The notes under the pieces are model-generated. The model did no database searches and was not told the DNA's origin. It saw nothing but the letters and a program-made list of their open reading frames with translations. A program made the position numbers and the translations under genes. Below, piece after piece: positions 1 through 64,000 of a DNA stretch of 64,000 nt. The DNA comes from Mixia osmundae IAM 14324. Lineage: Eukaryota > Basidiomycota > Mixiomycetes > Mixiales > Mixiaceae. The stretch lies in the NCBI RefSeq assembly GCF_000708205.1, contig NW_014575555.1, positions 494,689 to 558,688 on the forward strand. The letters run 5' to 3'. Numbering within the stretch: position 1 is the first letter of the stretch; every line of letters begins with the position of its first letter.

Positions 1-206
1 ATGATGCTCAGTGGTGGGCGATAGCGAGCAAGCGCGACGGCAAAGGAAGGGGAGACGCGACTGAAGTACTGAAGCTAGCGAAGCTGCGTGTCAGGGCACG
101 GACGAGATGCCTAAAAGCGCTTGCATTTCAGTACAGACAAGTATCATCATCATCGTCATGGGCTCCTCGTTGCTTCTTCCGTCGCTGTGCTGGTTCTCTG
201 TCGTCC
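1..206. other. window edge, no supported gene
   Basis: This stretch lies downstream of the hypothetical minus-strand gene. Only short overlapping open frames without recognisable features are present, and I see no RNA gene or repeat. It may hold the 3' untranslated region of that gene. Confidence 0.4.
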
Positions 207-1482
207 TCACGTCCTTGGCTCGCTTCCTGCGAGCAAGGCTTCGATGTTGTCAATCTGCGGCCTCTGCGTGGCGGCTGCAGAGTCTAGCCGTTCAGAATCT
301 GCCATCAAGCCTTTCCGTGAGTACGAGGAATGGAGACAGAAGCGGCACGACTGACTGATAATGTCCGCATAGGTCAAAAAGGACAGCCTGCGCGGTTTCT
401 CTTCTGGATCTGCCAGCGTTTCCAAATGATTGGCGGCCACGAGAACCGGCTGGGGCTTGCGATCTATCACAGCTGGCGAGAGACTCCTGAAGGATCGTGG
501 CGAATTGGGCGCAGATGAGAAAGGCGAAACGAATCCGTCCTGATGGCCAGCGCCTGCCCAAGTTTCCATCGTCGGCATTGCGTTAGCTTGGGCACCGGAT
601 GACCTCTGCTTGCGCTCCCTGAATCCCATGTAGGGATCACTCGAGGAGAGCGACAGTCGCGTCGCTCCGCCTGAGGAAGGAGAAGTGCCGGGAGTGAGTA
701 CCGTCGATGATGTCGGACTCGGCAGATCCGGCGAGACAGCTCGTCTGTCTAGACCGGTGTTGGCTGGCATTGTAGTCCACAGCGGGGGTGGCAAAGTAGG
801 CACATGAGCTTCTTGCGCCAGCACTGCCACTTTGGACCGAGCTGTCGCAGGAGAAAGAGAAGTGGAGGCCAGGTTCTGGCTGAGCAAGTCTGACGAGCTT
901 GGCTCGCGAATTATGCTCTCTATCTGTACTGCGTCGAGTCTGTCGTCTGTCAAGACAAGTGCGGCTTCTGACAGTACAGACGGCACGGCAAGATCAGAAG
1001 CTTCTTGTTGAGCTGGACCGGACACGTCAGTCAGAGGGAAAGCTTGGAATGACGCGAGAGGGAGACTGACTGAGCAGATGACTATCCGAGAACTCGACGT
1101 CGCGTTCAAAGATGGAGGAAGCAGACTCGTTCCCCACGCTTCGCATGGATATCGGAGACTGGTTTCCGCTCCTGAGACCCTTTGCGGGCGTAGACACTGC
1201 ACCTAGCGGGACGTGAGGATGAGGTGACATGACAGGTCGCGTGGACGAGCTCGAGAAAGTTCGCTGTTTGCTCGTGCTGGCTGCTGAGCTTGTGGGAGGA
1301 GATGTTGGCAAGACGGTTGTGAGGGGTATGGCCAGCGGTAAGCTCGCCAAAGGTCTGGGCGAGCCCGTTTGAGGTTGATCGGAGACGACAACATGACTTG
1401 TTGTGGCTGTTTCTTCAGATGTATGCGTCGAATCAGATGCAGAGGCCGACAGCCTTGCTCGATCATCATCATCCGGTAGCAT
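207..1482 (-). CDS. hypothetical Ser/Pro-rich protein
   Basis: The product is not recognised. The minus-strand model has exons 1482-1071, 1012-356 and 310-207, totalling 390 codons plus stop, with phases that agree at both introns. The protein is low-complexity and rich in Ser, Pro and Thr. A basic patch (PRRLSFLTYADIIS) lies near the C-terminus and resembles conserved blocks in fungal proteins of unknown function. The start at 1482 (MLPDDDD) is the first clear methionine. Another coding-like exon may lie upstream (about 1690-1510, containing FVTSRRKANDGF), but I could not find a clean junction and it would approach the next gene's start at 1773. Regulatory or scaffold roles are possible, but nothing in the sequence proves one. 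Confidence 0.5.
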
Positions 1483-1772
1483 CACACCAGCTCGGCTGAC
1501 TTCATTCGACGGTCGCCCTTTTGCTTGTCCTGATGCCAACCTCTTTCAGGAACCCGTCGTTTGCTTTCCGACGAGAGGTCACGAAGCTGTCCGCGTGTTC
1601 TCCCGTCACGGTCAGTGCACTTTGATAGCTCGTACCTCCTGTGCTCAGCCTCGGAGGTGAACGCTGTGCGGCTGCTGACTTGACGGTCAGACTATCAATA
1701 GCTGTGCCTGGCCGGGGTTCGACTACAAACTTTCCTCTCGTCGCGTCTCGGCAAATCTCGCGAAGCCAGACG

Positions 1773-2849
1773 ATGACGGCATCCCGGCTGTCCTCGACCG
1801 TACAGCGACTCATCAAGAACGCGCACTATGATCCTCTTCCCGGTCCGAGCGCAGCCATCTTCCACGAACAATTTAGCCGGATCAGCCGAGAAGCGCATCA
1901 AAAGCAATTCGGCGAGAATGCCTGGCTGGCCCTCACCGTGCGCTTCAAGATTCTTTGCCCAATTTGGGAGTTTGCCTTACTGGCGTCGTCTGAGTCTTGA
2001 CAGGCCGCAGCACTGGTCACGCTTAACTCGCCCAATGGACTGAAACATCTCTGGACGTACCTCAAGAGTCATCAGACCGATGGAACCCGAGGTCGCCCTA
2101 GCGAGGACGAGCAGATCAGACGAGCAGCCCTCATGCGCGAAGCTGGCCTCAAGAGTATCAGCTTCATCGGGATTGCAAAAGTGCGTTTGCCCGTCTTCGG
2201 ATGCATCATGAGCCAAATGTCGAGAGCAGGTCATCAACAACCTCGGTGCGATGCACAGCGCGTTCGACGACGCTGTCAAAGCCAGGCTACCCGAGCATCC
2301 GACAAGGTATCCTTCCATGTTTTGCACGCAATCAGCACAGCCTGACTTTGAGCAGACAGCCCACCCGGCAGAATATCGATGCCATCACCGCCCGCAGTGT
2401 AAGCTCATGACCCCCGCGGCAGCGATTGCTGGGCTCATCTTGCGCAGAAAGAGATCTGGCGAAAAGTATATCGGCCGTACGATGCCAAGCTCATCGAGAA
2501 GCTAGGGCAGTACCATCCCGATCTACCCGTCCACATACTCAACTCGCACTATGGCGCGCTGCTGTCAGATCCGGTCGATCAGCCTAGCCCGATAGGTCGA
2601 GTCCTCGTCTCGCTCGTCGCCATCGGATGCCTGCGCGGTACAGGAGGCGTAGGGCCGCAGCTCACTTCACATGTCTTTGGTCTGAAGAAAGCAGGCGAAG
2701 AGGGGGACATCGACCCAGTCACTTCAGAGGGCTTAGGCACAAATTGGAAAGCTCTCACAGAGGACGAAGGGGCAGAGTGGGCGATCCGTGTCGTTGATGC
2801 GCTTGCAGATGTTGTAGCTCAGCCGGGGGGCAGAGAAAGCAAACTATAG
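1773..2849 (+). CDS. AhpD-like / carboxymuconolactone decarboxylase-fold protein
   Basis: Five exons (1773-1937, 2004-2180, 2230-2306, 2356-2398, 2448-2849) encode 287 residues with consistent phases. The helical sequence, including ALVTLNSPNGLKHLWTYL and VLVSLVAIGCLRGTGG, resembles the AhpD-like superfamily proteins found in many fungi, some of them mitochondrial. I do not see the CxxC pair used by true AhpD peroxiredoxin reductases, so a redox activity is not supported. The gene converges on CWC21 with only 16 bases between stop codons. Function is inferred from the fold family only, and the family call is moderate. Confidence 0.6.
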
Positions 2850-2865
2850 CTCTTTGCAAAGGCGT

Positions 2866-4118
2866 TTATACAGACGATTCGGACATGGCAGCACTCCCCT
2901 GGGAGCTCATGCTTGCACCTCTTTGTCGCCTCACTGGACTCGACTCGCGCTTGACAGGCTGCAAGGGCGAGGGTGGTCTGCGACCGAGGGGCGGCGGCGG
3001 CGTGGGTGAACGAGAGATAGGTCGTCCTCGGCCGCCTGCAAAGCGAGGTGCAGGCGAAGGCGATCGTCTTGGTAAGGGCGAGCGAGTCTCCCTTCGTACG
3101 GGTGATGGCGAACGCGAGTCCCTCCGTCCGAGAGGAGGCGAACGTGAGTCTCGTCGCCGGAGAGGTGGCGAACGCGAGGCTCTGTAGCGGCGAGCAGGCG
3201 GCGAGCGAGAGTCTTTGTAGCGGCGCACAGGCGGCGAGCGAGAATATCTGTAAGATCTCCTGGGTGGCGAACGAGAATCGTCCCTGTAGCTTCGCCTCGG
3301 TGACGGCGAACGCGAGTCATCTCTGTAGACCCTGCGAGGAGGCGAACGCGAATAAGACCTCCGAGTAGATCGCGGCGCGGGCGAATACGAATGGTCTCTG
3401 GCTCGTCTGGGCGGCGGCGAAGGGGAACGTGAGATCGAATTCGAGCGCGAGGGCGAGCGACGACGACGTGACTGTGAAGGTGGACGAGCACGCTCAGCGG
3501 CTTGGATTTGCATTCGTTTGGCATTGGCTGCCTCTCGCTGCGCTGTCTTGCGTTGTTCGGCCTCTGCCTTTCTGGCTTCGCGAGCTTCCGCACGCTCGAT
3601 CTTGCGCCTCTCTTGCAGTTCTCTATCGAAGCCCTGACCGACTTCGTAGTCTGGTCGAATGTGAAGCGCTTTTGACAATTTGGCAGCCTCGAGTTGCTTT
3701 GCCTGAGCGATTCCGTGGGTATCCGAGTCTCTGTACGTGCCTCGCTTGACGGTATTAGAGGCGGCCGATTGGGTGCTCTCGCTCAGTAGCCTCTGTCGTA
3801 GCTCATCGACCCGGCGAGCGATCTCGTCCTCCTCAAGCTCTTCATCCTCCAGAGAGACTTGCAACTCGAGGCATTTCACCTCCACCCTTCGCTTCCGCTC
3901 GTGCTCGAGAATCTCCAGATTGGGCTGTCGGCCCGCAGAAGGAAGCTCGGCAAAGCCTTTGGTCTGCCTGTAGTCTTCACGATGACGGAGAGTCGACAGA
4001 TTTTTGGTGATGTGGCCAGACGTGCCACTGCCTCGTGGCGTCGAGAGACCGATGCCTGTGTGAGCTCTGATCAGCACAGACATAGCTGAGACGCACGCTG
4101 CATACCGTTGTACGACAT
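2866..4118 (-). CDS. CWC21: pre-mRNA splicing factor CWC21 (cwf21/SRRM2 N-domain type)
   Basis: A 13-nt first exon (4118-4106) encodes MSYNG. A 50-nt intron follows, then exon 4055-2866, for 400 residues in all. The N-terminus reads MSYNGIGLSTPRGSGTSG, the near-invariant start of Cwc21/SRRM2 proteins, which sit beside the catalytic centre of the spliceosome (NineTeen complex). An acidic helical cwf21 domain (ELEEDEIARRVDELRQRLL) lies around residues 60-110. A long Arg-Ser-rich tail with repeated SRSPP units makes up the C-terminal half, much longer than in budding yeast and closer to the SRRM2 style. The open frame continues upstream of 4055, but that part is intron and promoter. Start codons of CWC21 and BIO2 lie 124 bases apart and face away, so they likely share a promoter. 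Confidence 0.9.
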
Positions 4119-4242
4119 TGGGCCGAGCAGGTCGACGTTGGACTGTCCTAGGACGATGAAGTCGTACGGGTATACGTCTGGACTCGGCCCCCACCCTGCG
4201 TCTATCGCTCCAACCGTCTCCAGCGGTGTTGGGTCGACTGTC

Positions 4243-5855
4243 ATGAGCGTGCGCCAGGTCCACCGAGCCTTGTCTCGCTCTGCCGCCAGACAATCTGCTC
4301 CTCTTCCGACGACAGCAGCTCGCAGACTGCCTCGACAGCCAGCACAAGCTCGCACTCATGCAACTGCTCTCGAGCCTGAACGCGAGCCCGCAAGAGGGCT
4401 CTTCGAGGACGAAAAGGCCATCTTGCTCGCAACAAAAGGCAGTGCAAGTGATGCGCCTCTGAGGAAACGATGGCAGCGGGCAGAGATACAGGAGATCTAC
4501 GACTCGCCGCTCATGGAGCTCATCTTTCGCTCCGTGCGCTCTCGGCATCCTACCTGGCCGTACGTGGGCTCACGACCGCGCTTGCAGGCCACAGTACATC
4601 GCCAGCATCACGATCCATCGAAGATCCAGCTGTGCACGCTGCTCAATATCAAGTTTGTCGCGTTCGTACACTGCCAAGTGATGTCCAGCTGATGCGCGGC
4701 TTGGAGGACCGGTGGGTGCACCGAAGACTGCTCCTACTGCTCGCAATCGTCCAAACACAAGACTGGCCTCAAAGCGACCAAGTTGCTCGACCTCGAGCCT
4801 GTACTCATGCAAGTCACCCACCATGCCCAACGCGTCCGCCCACTCATGCCTTGCACACAGCGAGGCGCGAAAAGCCAAGGCAAACGGCTCGACTCGCTTC
4901 TGCATGGGCGCCGCATGGAGAGATCTTCACGGGCGGAAATCAGGCTTCAACAGGATTCTCGACATGGTCAGTGAGATCAGAGGAATGGGAATGGAAGTCT
5001 GTACGACTCTGGGCATGCTTGACAAAGATCAAGCACGCCGGCTGAAAGAAGCCGGTCTGACGGCTTACAACCACAATCTAGACACCTCGAGGGAATACTA
5101 CCCAGAAGTGAGCTTGTCGGTAGTAGGCCCGCTGGCGTTGTTGACATTGACCGGGACCAGGTCATCACAACGCGGTCATACGACGAGCGACTGGCTACAA
5201 TCGAGAATGTGCGCGAGGCGGGCATCTCAGTCTGTTCGGGCGGCATTATCGGTCTGGGCGAGAAAAAGGAGGATCGCGTGGGTCTCATCTGGGAAATGAG
5301 CAGGTCCGGATATCCTGCTTCAGCTGCTGATGTGGCTGACATGGCTACCAATGACAGGTTGCCGGAGCCGCCGGAGAGCTTTCCAGTCAATGCACTCGTT
5401 CCTATCGAAGGCACGCCACTGGGAGGCAACGAGGTAAGTCGTCTGTTCCTTCGAAATCGATCAAGCTGACGATGACTGATTGATTCTGCAGCAAGTCAAG
5501 ATTCATGATATGCTCAGGACGATCGCAACAGCGCGACTGGTGCTACCGACGTAAGCTTACGTTTTCCTTCGGTAGCGGTCATCTGACAAGGTCGAGCAGC
5601 TCGATCATCCGGCTTGCAGCAGGTCGGATTACGTACACCGAAGCAGAGCAAGCGATGTGCTTCATGGCGGGTGCCAATGCCATCTTTACAGGCGAACGTA
5701 TGCTCACCACGCCCACTTCTGGCTGGGATGAAGACGGTGCCATGCTCGAGCGATGGGGCATGCGCGGATTGGGCTCATTCGAAAGTCAGCGCATGCAGCC
5801 TCATGCTGCTCAGCCTATCGCATCTGCCACGCCTCCTGTAGAGGCTGTTGTGTAG
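4243..5855 (+). CDS. BIO2: biotin synthase (mitochondrial radical SAM enzyme)
   Basis: Eight exons (4243-4533, 4588-4652, 4707-4812, 4865-5107, 5161-5303, 5358-5433, 5492-5550, 5600-5855) give 412 residues. The enzyme inserts sulfur into dethiobiotin to make biotin, using a radical-SAM 4Fe-4S cluster and a 2Fe-2S cluster. The radical-SAM motif CTEDCSYC follows GG after the second intron. Downstream family blocks include [17 protein letters not shown] and [11 protein letters not shown]. The first about 45 residues are Arg/Ala/Ser-rich with few acidic residues, a likely mitochondrial targeting peptide, which supports the start at 4243. The third intron needs an acceptor ending GCGAG for the frame to continue. 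A functional copy suggests that at least the last step of biotin synthesis occurs in this fungus. Confidence 0.95.
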
Positions 5856-5946
5856 ATGCAAAGCGTGAGGTGCCCCAGCAGCGAGCGTCCTCTGCAAGAG
5901 ACGCGTTCCATATGTTTCGTAGCTTCTGCTCACGTGCACTTCGGCA

Positions 5947-6772
5947 ATGCCGGTGAGCGCCCAGGACTTCAGCTACTCTATCAGCTGAGTTGGAGATACC
6001 GCTTCACAGAAGGTAGCGTTGGCCATCAAGGCCCAATTGGAGGGCGTGACAGACTTGCATACGGTCTCTGTCGACGATTTCGTCTACTTTTTCAAAGCAA
6101 GTGCGCATCGCTCGCTCGCTACCTCAACACTGACAGACAGCCAACAGATCAAGTGCACGTCTTGTCATGAGGAACATCCAAAGGAGGTCGGCATGAGTAG
6201 AGACACCAAAGTTGAGAGTGCGGGCTCGAGAGGACTTGCGAGCTTTGTATGGTCTTGCCAGTTCTGCAACGTAAGCCGTCTCTCGTCTGTGACCTCAACA
6301 AGAGCTCATGATGAGGTCGGCTGTCAGCGCGAATCGACAGCCAGTAGGCTGACTCGCCCTCTGTGTCACCTTTCGCTCATGACATCCCAGATTTTGAGAC
6401 GACCAATCGCAGTAGCAAGTATCAGACTCGGGAGCTCACTCAAGACGATCGCGACTTTGTTCCTATTGCTATACTCGACTGTCGCGGCCTCGAGCTCCTG
6501 TCATTCATCCCAAGAGTGCGTCTATCATCAGAGGAAAGGACGCGGCAGACTGACGGACCTGCAGGGAAAGTGGGTCTGTCGAGGTGCCGAGTCGCGCACA
6601 AAGTTCTTGGATATCGATGTACGTTCTCCCAACATTGTAAGGAAAGCACAGCGCTGATCAAAAGTCTGGACAGCTTTTCGATGAAGAAGGCGAAGAGTGG
6701 TCAGATTATGACGAGAAGGCAGCCGCGCCCGTTTCGATCACAGACTTTGAGTCGACCTTCTTGCGAGCGTAG
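5947..6772 (+). CDS. CXXC zinc-binding protein, UPF0587 (DUF866) family
   Basis: Seven exons (5947-5952, 6010-6096, 6148-6270, 6328-6343, 6391-6515, 6565-6618, 6674-6772) encode 169 residues, the usual size for this family (human CZIB/C1orf123). The first coding exon is only 6 nt (Met-Pro) and the fourth only 16 nt. Two CxxC pairs, KCTSCHEEHP and CQFCN, form the expected zinc site, followed by the family block PIAILDCRGLE. The cellular role of the family is poorly known. Intron 2 (6097-6147) appears to use a GC donor (CAAA then gcaagt), since any GT option breaks the frame across the first CxxC. The gene lies about 90 bases after BIO2 on the same strand. Confidence 0.85.
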
Positions 6773-6894
6773 CGTGCATGCATTAGACCGATAGCAGTAA
6801 GATGTATGTACAATAGGAGATAAACTTCGGGAAAAGTGGGCGAGAGCAACAAGCAGAGAGTGCGCACAGAATGCGTGAGGGGGATGGGTATCGA

Positions 6895-8684
6895 TCAGGC
6901 TTGGTCTGCTTCGCCAGCCTCTTTGACTTGACTTGCCAGACTTTGCTTGCCGTCGTCGGACCTGAGCGAAGCTTTGTTGAACGCGCTCTGTACAAAGGCG
7001 ATGCCGCGTTCGTCCTTTTGATCCTCGCTGAGTTGCGATGTAGGCACGCCTTCGTAGGGCTTGGTATCCTGGCTTTTCTCGCTAGATCCGTTCTGTTTGT
7101 CGTCAGCAGGCGCATCGCCTGTGCCGTTCAGGCGTTGCTCTTCCTCCTTGTCTTTCGCACCTTGCTGGACTTTCTCATTCCACTGCGCTTCCTTCTTCGC
7201 CGGATCGTCGTCAGGCTTGGACAGCCGCAGCTTCTCTTTGAGCTTGCCCGTCAGACTCTTCTTCTTCTTGCTCGCTGCACCGTACTTCTCCAAAGCGCCA
7301 ATAGTGATCAGACTCTTTGAGATGTTCACTTTGGACATATCGACTCCCATCTCCTCGAGCTTTGCGACAAACTTTTTAAAGTGTTCTGTGCCCGCGCGAT
7401 AGTGACCCGATAGTGGACTGAGTGAGGTGATCATGCCGTCTTGGGCTTTGATCAGACCGGCAGAGGTGACACGTGAGCCATAGAGGAAGGAGGAGTGTTG
7501 GAAAGACCCAGTCGTCTTGAGACCAGAGTAAATGTTGAACTTGGTGTCTGCGACGTAGATCCACGTGTTCTGCTTTGTGGTCTTTCGCAGGAGATGGTCC
7601 ATGACGAATTTGGGCGAAGTCCAGTAGCCTGCTTTGCCTTTCTCATCTGTCGATCGATGTCCATACCCAGAATGCTCCTCGGCTTCGTGATCCGATGGAT
7701 TCTCGTCAGATGACGAGTCTGACGTGTCCGAGCTGGGCAAGTCGCCGCGCTTCTTAGCAGCTTCGACATCTTTGTCGTCTACGCGCACGATGCCTTTGTC
7801 AGGTCCGCCGTCTTGCCATTTCCCTCGCCCGGTATCAAAAGCGACGTCGTTCTTGCGCCAGAAAAGTTTGCCCTCTTTGATGTAGAGACGGTAGTTCTGT
7901 CGCTGCTCGACGGAGAGGTAGGTGATTCGCTCCTTCTCGAGCCGCTCTCGAGGACAGTCGGGACCTGCATCAAAGTCTTTGCCGTCGCCGTCTGGAACGA
8001 AAAAGTCGCTCAGCAGTAAATAGTCAATGGCATCATTGTCAACGTACGATCAAGCCAATGGAAGAAGTTCTGGTTCGTGTCGTCTTTCTCTGACCAAGCC
8101 TGCCAGTAGAACTTGAGGTTGGACCCATAGCGATGCTTCTCGTCTACCAACTCAAGCCAGTGTTGCTTCTCGAGCTGTTTCGTCACCATTGCCTCCTTAT
8201 CGCCCTTTTGCCTGTCCTTTGACGGCGTATCGCCTCCTTCGTCCTCATCACTGCCTGCACCGGTCGAGCCGTCCATGATCCGTCCGGCATAGAGTCCGCC
8301 CCGCTTCCAACGTGTTGCTGCGTCGTTCTTCGAGCCGTCAGCCGCATCTTTGTTGGCGTTCTTCATGGAGACATGGTTGAGTCCGTCGTTCCAGCGTGCG
8401 TTGGACGAGACGGAATGGCCTTTCGGCTTGTCCTCCTCTTGTCCAGCTCTCGCAGCTCCTCGATCCCCACCCGAGCCAGTTTGCTGGTCGGTGCTGCTGG
8501 ACTCGGACTTCTTGGGTGGTCTGGACAAGTACATGCCACGCTGCTCTCTTCGACTCTTGAAGCCGCGATAGTGAGACTGCACGAGCAGAGCCGCCTTGCT
8601 CCTCGACTCATCCTGATCCCGGCTATCCTTGGGCGGGGCAGACGTCGGCTCTGGCTGAGCCTGAGAGGATTCGCCCTGTGACAT
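6895..8684 (-). CDS. IQ calmodulin-binding motif protein
   Basis: Two exons (8684-8048, 7991-6895) encode 577 residues. Residues about 32-50 carry an IQ motif (LVQSHYRGFKSRREQRG), a calmodulin or myosin-light-chain binding site. A conserved central block (LDHGDGKDFD, CPRERLEKERITYL) spans the single intron. A second block around GYWTSPKFVMDHLLR and TWIYVADTKFNIYSG suggests a fungal family whose members sense or position something by calcium/calmodulin. The C-terminal about 120 residues are lysine/acidic-rich and probably disordered. No enzyme domain is visible. The start is the first methionine after a 210-base divergent gap shared with the MTA phosphorylase gene. Confidence 0.75.
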
Positions 8685-8894
8685 GGTCTATCGTTCGGTC
8701 GGGTGTGCTGCCAGCTGACGTAGAGGAGAAGACCCCACGAGTGATCGAGCAGGCGCCACCCTCTCGGCTGACCGGTCGTCCTAGCTCCGCCGCCGCGTGG
8801 CAGTTGCTCTCTGCAAGGTGCACGTGAGTGCCCCGCCCTCCTTCACTTCTTTCAGTCTGCCGGCGGCCTGTCTTGATCTTGTGGGCGAGACGGG

Positions 8895-9920
8895 ATGGTC
8901 AGCAAGGAGGAGCCCGTCACGGTCGCCGTCATCGGAGGGACGGGTCTGTACAAGCTAGACAATCTGCAAGTTGAAAAAGAGCTCGACCTCGACACTGCGT
9001 ACGGCAAACCGTCGTCGGCCATCACGATTGCCCGGCTCGAGTCGGGCAAGCAAGTCGCTTTCCTCGCCCGACATGGCCATGGACATTCGATCACGCCGTC
9101 ACATGTACCCGTCAGAGCTAACATTGCTGCGCTCAAGTCGCTCGGCGTGAGAGCGATCGTTGCTTTCAGTGCAGTCGGTCAGCCTGTCACGCTCTCGTGC
9201 AGTTGGAGAGTGAACTCAGAGAACAGAGGGTTGCAGGCAGCTTGAGAGAGGAGATCAGACCCAAAGATCTCGTGATACCCTCGCAGATCATAGACAGAAC
9301 AAAAGGCATCAGACCGTCCACGTTCTTTGACGGTGGCATTGTTGCCCATGCCATGTTTGGCGACCCCTTCGATACTGCTCTGACGCGATTGCTCGGAGAC
9401 ATCGTCAAGGATGTGCTCAAGGACACCCAGGTCAAGCTGCACACGGGCAAGACCGTCGTCGTCATGGAGGGACCCCAATTCTCTACCCGAGCAGAATCAC
9501 TCATGTACCGCCAATGGGGTGGCGATATCATCAACATGTCTGCCCTTCCCGAAGCTAAGCTCGCTCGGGAAGCAGAAATCAGGTCGGTCGTCTCGTATTT
9601 CCCCCAGAGGGAGCAGCGGCTGAAGAATCTCGGCTGGTAGTTACGCTCTCATCTGCACCTCGACAGATTATGACGCCTGGAGAGAGTCAGAAGAGCCAGT
9701 CACGGTAGCAGAGGTCATGGGAACACTCAAGGCCAACAGTGAGATCTCAAAGACCGTCGCCGCTGCCGTGCTCGACCATGTCCACGATGCGCTCTCGCAC
9801 GAGAAGGGACTCATCAAACCAGAGGGAGGCATGCAGTACAGCATCGTCACTGCCAGACAACACTGGCCAGAGGAACAGGTCGAGAAGCTCAAGACGATCC
9901 TGCCGGCCTACTTTAGCTAG
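8895..9920 (+). CDS. MEU1: S-methyl-5'-thioadenosine phosphorylase
   Basis: Three exons (8895-9177, 9237-9582, 9641-9920) give 302 residues, a normal MTAP length. The enzyme splits methylthioadenosine, a by-product of polyamine synthesis, into adenine and methylthioribose-1-phosphate in the methionine salvage pathway. Visible family blocks are [12 protein letters not shown], the phosphate/substrate loop [29 protein letters not shown] and [16 protein letters not shown], then DYDAW near the C-terminus. The start at 8895 is 12 codons before the glycine-rich loop, as is usual. Confidence 0.93.
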
Positions 9921-9967
9921 ACGCTTGTTGTGCCATCATCGCCTTTAGATTTTCTGTTGAAGACGCG

Positions 9968-9981
9968 ATATAAAAAAAAAA
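9968..9981 (+). promoter_or_regulatory. TATA-like / poly-A core promoter element of LCP5
   Basis: A TATAAAA-type string running into ten consecutive A bases lies about 30 bases before the LCP5 start codon, inside the 85-base gap after the MTA phosphorylase stop. Its position fits a core promoter or nucleosome-depleting A-tract. It could also belong to the 3' end signals of the upstream gene. Confidence 0.35.
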
Positions 9982-10005
9982 TCCGTAGGCGAGCGGGCAA
10001 GTGAC

Positions 10006-11205
10006 ATGACAGCCATGTCTGGGGACTATGTCAAGCTGCTCAGAGGCATCGCAGAGCAGTCTTCATCGCTAGCACAGCGAGTGAAGGAGATTGCCACGTC
10101 AGCGTATCGCATGGCGTGCATGGGCACTCGCTGACGTGATGTCTGACAGTCTGAGCACGAGCGACGAGGATGAGCTTGCCTATCCCGACGGCATCTCTCT
10201 CCTCACGGCCAAGAACGATCTCTTGCTCGGCTACATCCAACAGCTCGTCTTTCTCCACCTGCACACCTCCCTCGCAGGCCAGCCACTCTCGAATCTGTCC
10301 TCCTCAGATAAAGAGGGAGCAACCGACCTTGTAGGCAATCTGATCAGGACACGTTTGATCCTAGAGAAGATCAGACCGATCGAGAGCAAGCTCAAGTATC
10401 AGATGGACAAGCTCATCCGCAAAGCGCACACCGCTGCTGACACGAACGGAAAGTCAAACGATCCGGCAGACCAAGAGCATGACGAGCTGGCGCAAGGTGT
10501 GCAAACGATCTGATGACAAGGTCTGATGTGCTCAACCCGCTGGCTCCGATAGATCCCCTGGCGTTCAGACCCAATCCAGCCGCTATGCTGGCAAGGCATA
10601 CAGGCAGCGATGACGGCTCGGCTGCAGATGAAGATGAAGATGGCTATACCAATACTCACGCGCGCCCCGGCATTCCTCGTACGGGAATCTACAGGCCGCC
10701 CAGACTTGCTCCCGTGCCCTACTCTGAGAAACCTGGTAAATTGAGCCTACGCGACCCTACTCGCCGAGCTGACAGGGCCGCAGGTGGCAAGGGCAAAGGA
10801 CGCGCGCCTGCCACCAATCTGCTCACCGATCTCGCTACCTCGCTCTCGTCTAGCAACCCGTACGCAGAGACGACCTCGGGCCTGTCCATCACGCCTACAG
10901 TGCACAATCGTCAGGCCAAGCGGCTGGCAGATATGAAGCGCTACGAGGAAGACAATATGACGCGCTTGTTCATGAAGAAAAAGGATAGCAAACGACGCAG
11001 ACAGGACGAAGAAGAGGTTGCTCTCGGCGGTGGCAGTGGCTCGTCGGGCAGTCGCAGAAGAGGCCACGGAGGATTCGAGGGCGAACTCGGCGACGTCCTC
11101 GCCGCCATCTCCACCAACGGCAAACGCAACAAACGTGCCTACGATGAGATGTCCGCCTCTCGCGCACCCCGCTCAAAATCGCACAGCAGTAAACGCAGAT
11201 CTTAA
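10006..11205 (+). CDS. LCP5: Sas10/Utp3/C1D family protein, LCP5/neuroguidin-like (U3 snoRNP)
   Basis: Three exons (10006-10097, 10150-10496, 10553-11205) encode 363 residues, with phases adding to whole codons. The N-terminal helical Sas10/C1D domain includes ISLLTAKNDLLLGYIQQLVF and IEKIRP/KLKYQMDKLI-like segments, the signature of Lcp5, neuroguidin and Utp3. DPLAFRPNPAAML follows, then PGIPRTGIYRPPRLAPVPY, both typical of the Lcp5/neuroguidin branch. The C-terminus is Arg/Lys-rich. The family acts in the small-subunit processome during 18S rRNA maturation. The second intron ends late, after a stretch that would also stay partly open if retained. An alternative start nine bases downstream (10015) is equally good. 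Confidence 0.88.
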
Positions 11206-11258
11206 GACGCTCAAATTGCATGCTGAGCGAGCTTGCTCTCTTGCCGCCCATGAGCTAG

Positions 11259-14216
11259 CTACGAGCGACCTGCGGAGTTCTTCTTCCTCGCAGGGATGAT
11301 GCGAAAGTCCGGTCCAGCCGGAGAAGCCATGGGCTTGGTCTTGAGCGCATCTGCCATTGAAGCCGGCTTCGCTGGCGCTTTCGGTTTGCTGGTCTCCATG
11401 TTAGCCACCGTGCCTGCTTTCTGAGCTTTGTAGTCCGCTTGTCGACGGGTGACGAATTCGTTGGCGAATCGTCTGCCGTCAAGCAGTCGACTATTCGCAT
11501 AGACGCTATCCGATATGATTTCCAGCACGGTAGGATCGGGCTGGATGGGGAACGAGAGCAGGACTTGGATGAATCCTTCCGCTGCGACCGGATTGTCAGC
11601 TCGACATCATCACTCTTTGCGCGTTACTGACCTGGCACGGTCAAGCCCTTCAGCGCTTTGGTGCACCATTGCATAAAGGCCGGGCTCGGCGCAGGAGGTG
11701 CTTCAGCAGCGGGCGGAAGAGCAGGCGGTGCCTTGCTCGAGACGGCCGGTCGCGTACTTGGCTTACTTGTTGCTGCCGAACGCGCGGGCTCCGCCTTGAG
11801 TGCTGGTGCGCTCGCGCTAGTGCTGCGAACAGGCGCGACGGGCTTGACGACCGCTGGCGTCTTTCCAGATGCACCTACTGTGCTCCAAGGCTCTCCGGTC
11901 TGTAAGCCGGTATACTCAGTACGATGACCGGTTGGAAAAGGTGAATCGACTTACAGAGGCTGCAGGACCGGGAGCAGCCACGCCGGCATAGCCTCGAGTG
12001 GCAGTGCGCTGCTTAGCAGCAGCATTGGCCTTGGCCTGCTTCCTCGCAGCTTCTTCTTGCTGCTGTATCTCTTGCAGAGTCATTTTCTTCGTCTGCTCTT
12101 GTGATTTCTGCCACGCCGATGGCGTAGTAGCGGGAGGCGAATCGGTGGTCTGAGCCCAGCTGGTCGTACTGGGTAGGTTGGATCGCTCCTCTGCAGCCTC
12201 GCGAGCAGCGCGAGCCTCTGCGTCTGCAGCTAACTTGGCCGCTTTCGCTTCTCGGATGAGCTGTCGTCGCGATTTGGTCTCTTCTGCTTCCTTTGCCTGT
12301 ATATCGCGCAGCGTCGCCGGCCTCTTGGCACTTGATGCCGAAGCGGTTCCATTCGGGACGCTGTTCCACGGCGAAGCCTTGACAGGCGCTGGCTCTGGCT
12401 TGGCCTCTTCGACGACCGGTGTCGCGAGTACAGTTTCTTTGACCGGCTCTGGCAATTGCTGCTGCACAGTCGGCTTAATGACAGGCTCCGGCTCCGGATC
12501 CGATTCAGGCTCAGGCTCGATCTTCATGGGCCCAGGCTCGTCTTGTGCAGGCTGTATGGGCGCAGTCGGCTCTGGCGGCTGTTCTGGATTGGCCAAACTG
12601 CGAACATAATCTGCAAGCGGTGACGGAGCTGGCTGTGGCAGAGGAGACGGCTCGAGCGGCTTGGGCTCTCCTCCAGGCGGGTCAAGCGACCAAGCGCTGT
12701 GCTGTCGCTGTCGCTGTGGCTGTGGCGGCACGGGCGTCGGTGCATCGTACGGCTGCGAATGTAGCTCGTTATAGGTTGGGCCGGCAAGATAGGATATCGT
12801 CGTCAGAGGCCGCTGAGGCACTGTTTGGTGAATACAAGAGCTTTGAGGAGGCAGCTGTGGCCTGTATTGGCTCTGCGATGGCAGCGAGGGAGAATAAGAG
12901 GGGCTCTGAGAGGGCAGTGAATGCGCGAAGAGCTCGGGCGGACGCTGAGAGCTGGCTGCATTGAGGAAGGGCGCAAATCGATCGCCTACTCGCAAGAGTA
13001 ATGCACCTAGCGGCTCGAACGTTGGGACGGAGACCGGTTTGACAAGCAAGTCAGCATTGAAGAATTGCTGACGGTACCATTCCTGCATCTGTGAGCCAGA
13101 GAAAGGACCTAGAGATAGACTCGCTATCAGCATGCGGCGCACGCGCGCAATAAAAGTCCGCCTGCCTTGGACTTGACCACTCGGATCGCGGTACTGCCAC
13201 TGGATGAGTTCGGGCGGGTCAGGCTGACTCAGTCCGGGCGGTGGACCACTACTTTGAGTGAGGCCATTGGCATGCGCTGAAGGTGAGGCGGCGCGAGTCT
13301 CACGCATATCATTTCGCGGATGCGCATCTTCGTCCAACGCGAGTGAGTCAAGCATTGACGAAGCGTTCCGCTCCATTCTGGTCAATGTATGATGTGTATA
13401 CTCTCCCGGCTGAGCCGGGCGGGTCTGAGGCTCTTGCGCAGCCAGAGCTGCTCTGTCTGCAGATCGACGCCAGATGCCAACTGCCGGTTCTGGTTTGGTT
13501 TCGGCGGAAGTCTCGCGGGAGCGAGCATTGGCCGAGTCTATAGCTTGACCGTGCTCTCTCGTCTGTCGTGATCCCGGGGGAAGGACACCATTGCTTGGAC
13601 CAGACTGTGCAGTGAGTTTGGCACTCGTGTGACGCGAATTCAAGGATCCCTGGAACGCCTGTCCGATCGATCAAGCTCAGCGCAGATTCAGTGGCCGAAG
13701 ATGAGTATGACGAACGGTGCGTTCGGTGTCGGACATGGGTATGAAAGCCAAGGGAGTATTCGCTTGCTGAGCCAGAATGACATGATCCTTGTCGACCTGG
13801 ATTGGCAACTCTGTCGTCGTGGTGGCAGACGGTGACCAAAGTGAGAGCATGTAGTCTCTCGACATGATGAACGGCGGCACCTTGACCGAGCCCGCTCTCT
13901 GCTCGAGCGAGTGTGCCTGATCGAGCTGAGCATTGGATTTTGTGGCTGGCGTCGTCCAGGAGGATGCTCCTGATGGGATTGTTGCACGCTCATGACTCGC
14001 CCAAGGCGAATTCACACTGCCCAGCTCTTGCCGCAGATGGGGTCGACTGGCAGGATCGAGCGGATGAAGAGCGGCCAGAGGACGAGCGGGTGCTCCTCCT
14101 ATATGTCTGTTCGCTCCTGTCGCTCCGCTGACGTGGAGGTTGCTGCTGCTGCTGCTGCTTCCATCTGCACTGTTGCCTCTCATGAAAGCCGGACCAAAGT
14201 TGAGGGCTGAAGACAT
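11259..14216 (-). CDS. GYF-domain protein, SMY2-like
   Basis: Five exons (14216-13716, 13658-13166, 13108-11955, 11899-11632, 11581-11259) encode 912 residues. The protein opens with MSSALNFGPAFMR, the short N-terminal block seen in fungal GYF proteins. The GYF domain (WQYRDPSGQVQG, PFSGSQMQEWYR) lies around residues 310-370 and binds proline-rich ligands. Smy2/Syh1 relatives act in mRNA metabolism and COPII traffic. The middle is Pro/Gln-rich, followed by a charged Ala/Glu/Lys coiled-coil stretch and a C-terminal conserved segment (MQWCTKALKGLT onward) present in the family. Intron 2 (13165-13109) interrupts the GYF domain exactly at QG|PF and appears to use a GC donor (CAAG then gcaggc). 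If retained it stays open and would disrupt the domain. Confidence 0.87.
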
Positions 14217-14360
14217 GGCTGCTCTGCTGCTCGACAGACCGTCGCCCTTTGACTTTGCCGTTGCTGCCTTTCGTCAAATTCTCGCGACGAGCCAGCCGGC
14301 TTGTCTTGCGCTCATCAGCCGGCTCGTCTGCCCTTTCCTCTCGGCGGCAGAGCTCGTGCC

Positions 14361-16302
14361 ATGCGACCATGCTCACTCAGACGTCCGCTGGAGGGCCAGG
14401 CAAGATCGCTAGGCCGTCGATACGCCAGGTCGATGAGCCAGTCACGCCAACACGCAACAGCGACCTCGTTGGCCGACTCTCGACCCATGAGGCCTGTAAG
14501 CAGGGTCTATCCACCTATCGGACAGCCCACGCCGTCGAGTCACCCACAGCTGTTCAGCGAAGGCGAGCTGACGCCCGGCGTACAAGCAAAAGAGTATGAA
14601 CAAAGGCGACAACGCTTGATCGACAGCTTGCCCGATGGATCAGTCTGCATCTCTGCCTCTGCGCCCGTCGCCTACATGTCACAGAAGATCTTGTAAGTCC
14701 CCAGCATACTCGTCAGGAGCGCTTCATCGCTGACATCCCGATATCCTTCAGCTACAAATACAGACAGGCGACCGATTTTTATTATTTGACTGGCTTTCAG
14801 GAGGCCAATTCGGCAGTCGTCCTGGGCAGGTCAAGAGCAGCTTCGTGTGCATCCAGCTGATCTTTCGGCGTGCAGAGAAAGACCCTTCGTGCAAGCGAGG
14901 CTTCAGGATGTCCCTCTTCGTCGCGCCAAAAGACATTGAGGAAGAGCTATGGAACGGCACGAGAACAGGCGTCACTGCAGCAGTAGACGTGTTCGACGCA
15001 GACGAGGCAAGCTTCTCCTCCCCCACACTCCCATATACAAGCACACTCGGATGACATCAAAACAACCGCACTGACATGCATGGCTTTCTGAGCTTTGCCT
15101 TGCGCATGGCCGAGCTGATCCGTTACAATTCTGATCCTCGCCTTCTGTCACCGAACAAGGAATTGGCATCATGCTGATCGCATGGCTGCAGGCTTTCGAT
15201 ATCGGTCAACTCGAGAATCGGCTAGAGACCATCTTGGCACGCACGAGCGGGCCGATCTATTGTGACACGCCGGAGAAAGCAACACGAACACGTGCAGGTC
15301 TCTTCACGCGATCTGCCGCTTCACAAGCCGTCATGGACTTTCTGTACCGCGGCAAGAGCGCTTCGTACCCTGCAGCAGCCGAGTCATCTCCCATCCTGCA
15401 AGTCCTCGCCGGCATGAGAGGCTCCCGTCAGATTCGACCCCTATGCGACAGAGTGGAGCAATTCAGATTGTACAAGAGTTCAGCAGAAGTGAGACTGATG
15501 CGACAAGCTGCCGAGCTATCTTGCGAGGCTCATGCGAAAGTGATGCGAAGAGCTCAACCGGGCATCAACCAAGCTGCGCTCGTTGCAGAATTCGAATATT
15601 ACACCGCAAGCAAAGGTGCCGAACGACTTGCTTATGTACCCGTCTGTGCGTCGGGTCAAGCTGCTCTGACGATTCACTACACTGCAAACGATCGACCGCT
15701 AGAGGAAGGCTCGCTCGTGCTGTTTGACGCCGGTTGCGAGTACCAAGGCTATGCATCTGACATCACTCGCACTTTTCCCGTCGACGGTCGTTTCACTGGA
15801 CCACAAGCTGACTTGTATCAAGCCGTCCTCAATGTCGAGAAAGCCTGCGTCGATCTCTGCACGGAGGATAACAACATGACGCTGAGCGATTTGCATGCGA
15901 GATCGTGTCAGCTCTTGCGGTCTGAGCTTAGCCAGCTTGGCTTCTCGTTCGGCTCCAACGAGCTATCGCGACTGTATCCGCATTTTATCGGTCACTGTCT
16001 CGTTAGTCTTCTCCGGCTTCACATTTGATACCGCTCATGCACCTAGACAGGGCCAAGATCTTCATGATACACTGAGCTGGGATAGGCATCAGAAGATCAA
16101 GGCAGGGATCGTCTTGACGATCGAACCGGGCATCTACGTACCCGCACACGCTTCATTCCCGCAGCACTTTCACGGGCTTGGCATCAGAGTCGAAGACGAA
16201 GTGCTCGTCGAACGCTCTCACAGTGTCAATCTGTCCGCAAACGGTCCAAAGGAGATCGTCGATGTAGAAGCAGCTTGCTTAGGTTTGCTAGAGCCTGTAT
16301 GA
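14361..16302 (+). CDS. ICP55: mitochondrial Xaa-Pro aminopeptidase ICP55
   Basis: Five exons (14361-14692, 14752-14825, 14876-15006, 15192-16001, 16051-16302) give 532 residues. The start at 14361 yields an Arg-rich, acid-poor leader fitting a mitochondrial presequence. An in-frame methionine at 14301 is the alternative. Icp55 trims one residue from proteins already cut by the mitochondrial processing peptidase and so stabilises them. The aminopeptidase P fold is clear: AMP_N block FYYLTGFQEANSAVVLE, then metal ligands in LFDAGCEYQGYASDITRTF (two Asp), GHCLGQDLHD (His), TIEPGIYVP (Glu) and RVEDEVLV (Glu). Introns 2 and 3 both seem to have GC donors (gcaggt, gcaagc), and intron 3 is long for this locus (185 nt). 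Confidence 0.92.
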
Positions 16303-16347
16303 TGCATTGCCGAAACGTTTGTTGCATCCACTTGCGCCACCTCGTAT

Positions 16348-17619
16348 TCAGTCAGACCACTCGTCCCCGTCAAATTCGTCTGCCTCCTCTTCTGAGAAAT
16401 CGCCCTCAGCCTCGGCCCAGAACTGATCAGCGATGCGATCCTCGTCATCAGTGTCGTAGTGATCATAAGGAGCCAGCACGACGTCATCCTCTGTTTCCTC
16501 CAGCAAGTCCATGCCACGCTTGGCAAGAGCTGTTGCCATGCGATCGAATTTTCTGTAGTTGAAAGGGCCAGACTCGGCAGTCGTCAGATTGATCGTCTTT
16601 TGACAGAGCTTTACACTCTGCAGACGAGGCCATGTCTGCTCGCGCAAGCCTTCAAGAATACAATCGGCAGTCTTGCCATCGAAGTGTCTGCCCAGTCTGA
16701 TCTCTTCGAGCAAAGGAGCCCGCATGAGCGGAAGAAAGTCGGCCACGCTCGAGATTGTAACGATGATCTTGCGCAGCTTGGGAAAGGCCAGCAACTCGCC
16801 CATAAATGAGTGGTAATCGGGGACGGTGACGCGATCAGACCATACCAGACGGAGCTCGAGAACTTCGAGATTGGCTTCGCGAAACGGTCTTGTGAGGAGT
16901 TCAAAGGTCTCCGCGTCGATTGCACAGTCGAGGTTGACGAAGCATGGACCCAACTTTTGTGGATCGATCTTGCTTCCCGTGATGCTTTTGGCCATACCAC
17001 AGCGGGCGGCAACAACTGTGGGTTGAGGCGCTGATCGTCTTCAACTTGAGTCAGGACAAAGTCAGTCAATCTCGGAGACGCTTTGACCCATTTGGCGATG
17101 ACGGGAGCATGACGGATCCTGACAAGTCGAGGCCTATCGAATGGACGGGCTTCTTCTGACGGGCAGATAACCGTCAGATGATCCACTCGGATCGCGCATG
17201 GCGGCGGGCTGGCAGCATGCGTGATAGGTTCCTGGCTGAACTCGTTCAGAATGACTTCGCTCACTTCAAGATGACTGAGCAGAGGTTAATCAAATCCCAC
17301 GGTCGAGCGAGTCGCTGTGCAGAGATCAGCCGATAGACTCTTCTCTTCCTTGTCGCTACAGTAGAGATGGAGACCCCTGACGTTTTGAGCAAGATCCGGT
17401 AAAGTCCTGAGATCCGCAACGAGTCGAGTGATGTTGGGTATGGATCTTGCCTCGAGTAGCTTGAAGATGTGAGGCACGCAGGCTGCCCTGATCGCCTTGC
17501 ATGTCACGCTCAGAGGCAAAAGGCATATTGGTCGGCTGACAAGTTGACTCGAGGGTGAGCAGTGCTCCGACGATTCCATGCAGAGCGTCGATCGGGAGGT
17601 CTTGTAGCCCAAGCGGCAT
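16348..17619 (-). CDS. F-box / leucine-rich-repeat-like protein (uncertain exons)
   Basis: Tentative exons are 17619-17549, 17508-17339, 17263-16998 and 16953-16348 (370 residues, whole codons). The N-terminus MPLGLQDLPIDALHGIVGAL resembles an F-box, and LDVTCKAIRAACVPHIFKLL completes it only if a 40-nt intron is removed, shorter than others here. Leucine-rich segments follow (EVLELRLVW, LLEEIRLGRHFDG, PRLQSVKLC). The C-terminus is very acidic. Basidiomycetes carry many such F-box/LRR substrate adaptors of SCF ubiquitin ligases, often single-copy and fast-evolving. The donor of intron 2 is unresolved. The gene converges on ICP55 with 45 bases between stops. Confidence 0.55.
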
Positions 17620-17759
17620 CTTGACAATCGCAGAGTCGAGCAAAAAGATGAAGGCTAGTCGACGCAACGTGTCTGTCGTCTCTCTCTTTTGTCGCGTCTC
17701 CTCAACGTCTCCACGTCTCCTCCGTCTCGCGCACGATTGGCTCGACCGGTCTCGGCAAC

Positions 17760-19597
17760 ATGTCGAGCAAGGGTATAGATCCTATCCTGCTGTCTCTGAT
17801 GGCACAGCGCCTTATGAGCATAGCGGAAGCCATGGGACGCACGCTCGCCCAGACTTCCATCTCAACCAATATCAAAGAGCGCCTCGATTATTCATGCGCT
17901 CTCTTCTCGCCCGAAGGCGATCTCGTGGCCAATGCGCCCCATCTGCCCGTCCATCTCGGCTCAATGTCATTCGCAGTACGGTATCAGGTCGATGCGCTCA
18001 AGAATTCGGGCGGGTTCAAGCAGGGAGACGTCATTCTGTCTAATCATCCTGTCGCCGGCGGATCTCACTTACCGGATTGTACTGCTATCAGCCCAGCCTA
18101 CATCGATGGCAAGATTGCATTCTATGTCGCTTCTCGCGGACATCAGTGGGCTCGCACTTGTCAGCTCGCGGGAAAACCCGCTGAGATAGCGACTTGGCCT
18201 GCAGGACAGATGTAGGCGGCATGACAGCTGGATCAATGCCGCCAAATTCGAAATATCTCTACCAGGAAGGCGCAGCAATGGTCTCGTTCAAGATCGTACG
18301 GGAAGGCGAATATGATCGGGAGGGCTTGGTAAAGATCATGTGTGATGAGCCTGCCGCCTTTCCTGGCTGTGTCGGCTGTCGGTCATTTGCAGATGTGGAG
18401 AGCGACTTGCAAGCACAGATTGCAGCGAATCAGAAGGGTATCAATCTGATCGGTCAGCTGATTGACGAGTATGGCTTGGAGACAGTGCAGACTTATATGA
18501 GGTGAATTGTTCACTTGTGCGAAATGGACTGGGCTGAACTTCAGAGCAGACACATACGCGACAATGCGGAAGACGCTACACGAGCATTACTGAGACGGGT
18601 AGCGAAGGAGCAATCCAAAGCTCTGCATGCCGTGGACTACTTGGACGATGGGACACCCATCGAGCTCACCGTCACAATCGATGAAGAGACTGGCGATGCC
18701 GTCTTTGACTTCGAAGGCACAGGACCGGAGACACTGGGCAATCTCAACACGCCCGTCAGTGTCACATCCAGTGCGATCATCTACTGTCTGCGCGCCATGG
18801 TCGATCAACCCATACCGCTCAATCAGGGCTGCCTGGTACCTATCGAGATCAGACTACCGCCAGGCAGCATACTCAATCCCTCAAAAACGGCTGCGGTAGT
18901 AGGCGGTAACGTTTGCACATCACAGCGGGTAACAGATGTCTGTCTGAAAGCTTTCGGCGCTGCGGCAGATTCTCAGGGCGATTGCAATAACCTCACTTTC
19001 GGCAAGAACGATCCCGAGGGATCTTCGTTTGGCTACTATGAAACGATCGCAGGAGGGAGCGGTGCAGGTCCGACGTGGTCGGGGACGGCCGGCACACAAG
19101 TGCACATGACCAATACTCGCTCGACAGATCCAGAGATCTTGGAAAGACGGTACCCTCTCATCTTGCATCAATTTGCGATTCGCACAGGCAGCGGTGGCAA
19201 GGGTAGACACAATGGAGGAGATGGCGTGATAAGAGAGATCGAGTTCCTGGAAGAAATGGAATGCTCCATCTTGTCTGAGCGGCGAGTGTTTGCGCCGCAT
19301 GGCATCGAGGGCGGTGGTGACGGGTTGCGAGGAGAGAATACGTGGGTCAAGCAGAGGAGGAAAGAGGATGGCGATCTGGAAGATGATGAACATGCGCAAG
19401 CGAGGATGATCAACATCGGCGGCAAGCAGACTGTCAAGATGGGCAGAGGCGATCGGATACTCGTCAAGACACCGGGCGGTGGTGCTTATGGTGCTCCCTC
19501 TGATGACCAGGAACCGCAAGAAAGAGTCAATGCGCACGAGCCGATGACGAGAGGGAGCCTGTCAGAACGACAGAACGCCCACGAGCAAAGTTCATAG
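17760..19597 (+). CDS. stand-alone HyuB-type hydantoinase B / 5-oxoprolinase C-terminal half
   Basis: Three exons (17760-18145, 18205-18501, 18550-19597) encode 576 residues. The whole length matches the HyuB domain: PVLLSL-like start ([20 protein letters not shown]), [29 protein letters not shown] (first splice junction), [14 protein letters not shown], and the terminal glycine loop [12 protein letters not shown]. In most fungi HyuA and HyuB are fused in one about 1,280-residue ATP-dependent 5-oxoprolinase (glutathione cycle). Here the preceding gene is an F-box-like gene on the other strand, so no HyuA half is adjacent. It could be a split oxoprolinase with HyuA elsewhere, or a diverged hydantoinase-like protein. 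The last about 35 residues are extra and polar. Confidence 0.88.
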
Positions 19598-19692
19598 ATT
19601 GGCGCATGCTGTTGTCACGAGAAACGCGCCGAGATTTGAACGTTTGAACTTTGTTCGAGTGCGCTCGCTGCCGCCGTTTGAGCTGGATCAGG

Positions 19693-21373
19693 ATGAGCCG
19701 CAAGAGGTCAGCCTTGGTTGATCAAGATCGTAGCGCTTGCTGACCCAAGGATGGTGACAGCACGACAGACTTGATCGTGCGAGTGCGGTATTCGAATCCG
19801 CTACCGCCTCCGCCATTGGCTCCAAAGCTGCTCTCGCTCGCCACAGACCGGGACCGGTTCGCCAACTTTGACTTTCTGCAGCCGCTACAGACAGAACGGG
19901 ATGTCAGCCTCATCGTCGATCCTGAGCTCGGCATGCCCCTCGAGCTGGGAGTCGGGGATGGAGCCTACTGGGAGAACGACTTTACCCGTTCGTCTTGCTA
20001 GCAGCCGCAATGGCGTCGACGTTCAGCATTACTCATGCGAGAGAACAGGGATCTGTCCGACAGAACAGGCTCAAGAGATGGACTTGGAGGACCTCTTCCT
20101 GTTGGAAGATCCAGACATGCCGAGCACGTCGAATGGCTATCCTGTCGCGAGCGGTTCGATCGGCACTGCGCCTGGTACACCACGCAAAGGTGGCTTGGAC
20201 AGAGCGGCACCCTTCCTTCGTCGGGCAGTCCGAATGCCGGCTTCAGATGCAGGCATGACAATGGATTCGTCCATATTGTCGGTCGACACCTAGCTCTTCA
20301 TTTGGGTTGAGCTCATTGGGCAATTTGCAGACAAGAGACGCTCGACAACAAGCCACGCACGCTCGAGGAGGAGTTACAAGCCATAGAGCTAGGCTTCGAA
20401 GCTGCTCAGCGACCGATCGCTTCGCTCAAGCATCCCACCAAGCCGGGCCTGACCGCCGTAGAAGCTCACGAGTTCTTACCCGATCTCGACGCATGGCACA
20501 ACACTTTCGAATTGCTACGCTACTCAGATGATCCTGCAGAAGAGCTAGGCACCATCTTTCAACAAGAAGGCGCGAATGACAGATCGAGAGTGAGTTTATC
20601 GCTAAATGACGGCCTGCCAGCGTAGCTAAACACTATATCACAGTTGCCGAGCGCGATCGCTGAAAGACTGTCGCATGCGCTACTGAGGCCTATATTGCTT
20701 CAAGGACGACCGCCCCAGCTGTCATACTATCTTCTGTCGGAGCCCGAAGCCGCTGCAGCATTCAGAGAGCGCAAGGCTGAGTTGCCCACTGCGGACACCA
20801 TGGGTGCATACGAGAACCTCATGCTCAATGGAGAGGTCCGTCGCTCTTGTCGCGTCGTTGAGAACGGAGCCTGACATGCACCATGACAGCCTTTCGACTA
20901 TCGCTACGTCCGCGAATATGAAATCGGCAACGAGCGAGAACTCTTGGGCGAGTATTTTGTCTCGCTACGGCGGCCTGCACCGCAGTCAAAAAATGCGCAA
21001 TGTGCGCCACTTCAGAACGATGCAGCTATCCGGACAGACCAGAACGGCGACACGCATTATGCAACGGAAGCAGAGCAACTTGCGACTGCACATAGTGCTT
21101 CGGCTTTCTTCGTCCCTGCTGCCAAAGTGGTCCAGATACGCAAGCACCGACAACAGGTCCGCTCTTTTCTCCGCAGTCTCATGGATGGACTTTTGAGGCC
21201 TTCGCGTACAGACGGCTGGTGCTTATCAGGACGGCAACGAGGAGGAGGATTACCAGTTCTGGCATCGTATCTCAGCCTGTCTGGGCTCGCCACTCACACT
21301 GGAGCTTCTCGCAGAGCGGCAAGCCAGGTTCGAAGCTGTCATGGGTGCCCAAGTTGAGCAGCCAATGCAGTGA
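19693..21373 (+). CDS. PAF1: RNA polymerase II-associated factor PAF1
   Basis: Seven exons (19693-19706, 19761-19987, 20076-20277, 20331-20589, 20644-20835, 20890-21156, 21212-21373) encode 440 residues. The first exon is 14 nt. The diagnostic Paf1 N-terminus reads DLIVRVRYSNPLPPPP, then FANFDFLQPL and IVDPELGMPLELG. Later blocks are APFLRR, HPTKPGLTAVEAHEFLPD and PFDYRYVREYEIG, ending in a DYQFWHRISACLG segment equivalent to the family's beta-rich C-terminus. Paf1 scaffolds the PAF complex that promotes transcription elongation and H2B ubiquitination/H3K4 methylation. The acidic tail seen in many orthologues is short or absent. The final junction (donor 21157) was chosen because it restores the frame with a 55-nt intron. 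Confidence 0.9.
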
Positions 21374-21793
21374 AGAATGCATGCCATCCATGTTGTTCCA
21401 CCGTCGTCTTGTCGCGTGCCGAGTGACGCGAATTTTGGCTTGAAAGGGCGTGAGCGTGCGCTCGAGCGTAGCCGGACTTGTCTGCCCATTGACGAATTCA
21501 GAAGGCGCCTGACCGCACCGTTGGCTTGCGAGGCAGCCAGGGAGAGCTCTGAGCCAGGAACAGGGCGAGGTCGGGACACCGAAGGCACGGCAGACAGGCG
21601 CATCAGGAACGCTTTCACTTTTCAGGCCTGTCGAGGCCGTCAATCGCACCACGAGACCGTCAAGGCCCCTTGCAGAGACTTCTTAGGACACACAAGGAGT
21701 GAGGAGCAGCTCTGACAGCTATGTTTACAGCCTTGCGAGTCTAGTCAAGATACAACTTGACGAGCGGCCGTCTTGCTCGAGGTGCACGACGCC

Positions 21794-24700
21794 ATGGACA
21801 GCCAGAGATTGACGTGAGCGCTCATCGTCCGCCAGACTTGGCAAGGGCTGATCGACGATTGGACCGGCCACAGTGAGAGAGAGCTTCAGGCAGAGATTGA
21901 CTCGCTACATTCGCTCAGGAGGAGGTCAATCAGCTCGCCCGTCGAGGGTATCGACCCTGATCTGCCGCCCTCCCTTACGCCCTCGCTGTCCCGCAACAAT
22001 CCTCAATCTCACCAGGGCTATGCTTCAGGGTCGAACGCACCGCCCGAGCTGAACCATCGCCAGTCAGCCGGTCATCATACGACTTTACGCCAATCGCCAA
22101 GCCAAGCCCAAATCACAGAGGAGAGCACGACGACTGGCGCGAAGGATCGCTTCAGCAGGGACAGCGCTCATAGCACAGGCACCACGAGCGATGCTTCACG
22201 CTACCATTCCCGTGATAGCTCATCGCAGGACTCTACAGCCTCAATGTCGACCTCTGAAACCTCTGTAGAGACAGCCGGCTCGGCCCTCACCGAGCGACTC
22301 GATCACGAGCAGCCACAGCGCAAGCCGGCGAGGACGAGTCCACCCAGGCGAAGGACCATCGGGCCCCGTGACCCGCTCGTGTCCTCTGGGCGTGCTACGT
22401 CCGCTTATCAGTCCAGCCCTGGGCAAGACAGTCACGATGACGCTTTCGCCTCGACGTATGGACCATCTTCATCTACCGGTCATACTTCGAGCTCCGGCTC
22501 GCCCATGACGTCGAACCTTTCCACACCTTTCTCTTCGCCTTCTCCTTCGCAGTATGACGACCTCAAAGCGAGCGAATTCGAGCAGCAGCTCTACTGGCTA
22601 CCCGCCCGCTTACATCCCGAGATTGCTCCCGACGAGTTTAGAAACTTCATAAAGGATCAGACCAATCCCGAGAACCTAGCACGAAGGTCCAGCGGTGGCC
22701 GATACGGCAGTCACCTCGAAGGCAGCTCTTCCCTCAGCAGGCAGCGATCCGGGCCCCAAGCTCAGTCACGTCGACTCAGTCAAAGCGATGGATCTTCTGC
22801 TCCGCCTACGAGCGCCAATCTTGCCCGGAAGCGAAGCATGCTCAGCAGACAGTATTTACCTTCTGCAGACGATGGTGTCGGCGATAAACCAAGCGAAGGT
22901 CGCGCTCGCTCGCATTCGCCTCCTCCGCCCTTGCCAACGTCTACTTCGCTTGAAGCGGCAGACGGCCTTGCGCCGTCTGCGGGCTCGGGTATCTCGCGCG
23001 TCGGTGGCAGTCTAAGGCGAAGCCGTTCGGGCATGGATCACCTCACGATTGAGGATCTTCAGAATCTCGAGCGCATGGCGAATCAGGCCCAGGATGCCAC
23101 GGATAGCCAGAATGGCGCAACGGGTCTGCGAAGGAAGCTCAGCCTCAACCCTGCTCTGATGCTCGAAGGTACGCTCGCTCCGTTGCAGATGATGACTTGC
23201 GTTCATGTCCCTCGCTTACAGCCCTGTCCGAGAACCAAGCGCTGCAGCAACAACAGCAACAACAGCAGCAACAAATCCACCAGGATGAGCACGCTGATGC
23301 GCCGCTTGTCGGACCTTCCCAAGGCACCATATTGCGCAGAGGCGCTCGTACGCGTCATGGCAAGGCACCAGAAGATGATCCAGCCGTTGAACGACCCCCT
23401 CAACGGTTTGGTCCTGGTCGTCGAACAAAGGGACCGCGCAGTGCAGGCGTGCCTGGCTTGCCCGGAGCCGCTGCATCAAGCGAGTCGCTTCCAATCTCAA
23501 GTGATCGTCGTGGTAGTGCCGGCAGCGACGAGATCTCTGAAGGCGGTCATGAAGCTTTCGAGCCTGTCAGCAAGCAGACAAGTCCTCAGGCGCCATTGCC
23601 GCCAGTCAAAGAAGTCGCATCGCCGAGCCTTGTAGCGCAAGATATCGAGCCGGACATGCAGGACTCTTCAGACCGACCGCCGCGCGATAGTCCTCCTCGA
23701 CTGATAGCACGACCAATGGAAGCTGCACCTCCTTTGCCAGCAGCTGAAGTTCCCAGGGCGCCAGCTGTGCCAGAGATACCTTTGCCACCCATCTCGCCCG
23801 TGCACGAGATCGCTCCACCAACGGTGCCCGAGAGGCCGACAGTGTCGGTACCGACGACGCCGGTGCAGACCAGCAAAGCAAAGAAGTCTGGCTGGGCTAA
23901 GCTCGGCTTCACACGCAAAGATTCGACGGGATCTACCAAATCGTCCCAGTCAAAGACCGTCAATGACGACTCTGACCGCGCGAGCATCATCTCCACTGGC
24001 TCTGATTCTGTCGGATCTATCTTGCGTAGATCCAAGAAGGAGAAGCGGCAATCTGAGCCGGCCAGCCTTGACAATGAGAAGGCAGAGCGGACGGAGAAGG
24101 AACCGAGCTTCTTTGGCAGTCTCTTCTCTAGTCGCAAGAAGCGCGACACGGAAGGCTCTCAACACGAGAATCGCAATGGCTTGTACAGTCCGGCGGAGAT
24201 CGTGCCTTCGCCAACAGCATCCGGCATGCTCAACAAGAGCGGCAAATATACCAACTTTTATAGGCTGCCAATTCACGTCGAGCGGGCAATCTATAGGCTG
24301 TCACACATCAAGCTAGCCAATCCCAGGAGACCCCTTTACGAGCAAGTTCTGATCTCCAATTTGTGCGTTCGAGCAAGTAGCGCGCCTTGTCCACTGACCC
24401 GTGTTTGTGCAGGATGTTCTGGTACCTTGGTGTGATAAATCGACCCGTGCAGCCAATACAGCCAATACAACCAGCTCCGGTACCGCTTTACGCTCCTGAA
24501 CAGGAGGTCGATACTCCATTGCCGATCGATGAGGAAGAAGTCAGACCGGTCGAGACTGAGCGCCAGAGGACCGACTCGCGGGCCACAGAGCCTGCAGAAG
24601 AGACGAGGCGGTCTCTACGTCCCGCTGAATCGCTGCGCCCCAACTCAAGCTCGCATAGCAATCGCACGCTCACGAAGAGCAAGCCTGCAGCATCCAAGCC

Positions 24701-25160
24701 CGTCGCAACCGATATCAGTTACGAAGCTCAAGCTGCCGCCGTGACCGGCCGAGGCCTAGGTCTGACAGATGCTTCGGACGAGTCTGGGCGGCCGTTGATC
24801 GTCTCCAATCGCGCCAACGTCGATTCTGGCTTCGAGGTCGTCAGGCCTTCGTCTGCTCGAGACGAGGGCAGTGCTCGCGATCATCAGCAAAAGACCAAGC
24901 ATCGAACAGAGAAGGACCAGAAGCGGACGAGCTACGATCCCGTCGATCTCATCAGCTCGTACAACAACGACCAGAGGAGGCATTCGAAGCATGCCGCTCT
25001 GCCTCCCGGATTAGCGCCCGAGTCGAACGAAGCGCACCGGCAGACTGTCAAAGTCGCAGAGAGGCCCGTACGGGATGCGTCTCTCAAACAGAGGTCAGAG
25101 AACCAGCGATCCTTCTCGCTCAAGCCGTCAGGCCCGCGCACGGTCAATCAGCATCAGTGA
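21794..25160 (+). CDS. ZDS1: Zds1/Zds2-like protein (PP2A-Cdc55 regulator)
   Basis: Four exons (21794-21813, 21874-23168, 23222-24362, 24413-25160) encode 1,067 residues. Near the C-terminus lies the Zds_C domain (TNFYRLPIHVERAIYRLSH, KLANPRRPLYEQVLISNL, MFWYLGVINR), the signature of budding-yeast Zds1/Zds2 and their fungal relatives, which bind PP2A-Cdc55 and control mitotic entry, polarity and silencing. A second conserved block, QLYWLPARLHPEIAP, lies around residue 270. The N-terminal helix (ERELQAEIDSLHSLRRRS) is joined by the 20-nt first exon. Most of the rest is Ser/Pro-rich and probably disordered. A run of ten glutamines lies at the start of exon 3. This is the only clear polyglutamine tract in the window. 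Confidence 0.9.
23245..23274 (+). repeat. CAG/CAA tract encoding ten glutamines
   Basis: Ten consecutive CAG or CAA codons begin shortly after the exon 3 acceptor of the ZDS1-like gene. The mix of the two codons makes slippage less likely than a pure repeat. Confidence 0.85.
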
Positions 25161-25361
25161 GCAGCAGCCTGTAAAGAAAGCGTCACCATAGTCATCATCC
25201 CCGCGCAAACGAATTGTCCTTTGCACTTGTATCACGCCAAAAATGTTGTGTGCCTCTTAGCGCTCAAATTGCACTGTCCGTTCCGCTCCCGGAAGAGATG
25301 CATAGCACTTGTTCTCGCGCACATGCGCAGAGAGGTACAGAGGTTTACATGATCGTTCGGC

Positions 25362-26329
25362 TCAAGCGCGCTCCTTCTCACGTTGCTTGCGTCGCTGATC
25401 ACGCTCCTCTGCGATCGAGAGCTTGATGCCCTTGCCCTTGGGCAGGCTGACCCATGCCTTTGAGCCCTCACCGACGAGGAAGACGTTGCCCAGACGGGTC
25501 GAGAAGGTGTGGTCCATCGAGTCTCTCACGTGAACAATGTCGAATCCGCCCATGTGACGCTCCCGGTGGACGATGACGCCTGCGCGACCCATGTTGCGAC
25601 CGCCGGTGCACATGACGAGGTTGCCGACTTCAAACTTGATGTGGCCGTCAATCTTGTGGACTGTTGCGACGGCAGAAGCAGCACCGGAGTGCGTCGCGGC
25701 TGGGTTGATCGTGTCTGGCAGGACGAGCTTGATCGAGTCGTTGACCTTGATGGCCGGGTCAGGGTAGCGGATCGTTCGGCCGTCGTGAGTGACGAGATAG
25801 GGGACACCCTTTGCGCCTAGCTGGACCTTCTTGACCTTGCAGAGTTTGTCTACAAGCGGGAGTTCCATCAGTTTACGCTCAGTCTGCGACGAGAGGAGTG
25901 AGGCTGACATTGCGCTTCCTCGGCGGTGATGCGATGGATAGCGAAGCGACCCTTGACATCGTACAGGATTCGGAAGTGTTCGCCAGACTTTTCGATGGAC
26001 ACAACGTCTGTCGTGGGCAGCAAGGTCAGAGGTCTCCTCGTCTGTCAGCGTCACCTTGACTGACCCATGAAGCCGGTCGGGTAGGTAGGATCAGTTCTCA
26101 CTTTGCCGTCGACCTTGATGAGTCGTTGGGCGACGATGAGCGTCACCTCTCGTCCAGTCAAAGCGTATTTGAGTCGGTTTCGCAAAAAGACAGACATCGG
26201 CATCGCTTCTCTCAGTTTGTGAGGACCGGGCGAGGCTCGGGGTGCATAGGTACCGCCGAGCTTGTCGAGCATGAGCGCTGACGGCGCATTCAAGCGCTTG
26301 AGGTGCTTCCTCGCTCCCTTGTAGCCCAT
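25362..26329 (-). CDS. RPS4: 40S ribosomal protein eS4
   Basis: Three exons (26329-26065, 26007-25909, 25849-25362) encode 283 residues. The body is textbook eS4: [86 protein letters not shown] and [16 protein letters not shown]. The N-terminus [13 protein letters not shown] differs from the usual MARGPKKHLKRL, so a tiny upstream exon could supply the true start. The acceptor-like sequence before GGAGCG would allow it. About 16-18 Ala/Ser/Thr-rich residues (after [15 protein letters not shown]) are inserted where other eS4 proteins have a short turn, making it longer than the usual about 262. The 3' end converges with the ZDS1-like gene 201 bases away. Confidence 0.93.
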
Positions 26330-26477
26330 CTTTGTCGGAGTAGTCCACTCGCCCTGCCGCGTTCAGGCTGGTGGCAGCTTTTCATCGACTTTCACTTGGG
26401 CGCTCATCATGAAAGATTTGACGCGCACAATACACGAATGCACGTGCAGCGCGTCACTTCCAAGACGAGCTCGGCTG

Positions 26478-28243
26478 ATGGACAAAGATGTGTGCCGGCA
26501 GCCTCGCCTGACATTCACACATGGCGTGCTCGTCGGACAAGGCTCTCTGTCGGTTCTCTACACTCATTGGGATCGCAAGACGCTCATCCTTTTGCCGGGC
26601 AGAATTGTCCTCGTTGCGCTCTTCTTGCGCTATTTCGTCTTCTCTGTCGGGTCCAACGAAGCAGCAGCACGTCGTCAGGTGCGTCGATTGCGCACTAGAT
26701 TGCTTGAGAGCTGAGTCATCAGTGGCGAGGAACAGCTAGCATCGCTTCGACGGAAGCAGCAACGGCGGCACCACCGCGCCCAATCTGCGTTCTCTACCTT
26801 TGAAGGCGTCCCTCCACCCGACACGGCTATACTAGAGAAGCTAGGCTACGACTTGTCTCATCATGCACCCGAACCGGCAGACTGGCTCAATGTTCTCATC
26901 GCTCAGGCCACCGCGGGATATCGCGCCATGGTCGTCAATGCCGGCAAGGAGGGCGGCAGAGGCGCCAAAGGCTTTGTAGAGGATGCTATGAACGATGTCA
27001 AAGCAGCAGAAGCCGCAAAGAACGCGAGCATGCTCATCGACCTGGTCAGTGCAGGGCAGCAACGAGCCAGACCACCGCTTACTCGTTTCCGTCTGATAGG
27101 ATCACATCAGCATCAAGGACCTCGACTTTGGGCAGGACTATCCCGTCGTGTCCAACGCACGAGTCAGACCAAGCGAAGAGCCTGGCTGTACCGTAGGTGC
27201 CTGTCTGGGGTGAATTGCGCGTGGGCTGAGATGCGTGGCAGAGGATCGAGCTAGACGTCGATTATACAGATCATGTCTCTATAAGCCTAGATACCCAAGT
27301 GCTTGTCAACTTACCTCGACCGCGGTTCGCGATGCTGCCCATCAGTCTGACGCTCACACTAGCGCGCTTCTCCGCCACGCTCACGCTCGAGATACCCACA
27401 ACGCAAACGGAGGATCCGCCTTCTGTCATGTGTTCGCTTCATCCAGATTTCACTCTCGATCTGACGTCGACGTCGCTCATCGGCTCAAGAGCGAAATTGC
27501 AAGACATACCCAAGATCGAGCAACTCATCACTTCGAGGTTGCGAGGCGCCATTGTCGATCGTGTCGTCTGGCCTCGCAAATTCGGCATTCGACTGCCCAC
27601 GATCGGGCGGAAGACTGTCGTGGATGACTTTGTCTGGATTGACGAGGATGAGTCGCTCGAGCAAGCCGAGGATGATTTGCACGATCGTTCGCAAGGCACG
27701 TCTGACTCTTTGCTTGCGACAACACCCGGCGATATCTTTGCAGCCGCGAGTGATGCATTGGCCGCAGATGCGCCTGATTTCGAGGTCAGCCACGGTGAAG
27801 GTAGTCACGTACACCATCTGGGTGGAGCGGGACGGCGACAAGGCGAGAGGCATTCGAACCAGTCGACACCTCGAGCGCGACAAGAGTCGAGTCGGTCGAT
27901 GATGACGCAAAGCTCATACCAGCCCACGAGGAAGGCTCCCGGCAAGCTCACAGCGCGCGATACCAATCTTGCAGATTCTGTGTCCGAGTCAGCTTCTGAC
28001 TATCGTCCGAGGTCGTCGTACGGTAGCACAAGCGCAGGATTGGGCAGGACCTCTGCACTTGATGCCGGTCGGCAAAGAGGTAGCATCGATGCTGCTGATA
28101 TCTTACGGCAGCGGCAGTTTGCACAAGCACAACAGCAGGCGCACAATCCGTTTAGAGCGAGACCGCCGGTCAGCATGAGCGGCGGGGGAGGAGATCGTGG
28201 TATGGATTTCCTGCCACCGGGCAGACTGAGAGGCACTTTGTGA
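26478..28243 (+). CDS. MMM1: ERMES subunit MMM1 (maintenance of mitochondrial morphology protein 1)
   Basis: Five exons (26478-26548, 26603-26678, 26736-27044, 27100-27192, 27242-28243) encode 516 residues. One membrane helix near residue 15-40 (FTHGVLVGQGSLIVLVALFL) is followed by ADWLNVLIAQATAGYR and an SMP lipid-binding domain ending about FGIRLPTI. Mmm1 is the ER-anchored member of the ERMES complex that tethers ER to mitochondria and transfers phospholipids. The C-terminal about 200 residues after the SMP domain are polar and low-complexity, longer than in yeast. The start at 26478 fits the short luminal N-terminus, and an in-frame methionine at 26409 is possible. Divergent from eS4. Confidence 0.9.
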
Positions 28244-28340
28244 GCACAGCAGCAAGCACAATGTGTTGTATGCATTCGACTATTGACAACTCTAGCATTA
28301 CACACGATAGCTGGAACAAGAGACTGTACAACGGACAGTA

Positions 28341-29181
28341 TCAGGCTAGGGCGGAACCGAGTACTTTCAGTGCGAGTGCTCGGATGATGGCAGTGCGTTG
28401 GACGGCATCGAGATCTTTGAAAACGGCCATGACGCTTCTACCCTTTGCATCCCGAATGGAGCCTAATCTACCGCCACCGTAGCCACCGATAGCAGCTCCT
28501 CTAGATAATATCGTGTGAGCTTCATGCACGAGAGAGCGTAATGAATCATCACTGACGGTATATTGCCTAGAATGAAGCCGATAACCGCACCCGCGCCCAT
28601 GCCAAGATACTTATAGAGTGGCTGTCAAAGTCGCATGCTATCAGCATGATGAACATGTAGATCTCGGTGCGACTGACCATGTGGTGTTCAACCTCTGGCC
28701 TGAGCAGGTCCTCAAAGACATTGCCAAAGATACCATCTGGATCTGGTCTACCTTGCTCCTGCTCATCATCCTCTTGCTTGAACTGTTGGTCGCCTGTCGA
28801 GCTGGTCGATGCGCCGGGCGTTCCCGTAGCGGAAGCGAAGAAGGACTTGAAGAAGTCTGCGCTCGACTGCTCTGATGTCGACCTGGAGGGTCGCTGTCGA
28901 TATTCTACGTCGTACTCCCTCCGGCGCTGGGGATCAGAGAGGACATAGTAGGCATCTGCTACCTTTTGGAACTCTGCCGTCTTGGCTCGTCGCTCTGATT
29001 CTGTTGCGTCGGGTGACAGCCGGTCAGGATGGGAGCGTAGTGACTCTTTGCGATATGCCTGACGTATATCGGCCGTCGTTGCCTGCTGCCACTCTGAGCT
29101 GCATCAAGCGCGTATAGCCAATCCAGTGCGCACCTTGGAGTCGATCTTGAGGATTGCATAGTAGTCTGGAAGAGCGGCCAT
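28341..29181 (-). CDS. J-domain (DnaJ) protein with glycine-rich hydrophobic tail
   Basis: Four exons (29181-29134, 29082-28693, 28621-28557, 28500-28341) encode 220 residues. A J domain fills residues 5-75 (DYYAILKIDS, ADIRQAYRKESLRSHPDRL with the HPD triad, VADAYYVLSDPQRRREYD), so it should stimulate an Hsp70. A linker rich in Gln, Glu and Asp follows. The C-terminus has a GxxxG-rich hydrophobic stretch (GMGAGAVIGFILGNIPGAA, then IGGYGGGRLG) that resembles a membrane-inserted glycine zipper, and finally an amphipathic end. The Hsp70 partner and compartment are not evident. It shares a 149-base divergent gap with the RING-CH gene. Confidence 0.82.
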
Positions 29182-29330
29182 GGATGCGTCACTCACAGGC
29201 TTGTCAGGGAACACGTCGTCGTCGTCATAGCAACTGCCCAGACGCCCCCTTCAAGCTTATAAACTTGCCGCAGACGCGCATCGCTATATTACGCTACGTG
29301 TCGACATCAGCGGCTCGTCCTTGCGCCGAC

Positions 29331-30497
29331 ATGCAAGGAGAGGACTCGATCGGGTCTCGCCTCCGTCGACGTCGACGAGGACTATCCCCGGAAGGTGCTT
29401 GCTTTGCTGCGACGTCATCTGATGACCTCACAACGCCCGCGGAGAGCTGCGAGTCAGATGACCTGTCCAAGCTGCTTCTCGCCGGGGAACACTCGAATCC
29501 ATCGCCCCCCGAAGCTGCACAATCTATTCCGGACACCCAACAAGGTCCTATTGAGCCTACAGTAGCGAGCGAACCAGGGCCAGACTCGAGCGAGCAAGAG
29601 CGAGTATGCAGGATCTGTTTCTGTTCGGACAGCGACTCGCCCGAGCTAGGTCCACTCTTCTCGCCCTGCCTGTGCAGGGGCACGATGAGCTCGGTCCACA
29701 CGGTCTGCCTGAACGAATGGCGATCGAAGAGCCAAGTGTCAACGTCCTACTTTGCATGCGATCAATGCAAATATCATTACCGACTTCAACGTACAAAGAT
29801 CGTTGGTCTAGCGCAGAACAAGGCTGCTCTCTATGCTCTGACGGGAGTCTTGTTCTTCGTGATCACCTTTCTGGCTGGATTCGCCGCCAGCTGGACCGTC
29901 GACTCGTACACGCTCGTGCCAGGCGGGCTGACAGTGCTGGACGACGGTCTGCTCGTGTCAGAGATAACCAAGGGAGCGGTAAGGATAGCGGACCACCAGA
30001 CCCGCTCCCTTGCCGAGTTCGACGATGAGGCAGCTGAAGAAGACGGACCTTTCTACTTTCACATCGTCAAGAAACACCAACCTGAGGCAAATGAGGACAC
30101 TGCGCTCACCTGTAGCCAAAGAATGAGGCGCTGGTCACTTCGCGCCGTCAGACACTTCACGCTTGGCTTCTCCCTCATCGGCATCCTTTCGTTCTTGCAA
30201 CTCCTCATCGGCCTCAGCTTGCTGGCACCACTCAACCATATGCCGCCTGTTTACCGCCACATGCGCGGGTTTGCTCGGCGGTCTAACAATGCAGACTCGA
30301 ACAGTCCCAACATGGTCACCTTTCTTCTCATCGCTTTCGTCGTCGTAGGAGTATGCAATCGTGCCTGCTCGGCGTCCCTGGCTGATGCTTATTCTGCACA
30401 GGTTGGCAAAGCTATCGTGTCCACCTTCCGACTGGTACAGCTCATCTCGCGTTGGGTCTTGCGCAGAGTAGAGGCTCGCGTGCTCGAAGTTCAATAG
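29331..30497 (+). CDS. RING-CH (MARCH-type) membrane E3 ubiquitin ligase
   Basis: This single open exon encodes 388 residues. A RING-variant (C4HC3) domain lies around residues 88-150: CRICFC, then PCLCRGTMSSVH, TVCLNEWR and FACDQCKYHY. These give the Cys and His zinc ligands in the RINGv order found in Doa10 and MARCH ligases. Three hydrophobic segments follow (ALYALTGVLFFVITFLAGF, SLIGILSFLQLLIGLSLL, VTFLLIAFVVVGVC). It therefore probably ubiquitinates membrane or ER substrates. The frame is open upstream to 29154, but 29331 is the first methionine with typical sequence and sits clear of the neighbour. It is one of only two intronless multi-domain genes here. Confidence 0.85.
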   Translation: MQGEDSIGSRLRRRRRGLSPEGACFAATSSDDLTTPAESCESDDLSKLLLAGEHSNPSPPEAAQSIPDTQQGPIEPTVASEPGPDSSEQERVCRICFCSDSDSPELGPLFSPCLCRGTMSSVHTVCLNEWRSKSQVSTSYFACDQCKYHYRLQRTKIVGLAQNKAALYALTGVLFFVITFLAGFAASWTVDSYTLVPGGLTVLDDGLLVSEITKGAVRIADHQTRSLAEFDDEAAEEDGPFYFHIVKKHQPEANEDTALTCSQRMRRWSLRAVRHFTLGFSLIGILSFLQLLIGLSLLAPLNHMPPVYRHMRGFARRSNNADSNSPNMVTFLLIAFVVVGVCNRACSASLADAYSAQVGKAIVSTFRLVQLISRWVLRRVEARVLEVQ

Positions 30498-30597
30498 GTC
30501 TCAGTATGCATTGCTGTACGCCCTCTCTGTAGCCTCAGGCTGTGATTTGTCGTTGTAGGAATCACTTTATTGCACAACAACACCTGCTAATACTTCA

Positions 30598-33500
30598 TCA
30601 TCGTCGCCCGTGTTCGTCATCTGCCCCGATCAGCCAGCCTATGCCGCCCGTCAGCGCGTTCTTCAGTCGCTCGGCGCCCAATTCAGGTTGCCTGTGATCG
30701 CCACTGCTCGTGCGCTCGTGCGAAGGAGAGTTTCTGAACGGCAAGTAGGAGGTGGCGGCCCTTCCAAGAGATCTAGCAGCTCGCGCCGCTGCCTCCGATG
30801 ACAATTGGGCAGATTGCGCTTGCATGGCTGTCACTGATTGGGAGAAGAGCGCTGTACCAGGTGTTGCTGGATCTTTCCCCTTGCGCGCGGAGCTCGCAAA
30901 GACTTCCTGCTCGACTTTGCGCCAGTACGTCAGCATCTCCGGGATTCGGTCGACTGGGCAGAGCAGTAGTGAGCTGCCAAGCAACTTCGAGCGTCGCACG
31001 CAATCCCGATATTCCGGATTGGCGCCCAGCTGATAACAAGACTGCCAAGCAAATTTCGCTGCTTCCTCGGCTAGCTGTGCTTGTGCAGAGACGCGACGCA
31101 TGCTAGCAACTGCTTCGACCATCCGATCGCTGAGCTCTGCAGCTTTGGGCCAGTCATGAGATTTAAGCGCGGATTGTGCAAGCATGGAGAGCACCCGCAC
31201 TTCCGCCAGCTTATCGTGTCGATAGCCAAGCTTGAGCGCCAGATCGAGCAACACATCAGGGTGGCGGTATGCGTCTTCGTTGCTCGCCAAGAGTCGCTCG
31301 AGAAGCGCTAACTTGTCGTCGTACATACGAACCTCGATAGGACTCAAGCTGGAAGATGACTTGAAGCTCGCCAGTCGGCTCGTGGCTTCAATAAACTCGC
31401 GTTCCCGTCTTATCTCTGGACTCGGCTGACATACAGTCAAGCTGCATGCTCTTGTCAGCCTCGTCGGAAGAATTTTGTGTAATGAGCGCACCATTCGTAT
31501 GCAAGTTGCATGTTACCCTTGTGCATGTTGAGGGTATCAGACGTATCGTAGAGTTCCCGTGAAGCCAGCAGAACAAGCTCGCGCTCAGTTTCAAGTCCCA
31601 GAGGTCGCTCGCCGGTCGATGGATTGAGTAGACTTCGGGCGAGCGTAAATTCTGCCATCTAGTCAGACATCACTCTGTTCAAGAGATGTCAAACTTACTG
31701 CCAGCTGCGAGCAGGCCAGAGAAAAATGTCCGCAGAATCTCGTCTTTTGTAAGGAGATGGAACGGTCCAGAGGCTCCACTTTCGCCCGGCCGGGTGAGCT
31801 GCACCATGTCATCCATCAAACCGACCCATTCGTCTTCGCTGTCAAATTGAGCGCCTCCCTCTTCGATAGGTCCAGCAGCTTGTCGAGCCATCTTGGTTGC
31901 ATATGCTTGCTGTGCAGCTTTGTTATCTTGGGTGTTGAGAAACCAGGCCAGATTGGTGGGCACGCTCCATTTAGCGAAAATCTCTGCAGACAGCAAATGT
32001 ACGTCTAGGTGATCCAGCGCACGAGACAATTCTGTCCGGTTGACGGCAGCCAACTGATTATACAGGCTCTGTGCTGGGCCCTGCTTTGTGGAGATCGCTT
32101 CGTTGACGGCTTGCAGAGCGTAAAACACTGCATTTGGGCCCGTGGCGTTAGGATCTGTAGCGTCTTCGAAAGCCGGCATGCATTCGAAGACTTTGCTCAT
32201 CGTGTCCCAGCTCTCGAGGCTTTTGTTGGCATACAAAGCAGCTAAAGCCAAGCGAGCAAGGGCGTCGTCAGACTTTATGATGCGCTGTGCGTCCGGCAAT
32301 GTTGGCTTCGAGGCCTGAACGACTGCTGCAAACAGGTCCAAGCGAGATTCAGAGACCGACAGGATGTAGTCGCGCAGCATGCGCTGAGGCAACTGCGAGT
32401 CTGCCTTGCCTTGTCGCTCGTACCTGCTCTCGAGCACGTACAAGAATGGCAAGGCCAGCCTTCGGATATCGACAGCAATAGTCTCGGGCGTCGAGCGAGC
32501 AAGGTAAGTCCTCAAAATCTGTTCATCGCTTGCGGCACGCCAGGTAAGCAGTGTCCAAGGCGCCTCTGTCGCCCTTGCCGTGCGTGACACAGGCGGTCTA
32601 TCGTAGACGAGCTTCGATAGCAGACTGAGCTCCTCGCCCAGAGCATCGAGCTCAGCTACGCCTTGAGACGCGCCGTGCTGTACGAGCGAGAGAGCAATGT
32701 CCGTGAGACCGTATGTGCTGTCAATGCGCTCTGCTCGACGTCGATACCATTCTGACAGCGCTTCAGCGGATGGCAAGGCGCGAGCAGAAGCTATCTTGGG
32801 CGACGGCACGTTGTCCAGTCTAGCGAGAGCGGATGCCAGCGTAGGGTGTGAGGACCAATCTGACGGTCTGACAGTGAGGCTGAGTGCGTCCGGTCGTAGC
32901 ATATCAGCGTATGCCGACGGGTCTGCGTATTCGGGCAAGCAGTCTACCAGGTCAAGCAGATGGGTCGAGAGCACATCAAAGTGACGCTCGATCAGTATGC
33001 GCAGATCGATTGCATTTCCGGCTGCAGCAGCTTGATATGCTACTTGCAGGAGTGGCTGCTCAAGGAAAGCTGCTAGGCGTGCGCCCAGAGTGAGCGTGCT
33101 CGGCTTGGCCTGCGCCTGCGTTGTTCGTTCGGCCGGGTCCTCATCCGCTGCCCAGGGATCCTCATCAAGCTCTATCTCTGGCTCGTCTTCCGATCTACGT
33201 GCGTGACTGAGCAGGGCAAAGGTTTCAAAGTCGTACGATAGCTCGCACAAGTTCTTCCTGAGCAAACAGGTCCTGTGAGCCTCGGGCGACGCGGCAAAGA
33301 GCGTCAGCAGCCCGTCGACAGTGAGTAGAGGCGCATTTGCAGCGTATGCGGGTGTAAAGAGGCCACGCAGTCCATCGTGAGCTTGTGCTGAGCTCGTCGT
33401 GGCCTCGAGCCCAGCTGAGATAATCGCCCTTTGCACCTCGACTGATGACGCGTTCTCAGCATCAAGGCATGCGGCCGCGACCCATATCTTATCTCTGACG

Positions 33501-33705
33501 TTGCGCAGAAGATCATTTACTTCTGCAGTCGTCTGAGGCGAGCTGCTAAGCCATCGTCGTTGCAATATCCAGTCGGCGTCGAGACCCAAATTGGCGGCTG
33601 TGGCGAGCGCACTGCGAGCTTTGCATGAGCTCTGTTCGATCTGTCTCGAGGTACTTCATACAGCCCCCAATCCTTGCGCTCGAGTGCCTCGTGCAAGGAA
33701 TCCAT
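30598..33705 (-). CDS. SEC39: SEC39-domain protein (Dsl1 tethering complex)
   Basis: Four exons (33705-33662, 33611-31699, 31651-31492, 31441-30598) encode 986 residues. The protein is an all-helical Sec39/NBAS domain: ALATAANLGLDADWILQRRW at the first junction, VQRAIISAGLEAT, LLDLVDCLPEYADPSAYADM, and the C-terminal PEIRREREFIEATSRL block. Sec39 joins Dsl1 and Tip20 at the ER to tether COPI vesicles for Golgi-to-ER return. The 44-nt first exon is linked by a 49-nt intron whose removal restores the helix pattern. The last about 90 residues are Ser/Ala-rich and less conserved. Stop codons of this gene and the RING-CH gene face each other 100 bases apart. Confidence 0.85.
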
Positions 33706-34034
33706 CAGTACGACATCGGAGGGTACGACTACGTCGTCGCGGCTGTCGACGTGGCTGTCGACGTGGCTGTCACGCGACAGCCACGTCGTCGGCTTTCGGC
33801 GAACTCAGCAGGTCGCCGATGTGCGCTAGTTTCAGCTTGTTGTTTCTTTCCTTCCCTCGATGCAGAGCGGAAGAGAGATTGTGGGTATACTTTCTCTGCA
33901 ATGCGCGAGGTTGGCCTAGTACACGGCGTAGGAAAGGTCTATACAAATGGCAAGAGCGAGTAACTAGTAAACCGCGAGCATGCTTATTCGATAGCGTGCT
34001 GCGACGCTTAGCCCGAGCAAGCGCGGCAGGCAAT
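33706..34034. other. intergenic, SEC39 promoter and elongase 3' region
   Basis: This 329-base gap lies between the SEC39 start and the elongase stop, both on the minus strand. It holds a strong hairpin (listed separately) and a duplicated 12-mer, but no supported gene. Confidence 0.5.
33747..33788. repeat. tandem 12-mer plus 13-bp perfect inverted repeat
   Basis: The 12-base unit GTCGACGTGGCT occurs twice in a row. The second copy forms the left arm (33759-33771, cgacgtggctgtc) of a perfect 13-bp inverted repeat with a 4-base loop (acgc) and right arm 33776-33788. It starts 42 bases upstream of the SEC39 start codon, so it could be a protein-binding site, a 5' UTR hairpin, or DNA prone to cruciform extrusion. 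Confidence 0.8.
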
Positions 34035-35527
34035 CTATTGGCGCTTCTTGGCCGAGGTCGAGCCGTTACCATTGCCGTTGGCAGTCGTCTCAACGTTTGG
34101 GCCTTCGCAATTCGAGGCAACTTGTCTTGCCGCAATGGATGCAGCTCTGTCAACACCGGCAGCATAGTCAGCGTGCTTGGCTCGACGAAGTGATCAGTAC
34201 GAGCATACCGTGCGCGGCCACCCTTGGCACTCTTCTTGTATGTCTGGCGATAGAACGCGATGAACCTGCCGAGTAAGGCACTGCATCAGCTCATGCTGCG
34301 CTCAGACCGGGCGCGACGAACAAGAAGAGATAGCTCGTCAGGAGGCCGCAGCCGAAGAGAGCAGCACTCTCTGCACCGTTGCAGTCGCCCTGGCTGGGAA
34401 GTGCTTTAGGCGCATAGGTCGTCGCAAAATGGTTGTATGTGCCATAGTAGACGATGAACAGGTCAACCACGCTGTACCAAGAGCACCGACATCAGCAGCT
34501 ATTTCCCGTCAGTCTTGCAAGAGCTTGCAATTGAGTGATCTGGCTGCGCAAGTTGTGGCAGCACATCAGCGACAGGCATCGATTGTCAGCGATCGATAGA
34601 CATACCCCATCGTCAGGTATTTTTTCCACCAGATCTTGAAGCCAGCCGTCGACGCAAGGTAGTAGTAATCTGGCAGCATGGCACAGCTTGATCAGTATCC
34701 ACATAGAGGTGATCAGACTGTCAGACTGACACATAAAGGTATGAATGAGCAGATTGATGCTGATCACGACCCAAGACGGCGAAGTGCGGCCTTCGAGCTG
34801 GGTGTAGCAGAGCACGGCCGTCGCAGAATGATGGAAGACGTGCAGGAACTGTAGTGGCTTCTTCTTGGCGACTAGGAAGAGCGTATCGATGAATTCTGTC
34901 GGACGAGCAGCTGCCGGCGTTAGCCAACAATGGTCCGCTCGCATATGGACATCATGACGCGCCTACGTATTTGAAGACATAGCTGTACGGTAGCTCGATC
35001 AGCTCTAGCGTCAGACCAGACAGCGAAGACACACTTGATGATGTAAAGTGTCTCGAGGCGACTTGTCCAGCCGGCAGGTGAGCAGTAGGCATGGAACAAT
35101 CCACCTTGGCGGATGATGGGCGCAACCTGCGATCACGCCAACGAACGATCAGCAAAGCAAGCATGACAGGAGAGGAGCGCGGCGAGCCTCTTCTGCCATG
35201 AGGACAAAGACGATGAAGCTGCCGACGGTCAAGATGGTGTTATGGAGCATGAAGAGGCCTTTCAACTCTGTGACGCGACGCAGCTCGACCGTTCAGCGCA
35301 TGCTGTTCACGCGTGCTTGTACAGCACGCTCGCGAGTACGCACTGAGCGGTTTACGGTTCGCCATGATCTGCTGTCCGAGCCACAGCAAGGAGAGGTAGC
35401 TGGCTACTGCTACCGTGACTTGGGGCACAGTCGACAGAGGTGACCGCCCTGGCGTCCATGTCTGTAGGCTCTTGTGCTGCTTGACCGCCTCCGGCACCAG
35501 CTGGCTGACAATCTCGAATATAGCCAT
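34035..35527 (-). CDS. ELO-family fatty-acid elongase
   Basis: Ten exons (35527-35344, 35267-35188, 35126-35035, 34982-34963, 34895-34731, 34669-34606, 34543-34529, 34471-34313, 34265-34209, 34146-34035) encode 315 residues. ELO proteins catalyse the condensation step of very-long-chain fatty-acid elongation in the ER. Motifs are [18 protein letters not shown], the histidine box [10 protein letters not shown], and [16 protein letters not shown]. Several hydrophobic helices are present. The C-terminus is KKRQ, a KKXX-type ER retrieval signal. Two internal exons are tiny (20 and 15 nt). Four of nine introns need GC donors to keep frame across conserved motifs (gctcgc, gcgcgt, gcaagc, gcccgg). 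The total length is exactly 316 codons, which supports the model. Confidence 0.88.
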
Positions 35528-35797
35528 GTCTGCTCGCCCACTTGCTCTTTTCGGCCGTTTCTTTACCTCTGCTCCGTTTTGATCGAAAATGCAGTGCTAT
35601 CCGCTCAGAGCTGCCAGAGAGCTGACCACGCGGTGCTGATGTCACCTGTCTGCGTTGTCTCGAGATACGCCAGAAATGAGAAGTCGGCTTGTTTGAGGGT
35701 CACACTCCTGGCAGGGCGCGTGACGCCACTGCGGCATTGACAGCGGGGACAAGCTGCGCGCTCTCCCAGGGAAGCTGAAGCCTGCCTGTCTCCCGGT

Positions 35798-38700
35798 ATG
35801 GAGGACAGGCATGGCGTCCTTGCGGCCTGTCTAGACAAGCTACGCAGCTCAAAGGTGTGCTCTACCGGCTTCGATGAGCCTGACTGACGATTGACGACCA
35901 GGCGACCGATAGAAGCGCCGCAACAGATCATTTGCGCGAGATCTTCAGTCGACCTTCAGCCTGGCGAGCTCTGGAGAAGCAACGAACGGGCCATTTAGAT
36001 GTGCTGCAAGCCATCTTTGCCTCTGTCGTCGCCGCGCGTAATGCGTACCTCCGAGGCACCAATGATCGCACAAAGGATGCCGAGCGCAAGCGACTGGCCA
36101 GCTCTGCCAGTGTCTTGCGATGGTTCGTCGGCCAGTGCGTCGACGGACTCCAGAAGAAGACGCTCAAAGCCGTCTGGGCCCATCTCCTGCAGATGCTCGT
36201 CGCCAACCGAAAGATCTTTGCGCCTGTCGCACTCGAGTACCTGCGTACCCTCAATTTGCTGCTCGCACACGATCCTCATCTGCAGCACATGGACGAGGCA
36301 ACATGGACGCGAGCAGTAGGAGTGTGTTTCTGTGGCATGGCAGGTCAGCCCGTCATCGATTTGGCCGATATGATCGACTCGTCCTCCAACGCCAAGGATC
36401 GCGACGATTCTGATATTGCTATGTCAGATCGCGAGACGGATGCCCATCCTCGCGCAGATGCTTCCTCATCATCAGCGCGGCAGATGCCGTCACATGTTCG
36501 TGCGCGTAATGTCAGTAGCGGCAATGCGGCCAACACCTTGGAGAGCATAGAATACATGACTTGTGTTGACCACTTGTTCCGATCACAACTTGCTCCGCTT
36601 CTGACATATGGCTCCATTTTGCTCAAATTCTTTGCTTCATTCTTTCAGCTCCACCCAACGGAAAGTAGTGCGCATCTGCCAGCCATTTGCGCGCTCAACA
36701 GACTTTTCGATTCTGCCTGGCTCAATTCACAAACGCTCATGTATGAAGCTACAGTGACGCTGTGGTCACCATTGATAACGTTCTGGAATTCGAAACACCT
36801 TCTGGTCAGGGAACAAGTTGCCTTGGCCTGTCGGCGCCTTTTGTTGATCCTCACATTGCCACTGGCGGGCCAAACGCCCATCGAAAATCGCGAGGCTCTC
36901 ATTCGCTCGCTGTATGATCGCATCGTGCCTACAGATAGTACAGAGCTTCGTTGGCGCACAGAGCCACTGTTGCTCGAGTCTATACTGCTTGCACCGCCTC
37001 CCCTCGATCGACATGCGCCCTACGCTACCGCGTCATTTGGCGCTGGGCAAGGCTTCGACCCTATACAGGCCGTTTCCTGGGTCTCGCTACAAGTCTCGGC
37101 AGACATCCTGGCTTCCCTATCGAAGATGCGATCGCAAGCTCTGTCGAGCGACACGCACGCACTCGAGAGTGCCGTGCGCGCAGGCAAACGCCCTAGAGTA
37201 CGCTTGTCAATAAATTCCAGTAGCCAGCTGATGCCATTTGCATCGCAAGCTTGAAACTCCTGTCAGTTCTCTATGCAACGACGTCAGGAATACCAGCATA
37301 CCGATAAGCGACCGCCTTTTGCGCCTACAGATACTCGTCGTCTTCGCCGTGCGTCATGGCGCTCACCTGTCCGATGAGCTCAAGCAGACCTTGCTCGAGG
37401 ACCTCCTTCAACTCTCGAACAATCCATTCGACCATGCTATTCAGTCTTGGGCCCTGGTGGGCCTCGCTGCGCTTGCATCGCAATGCCAGCAGCCGCGAAT
37501 CGAGTGGTGGTCTGGCGTCTGGACCAGCTCATGTCGCCGCATATCCGATCGGGCCACCGGAAGAGCGGCTGCACATCTTTGTTCGAATCTGATGGATATA
37601 GGCTTACCCCAGACGCTACTCGTGACCGGTATAGAGGCGGCGTTTAGCGATCTTGACGTGCGGGGTCCAGCTTTTCCTTCTGATGCCATCGTCCGCTGGT
37701 TCGCGACTTGCCTCGTGTGCGCAGAGAACAGTCAACGTCTGGCAGAACGATCGCTACCTGACAAGATCTCTGCGTGGCTCGCAAACGTCTGGACGCCATT
37801 TGGTCAAACGGTGTCTTCGGGATCAATCCTCGGCAAGCGATCTAGATCAGACTTTGTGTCTAGCAGCGCGCTGCTTTCCCTGCTCTCCAAAGCGTGCAGC
37901 CTGCCGTGGCGCTATTGGGGCTCAGACCGCTTCCTATTACCTGCATGTCCGACGACAAATTGTCTCTTGGCGGACGAGAAAGTATCGCCAATCTCGGACC
38001 TCTTCTACTTGCACAAAGTCAGCTCCAGATCCGTTCTGACACGCGGCACAAGCATAAGCGAGCCCGCAATCATGCTCGAACGTCCGGCGACATCGAATGA
38101 ACGCCGTTTGCTGGCTGGCTTGCAGCGAACGCTGGACTCTCAGGTGGACTTGCACGAGTCGCACGAGCACTGGTTCGAGCTGACCGCGTGTCAGCTACGC
38201 GAACGAGCTGAGCTAGCGAGCGTACTTCTCTGCTTCGCCGGCTCGCTGGAGCAAGCTCGCATCAAAGTGGACCCAAGCGTCATCAGATCAGCCTGCCGTG
38301 CTCTTGCGCTTGTTCTCAGGCTCGCAAATCAAACGAAATGGCTCCCCCGCGAAAGAGCCGAATTGTACCTCGCATTCTCTCCCTTGCTTGTGACGACAAG
38401 CCTGTCGTCTGACCCGCTATACGAGGTCTGTGTACGCGTCGGTCCCGGCTCAGGCGTTAGCTCACAGCCTGATCCTGAGCCCGGGCCGAAGTTGCGTAAC
38501 GAAGAGAGGGAGGCCGTTCTGCAACGGCTCTGGGCGCACAAGGATGTCAGAGCGGTGATGACGAGTATGAGCACTGGCCTGGCCTCTCTGATGGAGCCAT
38601 TGGCTATGTCAAGACAACAAGAGCTCGACGACTTCGACGGACCCACTATCGCTGTCAATCGTACTATCATCGATAGCCTCTTGATGCCCGGAGCCGAGCA

Positions 38701-41700
38701 TGCGCTGCAAGCTTGTATATCAATCCTCGTCCAGATCGATCTGACCCGCGATCTGCTCGCTAGCCAGCGCCCCGGCGCTGCAACCTTGTCACGCGCCGTG
38801 GCAATCTGTGTCAAATTATCCGATGTGCGAGCCCTCGATATCGGCAACGAGATCCTAGACGCTCTGCAGTGTGGCCTAGCAGGCCTGACAGAAGCTGAGT
38901 GGCAGGTCCTACTGGAGCACCTTGCAAACGATATGATCACAAGCTATGCGTTGGCGAGGAGCGAAAAGTGTCAGCTACTGTTGCTACGACTGCTTGAACA
39001 CAGCTCGCAAATCTGGGCAGCCGACCTCAGTGCTCAAAGCACACTCGTCAGCTGCGCGCGCGAGGCCTACATTTGGTTTCAAAATAACTGTGTTCATCAA
39101 AAGATATATTCCTGGCGTATACGTCTTGGCCTAGTCCTCGTCATCGACAGCTTCGATCATATCAAGGAGCTCAATACGCTGTGGGATTCGTATGATACGC
39201 AAGATCAGGTCATCTTGCCCTCTACGACCCTTTCGCGCATGTTGGAGGACCCGGATAGCCGCGTCAGCTTTCGCGTCAATACAGCCTGCTGCAGACATCT
39301 CGAGTACGCACGCGCTCGGGGTGGTGAAGTGACAAAGATTCTTTTCGACCACTGTGCACAGTTGGGACCCATCCATGCGCCCGTCGAAGGTGCTGCGCTG
39401 CGTTGTGTGTACCTCTGTCAGGCCATGATCATCAGCCAGCGCTCCCGACGTTATGCCTATGACCTTCTCATCGAAGTCGCAGCGAGAGCGCCTGCATTAC
39501 AAGACATTCTCGTAGCATTATCTCAAGCTCTGTCCGACCGGCTCGGATTTCCCACAATATCCGCGCTTTATCTGCACTACGCCGGCCCGATCATGTCGCA
39601 GTGGATCCGCCTCAAATATCTAGACTTGCGGATTCCTGATCGAGTCTGTGGATTCCAGAATCATAGAGATCGTACGGCTGCCGAGATTGATTGCGTTGCT
39701 GTGCCGTTACTGGTAAATGACATGGTCGATGCTTTACGGATAAAATGCGATGCCCTCCAGCTACATTTGCCCTCAATCATCCGCACACACTTGCCTGCGG
39801 TGATAGCGAACAAAATAGCTTTGGCCACTGTCAACACAGCAGAAGGCGTTGACCCTTTCCCTGCGGTGTTGAGAGAGATCACAGGCCTGATCGAACAGTC
39901 GGACAGCAGCACGATGACTTTTGAGCAATTCACACGCGCGTACCTCGATCAAGTCCTCGTCCATACAGTAATGCTTCTATACGAAGAAACTGCTAGCGCA
40001 TCACCAGACGGTCCATTGGGATCGTGGCAGCAGAATCCACAAGCGATGCAGACCTATGCGGACTTATTGTCTGAAGTCAGGGACTTCAGCATTTGCACGA
40101 AGGCGCCACCTCCGTGGTTCAACGCCGAATGCGTCTATTCCGTCCTCGTCTGGTTTGTGAAATGCTACGGCTCTGGCGAGAATACAGCAGTACTGTATAG
40201 TAGCGTGCAAGTGTTGCTACATCATGTGCACCAAATGCCCTTTATTGACGATCAACGACGAACACTTTTCATGCTCGCTGCATTGATCTCGCTGAACGAG
40301 CCTGACATCAGCAGTCTTGGTCTGCTTCGCATCCTGATGCATTATCTTACGCATCTCTTGGCTAGACCTGCCATAAGCGATATCGTCTGGAGCATGCTTG
40401 CATGGACAATTGAGCGATACGTTCGACTTGGCCACGCGCATGACGGCCAGCAGTTGCTTGGTTTCGCCGATCTTGTTGCACTAGCAGCTCACTACGCGTT
40501 GCAGCTCACTAATTGCGAGGAGCGTATGCCAGTGGCAATTGGCTCATCTGCGCTTCAGTGGCTCGAGCAATTGGTTGTCGAGCTCTTCAAATCGTCCTCG
40601 CTAGAGCTCGCCCGGCAAAGCGTCTTCGCAGCTGCCTTATGGCCGCACGAGTGTTCGTCAATTCCTCGCATCGACCTTGAAGGCATAGAAGAGATGCTCG
40701 ATAGCGCTTTTCCCTGGAGTAATTTGCGACATTTGCTCCGTGCGCTTGCTGCGCTCGACTTGTCACCGGACTCAGAAGAGGCTGTGCGGCTAGGGGCGGT
40801 CACCTTCCGAGTCCTGCGTGGCTGTAAAGACGGTAGCGCCATGACCAAGGCCGATGCCGAGTCGTTGACCGCGCTGGTCTCGATTGCCGAGACGCACTTC
40901 TGCACTGGAACCTTACTTAATTCTTGCGCGCAGCGCGTTCATCCTCCATATGCCGCTCCTCTGCTCGGCAACGAAACGACTCAGGCAATCTGCGTCGGAT
41001 TGTTAGGCCAATGCCTTCTCTCGAGCGATCTCCTGCTCGTCAACACCGCCGTAGCTGCATTGCGGCGGGTCTTTGTCACCGTCGCGCTCGATACGCGTAA
41101 AGCCTCGGCAGAGGATATCCATGGCGTTGGCTTCGACCTGCTGGAGCTCGCTCGCGATAGTCTGAAACGGTCTTGGGAATTAGCCTCCACGGTGTCCCGC
41201 GGCCCGGGTCTCGAGGCGCTCATCACAGAAAGCTGGATTACAAAGGCTCGAGACGCCAACGAATGGATTGCGAACCTATCTGTGCTTGTCGGGCAGCAAG
41301 CGAGTACAGTGGCCCCAATGTACGCCCAGCTACAACCTTGCCTCCTGCACGATACTGCGTTCGCCCGATCTAGCCTGCCGATTCTCGTGACCGTATTGCT
41401 GCAAAGCAAGGAAAATTCGACACAGGCGAGGATGTACTTGTCGGAGCACTTTGTGCGTGTGATCGCCTCGCCATGCTCAGACATCGAGTCGCTTGCGGTC
41501 ATCATTGATATTGTTCTGCACCTACGCAAGACAGATCTGCCTGGCAAGAGAAAGCGAGAAGACGGTATTAAACTACTTCTACCATTCATCGAGCTCGCGA
41601 AAGCGGCGATACGTTGTCACCTTGCTTCAGCTGCGTTACTCTTTCTCGAACTTGCACAAGACCACGATGAAGACAAAGCAGCGTGTGGACTGCAGGCGCC

Positions 41701-44700
41701 GCAAGTGCGCACGCTCATGTGTTCAGTGTCCGAGCAGATCGGCGAACCAGATGGCTTTTACGGCATCGCACCTGGTGAAATTCAAGAAACCTTAGCGAGC
41801 CGCTACGCGCATGAAGGAGCTTGGAGCAAAGCTTTTCAACTCCACAGCTCGCTTTTCGAGGCTAGATCGGGCACCTCGACCGCAGATCTGGATTTGCTGC
41901 CCGTCGGCAATTCGCTCAAATCCTGGGGCTTCAAGCATCTCGCAAGTCAAGTGGGCGCTCTCAGACGTGCAGGGGACCTTGCCGACTTAGATCTAGCCTG
42001 GCGCACTGATCACTGGGACATACCTGTCGAACAGACCACAACAACCAGTGCAAGGATCTATCGTGCTCTTCGTGACGCTCATTGCTCCGCTAATCGCGCG
42101 CTGGCCATCGACAGAGCCAGCAATGGCCTCGTCGAAGAGTTGCGCTCGATTCTCCACATATTGCAGCGATCTGATCATATCGCCGGGAGCAAACTTGCTG
42201 CTCTGATCACGCTGTCGGATATCACACGATGGCAGCAAGCTCAGCACGCGCGCAGCGTTGACGAATCTAAAGCCGAGATTACAGACATGAATCGCCTACC
42301 GACGACAATGTAAGACAGCATGAAGGGGATCTGCGCGAGCTGATCGGATTCCCACACAGATTCGAGGTCAATGAGCCTGTTGTCGCGGCCAGGCTGAGCC
42401 TTTTGCAAGCCGAGCGGAACGCTGAGATGCTCAATCAGATTGGCGACGCTTTGACTCCGGTCGCGCGTGACAATGCTATTCGCGCTCAGCAGCTATGTCT
42501 CGCCTTATCACGCGATGCACGCATGAATGGTCAGCAGCAGCTCGCGCTCAATATGGTCAACGTCGCACAATCACTCGGGTCACTCGTTGACACAGATGAT
42601 GATGGCGCCAAGGTCGAGCTTTCGCACACGCTCTGGGAGCTTGGAGAGCATGGCTTGGCACGAGACATCGTCAGTCGGCTAATCTCAAGATCGCAAGGCT
42701 GTACGAAGGCTGATCTGTTAGCTACTATGGTACGTTCGCAGGATTCCTCAGCAACTTTGCTGATGCTTTGCAACGACAGGGCGGCTGGACGGCTGCTGCG
42801 CGCCTCATGCCACCTTCAGAGATTGCTGATCGGTACTTTGCACCAGCAGTGGCACTTGCGCGTAGCAGCAAGCTATCAGACGACCGTCTGGGTGAGGTAG
42901 TCTATCAGTTTGCCAGCTATGCCGTGCAACAGTATAAGCAATTGGCCAAGGAAGATCTGGCCATGAAGAGACTTAGTGTGCTGCGAGCTCAAAAACAGCA
43001 CGAGATCAAGGCGCTTGACGCACAGCTGCGCCACTCGAGTACGCAAAGTGCCGAGCGGCACAGGCTGCAAACCTCAAAAGATGACGCAACAAAGGTCATC
43101 CGACAAGACAGAGACCGGCTCGAGAAATTCGAGGCTGCGCGCTCGTCGTTTCTCAAGCATGCCATCATCATGCTCTTGCAGACTCTAGCATGCACCGATC
43201 AGCATCCTGATGCGATCTCGCGCCTCATTTCGATCTGGATGGAGCATCAACAGGATGACGAAGTCAATCGTCTGGTACAGCAGCACCTCAACAGCGTGCC
43301 ATCGGCCAAGTTCGTGCCATTGTCGCATCAGATCTCAGCTCGTGTCGCGCGCTTCACAGGCTCGACGCTTTGCCGGCAGATCCTGAGCGGACTTGTCGAG
43401 CGCATGGCGCTGGACCATCCCTTCCACGTAGTCTACCAGCTCTTGTCGCTGCGCAAGGCATCAGATTCTGCTTTCCCCGAGAACAATCTTGCATCGACAC
43501 AGGCACCGCGAGCAGACGCTGCAGGGGAGATTATCGAGCGAATCAAGCGAGCGCCCGCCCTGCGTCCGAAAGTTGCTGCTCTCGAGGCGCTCTGCGAAGC
43601 CTACATCGAATGGGCCAGCTTTGACCTTGATCGCTTACCGGACTACAAACGTAGCAAGAAGGACAGCACGCTGAAGATGCCGCAAATCAAGCTGCTCCGC
43701 CTGCGCAGTCAGACTCATGCTATTCCAGTATCGACTGTTGCTTTGCCGATGGATCCGACGTGTCGCTACGATGCAGACAGCTTACCGTGTATCTATCAGT
43801 ACGAAAGCACATTCAAGATCGTTGGAGGCGTCAATCGTCCTAAGTTGAGTATCTGCATCGACTCCATGGGCGGCACACACAAGCAGCTAGCAAGTCTATG
43901 GCTACTGTCACATTACAGCGCTGATGAGGCACATGCAGTTCAAGCCCGGTGACGATGTCAGACAAGACGCTGTCATGGAGCAGGTCTTCGAAGTTGCGAA
44001 CGGTCTGCTCCGTCGCGACAAGGCTACGTTCAAGCGTAACCTGCGTGTGAGAACCTACAGGGTCATTCCTTTGACTGCCGATACCGGACTACTCGAGTTT
44101 GCAAAAGACACTATGCCAATCATGGCATGGCTGCCCGAGGCTCACGCTCGCTATCATCCGAAGGACGCACGCTACGAGACAGCCCGGCAGAAGTTTGCAG
44201 AAGCGCGACAAGACTTTGAAGCCCAGCGGGCAGTCTGGAAGGAGCTCTACGCGGGTCGCTGGCACCCCGTACTACGTCATTTCTTTCGAGAGGAACAGAA
44301 AGAGCCGAGCTTGTGGCATGAAATGCGACTCAACTACGGCAGAAGTCTCGCGACTAATTCGATCATCGGTGATCTACTAGGCATCGGCGACCGGCATTGC
44401 TCCAATATTCTCATCGACTCTGTGCGAGGCGAGCTAGTACACATCGATTTCGGTATCGTCTTTGAAGCTGTATGTGCCCGCCTATGTTGCACAGTCGAGC
44501 TTACGCGCAGACACACAGGGAACGCGGCTGCCTATTCCAGAGACAGTACCGTTCAGACTGACGCCCGACATGATCGACGGACTCGGCATGACGGGCGTCG
44601 AGGGCGTCTTCAGGCGATGTTCAGAAGAGACCTTGCGCGTCATGCGGCGAGGCGCTGTGGATGTTATGACGATCCTGGAGGTCTTCAAATACGATCCTCT

Positions 44701-44998
44701 CCAGAAATGGCACGTATTTCATACTTTGCATACTTGACGACACTGAGAGGATCGCAGGACTCTGAGTGCCGGCAAGATCCGCAAAGCACAAGGTACTCAG
44801 CTCAGCGAGGCAGACGCCCAGGATCTTGCAGATGGCTCGGGCGACGTGCCGACAGACGCGCATCGCGCTATCGACCAAGTGAGCGCTAAACTCAACTCAA
44901 CGCTCAGCGTGGAGTACCAGGTCAACGACCTCATCCAGCAAGCGCAGAATCCTGACAATCTTTGCCGAATCTTCTGCGGATGGGCGCCTTGGATGTGA
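35798..44998 (+). CDS. TEL1: TEL1/ATM-type PI3K-like protein kinase
   Basis: Eight exons (35798-35854, 35902-37197, 37250-42309, 42360-42729, 42780-43889, 43939-44469, 44519-44709, 44758-44998) total 2,952 codons, so 2,951 residues, similar to Tel1/ATM. The N-terminal TAN-like helix motif is [23 protein letters not shown]-like repeats fill exons 2-3, and a FAT region runs about residues 2150-2500. The kinase domain has [29 protein letters not shown], the catalytic [11 protein letters not shown], the metal-binding HIDFG, and the ATM-type [12 protein letters not shown]. The FATC end is [14 protein letters not shown]. Tel1 senses double-strand breaks with Mre11 and maintains telomeres. Introns 5 (43890) and 7 (44710) appear to have GC donors and, when removed, rejoin the RQ(L)..DD-RQD and YDPLQKWTLS blocks precisely. 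Confidence 0.95.
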
Positions 44999-45012
44999 GA
45001 CACAGATCGAAA

Positions 45013-46370
45013 ATGCAGCCAAAGTGTCGCGCATCGCATACAGGTGCTCGGCCTGACGCGCAACCATCCACTCTCGCCCTGCCTGACTCCTCTGTTCGCA
45101 AAATGCCCGGATCGGCCAACGTGGACAAGCCTTTGCCTGAGCTTGCTCCGCCCTCTGTGTCATCTGACCCACAGCCCAATGGCATGACAGACGTGGATCA
45201 GATCGGGCACGAAGTGCGCTGGAGACACGCCTACAAGCCCAAAACGATTGTCCGACCCGGCGCAGAACGACAAGATCCAAGCAGCTCAGCAGATTGCTAC
45301 GAGCTCGCCATATCGCCGAGCAGTCCGTCCGGGCAAAAACGCTCGTCCGGCAGTATCCGAAAGCAGGAAGTCAAAGCTTCTCAGCGTTTCGCATCTCTGT
45401 CCTGTTCAGAGGCGTCTGTCAAAGCATTCCCGAGCCAAAGTACGGCAAACTGTCAGTCGATAGAGGATGTTGCGCAAGAAAGAGATCTGCGAGTGGGCAA
45501 GGCCGCGGGTGTTCGTACACGTGCAGCCAGTTTCGGTGACCTTGCCATCATGAAGAGTATCAGAAAACCCAAGTCGAGCGTGCTGAAGCGACAAGGATCT
45601 GCGCGCTCGATCGAAGATGCTGGGAGCGGTGGCGAGGAGCCGACGCCTTCACGTGACGATAGAGGCACGGCCTCAAAGCTACGCTCGGGTTCGTTGCCTG
45701 TCCGCGATTCCCTTCGCGACCTGATTGCAGGCATCCAGTTTCAGTGCGTTCCGTGGACAGCAAGGACAGGAAGCATGCACGACGACTCGCGTCAATCTCA
45801 TCTATCATGGCACTCCGGCCTGACCTGGATGGTCCCAAGACAGAGACTGCCTTTCATGGCGACATCGTTGCCATCTCCCACGGGCGGACGCCCTCGAACA
45901 GAATCGACGTGCGCTTTCCTTGCGTAGCCGGTCGATCAGAAGAGGCGACGACGACGACGCGCAAGCTGTCGCTCTCCCGCCCGATCTTGTCGGGCGTGCG
46001 TCCACTGACTACCAGTCAGACGTCGCAGATTAGCAGTCGAATGCAGCAGAGGGTCAAGAACCTTCAACCGAAGCTTGCCTTCTTCAGGGACACGTCGCCA
46101 TCGCGATCGGGCCCGGAGACAGATACGCCCGATTCTCCGACGACTCAGGGCGGTGGTGGGAAGCCGAAGAAGAAGAGCGCGTTTGCTGCTCTGGTAAGCA
46201 GCAAGTCGAAGCGCAGACCGCCCTTTGCGTATCAGATGCCGGTGTCAGCGGCGAGCAGTGACAGCAGTCTAGAGATCAGCTGCGCTGGCTCGCACCGGCT
46301 TTCGAGGATGCAAGTGGTCAAACGAGCGCTTGGCTCATCGAGTGACAAGAACGCTTCGGCGGAGGCGTGA
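45013..46370 (+). CDS. hypothetical basic Ser-rich protein
   Basis: The product is not recognised. The model has exons 45013-45688 and 45745-46370 (433 residues). A 56-nt intron with donor gttcgt joins two frames that are both clearly coding in composition. The protein is rich in Ser, Arg, Lys and Pro with repeated RxxS and SxP patches (KSSVLKRQGSARSIEDAG, RKLSLSRPILSG, KPKKKSAFAALVSSKSKRRP), suggesting a disordered, phosphorylated protein of nucleus or cortex. The start lies 14 bases after the TEL1 stop, so the first methionine is not secure and the promoter would sit inside TEL1. It is not a TEL1 exon, because TEL1 ends with a proper FATC. Confidence 0.5.
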
Positions 46371-46412
46371 TGCATAGTACAACACTGCGATTGGGCCGTA
46401 TGCTATCTACGT

Positions 46413-47422
46413 TCATTTTGATTGCAGAGGCGCCATATTCATCATGTATTGCGAGTGCTGAAGTTCCTTGCCGACCGTCCTGATCTTTTGGACTTCCTCC
46501 TGCGTGAGACTGCGAATGTTTGCAATGTCGAGGTATTCTTCCATGCGAGATTGTTTCGTAGAAGTCGTGACGGGCATGATGTCCTGTGCTTGAACCCATT
46601 TGAGGAGGATCTGGCCGGGTGTGACTGGCTTGCCGCGCTCTTTGCTCATAGATTCGGCTAGTTCGGCAAGGACAGGCTTCAGTGGACCGTCCGGACGATG
46701 GACGACGGGTAAAGACGGTGCATAGGCGGAGACAAGGATGCCTTCTCGCTGGCAGAGCTCGACAATGTCGGACGTCGTGTCCGTGATATAAGGGTGATAT
46801 TCGATCTGGTTGACTGCCGGCTTCACTTTGGCGTGCTCGAGGACTGCCTTGATGTCGGCCACACGATAATTGGAGATGCCGATCCTTACAGGATGTCAGC
46901 GCCTGTCGAATGCAAGTGTGAGCATGTTACGCACGACTTGGCGAGTCCGGCGGCTTTGACGGCCTCCATCTCAGCCCAGCATTCGGACAGGGTGGGTATG
47001 TTGGCTTGTCCCTTGAGGAACTTTGAGAAAGCGGGTGAGTGAACGAGATATTGATCGACATAGTCAGTCTGGAGTTCCTTGAGCTGTCGTCTGATCGTCT
47101 CTTGGATGTTGCCGATGCCACCTAACACCTTTGTGGTGATGTAGATGGATTCCCTGGGCACGCCCGCTTCTTTCCAAGCCACGCCTGCTGATTTTTCGTT
47201 GCTGTAAGCTTCCGCTTCATCGATATGAGTGAAGCCTGTCTCGAGTGCGAGCTTGATGGCGTCTACGAGCGGACGAGATATGCCGTCATTGCCGGTAGCG
47301 CCGTACCAAGCTGTTCCGCAACCGTAGGCTATCGAAGCAGAGGCTGGTATGACGTTGCCGTCGTTGAGCTTGAGCTCTCGCAAGGGCATCCTAGCGTATG
47401 TTCGACGGAACAGCTGCCTCAC
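46413..47422 (-). CDS. aldo-keto reductase
   Basis: Two exons (47422-46935, 46884-46413) encode 319 residues, the usual AKR length. The NADPH-dependent (alpha/beta)8 barrel has the catalytic tetrad in order: Asp and Tyr in HIDEAEAYSNE, Lys in YITTKV, His in QYLVHSP. IGISNYRVADI follows the intron, then QIEYHPY and the cofactor-binding TSTKQSRMEEYLDI. It reduces carbonyl compounds, but the substrate cannot be read from sequence. A few Arg-rich residues before MPLREL could be an N-terminal extension or a weak targeting signal, with the second methionine as an alternative start. Only 65 bases separate its start codon from that of the beta-mannosidase. Confidence 0.9.
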
Positions 47423-47487
47423 TGTGGGGATGTTGACGGTGGCAAGCGACGGTCGGCAGTGTCAACGACGAACGACGCGTTAATTGA

Positions 47488-50157
47488 TTGATTGGCGGAG
47501 TCGCATGGATGGATCTGCGGCTCTGGCGCTGGCGACTGACGCCCGGTCAGGAAGCGTTTGTGCCCGCCAATGTAGACCTGAACACCATCACGGCTTGGCA
47601 GTCCACTGCGCGATTCCCCACTCAGATCCACATTGAACTACTCGCCGTCAAAGCGATTGATGACCCCTTTACGCACGAAGAGGACGTGCAATGGGTCAGC
47701 GATTGTAGCTGGCAATTCGCGTGCACCTATATAGCGACGGCTGATGATCTCAGGAAACGCAAGACGGTCGTGTTTGATGGCTTGGACACTTTCGCAACTA
47801 TCGCGTGGAATGGACAGCAAGTGCTCGAAACCGAAAATGCCTTTCGAACGTTCCGCCTGCCCATCAGGGAACATGTCCGGCTGGGCGAGAACGAACTCCT
47901 GATCACGTTTGATTCAACTTTCAGACGCGGAAAGGCTCTCGAGGCCCAGTACGGCAAGCGCGTCGCTTGGAATGGCGACCCTAGCCGGGTCTACGTCAGG
48001 ACGCCTCAGTATACATATGGCTGGGATTGGGGACCCAAACTTATTTCCTGTGGTCCCTGGCGCGACGTTCGCTTGATCGAGACACCCATAGCGGAAATGC
48101 GAACCGAGCCAAGCGTCTCGGCAGACCTGAAGCCTGGTCTCAAGGTACACGTCAAGATGCTCATGGATACCGAGCGTCTTGCTGCCATTGGTGGCACAAT
48201 CTCTGTTTCTCTGGCAGCAGATCCGGCAGCACCTGCTATAGCACGTGTCGAGCCGATCAGAGTGACAACATGCAAGCTGGAATACACCTTGATTTTCTCA
48301 CCGGACGATCTGAAACAGATTTCACTCTGGTATCCTGCAGGCGAGGGAGGGCAAACTATGTATTCTGTCATTCTCAACATTGGCGGGGAAGGATACGCTT
48401 CGTTCAAGCAGGACGCTTGGATCGGATTCAGAAGAGTCGATCTTGTCGAAGAGGAGTCTTTCGACTACGAAGGCACATCCTTCTACTTCCAAGTAAACAA
48501 CAAACCCATCTTCCTGCGCGGGTCCAACTGGATACCGGCGGACAGCTTTCAGGCTCGCGTCAGCCCAACGACATACTACGAATGGCTCAGTCTCGTCTCA
48601 GACGGCAATCAGAACTGCCTACGTGTTTGGGGCGGAGGTGTATACGAAAGTGACGACTTTTATGAAGCTTGTGATCGTGCAGGTATACTTGTCTGGCAGG
48701 ATTTCGCTTTCGCTTGCGGAATATATCCTGCGCATCTTGCATTCCGGAAGAATGTGCAGGCAGAGGTCGTCGATGTGCTTAGGCGACTAGCATATCATCC
48801 CTCTATCATCGTCTGGGCAGGCAATAACGAAGACTATGCTGTTGCAGAATCATCGGGCGCATACGATGCGAAGCTCGTTGATGGTCCCTTTGCCAACACG
48901 GGCTTCCCTGCCAGGCAAATTTACGAGCGGGATATCCCGAGACTGTTTGCAGAGCATCATCCTCTCGGTATCTATCGCTACGGTTGCCCCTTCGGCGGCG
49001 CAGTCTCATCTGACCCAACCCGCGGCGATATTCACCAATGGAACGTCTGGCACGGCGACCAGAGACCGTATCAGGATTGGCCCGTGCTCGCTGGTCGATT
49101 CGTCAGCGAATTTGGGATGCAAGCTCTGCCTGACACATCTACGCTCCAGTGCTTCTTGAAAGGTCACCCCAGCGATCAACATCCCCAGTCCCAGCGCATG
49201 CAGGACCACAACAAAGCAGCCGGTGCTACTCGACGATTAGCAGGCTATCTCGCCGAGAACTTCCGCTTCACGAATGATCTAGAGGGCATGAGTTACGCCA
49301 CACAGGTCATGCAGGCCGATTGCTTGAAACTGGCATTCAAGTCTTGGCTCCGGCTATGGAAGAGCGATGGCAACCGACAAGTCGGAGGAGCACTTGTATG
49401 GCAGCTCAATGATTGCTGGCCCTGCACAAGCTGGTCCATCTGCGTCACAGAAGCCCAACCGAAGATGGCCTATTATGCCATGAAGCAAGCCTTAACGAGC
49501 GTCAGCTGCGGTATCGCTCGGCGCGCAGACCAGCAAGCGACAGTGTACGATGCATGGGCAGTCAATCTGACCTCGCATCCCGTTCAGATTGAATGGACAA
49601 TCAGCTTCTTCGGATTCGATTCGTCTAAGCCGATTCTTTCGTTTGATGGCGAGCACGAGCTCGGTGCGAATGGCTGCACCGAGCTGTCAACGATTGGCAG
49701 AGCAGTAGCGCATCTGGTCTCACGCGATACGATTGCTCATCTGCAGATTCGCTTCGATAGCTTCGCGGGCATGGACGGGAAGAGCATCTTTACTCATGCT
49801 GACGATGTCGACTGGCCTCAGCCGTGCTCACAGCATCCAATCATGACAGAGCTGCCGCGAGTGTGGGCATGTATCGACGAGCCTACAGCGGGGTGCTTCA
49901 GTCTACACGCCGATCGACCCGTCAAGGCTGTGTGGTTAGGATGCGATTCGTCTCGGCCTATTGGCATGCTCGAGCGCAATGGGCTCGACATCATGCCCGG
50001 TCAAGGTACAGAAGTGGGATGCTGCTATGCGACGCTCTTTCCCGGTCTGACTGCTCGCTTCTATGGGTGCGACACGCCGTTCGAACTGGAATTGCGGCCC
50101 GGGCACGTGTACGCACAAGCGACGCGCTCATACGTCATCGAGACGCCACCCGGTTGA
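47488..50157 (+). CDS. beta-mannosidase, glycoside hydrolase family 2
   Basis: A single exon encodes 889 residues. The protein has the GH2 layout: jelly-roll sugar-binding domain (ARFPTQIHIELLA, FDGLDTFATIAWNGQQV), Ig-like domain, then the barrel with LRGSNWIPADSF, LRVWGGGVYESDDFYEACD, the acid/base site IIVWAGNNED and the nucleophile site RFVSEFGMQALPD, followed by GALVWQLNDCWPCTSWS. No signal peptide is visible, so it resembles the intracellular beta-mannosidase B type that removes terminal beta-1,4-mannose from oligosaccharides. The start at 47488 or the second methionine at 47509 are both possible. The lack of introns in 2.7 kb stands out against its neighbours. Confidence 0.93.
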   Translation: MIGGVAWMDLRLWRWRLTPGQEAFVPANVDLNTITAWQSTARFPTQIHIELLAVKAIDDPFTHEEDVQWVSDCSWQFACTYIATADDLRKRKTVVFDGLDTFATIAWNGQQVLETENAFRTFRLPIREHVRLGENELLITFDSTFRRGKALEAQYGKRVAWNGDPSRVYVRTPQYTYGWDWGPKLISCGPWRDVRLIETPIAEMRTEPSVSADLKPGLKVHVKMLMDTERLAAIGGTISVSLAADPAAPAIARVEPIRVTTCKLEYTLIFSPDDLKQISLWYPAGEGGQTMYSVILNIGGEGYASFKQDAWIGFRRVDLVEEESFDYEGTSFYFQVNNKPIFLRGSNWIPADSFQARVSPTTYYEWLSLVSDGNQNCLRVWGGGVYESDDFYEACDRAGILVWQDFAFACGIYPAHLAFRKNVQAEVVDVLRRLAYHPSIIVWAGNNEDYAVAESSGAYDAKLVDGPFANTGFPARQIYERDIPRLFAEHHPLGIYRYGCPFGGAVSSDPTRGDIHQWNVWHGDQRPYQDWPVLAGRFVSEFGMQALPDTSTLQCFLKGHPSDQHPQSQRMQDHNKAAGATRRLAGYLAENFRFTNDLEGMSYATQVMQADCLKLAFKSWLRLWKSDGNRQVGGALVWQLNDCWPCTSWSICVTEAQPKMAYYAMKQALTSVSCGIARRADQQATVYDAWAVNLTSHPVQIEWTISFFGFDSSKPILSFDGEHELGANGCTELSTIGRAVAHLVSRDTIAHLQIRFDSFAGMDGKSIFTHADDVDWPQPCSQHPIMTELPRVWACIDEPTAGCFSLHADRPVKAVWLGCDSSRPIGMLERNGLDIMPGQGTEVGCCYATLFPGLTARFYGCDTPFELELRPGHVYAQATRSYVIETPPG

Positions 50158-50250
50158 CCCGCCGTCAGAGTCTAGACTGGCCTGGCAGTTCACCTCTCTC
50201 GCTATAAAAGTCGAAGAGGAGCGATCTTGACGTACAGCACATCGGTAGAC

Positions 50251-52261
50251 ATGTCTAACATCTTCAACAAGAGCAAGAAGCTGCGTGCCTCGACCGGTCA
50301 GTCTCGACCCGTAAAATCTATCTCGTCACAGTGGACTGATCCTCGGATCCGTCCGGAATTTGACAGGCCAGAGCAAGATCCCTCATCATGACACTAACAA
50401 AGGTCGTCACTCTGATGTCCTTATTGACCGGTGAGTCCACTGACAGATCATGATGGGAGCATGTGCTCAATATTGTGTCTCTGGTCAGATACGAAGAGTT
50501 CAAAGTCCGCTTCACCGCTTCTCTGTCATTGGGCTTTGGCTGACGTTGCGGATTTGCTTTGCAGCACATCGCCAAGAGCCTGAGCAGCTACTATGGCTCA
50601 ATCGCCGCCACAGAGGTCCGTCGCATGAATTTCGGCGATCCTGCACCGCTTATCCGTCTTCTCACTGGACAGGAAGCGACTTCCAAGAGCCTCACAAAAC
50701 ATGCTGGCGACATGCAGCTGCCTCTCCAAGAGGGAGATCAGTTCTTATCCGACAACACCGGCTTCCAGTATGCTCTTTATGAGATGGTCAGTCAAAGTAC
50801 TCCGCGTTTATCCGCAGCACGCGCTAACGTTTCACTTTGCGACTCACAGCGCGATAACACCAAGTCGCTGGCAGAAGCTCACGCAGAGTTTGCCAGTGCC
50901 ATCCACGAGAATGTCGTCGGCCAGCTCGAGACTGTCCGTGCAGACCTCAAGGCCCACATTCACAGCATCTCGAGCGACACCGGATCGCTCGCAGACGATG
51001 TCGATCACCATCGTGAAGCGTCGACCAAGGCCATCGGGAACCACTCGCGTGCGCTTGGCATGACTGGTGAAGGCCTTTCAGCCGTCGGAGCCAAGGAAGA
51101 TCCTTACATCACTCACGGCGCCGCCGAGAAGCAGCTACTTGCCCAGCTCCACAAGGAGAATTCATTGACCGCCTCGGTCATCAAGCACCAGAAAGATTCC
51201 GAGGGCATCGAACTCAAGGCCGTGCAAGGCATCAAGTCTGCCGCCAAGGCCTTCTCCGAGGCTCAAGAGATCTTCCTCGAGAAGCTCAAGGCCAAGAGCA
51301 CCGTCATCACTCAAGCCCTCACGGCAGTCGATGACACTGCCGAATGGAAGTTCTTCGTCTCCGAAGAGTCTCGTCTCGTTCCCCACGACACCCCAAAGCG
51401 CGATCCCAAGGGTGAGATCTAGCCATTCTTTTCCACGACCGAGGCTGACGCTCCATTACAGCGCTCGCCTTCCCTGGTCAGAACGACCCGCGCACCAAGC
51501 CCCTCCGTACTGGCATCCTGGAGCGCAAGAAGCGCTTTACAAAGTCGTACGAGGAACGTGTCTTCTTGCTCACGCCTACTGGCTATCTCCACGAGGCCAA
51601 GAATATGGATCTCGATGCTCCCGTCATCGAGCCTGTTCTCTCCATCTACTTGCCAAATGCCATTCTTGGACCACCTGCAGACAAGTCTGCAAAGAAGCAC
51701 AAGTTCTACATTGAAGGCTACAAGGCAGGCGACCACAAGGCTGAATCCAAGGGTCTTCGCTTCGGCAAGAAGGACTCCGCACCTGCATTCACGTTCAAGG
51801 CTCGCTCGCATGAGGAGATGATGTCTTGGTGGGAGTCGATCAAGGAACTCACCAAGGAGTCCATTGCCGTCGCACCGCGCGACGAGACCAAGTACAAGGC
51901 CACCTCGCTGCCTGACGCCGTTGCCAACGTCGGTCTCCCGAGTGCCGCGGCCGAGGTCGACGATGAAGAATCCTCTGCTGATGAGCTCGAAGATGCCGAG
52001 GAAGAAGTCGGTGCCACGACGACATCTGCCGAGAAGGCGCCTGAGGAATCTTCGACAGCTGCCGCACCCGTTGCATCAACGTCAAAGGCAGAGGAAGAAA
52101 ACTTGCCAGGCTATCAGAGCAACGGCGTGGTTGCCCCTGCCGAAAAGAGAGACCTGCCTGTTGCCATTGACAGCTCGAACATCGCTGGCGGATCAGCGTC
52201 GCAGACTTTCGCTTCTACGCACATGCAGCCCACGTCTGACGTCACGACTTCTGACGCCTAA
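50251..52261 (+). CDS. SLM1: SLM1/SLM2-like protein (BAR-like plus PH domain)
   Basis: Six exons (50251-50296, 50367-50430, 50489-50504, 50565-50786, 50850-51411, 51462-52261) encode 569 residues. A helical BAR/IMD-like region covers about residues 25-290 (SDVLIDRYEEFKHIAKSLSS, HIHSISSDTGSLADDVDHH). A PH domain follows (TGILERKKRFTKSYEERVFL, TPTGYLHEAKN, FTFKARSHEEMMSWW). Slm proteins bind PI(4,5)P2 at plasma-membrane eisosomes and recruit TORC2. The C-terminus is Glu/Ala/Thr-rich. The 16-nt third exon (50489-50504) encodes part of RYEEFK and would be easy for gene finders to miss. The eisosome proteins Pil1/Lsp1 lack a PH domain, so Slm is the better fit. Confidence 0.9.
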
Positions 52262-52630
52262 GCTTGAAGCTCGCTCACATACCCTCGCGATGCTGCCATC
52301 ACCTGTCTTGCAAAGTCGTGCACTGTACTTTTCATTCAAGAGAGACTCAGATGGACCGCACTTTTTATAATGATATAACTGCAGATACCCGGCTTGGCTA
52401 GTCAAAGATCACAAGCTAATGCACTCGTTCTGTCTGGGCCATGCCGATGACTTTGCACTGCGCGAATGAGTGAAGCGCGTCCGTCACGAAGCAGCCAGAC
52501 AGACTGGCGGACGCGTCAGAGGCCGTAGCGCATCTGTGGGCGGCGCTTTGGTGCACATTGAGCAAGCACGACTGTAGGTGCGCACATGCACTGGACGAGC
52601 TGATGATCGGGACGGGGAGTCAAATTGAGA
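52262..52630. other. convergent intergenic gap
   Basis: This 369-base stretch lies between the stop codons of the SLM1-like and EST1-like genes. An A/T-rich patch near 52366-52380 (TTTTTATAATGATATAAC) could serve polyadenylation of either gene. No gene is supported. Confidence 0.45.
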
Positions 52631-55537
52631 TCATCCAAGAGCGTCATCAAGCAAGGGGCTGCGGGCGTGCAACGGTCGCGTGGCCTCGAAAGCTTCGTTG
52701 CGAGGCGTGATGAGATCGCCAGACGTCTGCTGAGGCCAGGCCATCGAGCTGCCGTTCTGATCGCTTGTGAAAGGGGAGAAGCGCCCGAAGAGACTGGCAG
52801 ACGAGACGGCAGCGGATCCACGAGGCGAGCCGTTCGGGCCACGAAGAGGTAATGCGGAAGTCGGCGCACCTGGTGCTGCATTGAAGCCCGAGGATGGCAG
52901 TGCACGGGTCATGCTGATTTTTGATGGGCTTGCTGGTGCTTGAGGAGCAAAGACAGCAGGTGCCGCACTCGGCACAGTCAGACCGCCTAAGACTTGGTCG
53001 AGGAGGTCGGCCGCAGTCTGGGGCTGCGTCGAGGCTCGACCTGTCACATCGATGGGATTTTCGAGGACGAAGCTGCTGCTGTTCGAAGCTTGCTGCTGCG
53101 GACGATAGCTCTGGACTTGCGAGGGCGGCGGGAACAGCACCTCATCTTCGTCATCGTCGTCAGCCATTGCGAGGTAGGTCTCAGAGCCGATGTCAGGAAA
53201 AGCACCGGTAGCTGCACGCATAGCCAGCTCTACAGGATCTTCTTCGATTTCCTCATCCTGAGCGAGATATCAGATCAGGAGGCTGCTCAGCTCAATGAGC
53301 ATACCAGCTGATCGTGCAGAGGACGTGGCTGTATGGTTACGCCGACGAATTGCGTGCCCGAGACCTGCAGCGTACAGCGTACGAAGATGTTCAGCTTATG
53401 AAGGGGACCTGAGCTTGCAAGCGCACAGGTGATCGAGCAAGTAAGCGACTGTTGGTCAACAGGTCGGAAATGCGCATTAGCTGTTCTTCATTAGGATGCG
53501 GTCGCTGTCGAGGTTCGGCGAGCTTAAGGCCCGCGAGGTCGTGTGTCTCGAGCGCGACCGTCTTTTCCCGTGACCCACGTTTGAGAGGCAAGAAACCCAT
53601 CATATCGAGATCTTCCTCGAGATGATAGGTCTGACTGGCTGGTAATGACTCGAGTGCGAAAGTAGCGTTGAGGGCATTGTAAAAGGAAGCATGAGCTTTC
53701 CAAAACTGCTGTAGACAGTCAAGTAAAGGGTCGCTTGCGCTGGGTGAATCTACAAACGAGCGCAGATAATCCACGTGACACATTGTCCACTTGTGCAGGA
53801 TGCGAAGAGCAGGCAAGAGCCGCCGCGTGACGGCAGTGATTCTCTGTGCAAGGTCGGTCGCGCTGGCTGGATCAGCGGCGTTGCCATCAAGATCGCCCTC
53901 CATCGTTTCCCCTGTTGCAATCGACATGATGCTCACGGCGAGGCGCAAGATATGCTCCAATGCAGTCGTTTGGACAAGCTCAGAGGACGAGCCCACGTCA
54001 ACTTTGGCAGTTTTTGAGGCGTCTGTTGACGCAGGTCAGTTTAGCTTGCATTGCACGTGATCAGACTGACCGGGCATGCGAGCATCCCACAGACTTGACA
54101 TTGCGAGAACGACAACTTTGATGATGACCTCGGAAGGAAGCTCGCGGTCGAGCAGACTAGAGCACAGCAGGGTCTGCAGAGCTAGATCTGCTTCGCGCAG
54201 GGCGTCCACGCTGCACGAAAGGTCAGCGAGCTATGCAATCGCTATGAGTGACCCACTCCTTGGCGAAGAAAAGCCGAGCTTGAAAGGCGATCGCGTCGTG
54301 TTTGAATCGATCGCACTTCGTCGCTGCCTGCTTGCGATTTGCGGCACTGGACAAGACCTTGTTGAAGGTGACTTCGAGATTCTGTCGTGCGGTCGGAAAT
54401 GGCTGTCCGACGCAGAGCGCTCGATAGTAGTAGTAGGCAGATGAGAACATATCAGAGCTATACGATGCAAGCACAGCCATCTGGTTGGACGAATTGCCTG
54501 CAATATTGTTTAAGTCGTAGCACGACGAGACGAAGTAGAAGGGCATTACCATTGTCGGGCAGGAGCAACCTCGCCTGTTCGTAGCACTCTGCGCCTCGGC
54601 TCCAGTTCTTCTCTCGCTTCGCTTCTCCATTGCTGCCCGAAGTTGCAGGCTTCTTGAGGCCGTCCGAATTGTACAGCTGGCTGTAACGAGCGAGATCGCC
54701 GTAGCAGATGAGGGCCTTGTAGCAAAGCTGAACGGCGTGAGCGTGCGCGAGGCGTGCACGTTCGCCCGTGGCATTCGCTGCAGCAGGGCGGGTGCCGAGG
54801 CCTGCTCCCACCGTTGAGCCGCGACCGAGAGACTCGAGAGGCTGCGCATGCCAGTCGCCGAGAGGAATATCGAGCGCGATCAGAGACGATCTAGCGTCTT
54901 TGAGGTCGTGACGAGAGACTATACGTGCGAGCAGCTCAGCCCAGAAGGTCTCCTCTGTCTTGAGGAACGCTCTGAAGGAGTGGATCAATCGTCGACGGGC
55001 GGCGCTCGAGTCTGCGGCAGGCTGGACGGGCTTTGGCTTCTTTGGGCTGTTGCCCGCAGTCTTGTTGGCCTCGGCGGACCTGTCGAGGGCGGTGATTCGG
55101 GAACGATAGAGGTGTATGATGGCATGGGAGGTGTCGGCCCAGAGCACATTGAGGGCGTCAACCCATCGAGAAGAGGAGTTGATGGGCTGACCGGCGGAAG
55201 TCGTGCCGAACAGAAGGATGAGGCATTGCTTGCGCAGACTGCCGGCGGCAGCTCGTCTCAGCTTGATCGGAAGCTGCGAGTGGACGTGCACTGACCTCTT
55301 TCTCAGGAATTCGACATCCTGATGCCACGGATCCTTCTTCTTGACGAGCCCCCTGAGCTCGCCAGAGAGTGACTTGACCTCCCTGTGTGCGATCGTGCAG
55401 GTCAGACTGACCAGCGGACAAGTGCGATAGGCGGGCAGGACTGACTTGGCCACTCGGCTGCGTTCAGACGAGGCGTTGGACTGAGCGAGGCCAGCTTGAT
55501 GAGAGCTCTCCTGCTCAGTCGCTAGTCTGATGTCCAT
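52631..55537 (-). CDS. EST1/SMG7/EBS1-like protein
   Basis: Seven exons (55537-55296, 55238-54550, 54497-54257, 54210-54071, 54022-53409, 53364-53305, 53257-52631) total exactly 871 codons. The N-terminal 14-3-3-like/TPR region holds KKDPWHQDVEFLRKSLRKQC, and the Est1 DNA/RNA-binding domain has ALICYGDLARYSQLY, AECYEQARLLLPDNGNSSNQM, AVLASYSSDMFSSAYYYYRA and LFFAKD. A conserved acidic segment (EEIEEDPVELAMRAATG) precedes a Ser/Pro/Ala-rich tail. No PIN nuclease domain is present, so it is of the SMG7/EST1/EBS1 type. Relatives act in telomerase recruitment (Est1) or nonsense-mediated decay (SMG7, Ebs1). Sequence alone does not choose between them. Confidence 0.85.
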
Positions 55538-55689
55538 ACCAAGCTAACCCAATCGAGCGCTACGAAGCGCGGCCGCTCGTCAGACAAGCGAGCAAAGGCC
55601 GCTCATCTGCTTTTGGCTACCTTGGCAAGCAGCGCGTCAAATCTGGCAGATCGCGCGCGAGCCACGTTGCAATCATCTATGTGCCAGAC

Positions 55690-58600
55690 TCAGAGCGAGA
55701 GATAGTCAGGCGTGAGCGTACTCAGGTCGACCTTTGAACGAGACGATCGCCCCCAGCGCGTCTGCTGCGTCTCTATTCTGATTCTGCGCAGCCTTGCCTC
55801 TACCTCTTCCCCATCGACTTCTTTGACGAATGTCCAGCTCTTACCCCACATGCCTTCCTTGCCCCGAGTACCGTGCCGCTTTCGCTTGCTCATGTCTTCG
55901 CTGCTCAGTCGCGGTTTCTTGCTGTTCTGCTCGTCATCCCGAAGGCTGGGCACGACTGTGGGCGATGCCGGTCGCTTGTTCGTTCGCGAATAGTATTCCG
56001 CCATGGCTGCCTCGAAGTCGTCGCCTTGCACGGACTCGAACGTCGAGGGCTTTCCGATGACAGGCTGAAGCGGTTTCGGCGGTATCTGCGTCGCCTGGAC
56101 AGATGCTGACGCCACTGGTATCCTTGACGCGCTCTTGCGCTTCGGACGTTTGTGTTTCTTGACAACAGCAAACATGGCATGCTTTCCTTTCGCAAATGCA
56201 TCACCAAGTTGCTTGCCCTTGCCCTTGCTCTTCTGGGTCATGCGAGACAGTTCTTTCCTTTCTTGTTCTTGGAGCGCTGCTTCGCGTTTAGTCGCTGCCA
56301 TCCGCTTTCTCATCTCGCGTTCTTCCTCCGCTACGCGTGCCGACCGTTCTTCTGCTTCTCTAGCGCGCTCCTTCGTGCGCTCGCCGGGCTTGATCCAGTC
56401 CTCGGGCACGGTATGCTGGGCGAAAGTATGGTAGGCTGCCCGGCGACCAGTCATACCAGGTTCCGGCGGTGGCTTGCTGAGACGGATGACCTCTCGACAA
56501 ACTTTCAACTGAGCCTTCGCTTCTGCCGACAACTTTCGATACGCGCCTTTCTCGCCTCTGTACAGCTCATTAGTCCTGCACCAACGAGGGCCCGTGTGAG
56601 ACTAACATTTCGCAATCCTGGCACAGACAGTCCTCGTTATTCGGGCCAAAGTACTCGTGGCCGTAGCTACCGGTGATCTCCTCGCCGTATGCGACAGCAC
56701 GACGGAGACGGTAGCCGACGACACCATTCGGTAGTCGACAGAGCAGCGCATTGCTGTTGCAGTCGTGGTTGACAAAGCGCGACGGCCCAGTGAAGAGCGA
56801 GTTCTTCTTTGTCTTGGGATCGAAGAGCTGCGATACAGATGAGTCTGTTTCCAATGCCTTGAGGTTGTGAGCATACTATGGAGAAGTTCTTGACATGTTG
56901 GGGTAGGCTATCGACAGTGCCATCGCGAGCATTGGATTCTGACTCTTTGATTGCACTCAGCTTGCCTTGTAACGCAAAGACGAGCGTGCCAGCTGCTAGA
57001 TCTTGCGTCGCGAAGACGCCTGTCTCGAGTGGCTCGGGATGAATATGTCTGTGATTGTCGAGGGAGAAGTGCGCGTCATCGGCCGGCTCAGGACTCGTTG
57101 GCTCGCTGAATTCTGCCAGTGTGATCTGCCGTTGTGGGCCTGATATTGGTATCGGCGCCGGGACCGGCATGTAGGGCAAAGCAGGCCCAGCTCGAATGAA
57201 CTGGCTGCTGGGGTCTGATGGACCAGATCCTCGAGCAGCGAACGCTGCACTTGCCGAGCCTTGGCTGCTAGCGAGATGACCATTCGTCAGCTTCACCTTG
57301 CCTTTGCCTTTGCGAGCAGTTGCTTCTGCAGCAAATCGAGCATGATCAGCGTGAGGAATGAGACGGGGTGGGTCGATGCTTTCGCCTCGCTGCAGTGCAA
57401 GAGCTTTTGCGTATCGATCGGTCATGCCGATGACGAACTGGCTCTGGGATGTCCACGCTTCCAGATACGCCTTGACTTGCCTGTACCTGAATCAGTATGC
57501 GAGAGCGTCGGATCCACTTGGGCAGCATACTCTCGGAATGTGCGGCAGACTGAGGGGTAGTCCATCGTGCTGAATGGATACGACTGCAACAGTGGCGACA
57601 GCCTGCTCAACAGTGTCAGACTAGCGGACATCAAGTACAGAATAATCTCACTCCATGCACCGTGTGGTGGCCGCGTCGACATCAATGACGCCTTCCGAGA
57701 GCTATGCCTAGCATCTCAGCATACAAGACGGGCCAGTCGAGCTCACGTACCTCGTCCACAATGGATGCAACTTCGACATCCGACACGCTTGAGCGCTTGT
57801 AGCCAATTGTGAGCTTGCGTGTAGACTGTCTTGACTTGAAGTGATATCGATCCACGAGCAGGTCGCTATATTCAACGATCAATCAGATTAACATCCGCAT
57901 CGCAGGGCGCACCTCAATACGTCATCTGTCGCTGCAATGTAGGCGGCTGCAGCTTCTTCGGCCAATGCACGCTGTTCAGGCGTGTCGAGAGGAGGTTCCA
58001 CTCCGTGCCTCTCGACGAAGACGAAGGATCCGTTGACGATGCCCGCCGCGGCGTCGACCTCACTGACTTGCTGCTGCGTTGCAAGAGGCGCGACTCCGTT
58101 GTTTGCCGTATCAATATGTTCGTCATAGATGACTGAAGTCTTCAGATCGTCGATAGGTGTCATGTCCGACATCGGTGTCATGCTCTGCTGATGTTTTGAG
58201 GCTCGCATGGCTGAGGATGGCCTTTCGTGAGATAGGGAGTTTTGACTCGACGAGCCATTAGCCGCTTCGTCTGGCACGAGCGTCTCGCCCGTCGAAAGAT
58301 CAGGACTGCTACTTTGATATGCAGCCTCGGAAACATCCCTAACCTGATCGACACGATGCACTTCTGAGCTCGCGCTGGTGTATGACGCTCCAGTGCCGTT
58401 AACAGGCTGCTTGACGAACGGGCCGCCCCCTTGCGCGACGTCGTGCCGAAGTTGGGCCTCGCTGGCTCGGTTGAAATCATTTACTGCATTCTGCTTGAGA
58501 TTTTGAGCGTCGTGCAAGCCCAGACCGTTGGCAGTCTCGAGTTTGGCCATCGAGCTCTTTGCAGCTGATTTCTGACCTTTGCTGGAGCCTGAGCTCCCAC

Positions 58601-58691
58601 AGTGTCGATCAGACTTCTGAGCATGCTGAGTAGTGCCGTACGCCGGACTCATGTCCGTAGGATAGCCGGCAATATGGAGCGGCTCGACCAT
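55690..58691 (-). CDS. SET9: SET9/Suv4-20-type histone H4K20 methyltransferase
   Basis: Seven exons (58691-57913, 57865-57751, 57701-57652, 57602-57518, 57470-56877, 56827-56607, 56557-55690) sum to 904 codons. Typical Set9 helical N-domain blocks (SDLLVDRYHF, YPSVCRTFREYAAQ, DRYAKALALQRGE) precede a SET domain: GVFATQDLAAGT, FTGPSRFVNHDCNSNA with the NHDC SAM/substrate motif, VAYGEEITGSYGHEYFGPNN, and a CLCQDCE zinc-binding end. Set9 methylates H4 Lys20, which helps recruit checkpoint proteins to DNA damage. A low-complexity N-terminal extension of about 250 residues (exon 1) and a Lys/Arg-rich C-terminus are unusual additions. The start at 58691 is the first methionine of the open exon and is not certain. 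Confidence 0.88.
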
Positions 58692-58782
58692 GTCGGCCAC
58701 CGCTATTGAGCGCGAGCTCGCGACGTCAAGCGCGTTTTTCGCGACAGCTAGTGGTGACACACAACAACAGCTGTTTGTGGCT

Positions 58783-61036
58783 TCAATCTATTGTCCATCG
58801 TCCGGGCGTGACCTGCCGTTCGTCATCCTGGGTAGTGCCGTTGGCTTTGCGCGAGACTCGTGGCTTGCTTGTCCAGTAGCGCGGTACTGCACATACGCAA
58901 TATGAGCGCAAAGTAGGAGGCATGCAGGCTTGACCTACTTTGATCTTTGAGACCGATGCCAAAATTGAGGCAGCACTTGACGTTGATGGCACAGGTGACG
59001 GCCAGCAAGACGATGCAGACGACCGAGAATGCGGCTGAACGTATTCAGCTTCATTCGCGGTTTGAGCTAATAACGACCTACTGAGGGTGCGCTGACTGAT
59101 GAGATATTTCCACTCTTCCGTCGGATCGTACAAACGGACTGCTTGTCCGTTAGCGTGGCGCTCGCATGAGCATACATCACATACATAGCTTGTAGATGAA
59201 GTACACCTGCACGAGACAATCAGCTTTCAACGCACCACGCGATGGTATGACTCACCATGCCGGCGAGCTCAAGCAAGAGTGCAAGGAACGCAAGCCAGTA
59301 GACTTCGAGACGAACAGCAACGGCTGCCGAGAAGATGGCGACCAAGATGATCGGCAATGCCGCAATCGTCACCGCGAACTCGGTCGTCTGCGCATTGTGT
59401 CAGCGCACGAGACCAGCATGGATGGCGCGGGCGCCCACGTTGGCATGATTGAGGACAAGAATGAGGTATTGTATCGCAAAGCCAACGAGGAAGTACAAGT
59501 CGAACTTGAGTATGCAGGCAAAGATCTGATAGTACGTGAAAGCAGACTTGATCCGCCTGTCCGCTCCGATCTGCTTGAAGACTTCCCAGCCGTATTCCGA
59601 GTAGAGCCTGAAGGTCAGGGCGCCTTGCAGTGCAGCTGTGATACCGAGGACGACCGCAGTGGCGACGATCAGCTTGTGTATGTAGAGATACGCAGGCGAT
59701 TCGTAGTTGCCTAGGGCGTGTAAGAGCTGGACACACCGCTTATCAGTACGAAGCAAGCCGGTCTACGAATGCGGCTGACCTGAGTTGGCATCAAGGCGGC
59801 GTAGATCATCATGAGGAGACTGAAGAAGCACAAGCCAACGAGCTGTATCGTATTGCGCAGTCGTAGCGCGTCAAGAGAAGCGGCAAGAGCGAAAAGTCTA
59901 TCTCGGCGTGGTCAGCAAAGGTACAGCGTATCCTTGTAGACATACTCTGCAAGAACAAATATGACAAGATAGACCTGAATGCTTCGCTGCCGTGGGCTCT
60001 GACCATTCTGTCCATACTGATAGTCTATCCTCCGCTGATAATTCACAAAGATACAGATCATCATTGCGATGATGCTGACAGCTTGCGCGATGACCAAGCC
60101 GAGATAGGCTAGCTGATTCGGTGTCGCCAGATTGCGTGCAGTGGTGCCCATCCATTCGGCAAAAGTCTCGTCCATAGCTTCACTCGAATGCGACTTGCGC
60201 GCCGAAGGCGTGACAGGCAAGTCTTCGGGCATCTCTTTGCGGGATCCATGGCTCGAATCGGTCGCCTGATGAGTCAGATCAGGACGAGGCGCGAATTTGA
60301 GCTCAGATGGCGATTCTTGCTGGGGTTGGCCGGCGTCAGGCATGTATACATGAGCGTATGCAGCGTCAGGCGCATAGACATGTGCATATGCCGGAGCGTA
60401 TGGCATCTGCATCTGAGCTTGCCGCAGCGGCCCAGGCTGCTGATAAGGATCGACGTAACCATGGTCGAGCAAGCCTTGCGTCGAGCGTGTCGCAGGATGA
60501 CTTCTGCCAGCAGCATAGGGCAGACCGATCTCTGCAGTGGGCGGATAGCCCATATAGTGCATCTGTGCATCTGCTACTTGCGGCTGACTGTAGCGGCGTT
60601 GATGATCATGTTGGCCGGGCGCTGGCGCGTAGTATTGTTGCGCTGGTTGGCTATGATGGTATACGGGCTCTTGCTCGATCTCATAGCCCTGAAACCCGGC
60701 ATGTATTGATTGCCGTCGTTGCTCATACTGCCCGTGCGGTGGCAGGATAAAGTGCGCTGAATTACGAGCGGCTCTTTGCTGAGGTGCAACGGGTGTCGTC
60801 GGGCTTGCGGCGGTATCGTACGATGCAGGACTGACGGGACTCGTCACTGCTGATGAATCCGTACTGATCGGGCGATCGTTGCTGCTGGTCATGACCAGTG
60901 TGTGCTGCGTTGCATGGGCCTGTTGGCGCGGTTGCAATGGCAATCTGCTTGGCTGAGCTTGACTTGGCTCGACGAAATAGGCGGGATGCCTGGCAGCCTG
61001 ACGTGATGCAGGCATGCGCGTGTCCTCTGACAGCAT
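58783..61036 (-). CDS. UPF0658 Golgi apparatus membrane protein
   Basis: Eight exons (61036-59946, 59897-59780, 59726-59439, 59387-59256, 59206-59185, 59138-59082, 59034-58939, 58886-58783) give 635 residues with exact phase. The N-terminal about 270 residues are Gln/Pro/Tyr-rich and cytosol-like. The rest has about seven hydrophobic helices, starting LAYLGLVIAQAVSIIAMMIC, with the family's AELFALAASLDALRLRNTIQL and EVFKQIGADRRIKSAFTYYQ. It matches the fungal UPF0658 family localised to Golgi in fission yeast, and its molecular function is unknown. The fifth exon is 22 nt. The chosen ending RQVTPGRWTID fits the family better than the alternative frame. Confidence 0.83.
60333..60392. repeat. 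30-bp tandem duplication within UPF0658 exon 1
   Basis: Two adjacent, slightly diverged 30-base units encode AYAHVYAPDA and AYAHVYMPDA in the N-terminal region of the UPF0658 protein. It is an in-frame minisatellite-like duplication. Confidence 0.7.
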
Positions 61037-61856
61037 GATTGCGGTCGTGTCACGCGATCATGGGAGCATACTGATGGCAAGACTGGCCTTCGTCATGCGG
61101 TTGCGCGCGCGCCCGACACGCAAAATCTCGCACGGTCGCGACGGTCTGGCGCAATATCTGGATATAAAAGGGCGCGCGGTGAATTATCCCCCGTCCAACT
61201 GCAGCGCGACCTCACCACCGGCAAATCCGGCATCGTTTTCCTCGACAGACCGGAGAGTATACATTGAGGGATACGCGATCAGTCTGAGGATTTTCATGTC
61301 GAGATGAAGGCATCGCAAGCGTCAACATAGAATCCTCCCCCTAACGAAGCTGAAGCGACCCGTCACGACGCTGTGGTCATCGGAAGAGGCTCAGGCCTCG
61401 AAAGCTCGATCAGCCCAAGGACTGCTTGTCCATTGAATTGGGATTGCTAGCGCGTCGTGGGCATGCATCTGACGATCTGTGCGATCCCGACCACACCGGC
61501 AATGAGATCACAACTTACAGCAGCCAGCGTCTCCATCTCGTCATCGTAGTGCTTTGCGATTCCCAACATTCGCCTTTTCCTCAATCACTATTTGTAGCAG
61601 ACCATCTTCAATAACAAGCCTATTGCAACCTGCCCATTTTTCGCCCTTCGAAGTGTCAGTCTGCCATGAATAATCAATCATTTGCCTCTGTGGAGAACAC
61701 AATAGACGGCTGTCAAAGCTGCGGGCAAAGGAGCGTGACAGCCGTTTGCCAGCTCGAGTCAGACGACGCGACAAGCCAGAACGCGCTCACACAAGGGTAC
61801 TCCTGTATGACCCAATGCATATACACCGGGCTATCTATCAGTGAGCGTGAATGGTG
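61037..61856. other. largest intergenic gap (820 bases)
   Basis: This region lies between the start of the UPF0658 gene and the stop of the SGNH-type gene. A good TATA box (GATATAAAAG, 61161-61170) is on the plus strand. On the minus strand, near 61590-61340, a short open reading (MLGIAKHYDDEMETLAA) is followed by a strong gtaagt donor, hinting at a small spliced gene, but I could not complete a convincing model. The plus-strand open frame 61666-62028 overlaps exons of the SGNH gene and is not supported. Confidence 0.4.
61161..61170 (+). promoter_or_regulatory. TATA-box-like element
   Basis: GATATAAAAG followed by a GC-rich stretch looks like a core promoter facing right, 125 bases upstream of the UPF0658 start on the opposite strand. 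No annotated gene runs rightward from it, so it may serve an unannotated transcript or be chance. Confidence 0.3.
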
Positions 61857-64000
61857 TCATGTGGAGAACTGCAGCGCGAAAGTCAGTATGGGCATAGAGA
61901 CAGAGGTCGTACGTACGACGCCGTATATCTTGAAGCGAGCGACATCAACACTGATCTGCCCTTGTAACTCGCAAAACACGAAATGGCTTCCTGCGCCGAC
62001 GCCTCGATCGATGATCGTCACCCTGTGAACAGCGACGTTAGCGCATAGTACCGGTTTCGGCTGCAGGCAACGCACTTTGGCTGCTTGATGCCCGAATCGC
62101 TGACGCCATTGAGCTCGACAGCTCCACCGTAGTTGTCATCGACGTTGCACTTGAGCTTACCCCAGCCGTCACTTTCCGGCCCTTGCAGGTAGTATACAGC
62201 GATTTCGCCGGCGCCGACCTTGATGGGTACCTTGAGCTTCGATCCGGGCGTCTCCGAATACCAGTAATGTCGCTCGTCCTCGTCAGAGGGTTTGGGCGTG
62301 ACTGCAGTCCAGCCTGTGCCTGCAAAGACGGAAGCTGGCAGAGGATTGATGAGATCATTAGCAGAGGCGCAATTCGGCTTGATCTCGCGGAAGTTCTGAA
62401 TCGTATGCGGCTTGTCTAGTATGCGGAATGCGGGTATTCTCGAGAAAGCTGCGCCTCGCAAAGCATCACGCGAGCCAGTCTGTGATGTCGCGCCGTCTTC
62501 CGCGTCCAAACCTGCATCGCTGCCCTTGCGAAGCCCTTTACCACCGAGCAAGCCAGATGGTGCATCTGCACCTCCACCGACGGCTACTGCACCGGCTGCC
62601 GCAAGACCTGATCCTGTGAATGGCATCGGAGCACCTCCCATTTCAGCTTCGATGGCGGCATGGTCCCAAACGGTGCAGATCTCGGCTTCGAGGTAGCCGA
62701 TGACGGTATCGGCTAGCAGCTCATGTCCCTTTGCGTTTGCCAGCACAGGATCGAGAAAATATGACTGCCGGACTTTCTGCGGGTTAATGAGATATTCTTC
62801 GTAGAGCAAGCCCTTGACGCTGAGATGCACGACATCGTAAAACTGCGCAACTGCACTGTGCCACACTTCCGGTCCTGCGAAGCCGTGCTCGCCCCTAGCA
62901 GTATGTCTCGGTCAGTACGAATGCAAAAGCTATGAAATTTACGTACTGCAGCTGGGGGCTGAAGTGACCCAGCATGATCACAGCTGGCTGGTCGGGTCGC
63001 AAGAGTATTGACCGAATCAGCAGATCCATCGAAGTGAGGGTGATCTTATCGCTGAGGTTGCAAGCATGAGCTTACATTGCGCTCATCAGGACACCATGAC
63101 TCACTGAGGATCCTCGGTGTCGAACTCGACAATGACGATATCGACGCGATCGGGCAGGTGCATCTGCGAGCAGTAGCCAAAGTAGGCCGAATTGGTGCGT
63201 CGTACTGTCGATGCTATCAGTCTTGCTCAAGTGACATACAGACTAGACATACGGGCACCATTTGTTAACTCGTTCGCGGGATGAGGAAAGACATCGTTGA
63301 GCCATGAGAAGAGTCGATGGGGATAGCAGTTGGGTCCGACTGGATTGCCGAGCGGATGTGCTTGAGTCGCGTCTAGGCCGTGACAGGCGGAGATGGAGCC
63401 TCCGAGTACGCCAATGGCTGCAAAGCGGGTCAGTCAGTCATCAACCTTGCTGAGCGTCACTCACTGATAGGCAGGCCTGCCATGGCACGTCGGATGACCT
63501 TGCGCACTCTGTCCGAGCTACCGACATGCGCACGTGTCTTCATGAGACTCTCTGAGCCATAGAGCTGGCCAATCTCGTCTGATTCGCCAAACGTCGGACA
63601 GAACGTGAAGGGAGGCGCCTCCGTGAAGTTGGCTGGCGTGACCGAGGAGACGGAGCCGCCGCCTAGGGCCGATCGTGTGCGTGTTTTGGCTCGCAAGTGA
63701 GCATCAAGTCGCCTCGAGCTGCCCGATCGGTAGCCGTAGCCTGGCAGATATGTGCCTTTCCTGCCTAGCAGACCAGTGCCGGACCAAAAGACGCCAAAGT
63801 GATCTGGCGCGACAATGTTGAGCAAGAGCAAGCTTGCGCTGATGGCGGCCAAGGCAAGCACGAGCTGCCTTCGGTGGGCAGAGAGGATACGCAGCGCGTT
63901 GGCGAACACGGGCGATAGACCGCTATTGGCTGAGCTCGCGCCTGGACCTGAGGTATACGTGCTTGTGCTCTGGTGTGCTGTCGATGGATTGGTGGAGCTG
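61857..64000 (-). CDS. capsule-associated-like SGNH membrane protein (5' end beyond window)
   Basis: Exons are 64000(edge)-63465, 63417-63253, 63204-63105, 63051-62947, 62894-62076, 62022-61917 and 61868-61857, with phases agreeing throughout. The open frame runs off the window, so the N-terminus is missing. A single membrane helix (QLVLALAAISASLLLLNIVA) suggests a type II Golgi or surface protein. The SGNH-like block I is IGVLGGSISACHG. Further conserved pieces are RVDIVIVEFDTEDPH, PAVIMLGHFSPQLQGEHGF and AVAQFYDVVHLSV, then a beta-rich end (VTIIDRGVGAGSHFVFCEL). It resembles basidiomycete proteins labelled capsular-associated, presumed to act on cell-wall or capsule polysaccharide, possibly as an esterase or acetyltransferase. 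The final coding exon has only 12 nt. Confidence 0.75.

Follow-up and report, generated by a model that had tools for sequence, protein, structure and literature searches.

The elongase locus

The window, that is, the whole stretch of 64,000 nt of Mixia osmundae DNA analysed here (G+C 56%), carries on its minus strand, from 35527 to 34035, a gene for a fatty-acid elongase of the ELO (GNS1/SUR4) family, divided into ten exons by nine introns (Table 1). The coding sequence of 939 nt comprises 313 codons including the stop, and hence 312 residues; an earlier note on this DNA had also counted ten exons, and its sum of exactly 316 codons (315 residues) has to be corrected accordingly. Profile PF01151 matches the translation at 236.4 bits (cut-off 27) over profile positions 3-239 of 242, a nearly full-length domain, and the histidine box HxxHH, a motif of ELO elongases, is present in the sequence LHVFHHS. 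The best homologues belong to Rhodotorula, Meredithblackwellia and related Pucciniomycotina and are 60-63% identical, none among the best 120 of 628 protein database matches exceeding 63%, while ELOVL7 (6y7f, 51 bits) was the only relative with a solved structure found. The reading frame is intact and conserved. Judged by its sequence, this is an ordinary ELO gene, for whose product a condensing activity on long-chain acyl-CoA is predicted; compared with other ELO/GNS1-SUR4 elongases (PF01151) the protein shows nothing odd, and only the donor dinucleotides of the gene are uncommon.

The gene adjoins another with a Sec39 domain, near whose start three copies of the 12-bp word GACAGCCACGTC (two in tandem, one inverted) lie within window positions 33748-33787, where 0.02 would be expected by chance. 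Near the 5′ end of the same Sec39-domain gene, the gene finder described below placed a TT-AG intron (33543-33589, minus strand), which is probably a sign of a wrong start or boundary.

Table 1. Features of the window and of other contigs discussed in the text. Elongase introns are listed in 5′ to 3′ order; a slash marks the exon-intron boundary, and positions without a contig label are those of the window.
Feature	Position	Strand	Length	Donor	Phase	Evidence
ELO-family elongase gene, 10 exons	34035..35527	-	312 aa + stop			gene model, PF01151, homologues, HVFHH
Elongase intron 1	35268..35343	-	76 nt	TCA/GTGCGT	1	top-scoring option in variant scoring
Elongase intron 2, GC-AG	35127..35187	-	61 nt	GAG/GCTCGC	0	model, variant scoring, finder
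Elongase intron 3	34983..35034	-	52 nt	CAA/GTGTGT	2	model, variant scoring, finder
Elongase exon 4, micro-exon, YVFKYV region	34963..34982	-	20 nt			gene model
Elongase intron 4, GC-AG	34896..34962	-	67 nt	TAG/GCGCGT	1	model, variant scoring, finder (donor)
Elongase intron 5	34670..34730	-	61 nt	TGT/GTCAGT	1	model, variant scoring, finder
Elongase intron 6	34544..34605	-	62 nt	GGG/GTATGT	2	model, variant scoring, finder
Elongase exon 7, micro-exon, QITQF	34529..34543	-	15 nt			gene model, variant scoring
Elongase intron 7, GC-AG	34472..34528	-	57 nt	ATT/GCAAGC	2	model, variant scoring, finder
Elongase intron 8, GT-AG	34266..34321	-	56 nt	CTT/GTTCGT	2	model, Pfam, variant scoring, finder
Elongase intron 9	34147..34208	-	62 nt	ACG/GTATGC	2	model, finder; exact ends uncertain
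GC-AG intron, biotin synthase gene (4243-5855)	4809..4860	+		CAT/GCAAGT		finder; ungapped against biotin synthase 1r30 (1/1)
GC-AG intron, PI3K-related kinase gene (35798-44998)	43890..43938	+		CTA/GCAAGT		finder prediction
Second GC-AG intron, PI3K-related kinase gene	44710..44757	+		ATG/GCACGT		finder prediction
Gly/Ala/Ser-rich paralogue	C1:123854 (200-kb block 23854)	+		GC		
Gly/Ala/Ser-rich paralogue	C1:130547 (200-kb block 30547)	-		GC		
Gly/Ala/Ser-rich paralogue	C1:153051 (200-kb block 53051)	+		GC		
U1 snRNA copy	C4:1086420	+				pattern, Rfam
U1 snRNA copy	C4:1110674	-				pattern, Rfam

A CTRAN branch-site motif lies upstream of all nine elongase acceptors, those of GC and GT introns alike, by a judgement made by eye and not by statistics. 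The U12-type donor consensus is RTATCC, and none of the nine donors matches it. Several boundaries deserve comment. Intron 1 falls outside the gene finder's model of the elongase because the finder starts the gene at a later ATG. At the boundary of exon 3, a 30-nt alternative that breaks the frame was discarded in favour of the 52-nt intron 3. Intron 4 has two in-frame acceptors 15 nt apart, of which the homologue profile prefers 34896 (439.5 bits) over 34911 (430.1 bits), the re-estimated ab initio finder picking the latter. The exact ends of intron 9 are uncertain because the C-terminal tail of the elongase is poorly conserved; there the model is outscored by 0.2-2.7 bits by several variants, whose donors are GT, GC or other dinucleotides.

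Tests of the elongase donors

The donors were tested against a profile of 114 homologues, namely the 120 listed ones minus those outside 250-330 aa, with which 1195 frame-keeping variants of the gene were scored, each altering one intron or skipping one exon; GT-AG alternatives were sought with boundary offsets of up to 75 nt and intron lengths of 38-180. The full model, with three GC donors, reaches 439.5 bits. For intron 2 the best GT-AG alternative scores 415.1 bits, 24 bits below the GC reading, and for intron 4 it scores 393.1 bits, 46 bits below, while for intron 7 no GT-AG alternative within the searched range keeps the frame. The re-estimated finder, donor-agnostic and independent of homology, likewise puts GC at 35187, 34962 and 34528.

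The earlier note had assigned GC-AG to four of the nine introns and held that GT alternatives break the frame or remove conserved residues. Profile score, frame and finder bear this out for the donors at 35187, 34962 and 34528, that is, for introns 2, 4 and 7. Intron 8 is the exception: a GTTCGT donor at 34321 with the identical acceptor is better than the proposed GCCCGG at 34312 in the homologue profile (439.5 versus 431.8 bits) and in the Pfam match (236.4 versus 227.4 bits), and the finder too takes 34321. With GC at 34312 thus not confirmed, the gene has three GC introns of nine, not four.

GC donors in the genome

The genome (13,508,641 bases in 19 contigs) was surveyed with a custom gene finder that combines codon, donor, branch, acceptor and length models and was trained on GT introns only. 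The sample of 264 kb comprised the window and 200 kb of contig C1, and all introns counted in it are predicted; genes scoring 15 or less were dropped from the first runs, and those scoring 12 or less from the re-estimated, decoy and second-sample runs. Under a prior of 0.9 for GT, with the other 15 dinucleotides equal, the finder returned 218 GT, 11 GC and 1 TT introns (n = 230), and under a prior of 0.7 it returned 217 GT, 13 GC and 4 others (n = 234). When all 16 dinucleotides were made equal, there were 173 GT, 15 GC and 25 introns spread over the other 14 dinucleotides, with a maximum of 4 each (n = 213). A run restricted to GT and GC (0.9 and 0.1) gave 18 GC introns among 238 and no gene above the cut over the elongase. 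Re-estimated over six rounds, the finder arrived at 249 GT, 30 GC, 1 TT and 1 CC (n = 281; 95% interval for GC 7.3-14.9%), with 6 GC among the 83 introns predicted in the window alone and 27 of 273 once the elongase is left out. The rate is soft because the GC counts climb with the prior (11, 13, 18, 30). As decoys, each of the 14 other dinucleotides was given the final GC prior, which yielded 3-13 introns (mean 7.3) versus the 30 for GC; subtraction of the decoy mean leaves a GC share of approximately 8%. No shift-equivalent GT-AG reading within 12 nt was found for any of the 30 GC introns.

For a second sample, family searches supplied chaperonin-family and small-GTPase loci, which were picked blind to their donors. 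Twenty-two places were taken, and the priors gave 5% to GC and another 5% divided among the 14 other dinucleotides. Here the finder predicted 37 GT and 7 GC introns and none with another donor (n = 44; 95% interval for GC 6.6-30%) in 12 of the 22 loci, the 10 loci without a gene above the cut lying outside the 44 introns, which may bias the share. By the 264-kb survey, GC donors stand at about 5-11% of the predicted introns of this genome; both samples lie clearly above the fungal mean of 1.009%. As an observation on the assembly itself, equal matches pair C8:672013 with C17:48873 and C8:697653 with C17:74513 at a constant offset of 623140, which suggests that a block of 25 kb or more is duplicated between these two contigs, be it a segmental duplication or assembly redundancy.

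Individual GC junctions were checked by alignment in genes selected for carrying GC calls and for looking conserved. Ran/Gsp1, in which three of eight introns are GC-AG, aligns without gaps over 213 residues to yeast Gsp1, all three junctions lying in ungapped blocks. The same holds for both junctions of HSP60, both of adenosine kinase, and the single ones of RFC, CCT-eta and biotin synthase; two of the three in ARP6 lie in ungapped blocks and the third adjoins a three-residue gap. With the elongase included, 15 of 16 alignment-checked GC junctions hold, or 15 of 17 examined if a casein-kinase-like gene on C1 is counted. In the latter, which we take to be casein kinase I, with the motif GSGSFGDIYLG, the finder's GC intron is false: a GT intron of 144 nt, beyond the finder's length limit of 140 nt, fits better and brings the motif back. 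Further GC introns predicted by the finder lie in CCT-gamma, a DEAD-box helicase, a presumed glutathione-transferase-like gene and other genes, and in the PI3K-related kinase gene, whose C-terminal part bears PF00454 and FATC domains. Three paralogues of 238 codons, rich in Gly, Ala and Ser, have a signal-like N-terminus and, near residue 25, a GC donor in common, which their first introns have kept while being only 65-70% alike.

The several GC donors in one gene had been called striking. Against a background of 1.009%, three or more in nine introns are indeed improbable (P about 8e-5), but the genome's own rate of about 5-11% makes the elongase's three of nine unremarkable, the corresponding probabilities being 0.007 at 4.8%, 0.03 at 8% and 0.063 at 10.7%. 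Nor is the gene a clear outlier, because it was chosen for its GC donors and because ARP6 and Ran likewise have three, in a sample with 88 predicted genes that contain introns.

Donor context and U1 snRNA

A stronger flanking consensus at GC donors is the usual compensation for the mismatch, AG/GCAAGT being the strongly pairing form. In the 264-kb sample, complementarity to U1 outside position +2 averages 6.27 of 8 for GC versus 5.29 of 8 for GT introns, with G at -1 in 77% versus 46% and A at +3 in 70% versus 41%, a difference that may in part be a detection effect of the finder's selection. Median lengths are 56 nt for GC and 52 nt for GT introns, with the same type of branch site and acceptor. 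The GC donors of the elongase are not especially strong, having 4, 6 and 5 of 8 U1 matches in introns 2, 4 and 7, and by the same count its GT introns 1, 5 and 8 come out level with intron 2.

The 5′ end of the U1 gene is canonical, AUACUUACCU, the gene beginning AUACUUACCUUG. It was found by pattern (4 genome matches versus 1 in the control) and is present in two copies with equal Rfam matches, in opposite orientation and approximately 24 kb apart. Its Rfam score of 32.8 bits lies below the gathering threshold of 69.5, the fold is U1-like by eye with a shuffle z-score of only -1.59, and at its default settings Rfam gave no U1 match anywhere in the genome. An altered U1 5′ end compensating for the +2 mismatch was also considered. 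The corresponding pattern, ACTTGCCT-N40-70-TTGCAC, has 9 genome matches versus 0 in the reversed control; the candidate was rejected, since the 8 of 9 exact-pattern matches taken as loci gave no Rfam U1 up to E = 1. One of these compensating-pattern loci contains a weak, below-threshold Rfam match to the snoRNA snR41 (33.8 bits, E 0.018, at L033:389-482).

Interpretation of the GC donors

The computations support three GC donors in the elongase, a raised rate in the genome, a canonical U1 5′ end and stronger donor flanks across the sample. We consider it highly probable that the locus is an ordinary ELO gene in a Pucciniomycotina genome that has GC at about 5-11% of its introns, these being of U2 type and tolerated by the major spliceosome. 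Mechanistically, introns 2, 4 and 7 of the elongase would be excised by the major spliceosome as U2-type introns, with a CTRAN branch site and an AG acceptor like those of GT introns. Canonical U1 may tolerate the mismatch at +2 because the remaining donor positions pair well enough, and the fungus would have drifted to, or would permit, an uncommonly high proportion of GC donors. We infer constitutive splicing of these introns, and a rate that stems from tolerance in the common machinery, not from regulation. More tentatively, and with the odds somewhat against it, recognition of +2 may be relaxed throughout the lineage, GC serving as donor in 8-15% of introns, one of the highest shares in any fungus, the U1 5′ end unchanged, and the change residing in a protein or in proofreading that depends on U5/U6.

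The best surviving alternative, although an improbable one, is the earlier suggestion that the elongase undergoes regulated or alternative splicing, signalled by its GC donors, such as skipping of exon 7 or retention of a weak intron. Exon 7, at 15 nt, can be skipped in frame, but the skip deletes the conserved QITQF and costs 24 bits (415.5 versus 439.5). The donor of intron 2, GCTCGC, is weak (4 of 8), yet GT introns 1, 5 and 8 equal it in weakness, and the acceptor at 34911 (430.1 bits) would be an in-frame option for intron 4. No support for regulation was seen in these analyses, and housekeeping genes carry GC donors too.

It is less probable still that the gene model is wrong and that every elongase intron is GT-AG with other boundaries. 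GT-AG did prove right at intron 8 and in the casein-kinase-like gene; for introns 2 and 4, however, all tested GT-AG alternatives are at least 24 bits worse, none was found for intron 7, and 0 of 30 survey GC introns can be reread as GT-AG by an equivalent shift within 12 nt. Least credible of all is a conversion of GT into GC by sequencing or assembly errors or in a pseudogene, for although the assembly contains some N bases, the GC excess extends across the whole sample and into separately fetched genes, the three Gly/Ala/Ser-rich paralogues retain GC despite differing intron bodies, and the elongase frame is conserved and intact.

The elongase gene by itself is not remarkable. If the favoured reading of tolerated U2-type GC introns is true, a GC-donor share 5-10 times the usual one would make this genome a compact natural case of tolerance to a +2 mismatch while the U1 5′ end stays normal. 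In the Mixia genome, genes would probably be cut short or overlooked by gene finders that expect GT.

Comparison with other genomes

No report of GC-AG introns in Mixia was found in the titles and abstract openings of the literature searched. For Mixia osmundae, a published study generated 42.7 million RNA-seq reads (PMC3376729). GC-AG is described as a common exception in fungal surveys (PMC5832005), and for Ustilago maydis 29 of 1111 introns are given as non-canonical (PMC2219887). Over 130 fungal genomes, GC-AG introns average 1.009% (PMC7072748), and the estimated Mixia rate of about 5-11% stands well apart from that mean. The same study lists approximately 6.67% of "major" non-canonical sites for Meyerozyma guilliermondii (PMC7072748), so there is some precedent for a large fraction among fungi. 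Relative to fungal U2-type GC-AG introns, those of Mixia are alike in the GC donor, the AG acceptor and the type of branch site, and the Mixia sample is richer in exonic AG, +3A and +5G, perhaps in part through detection bias.

Among algae, GC-AG shares of 39.6% in Aureococcus anophagefferens, 22.2% in Micromonas pusilla and 7.7% in Chlorella are given (PMC3033335). The two richest of these have canonical U1 5′ ends, and their tolerance is noted as a puzzle (PMC3033335). Mixia resembles Aureococcus anophagefferens and Micromonas pusilla in that GC donors are in excess across the genome although the U1 5′ end is unaltered, but it differs from them in its lower rate, in being a fungus, and in a moderate G+C content of 56% (in the window) as opposed to 66-70% (PMC3033335).
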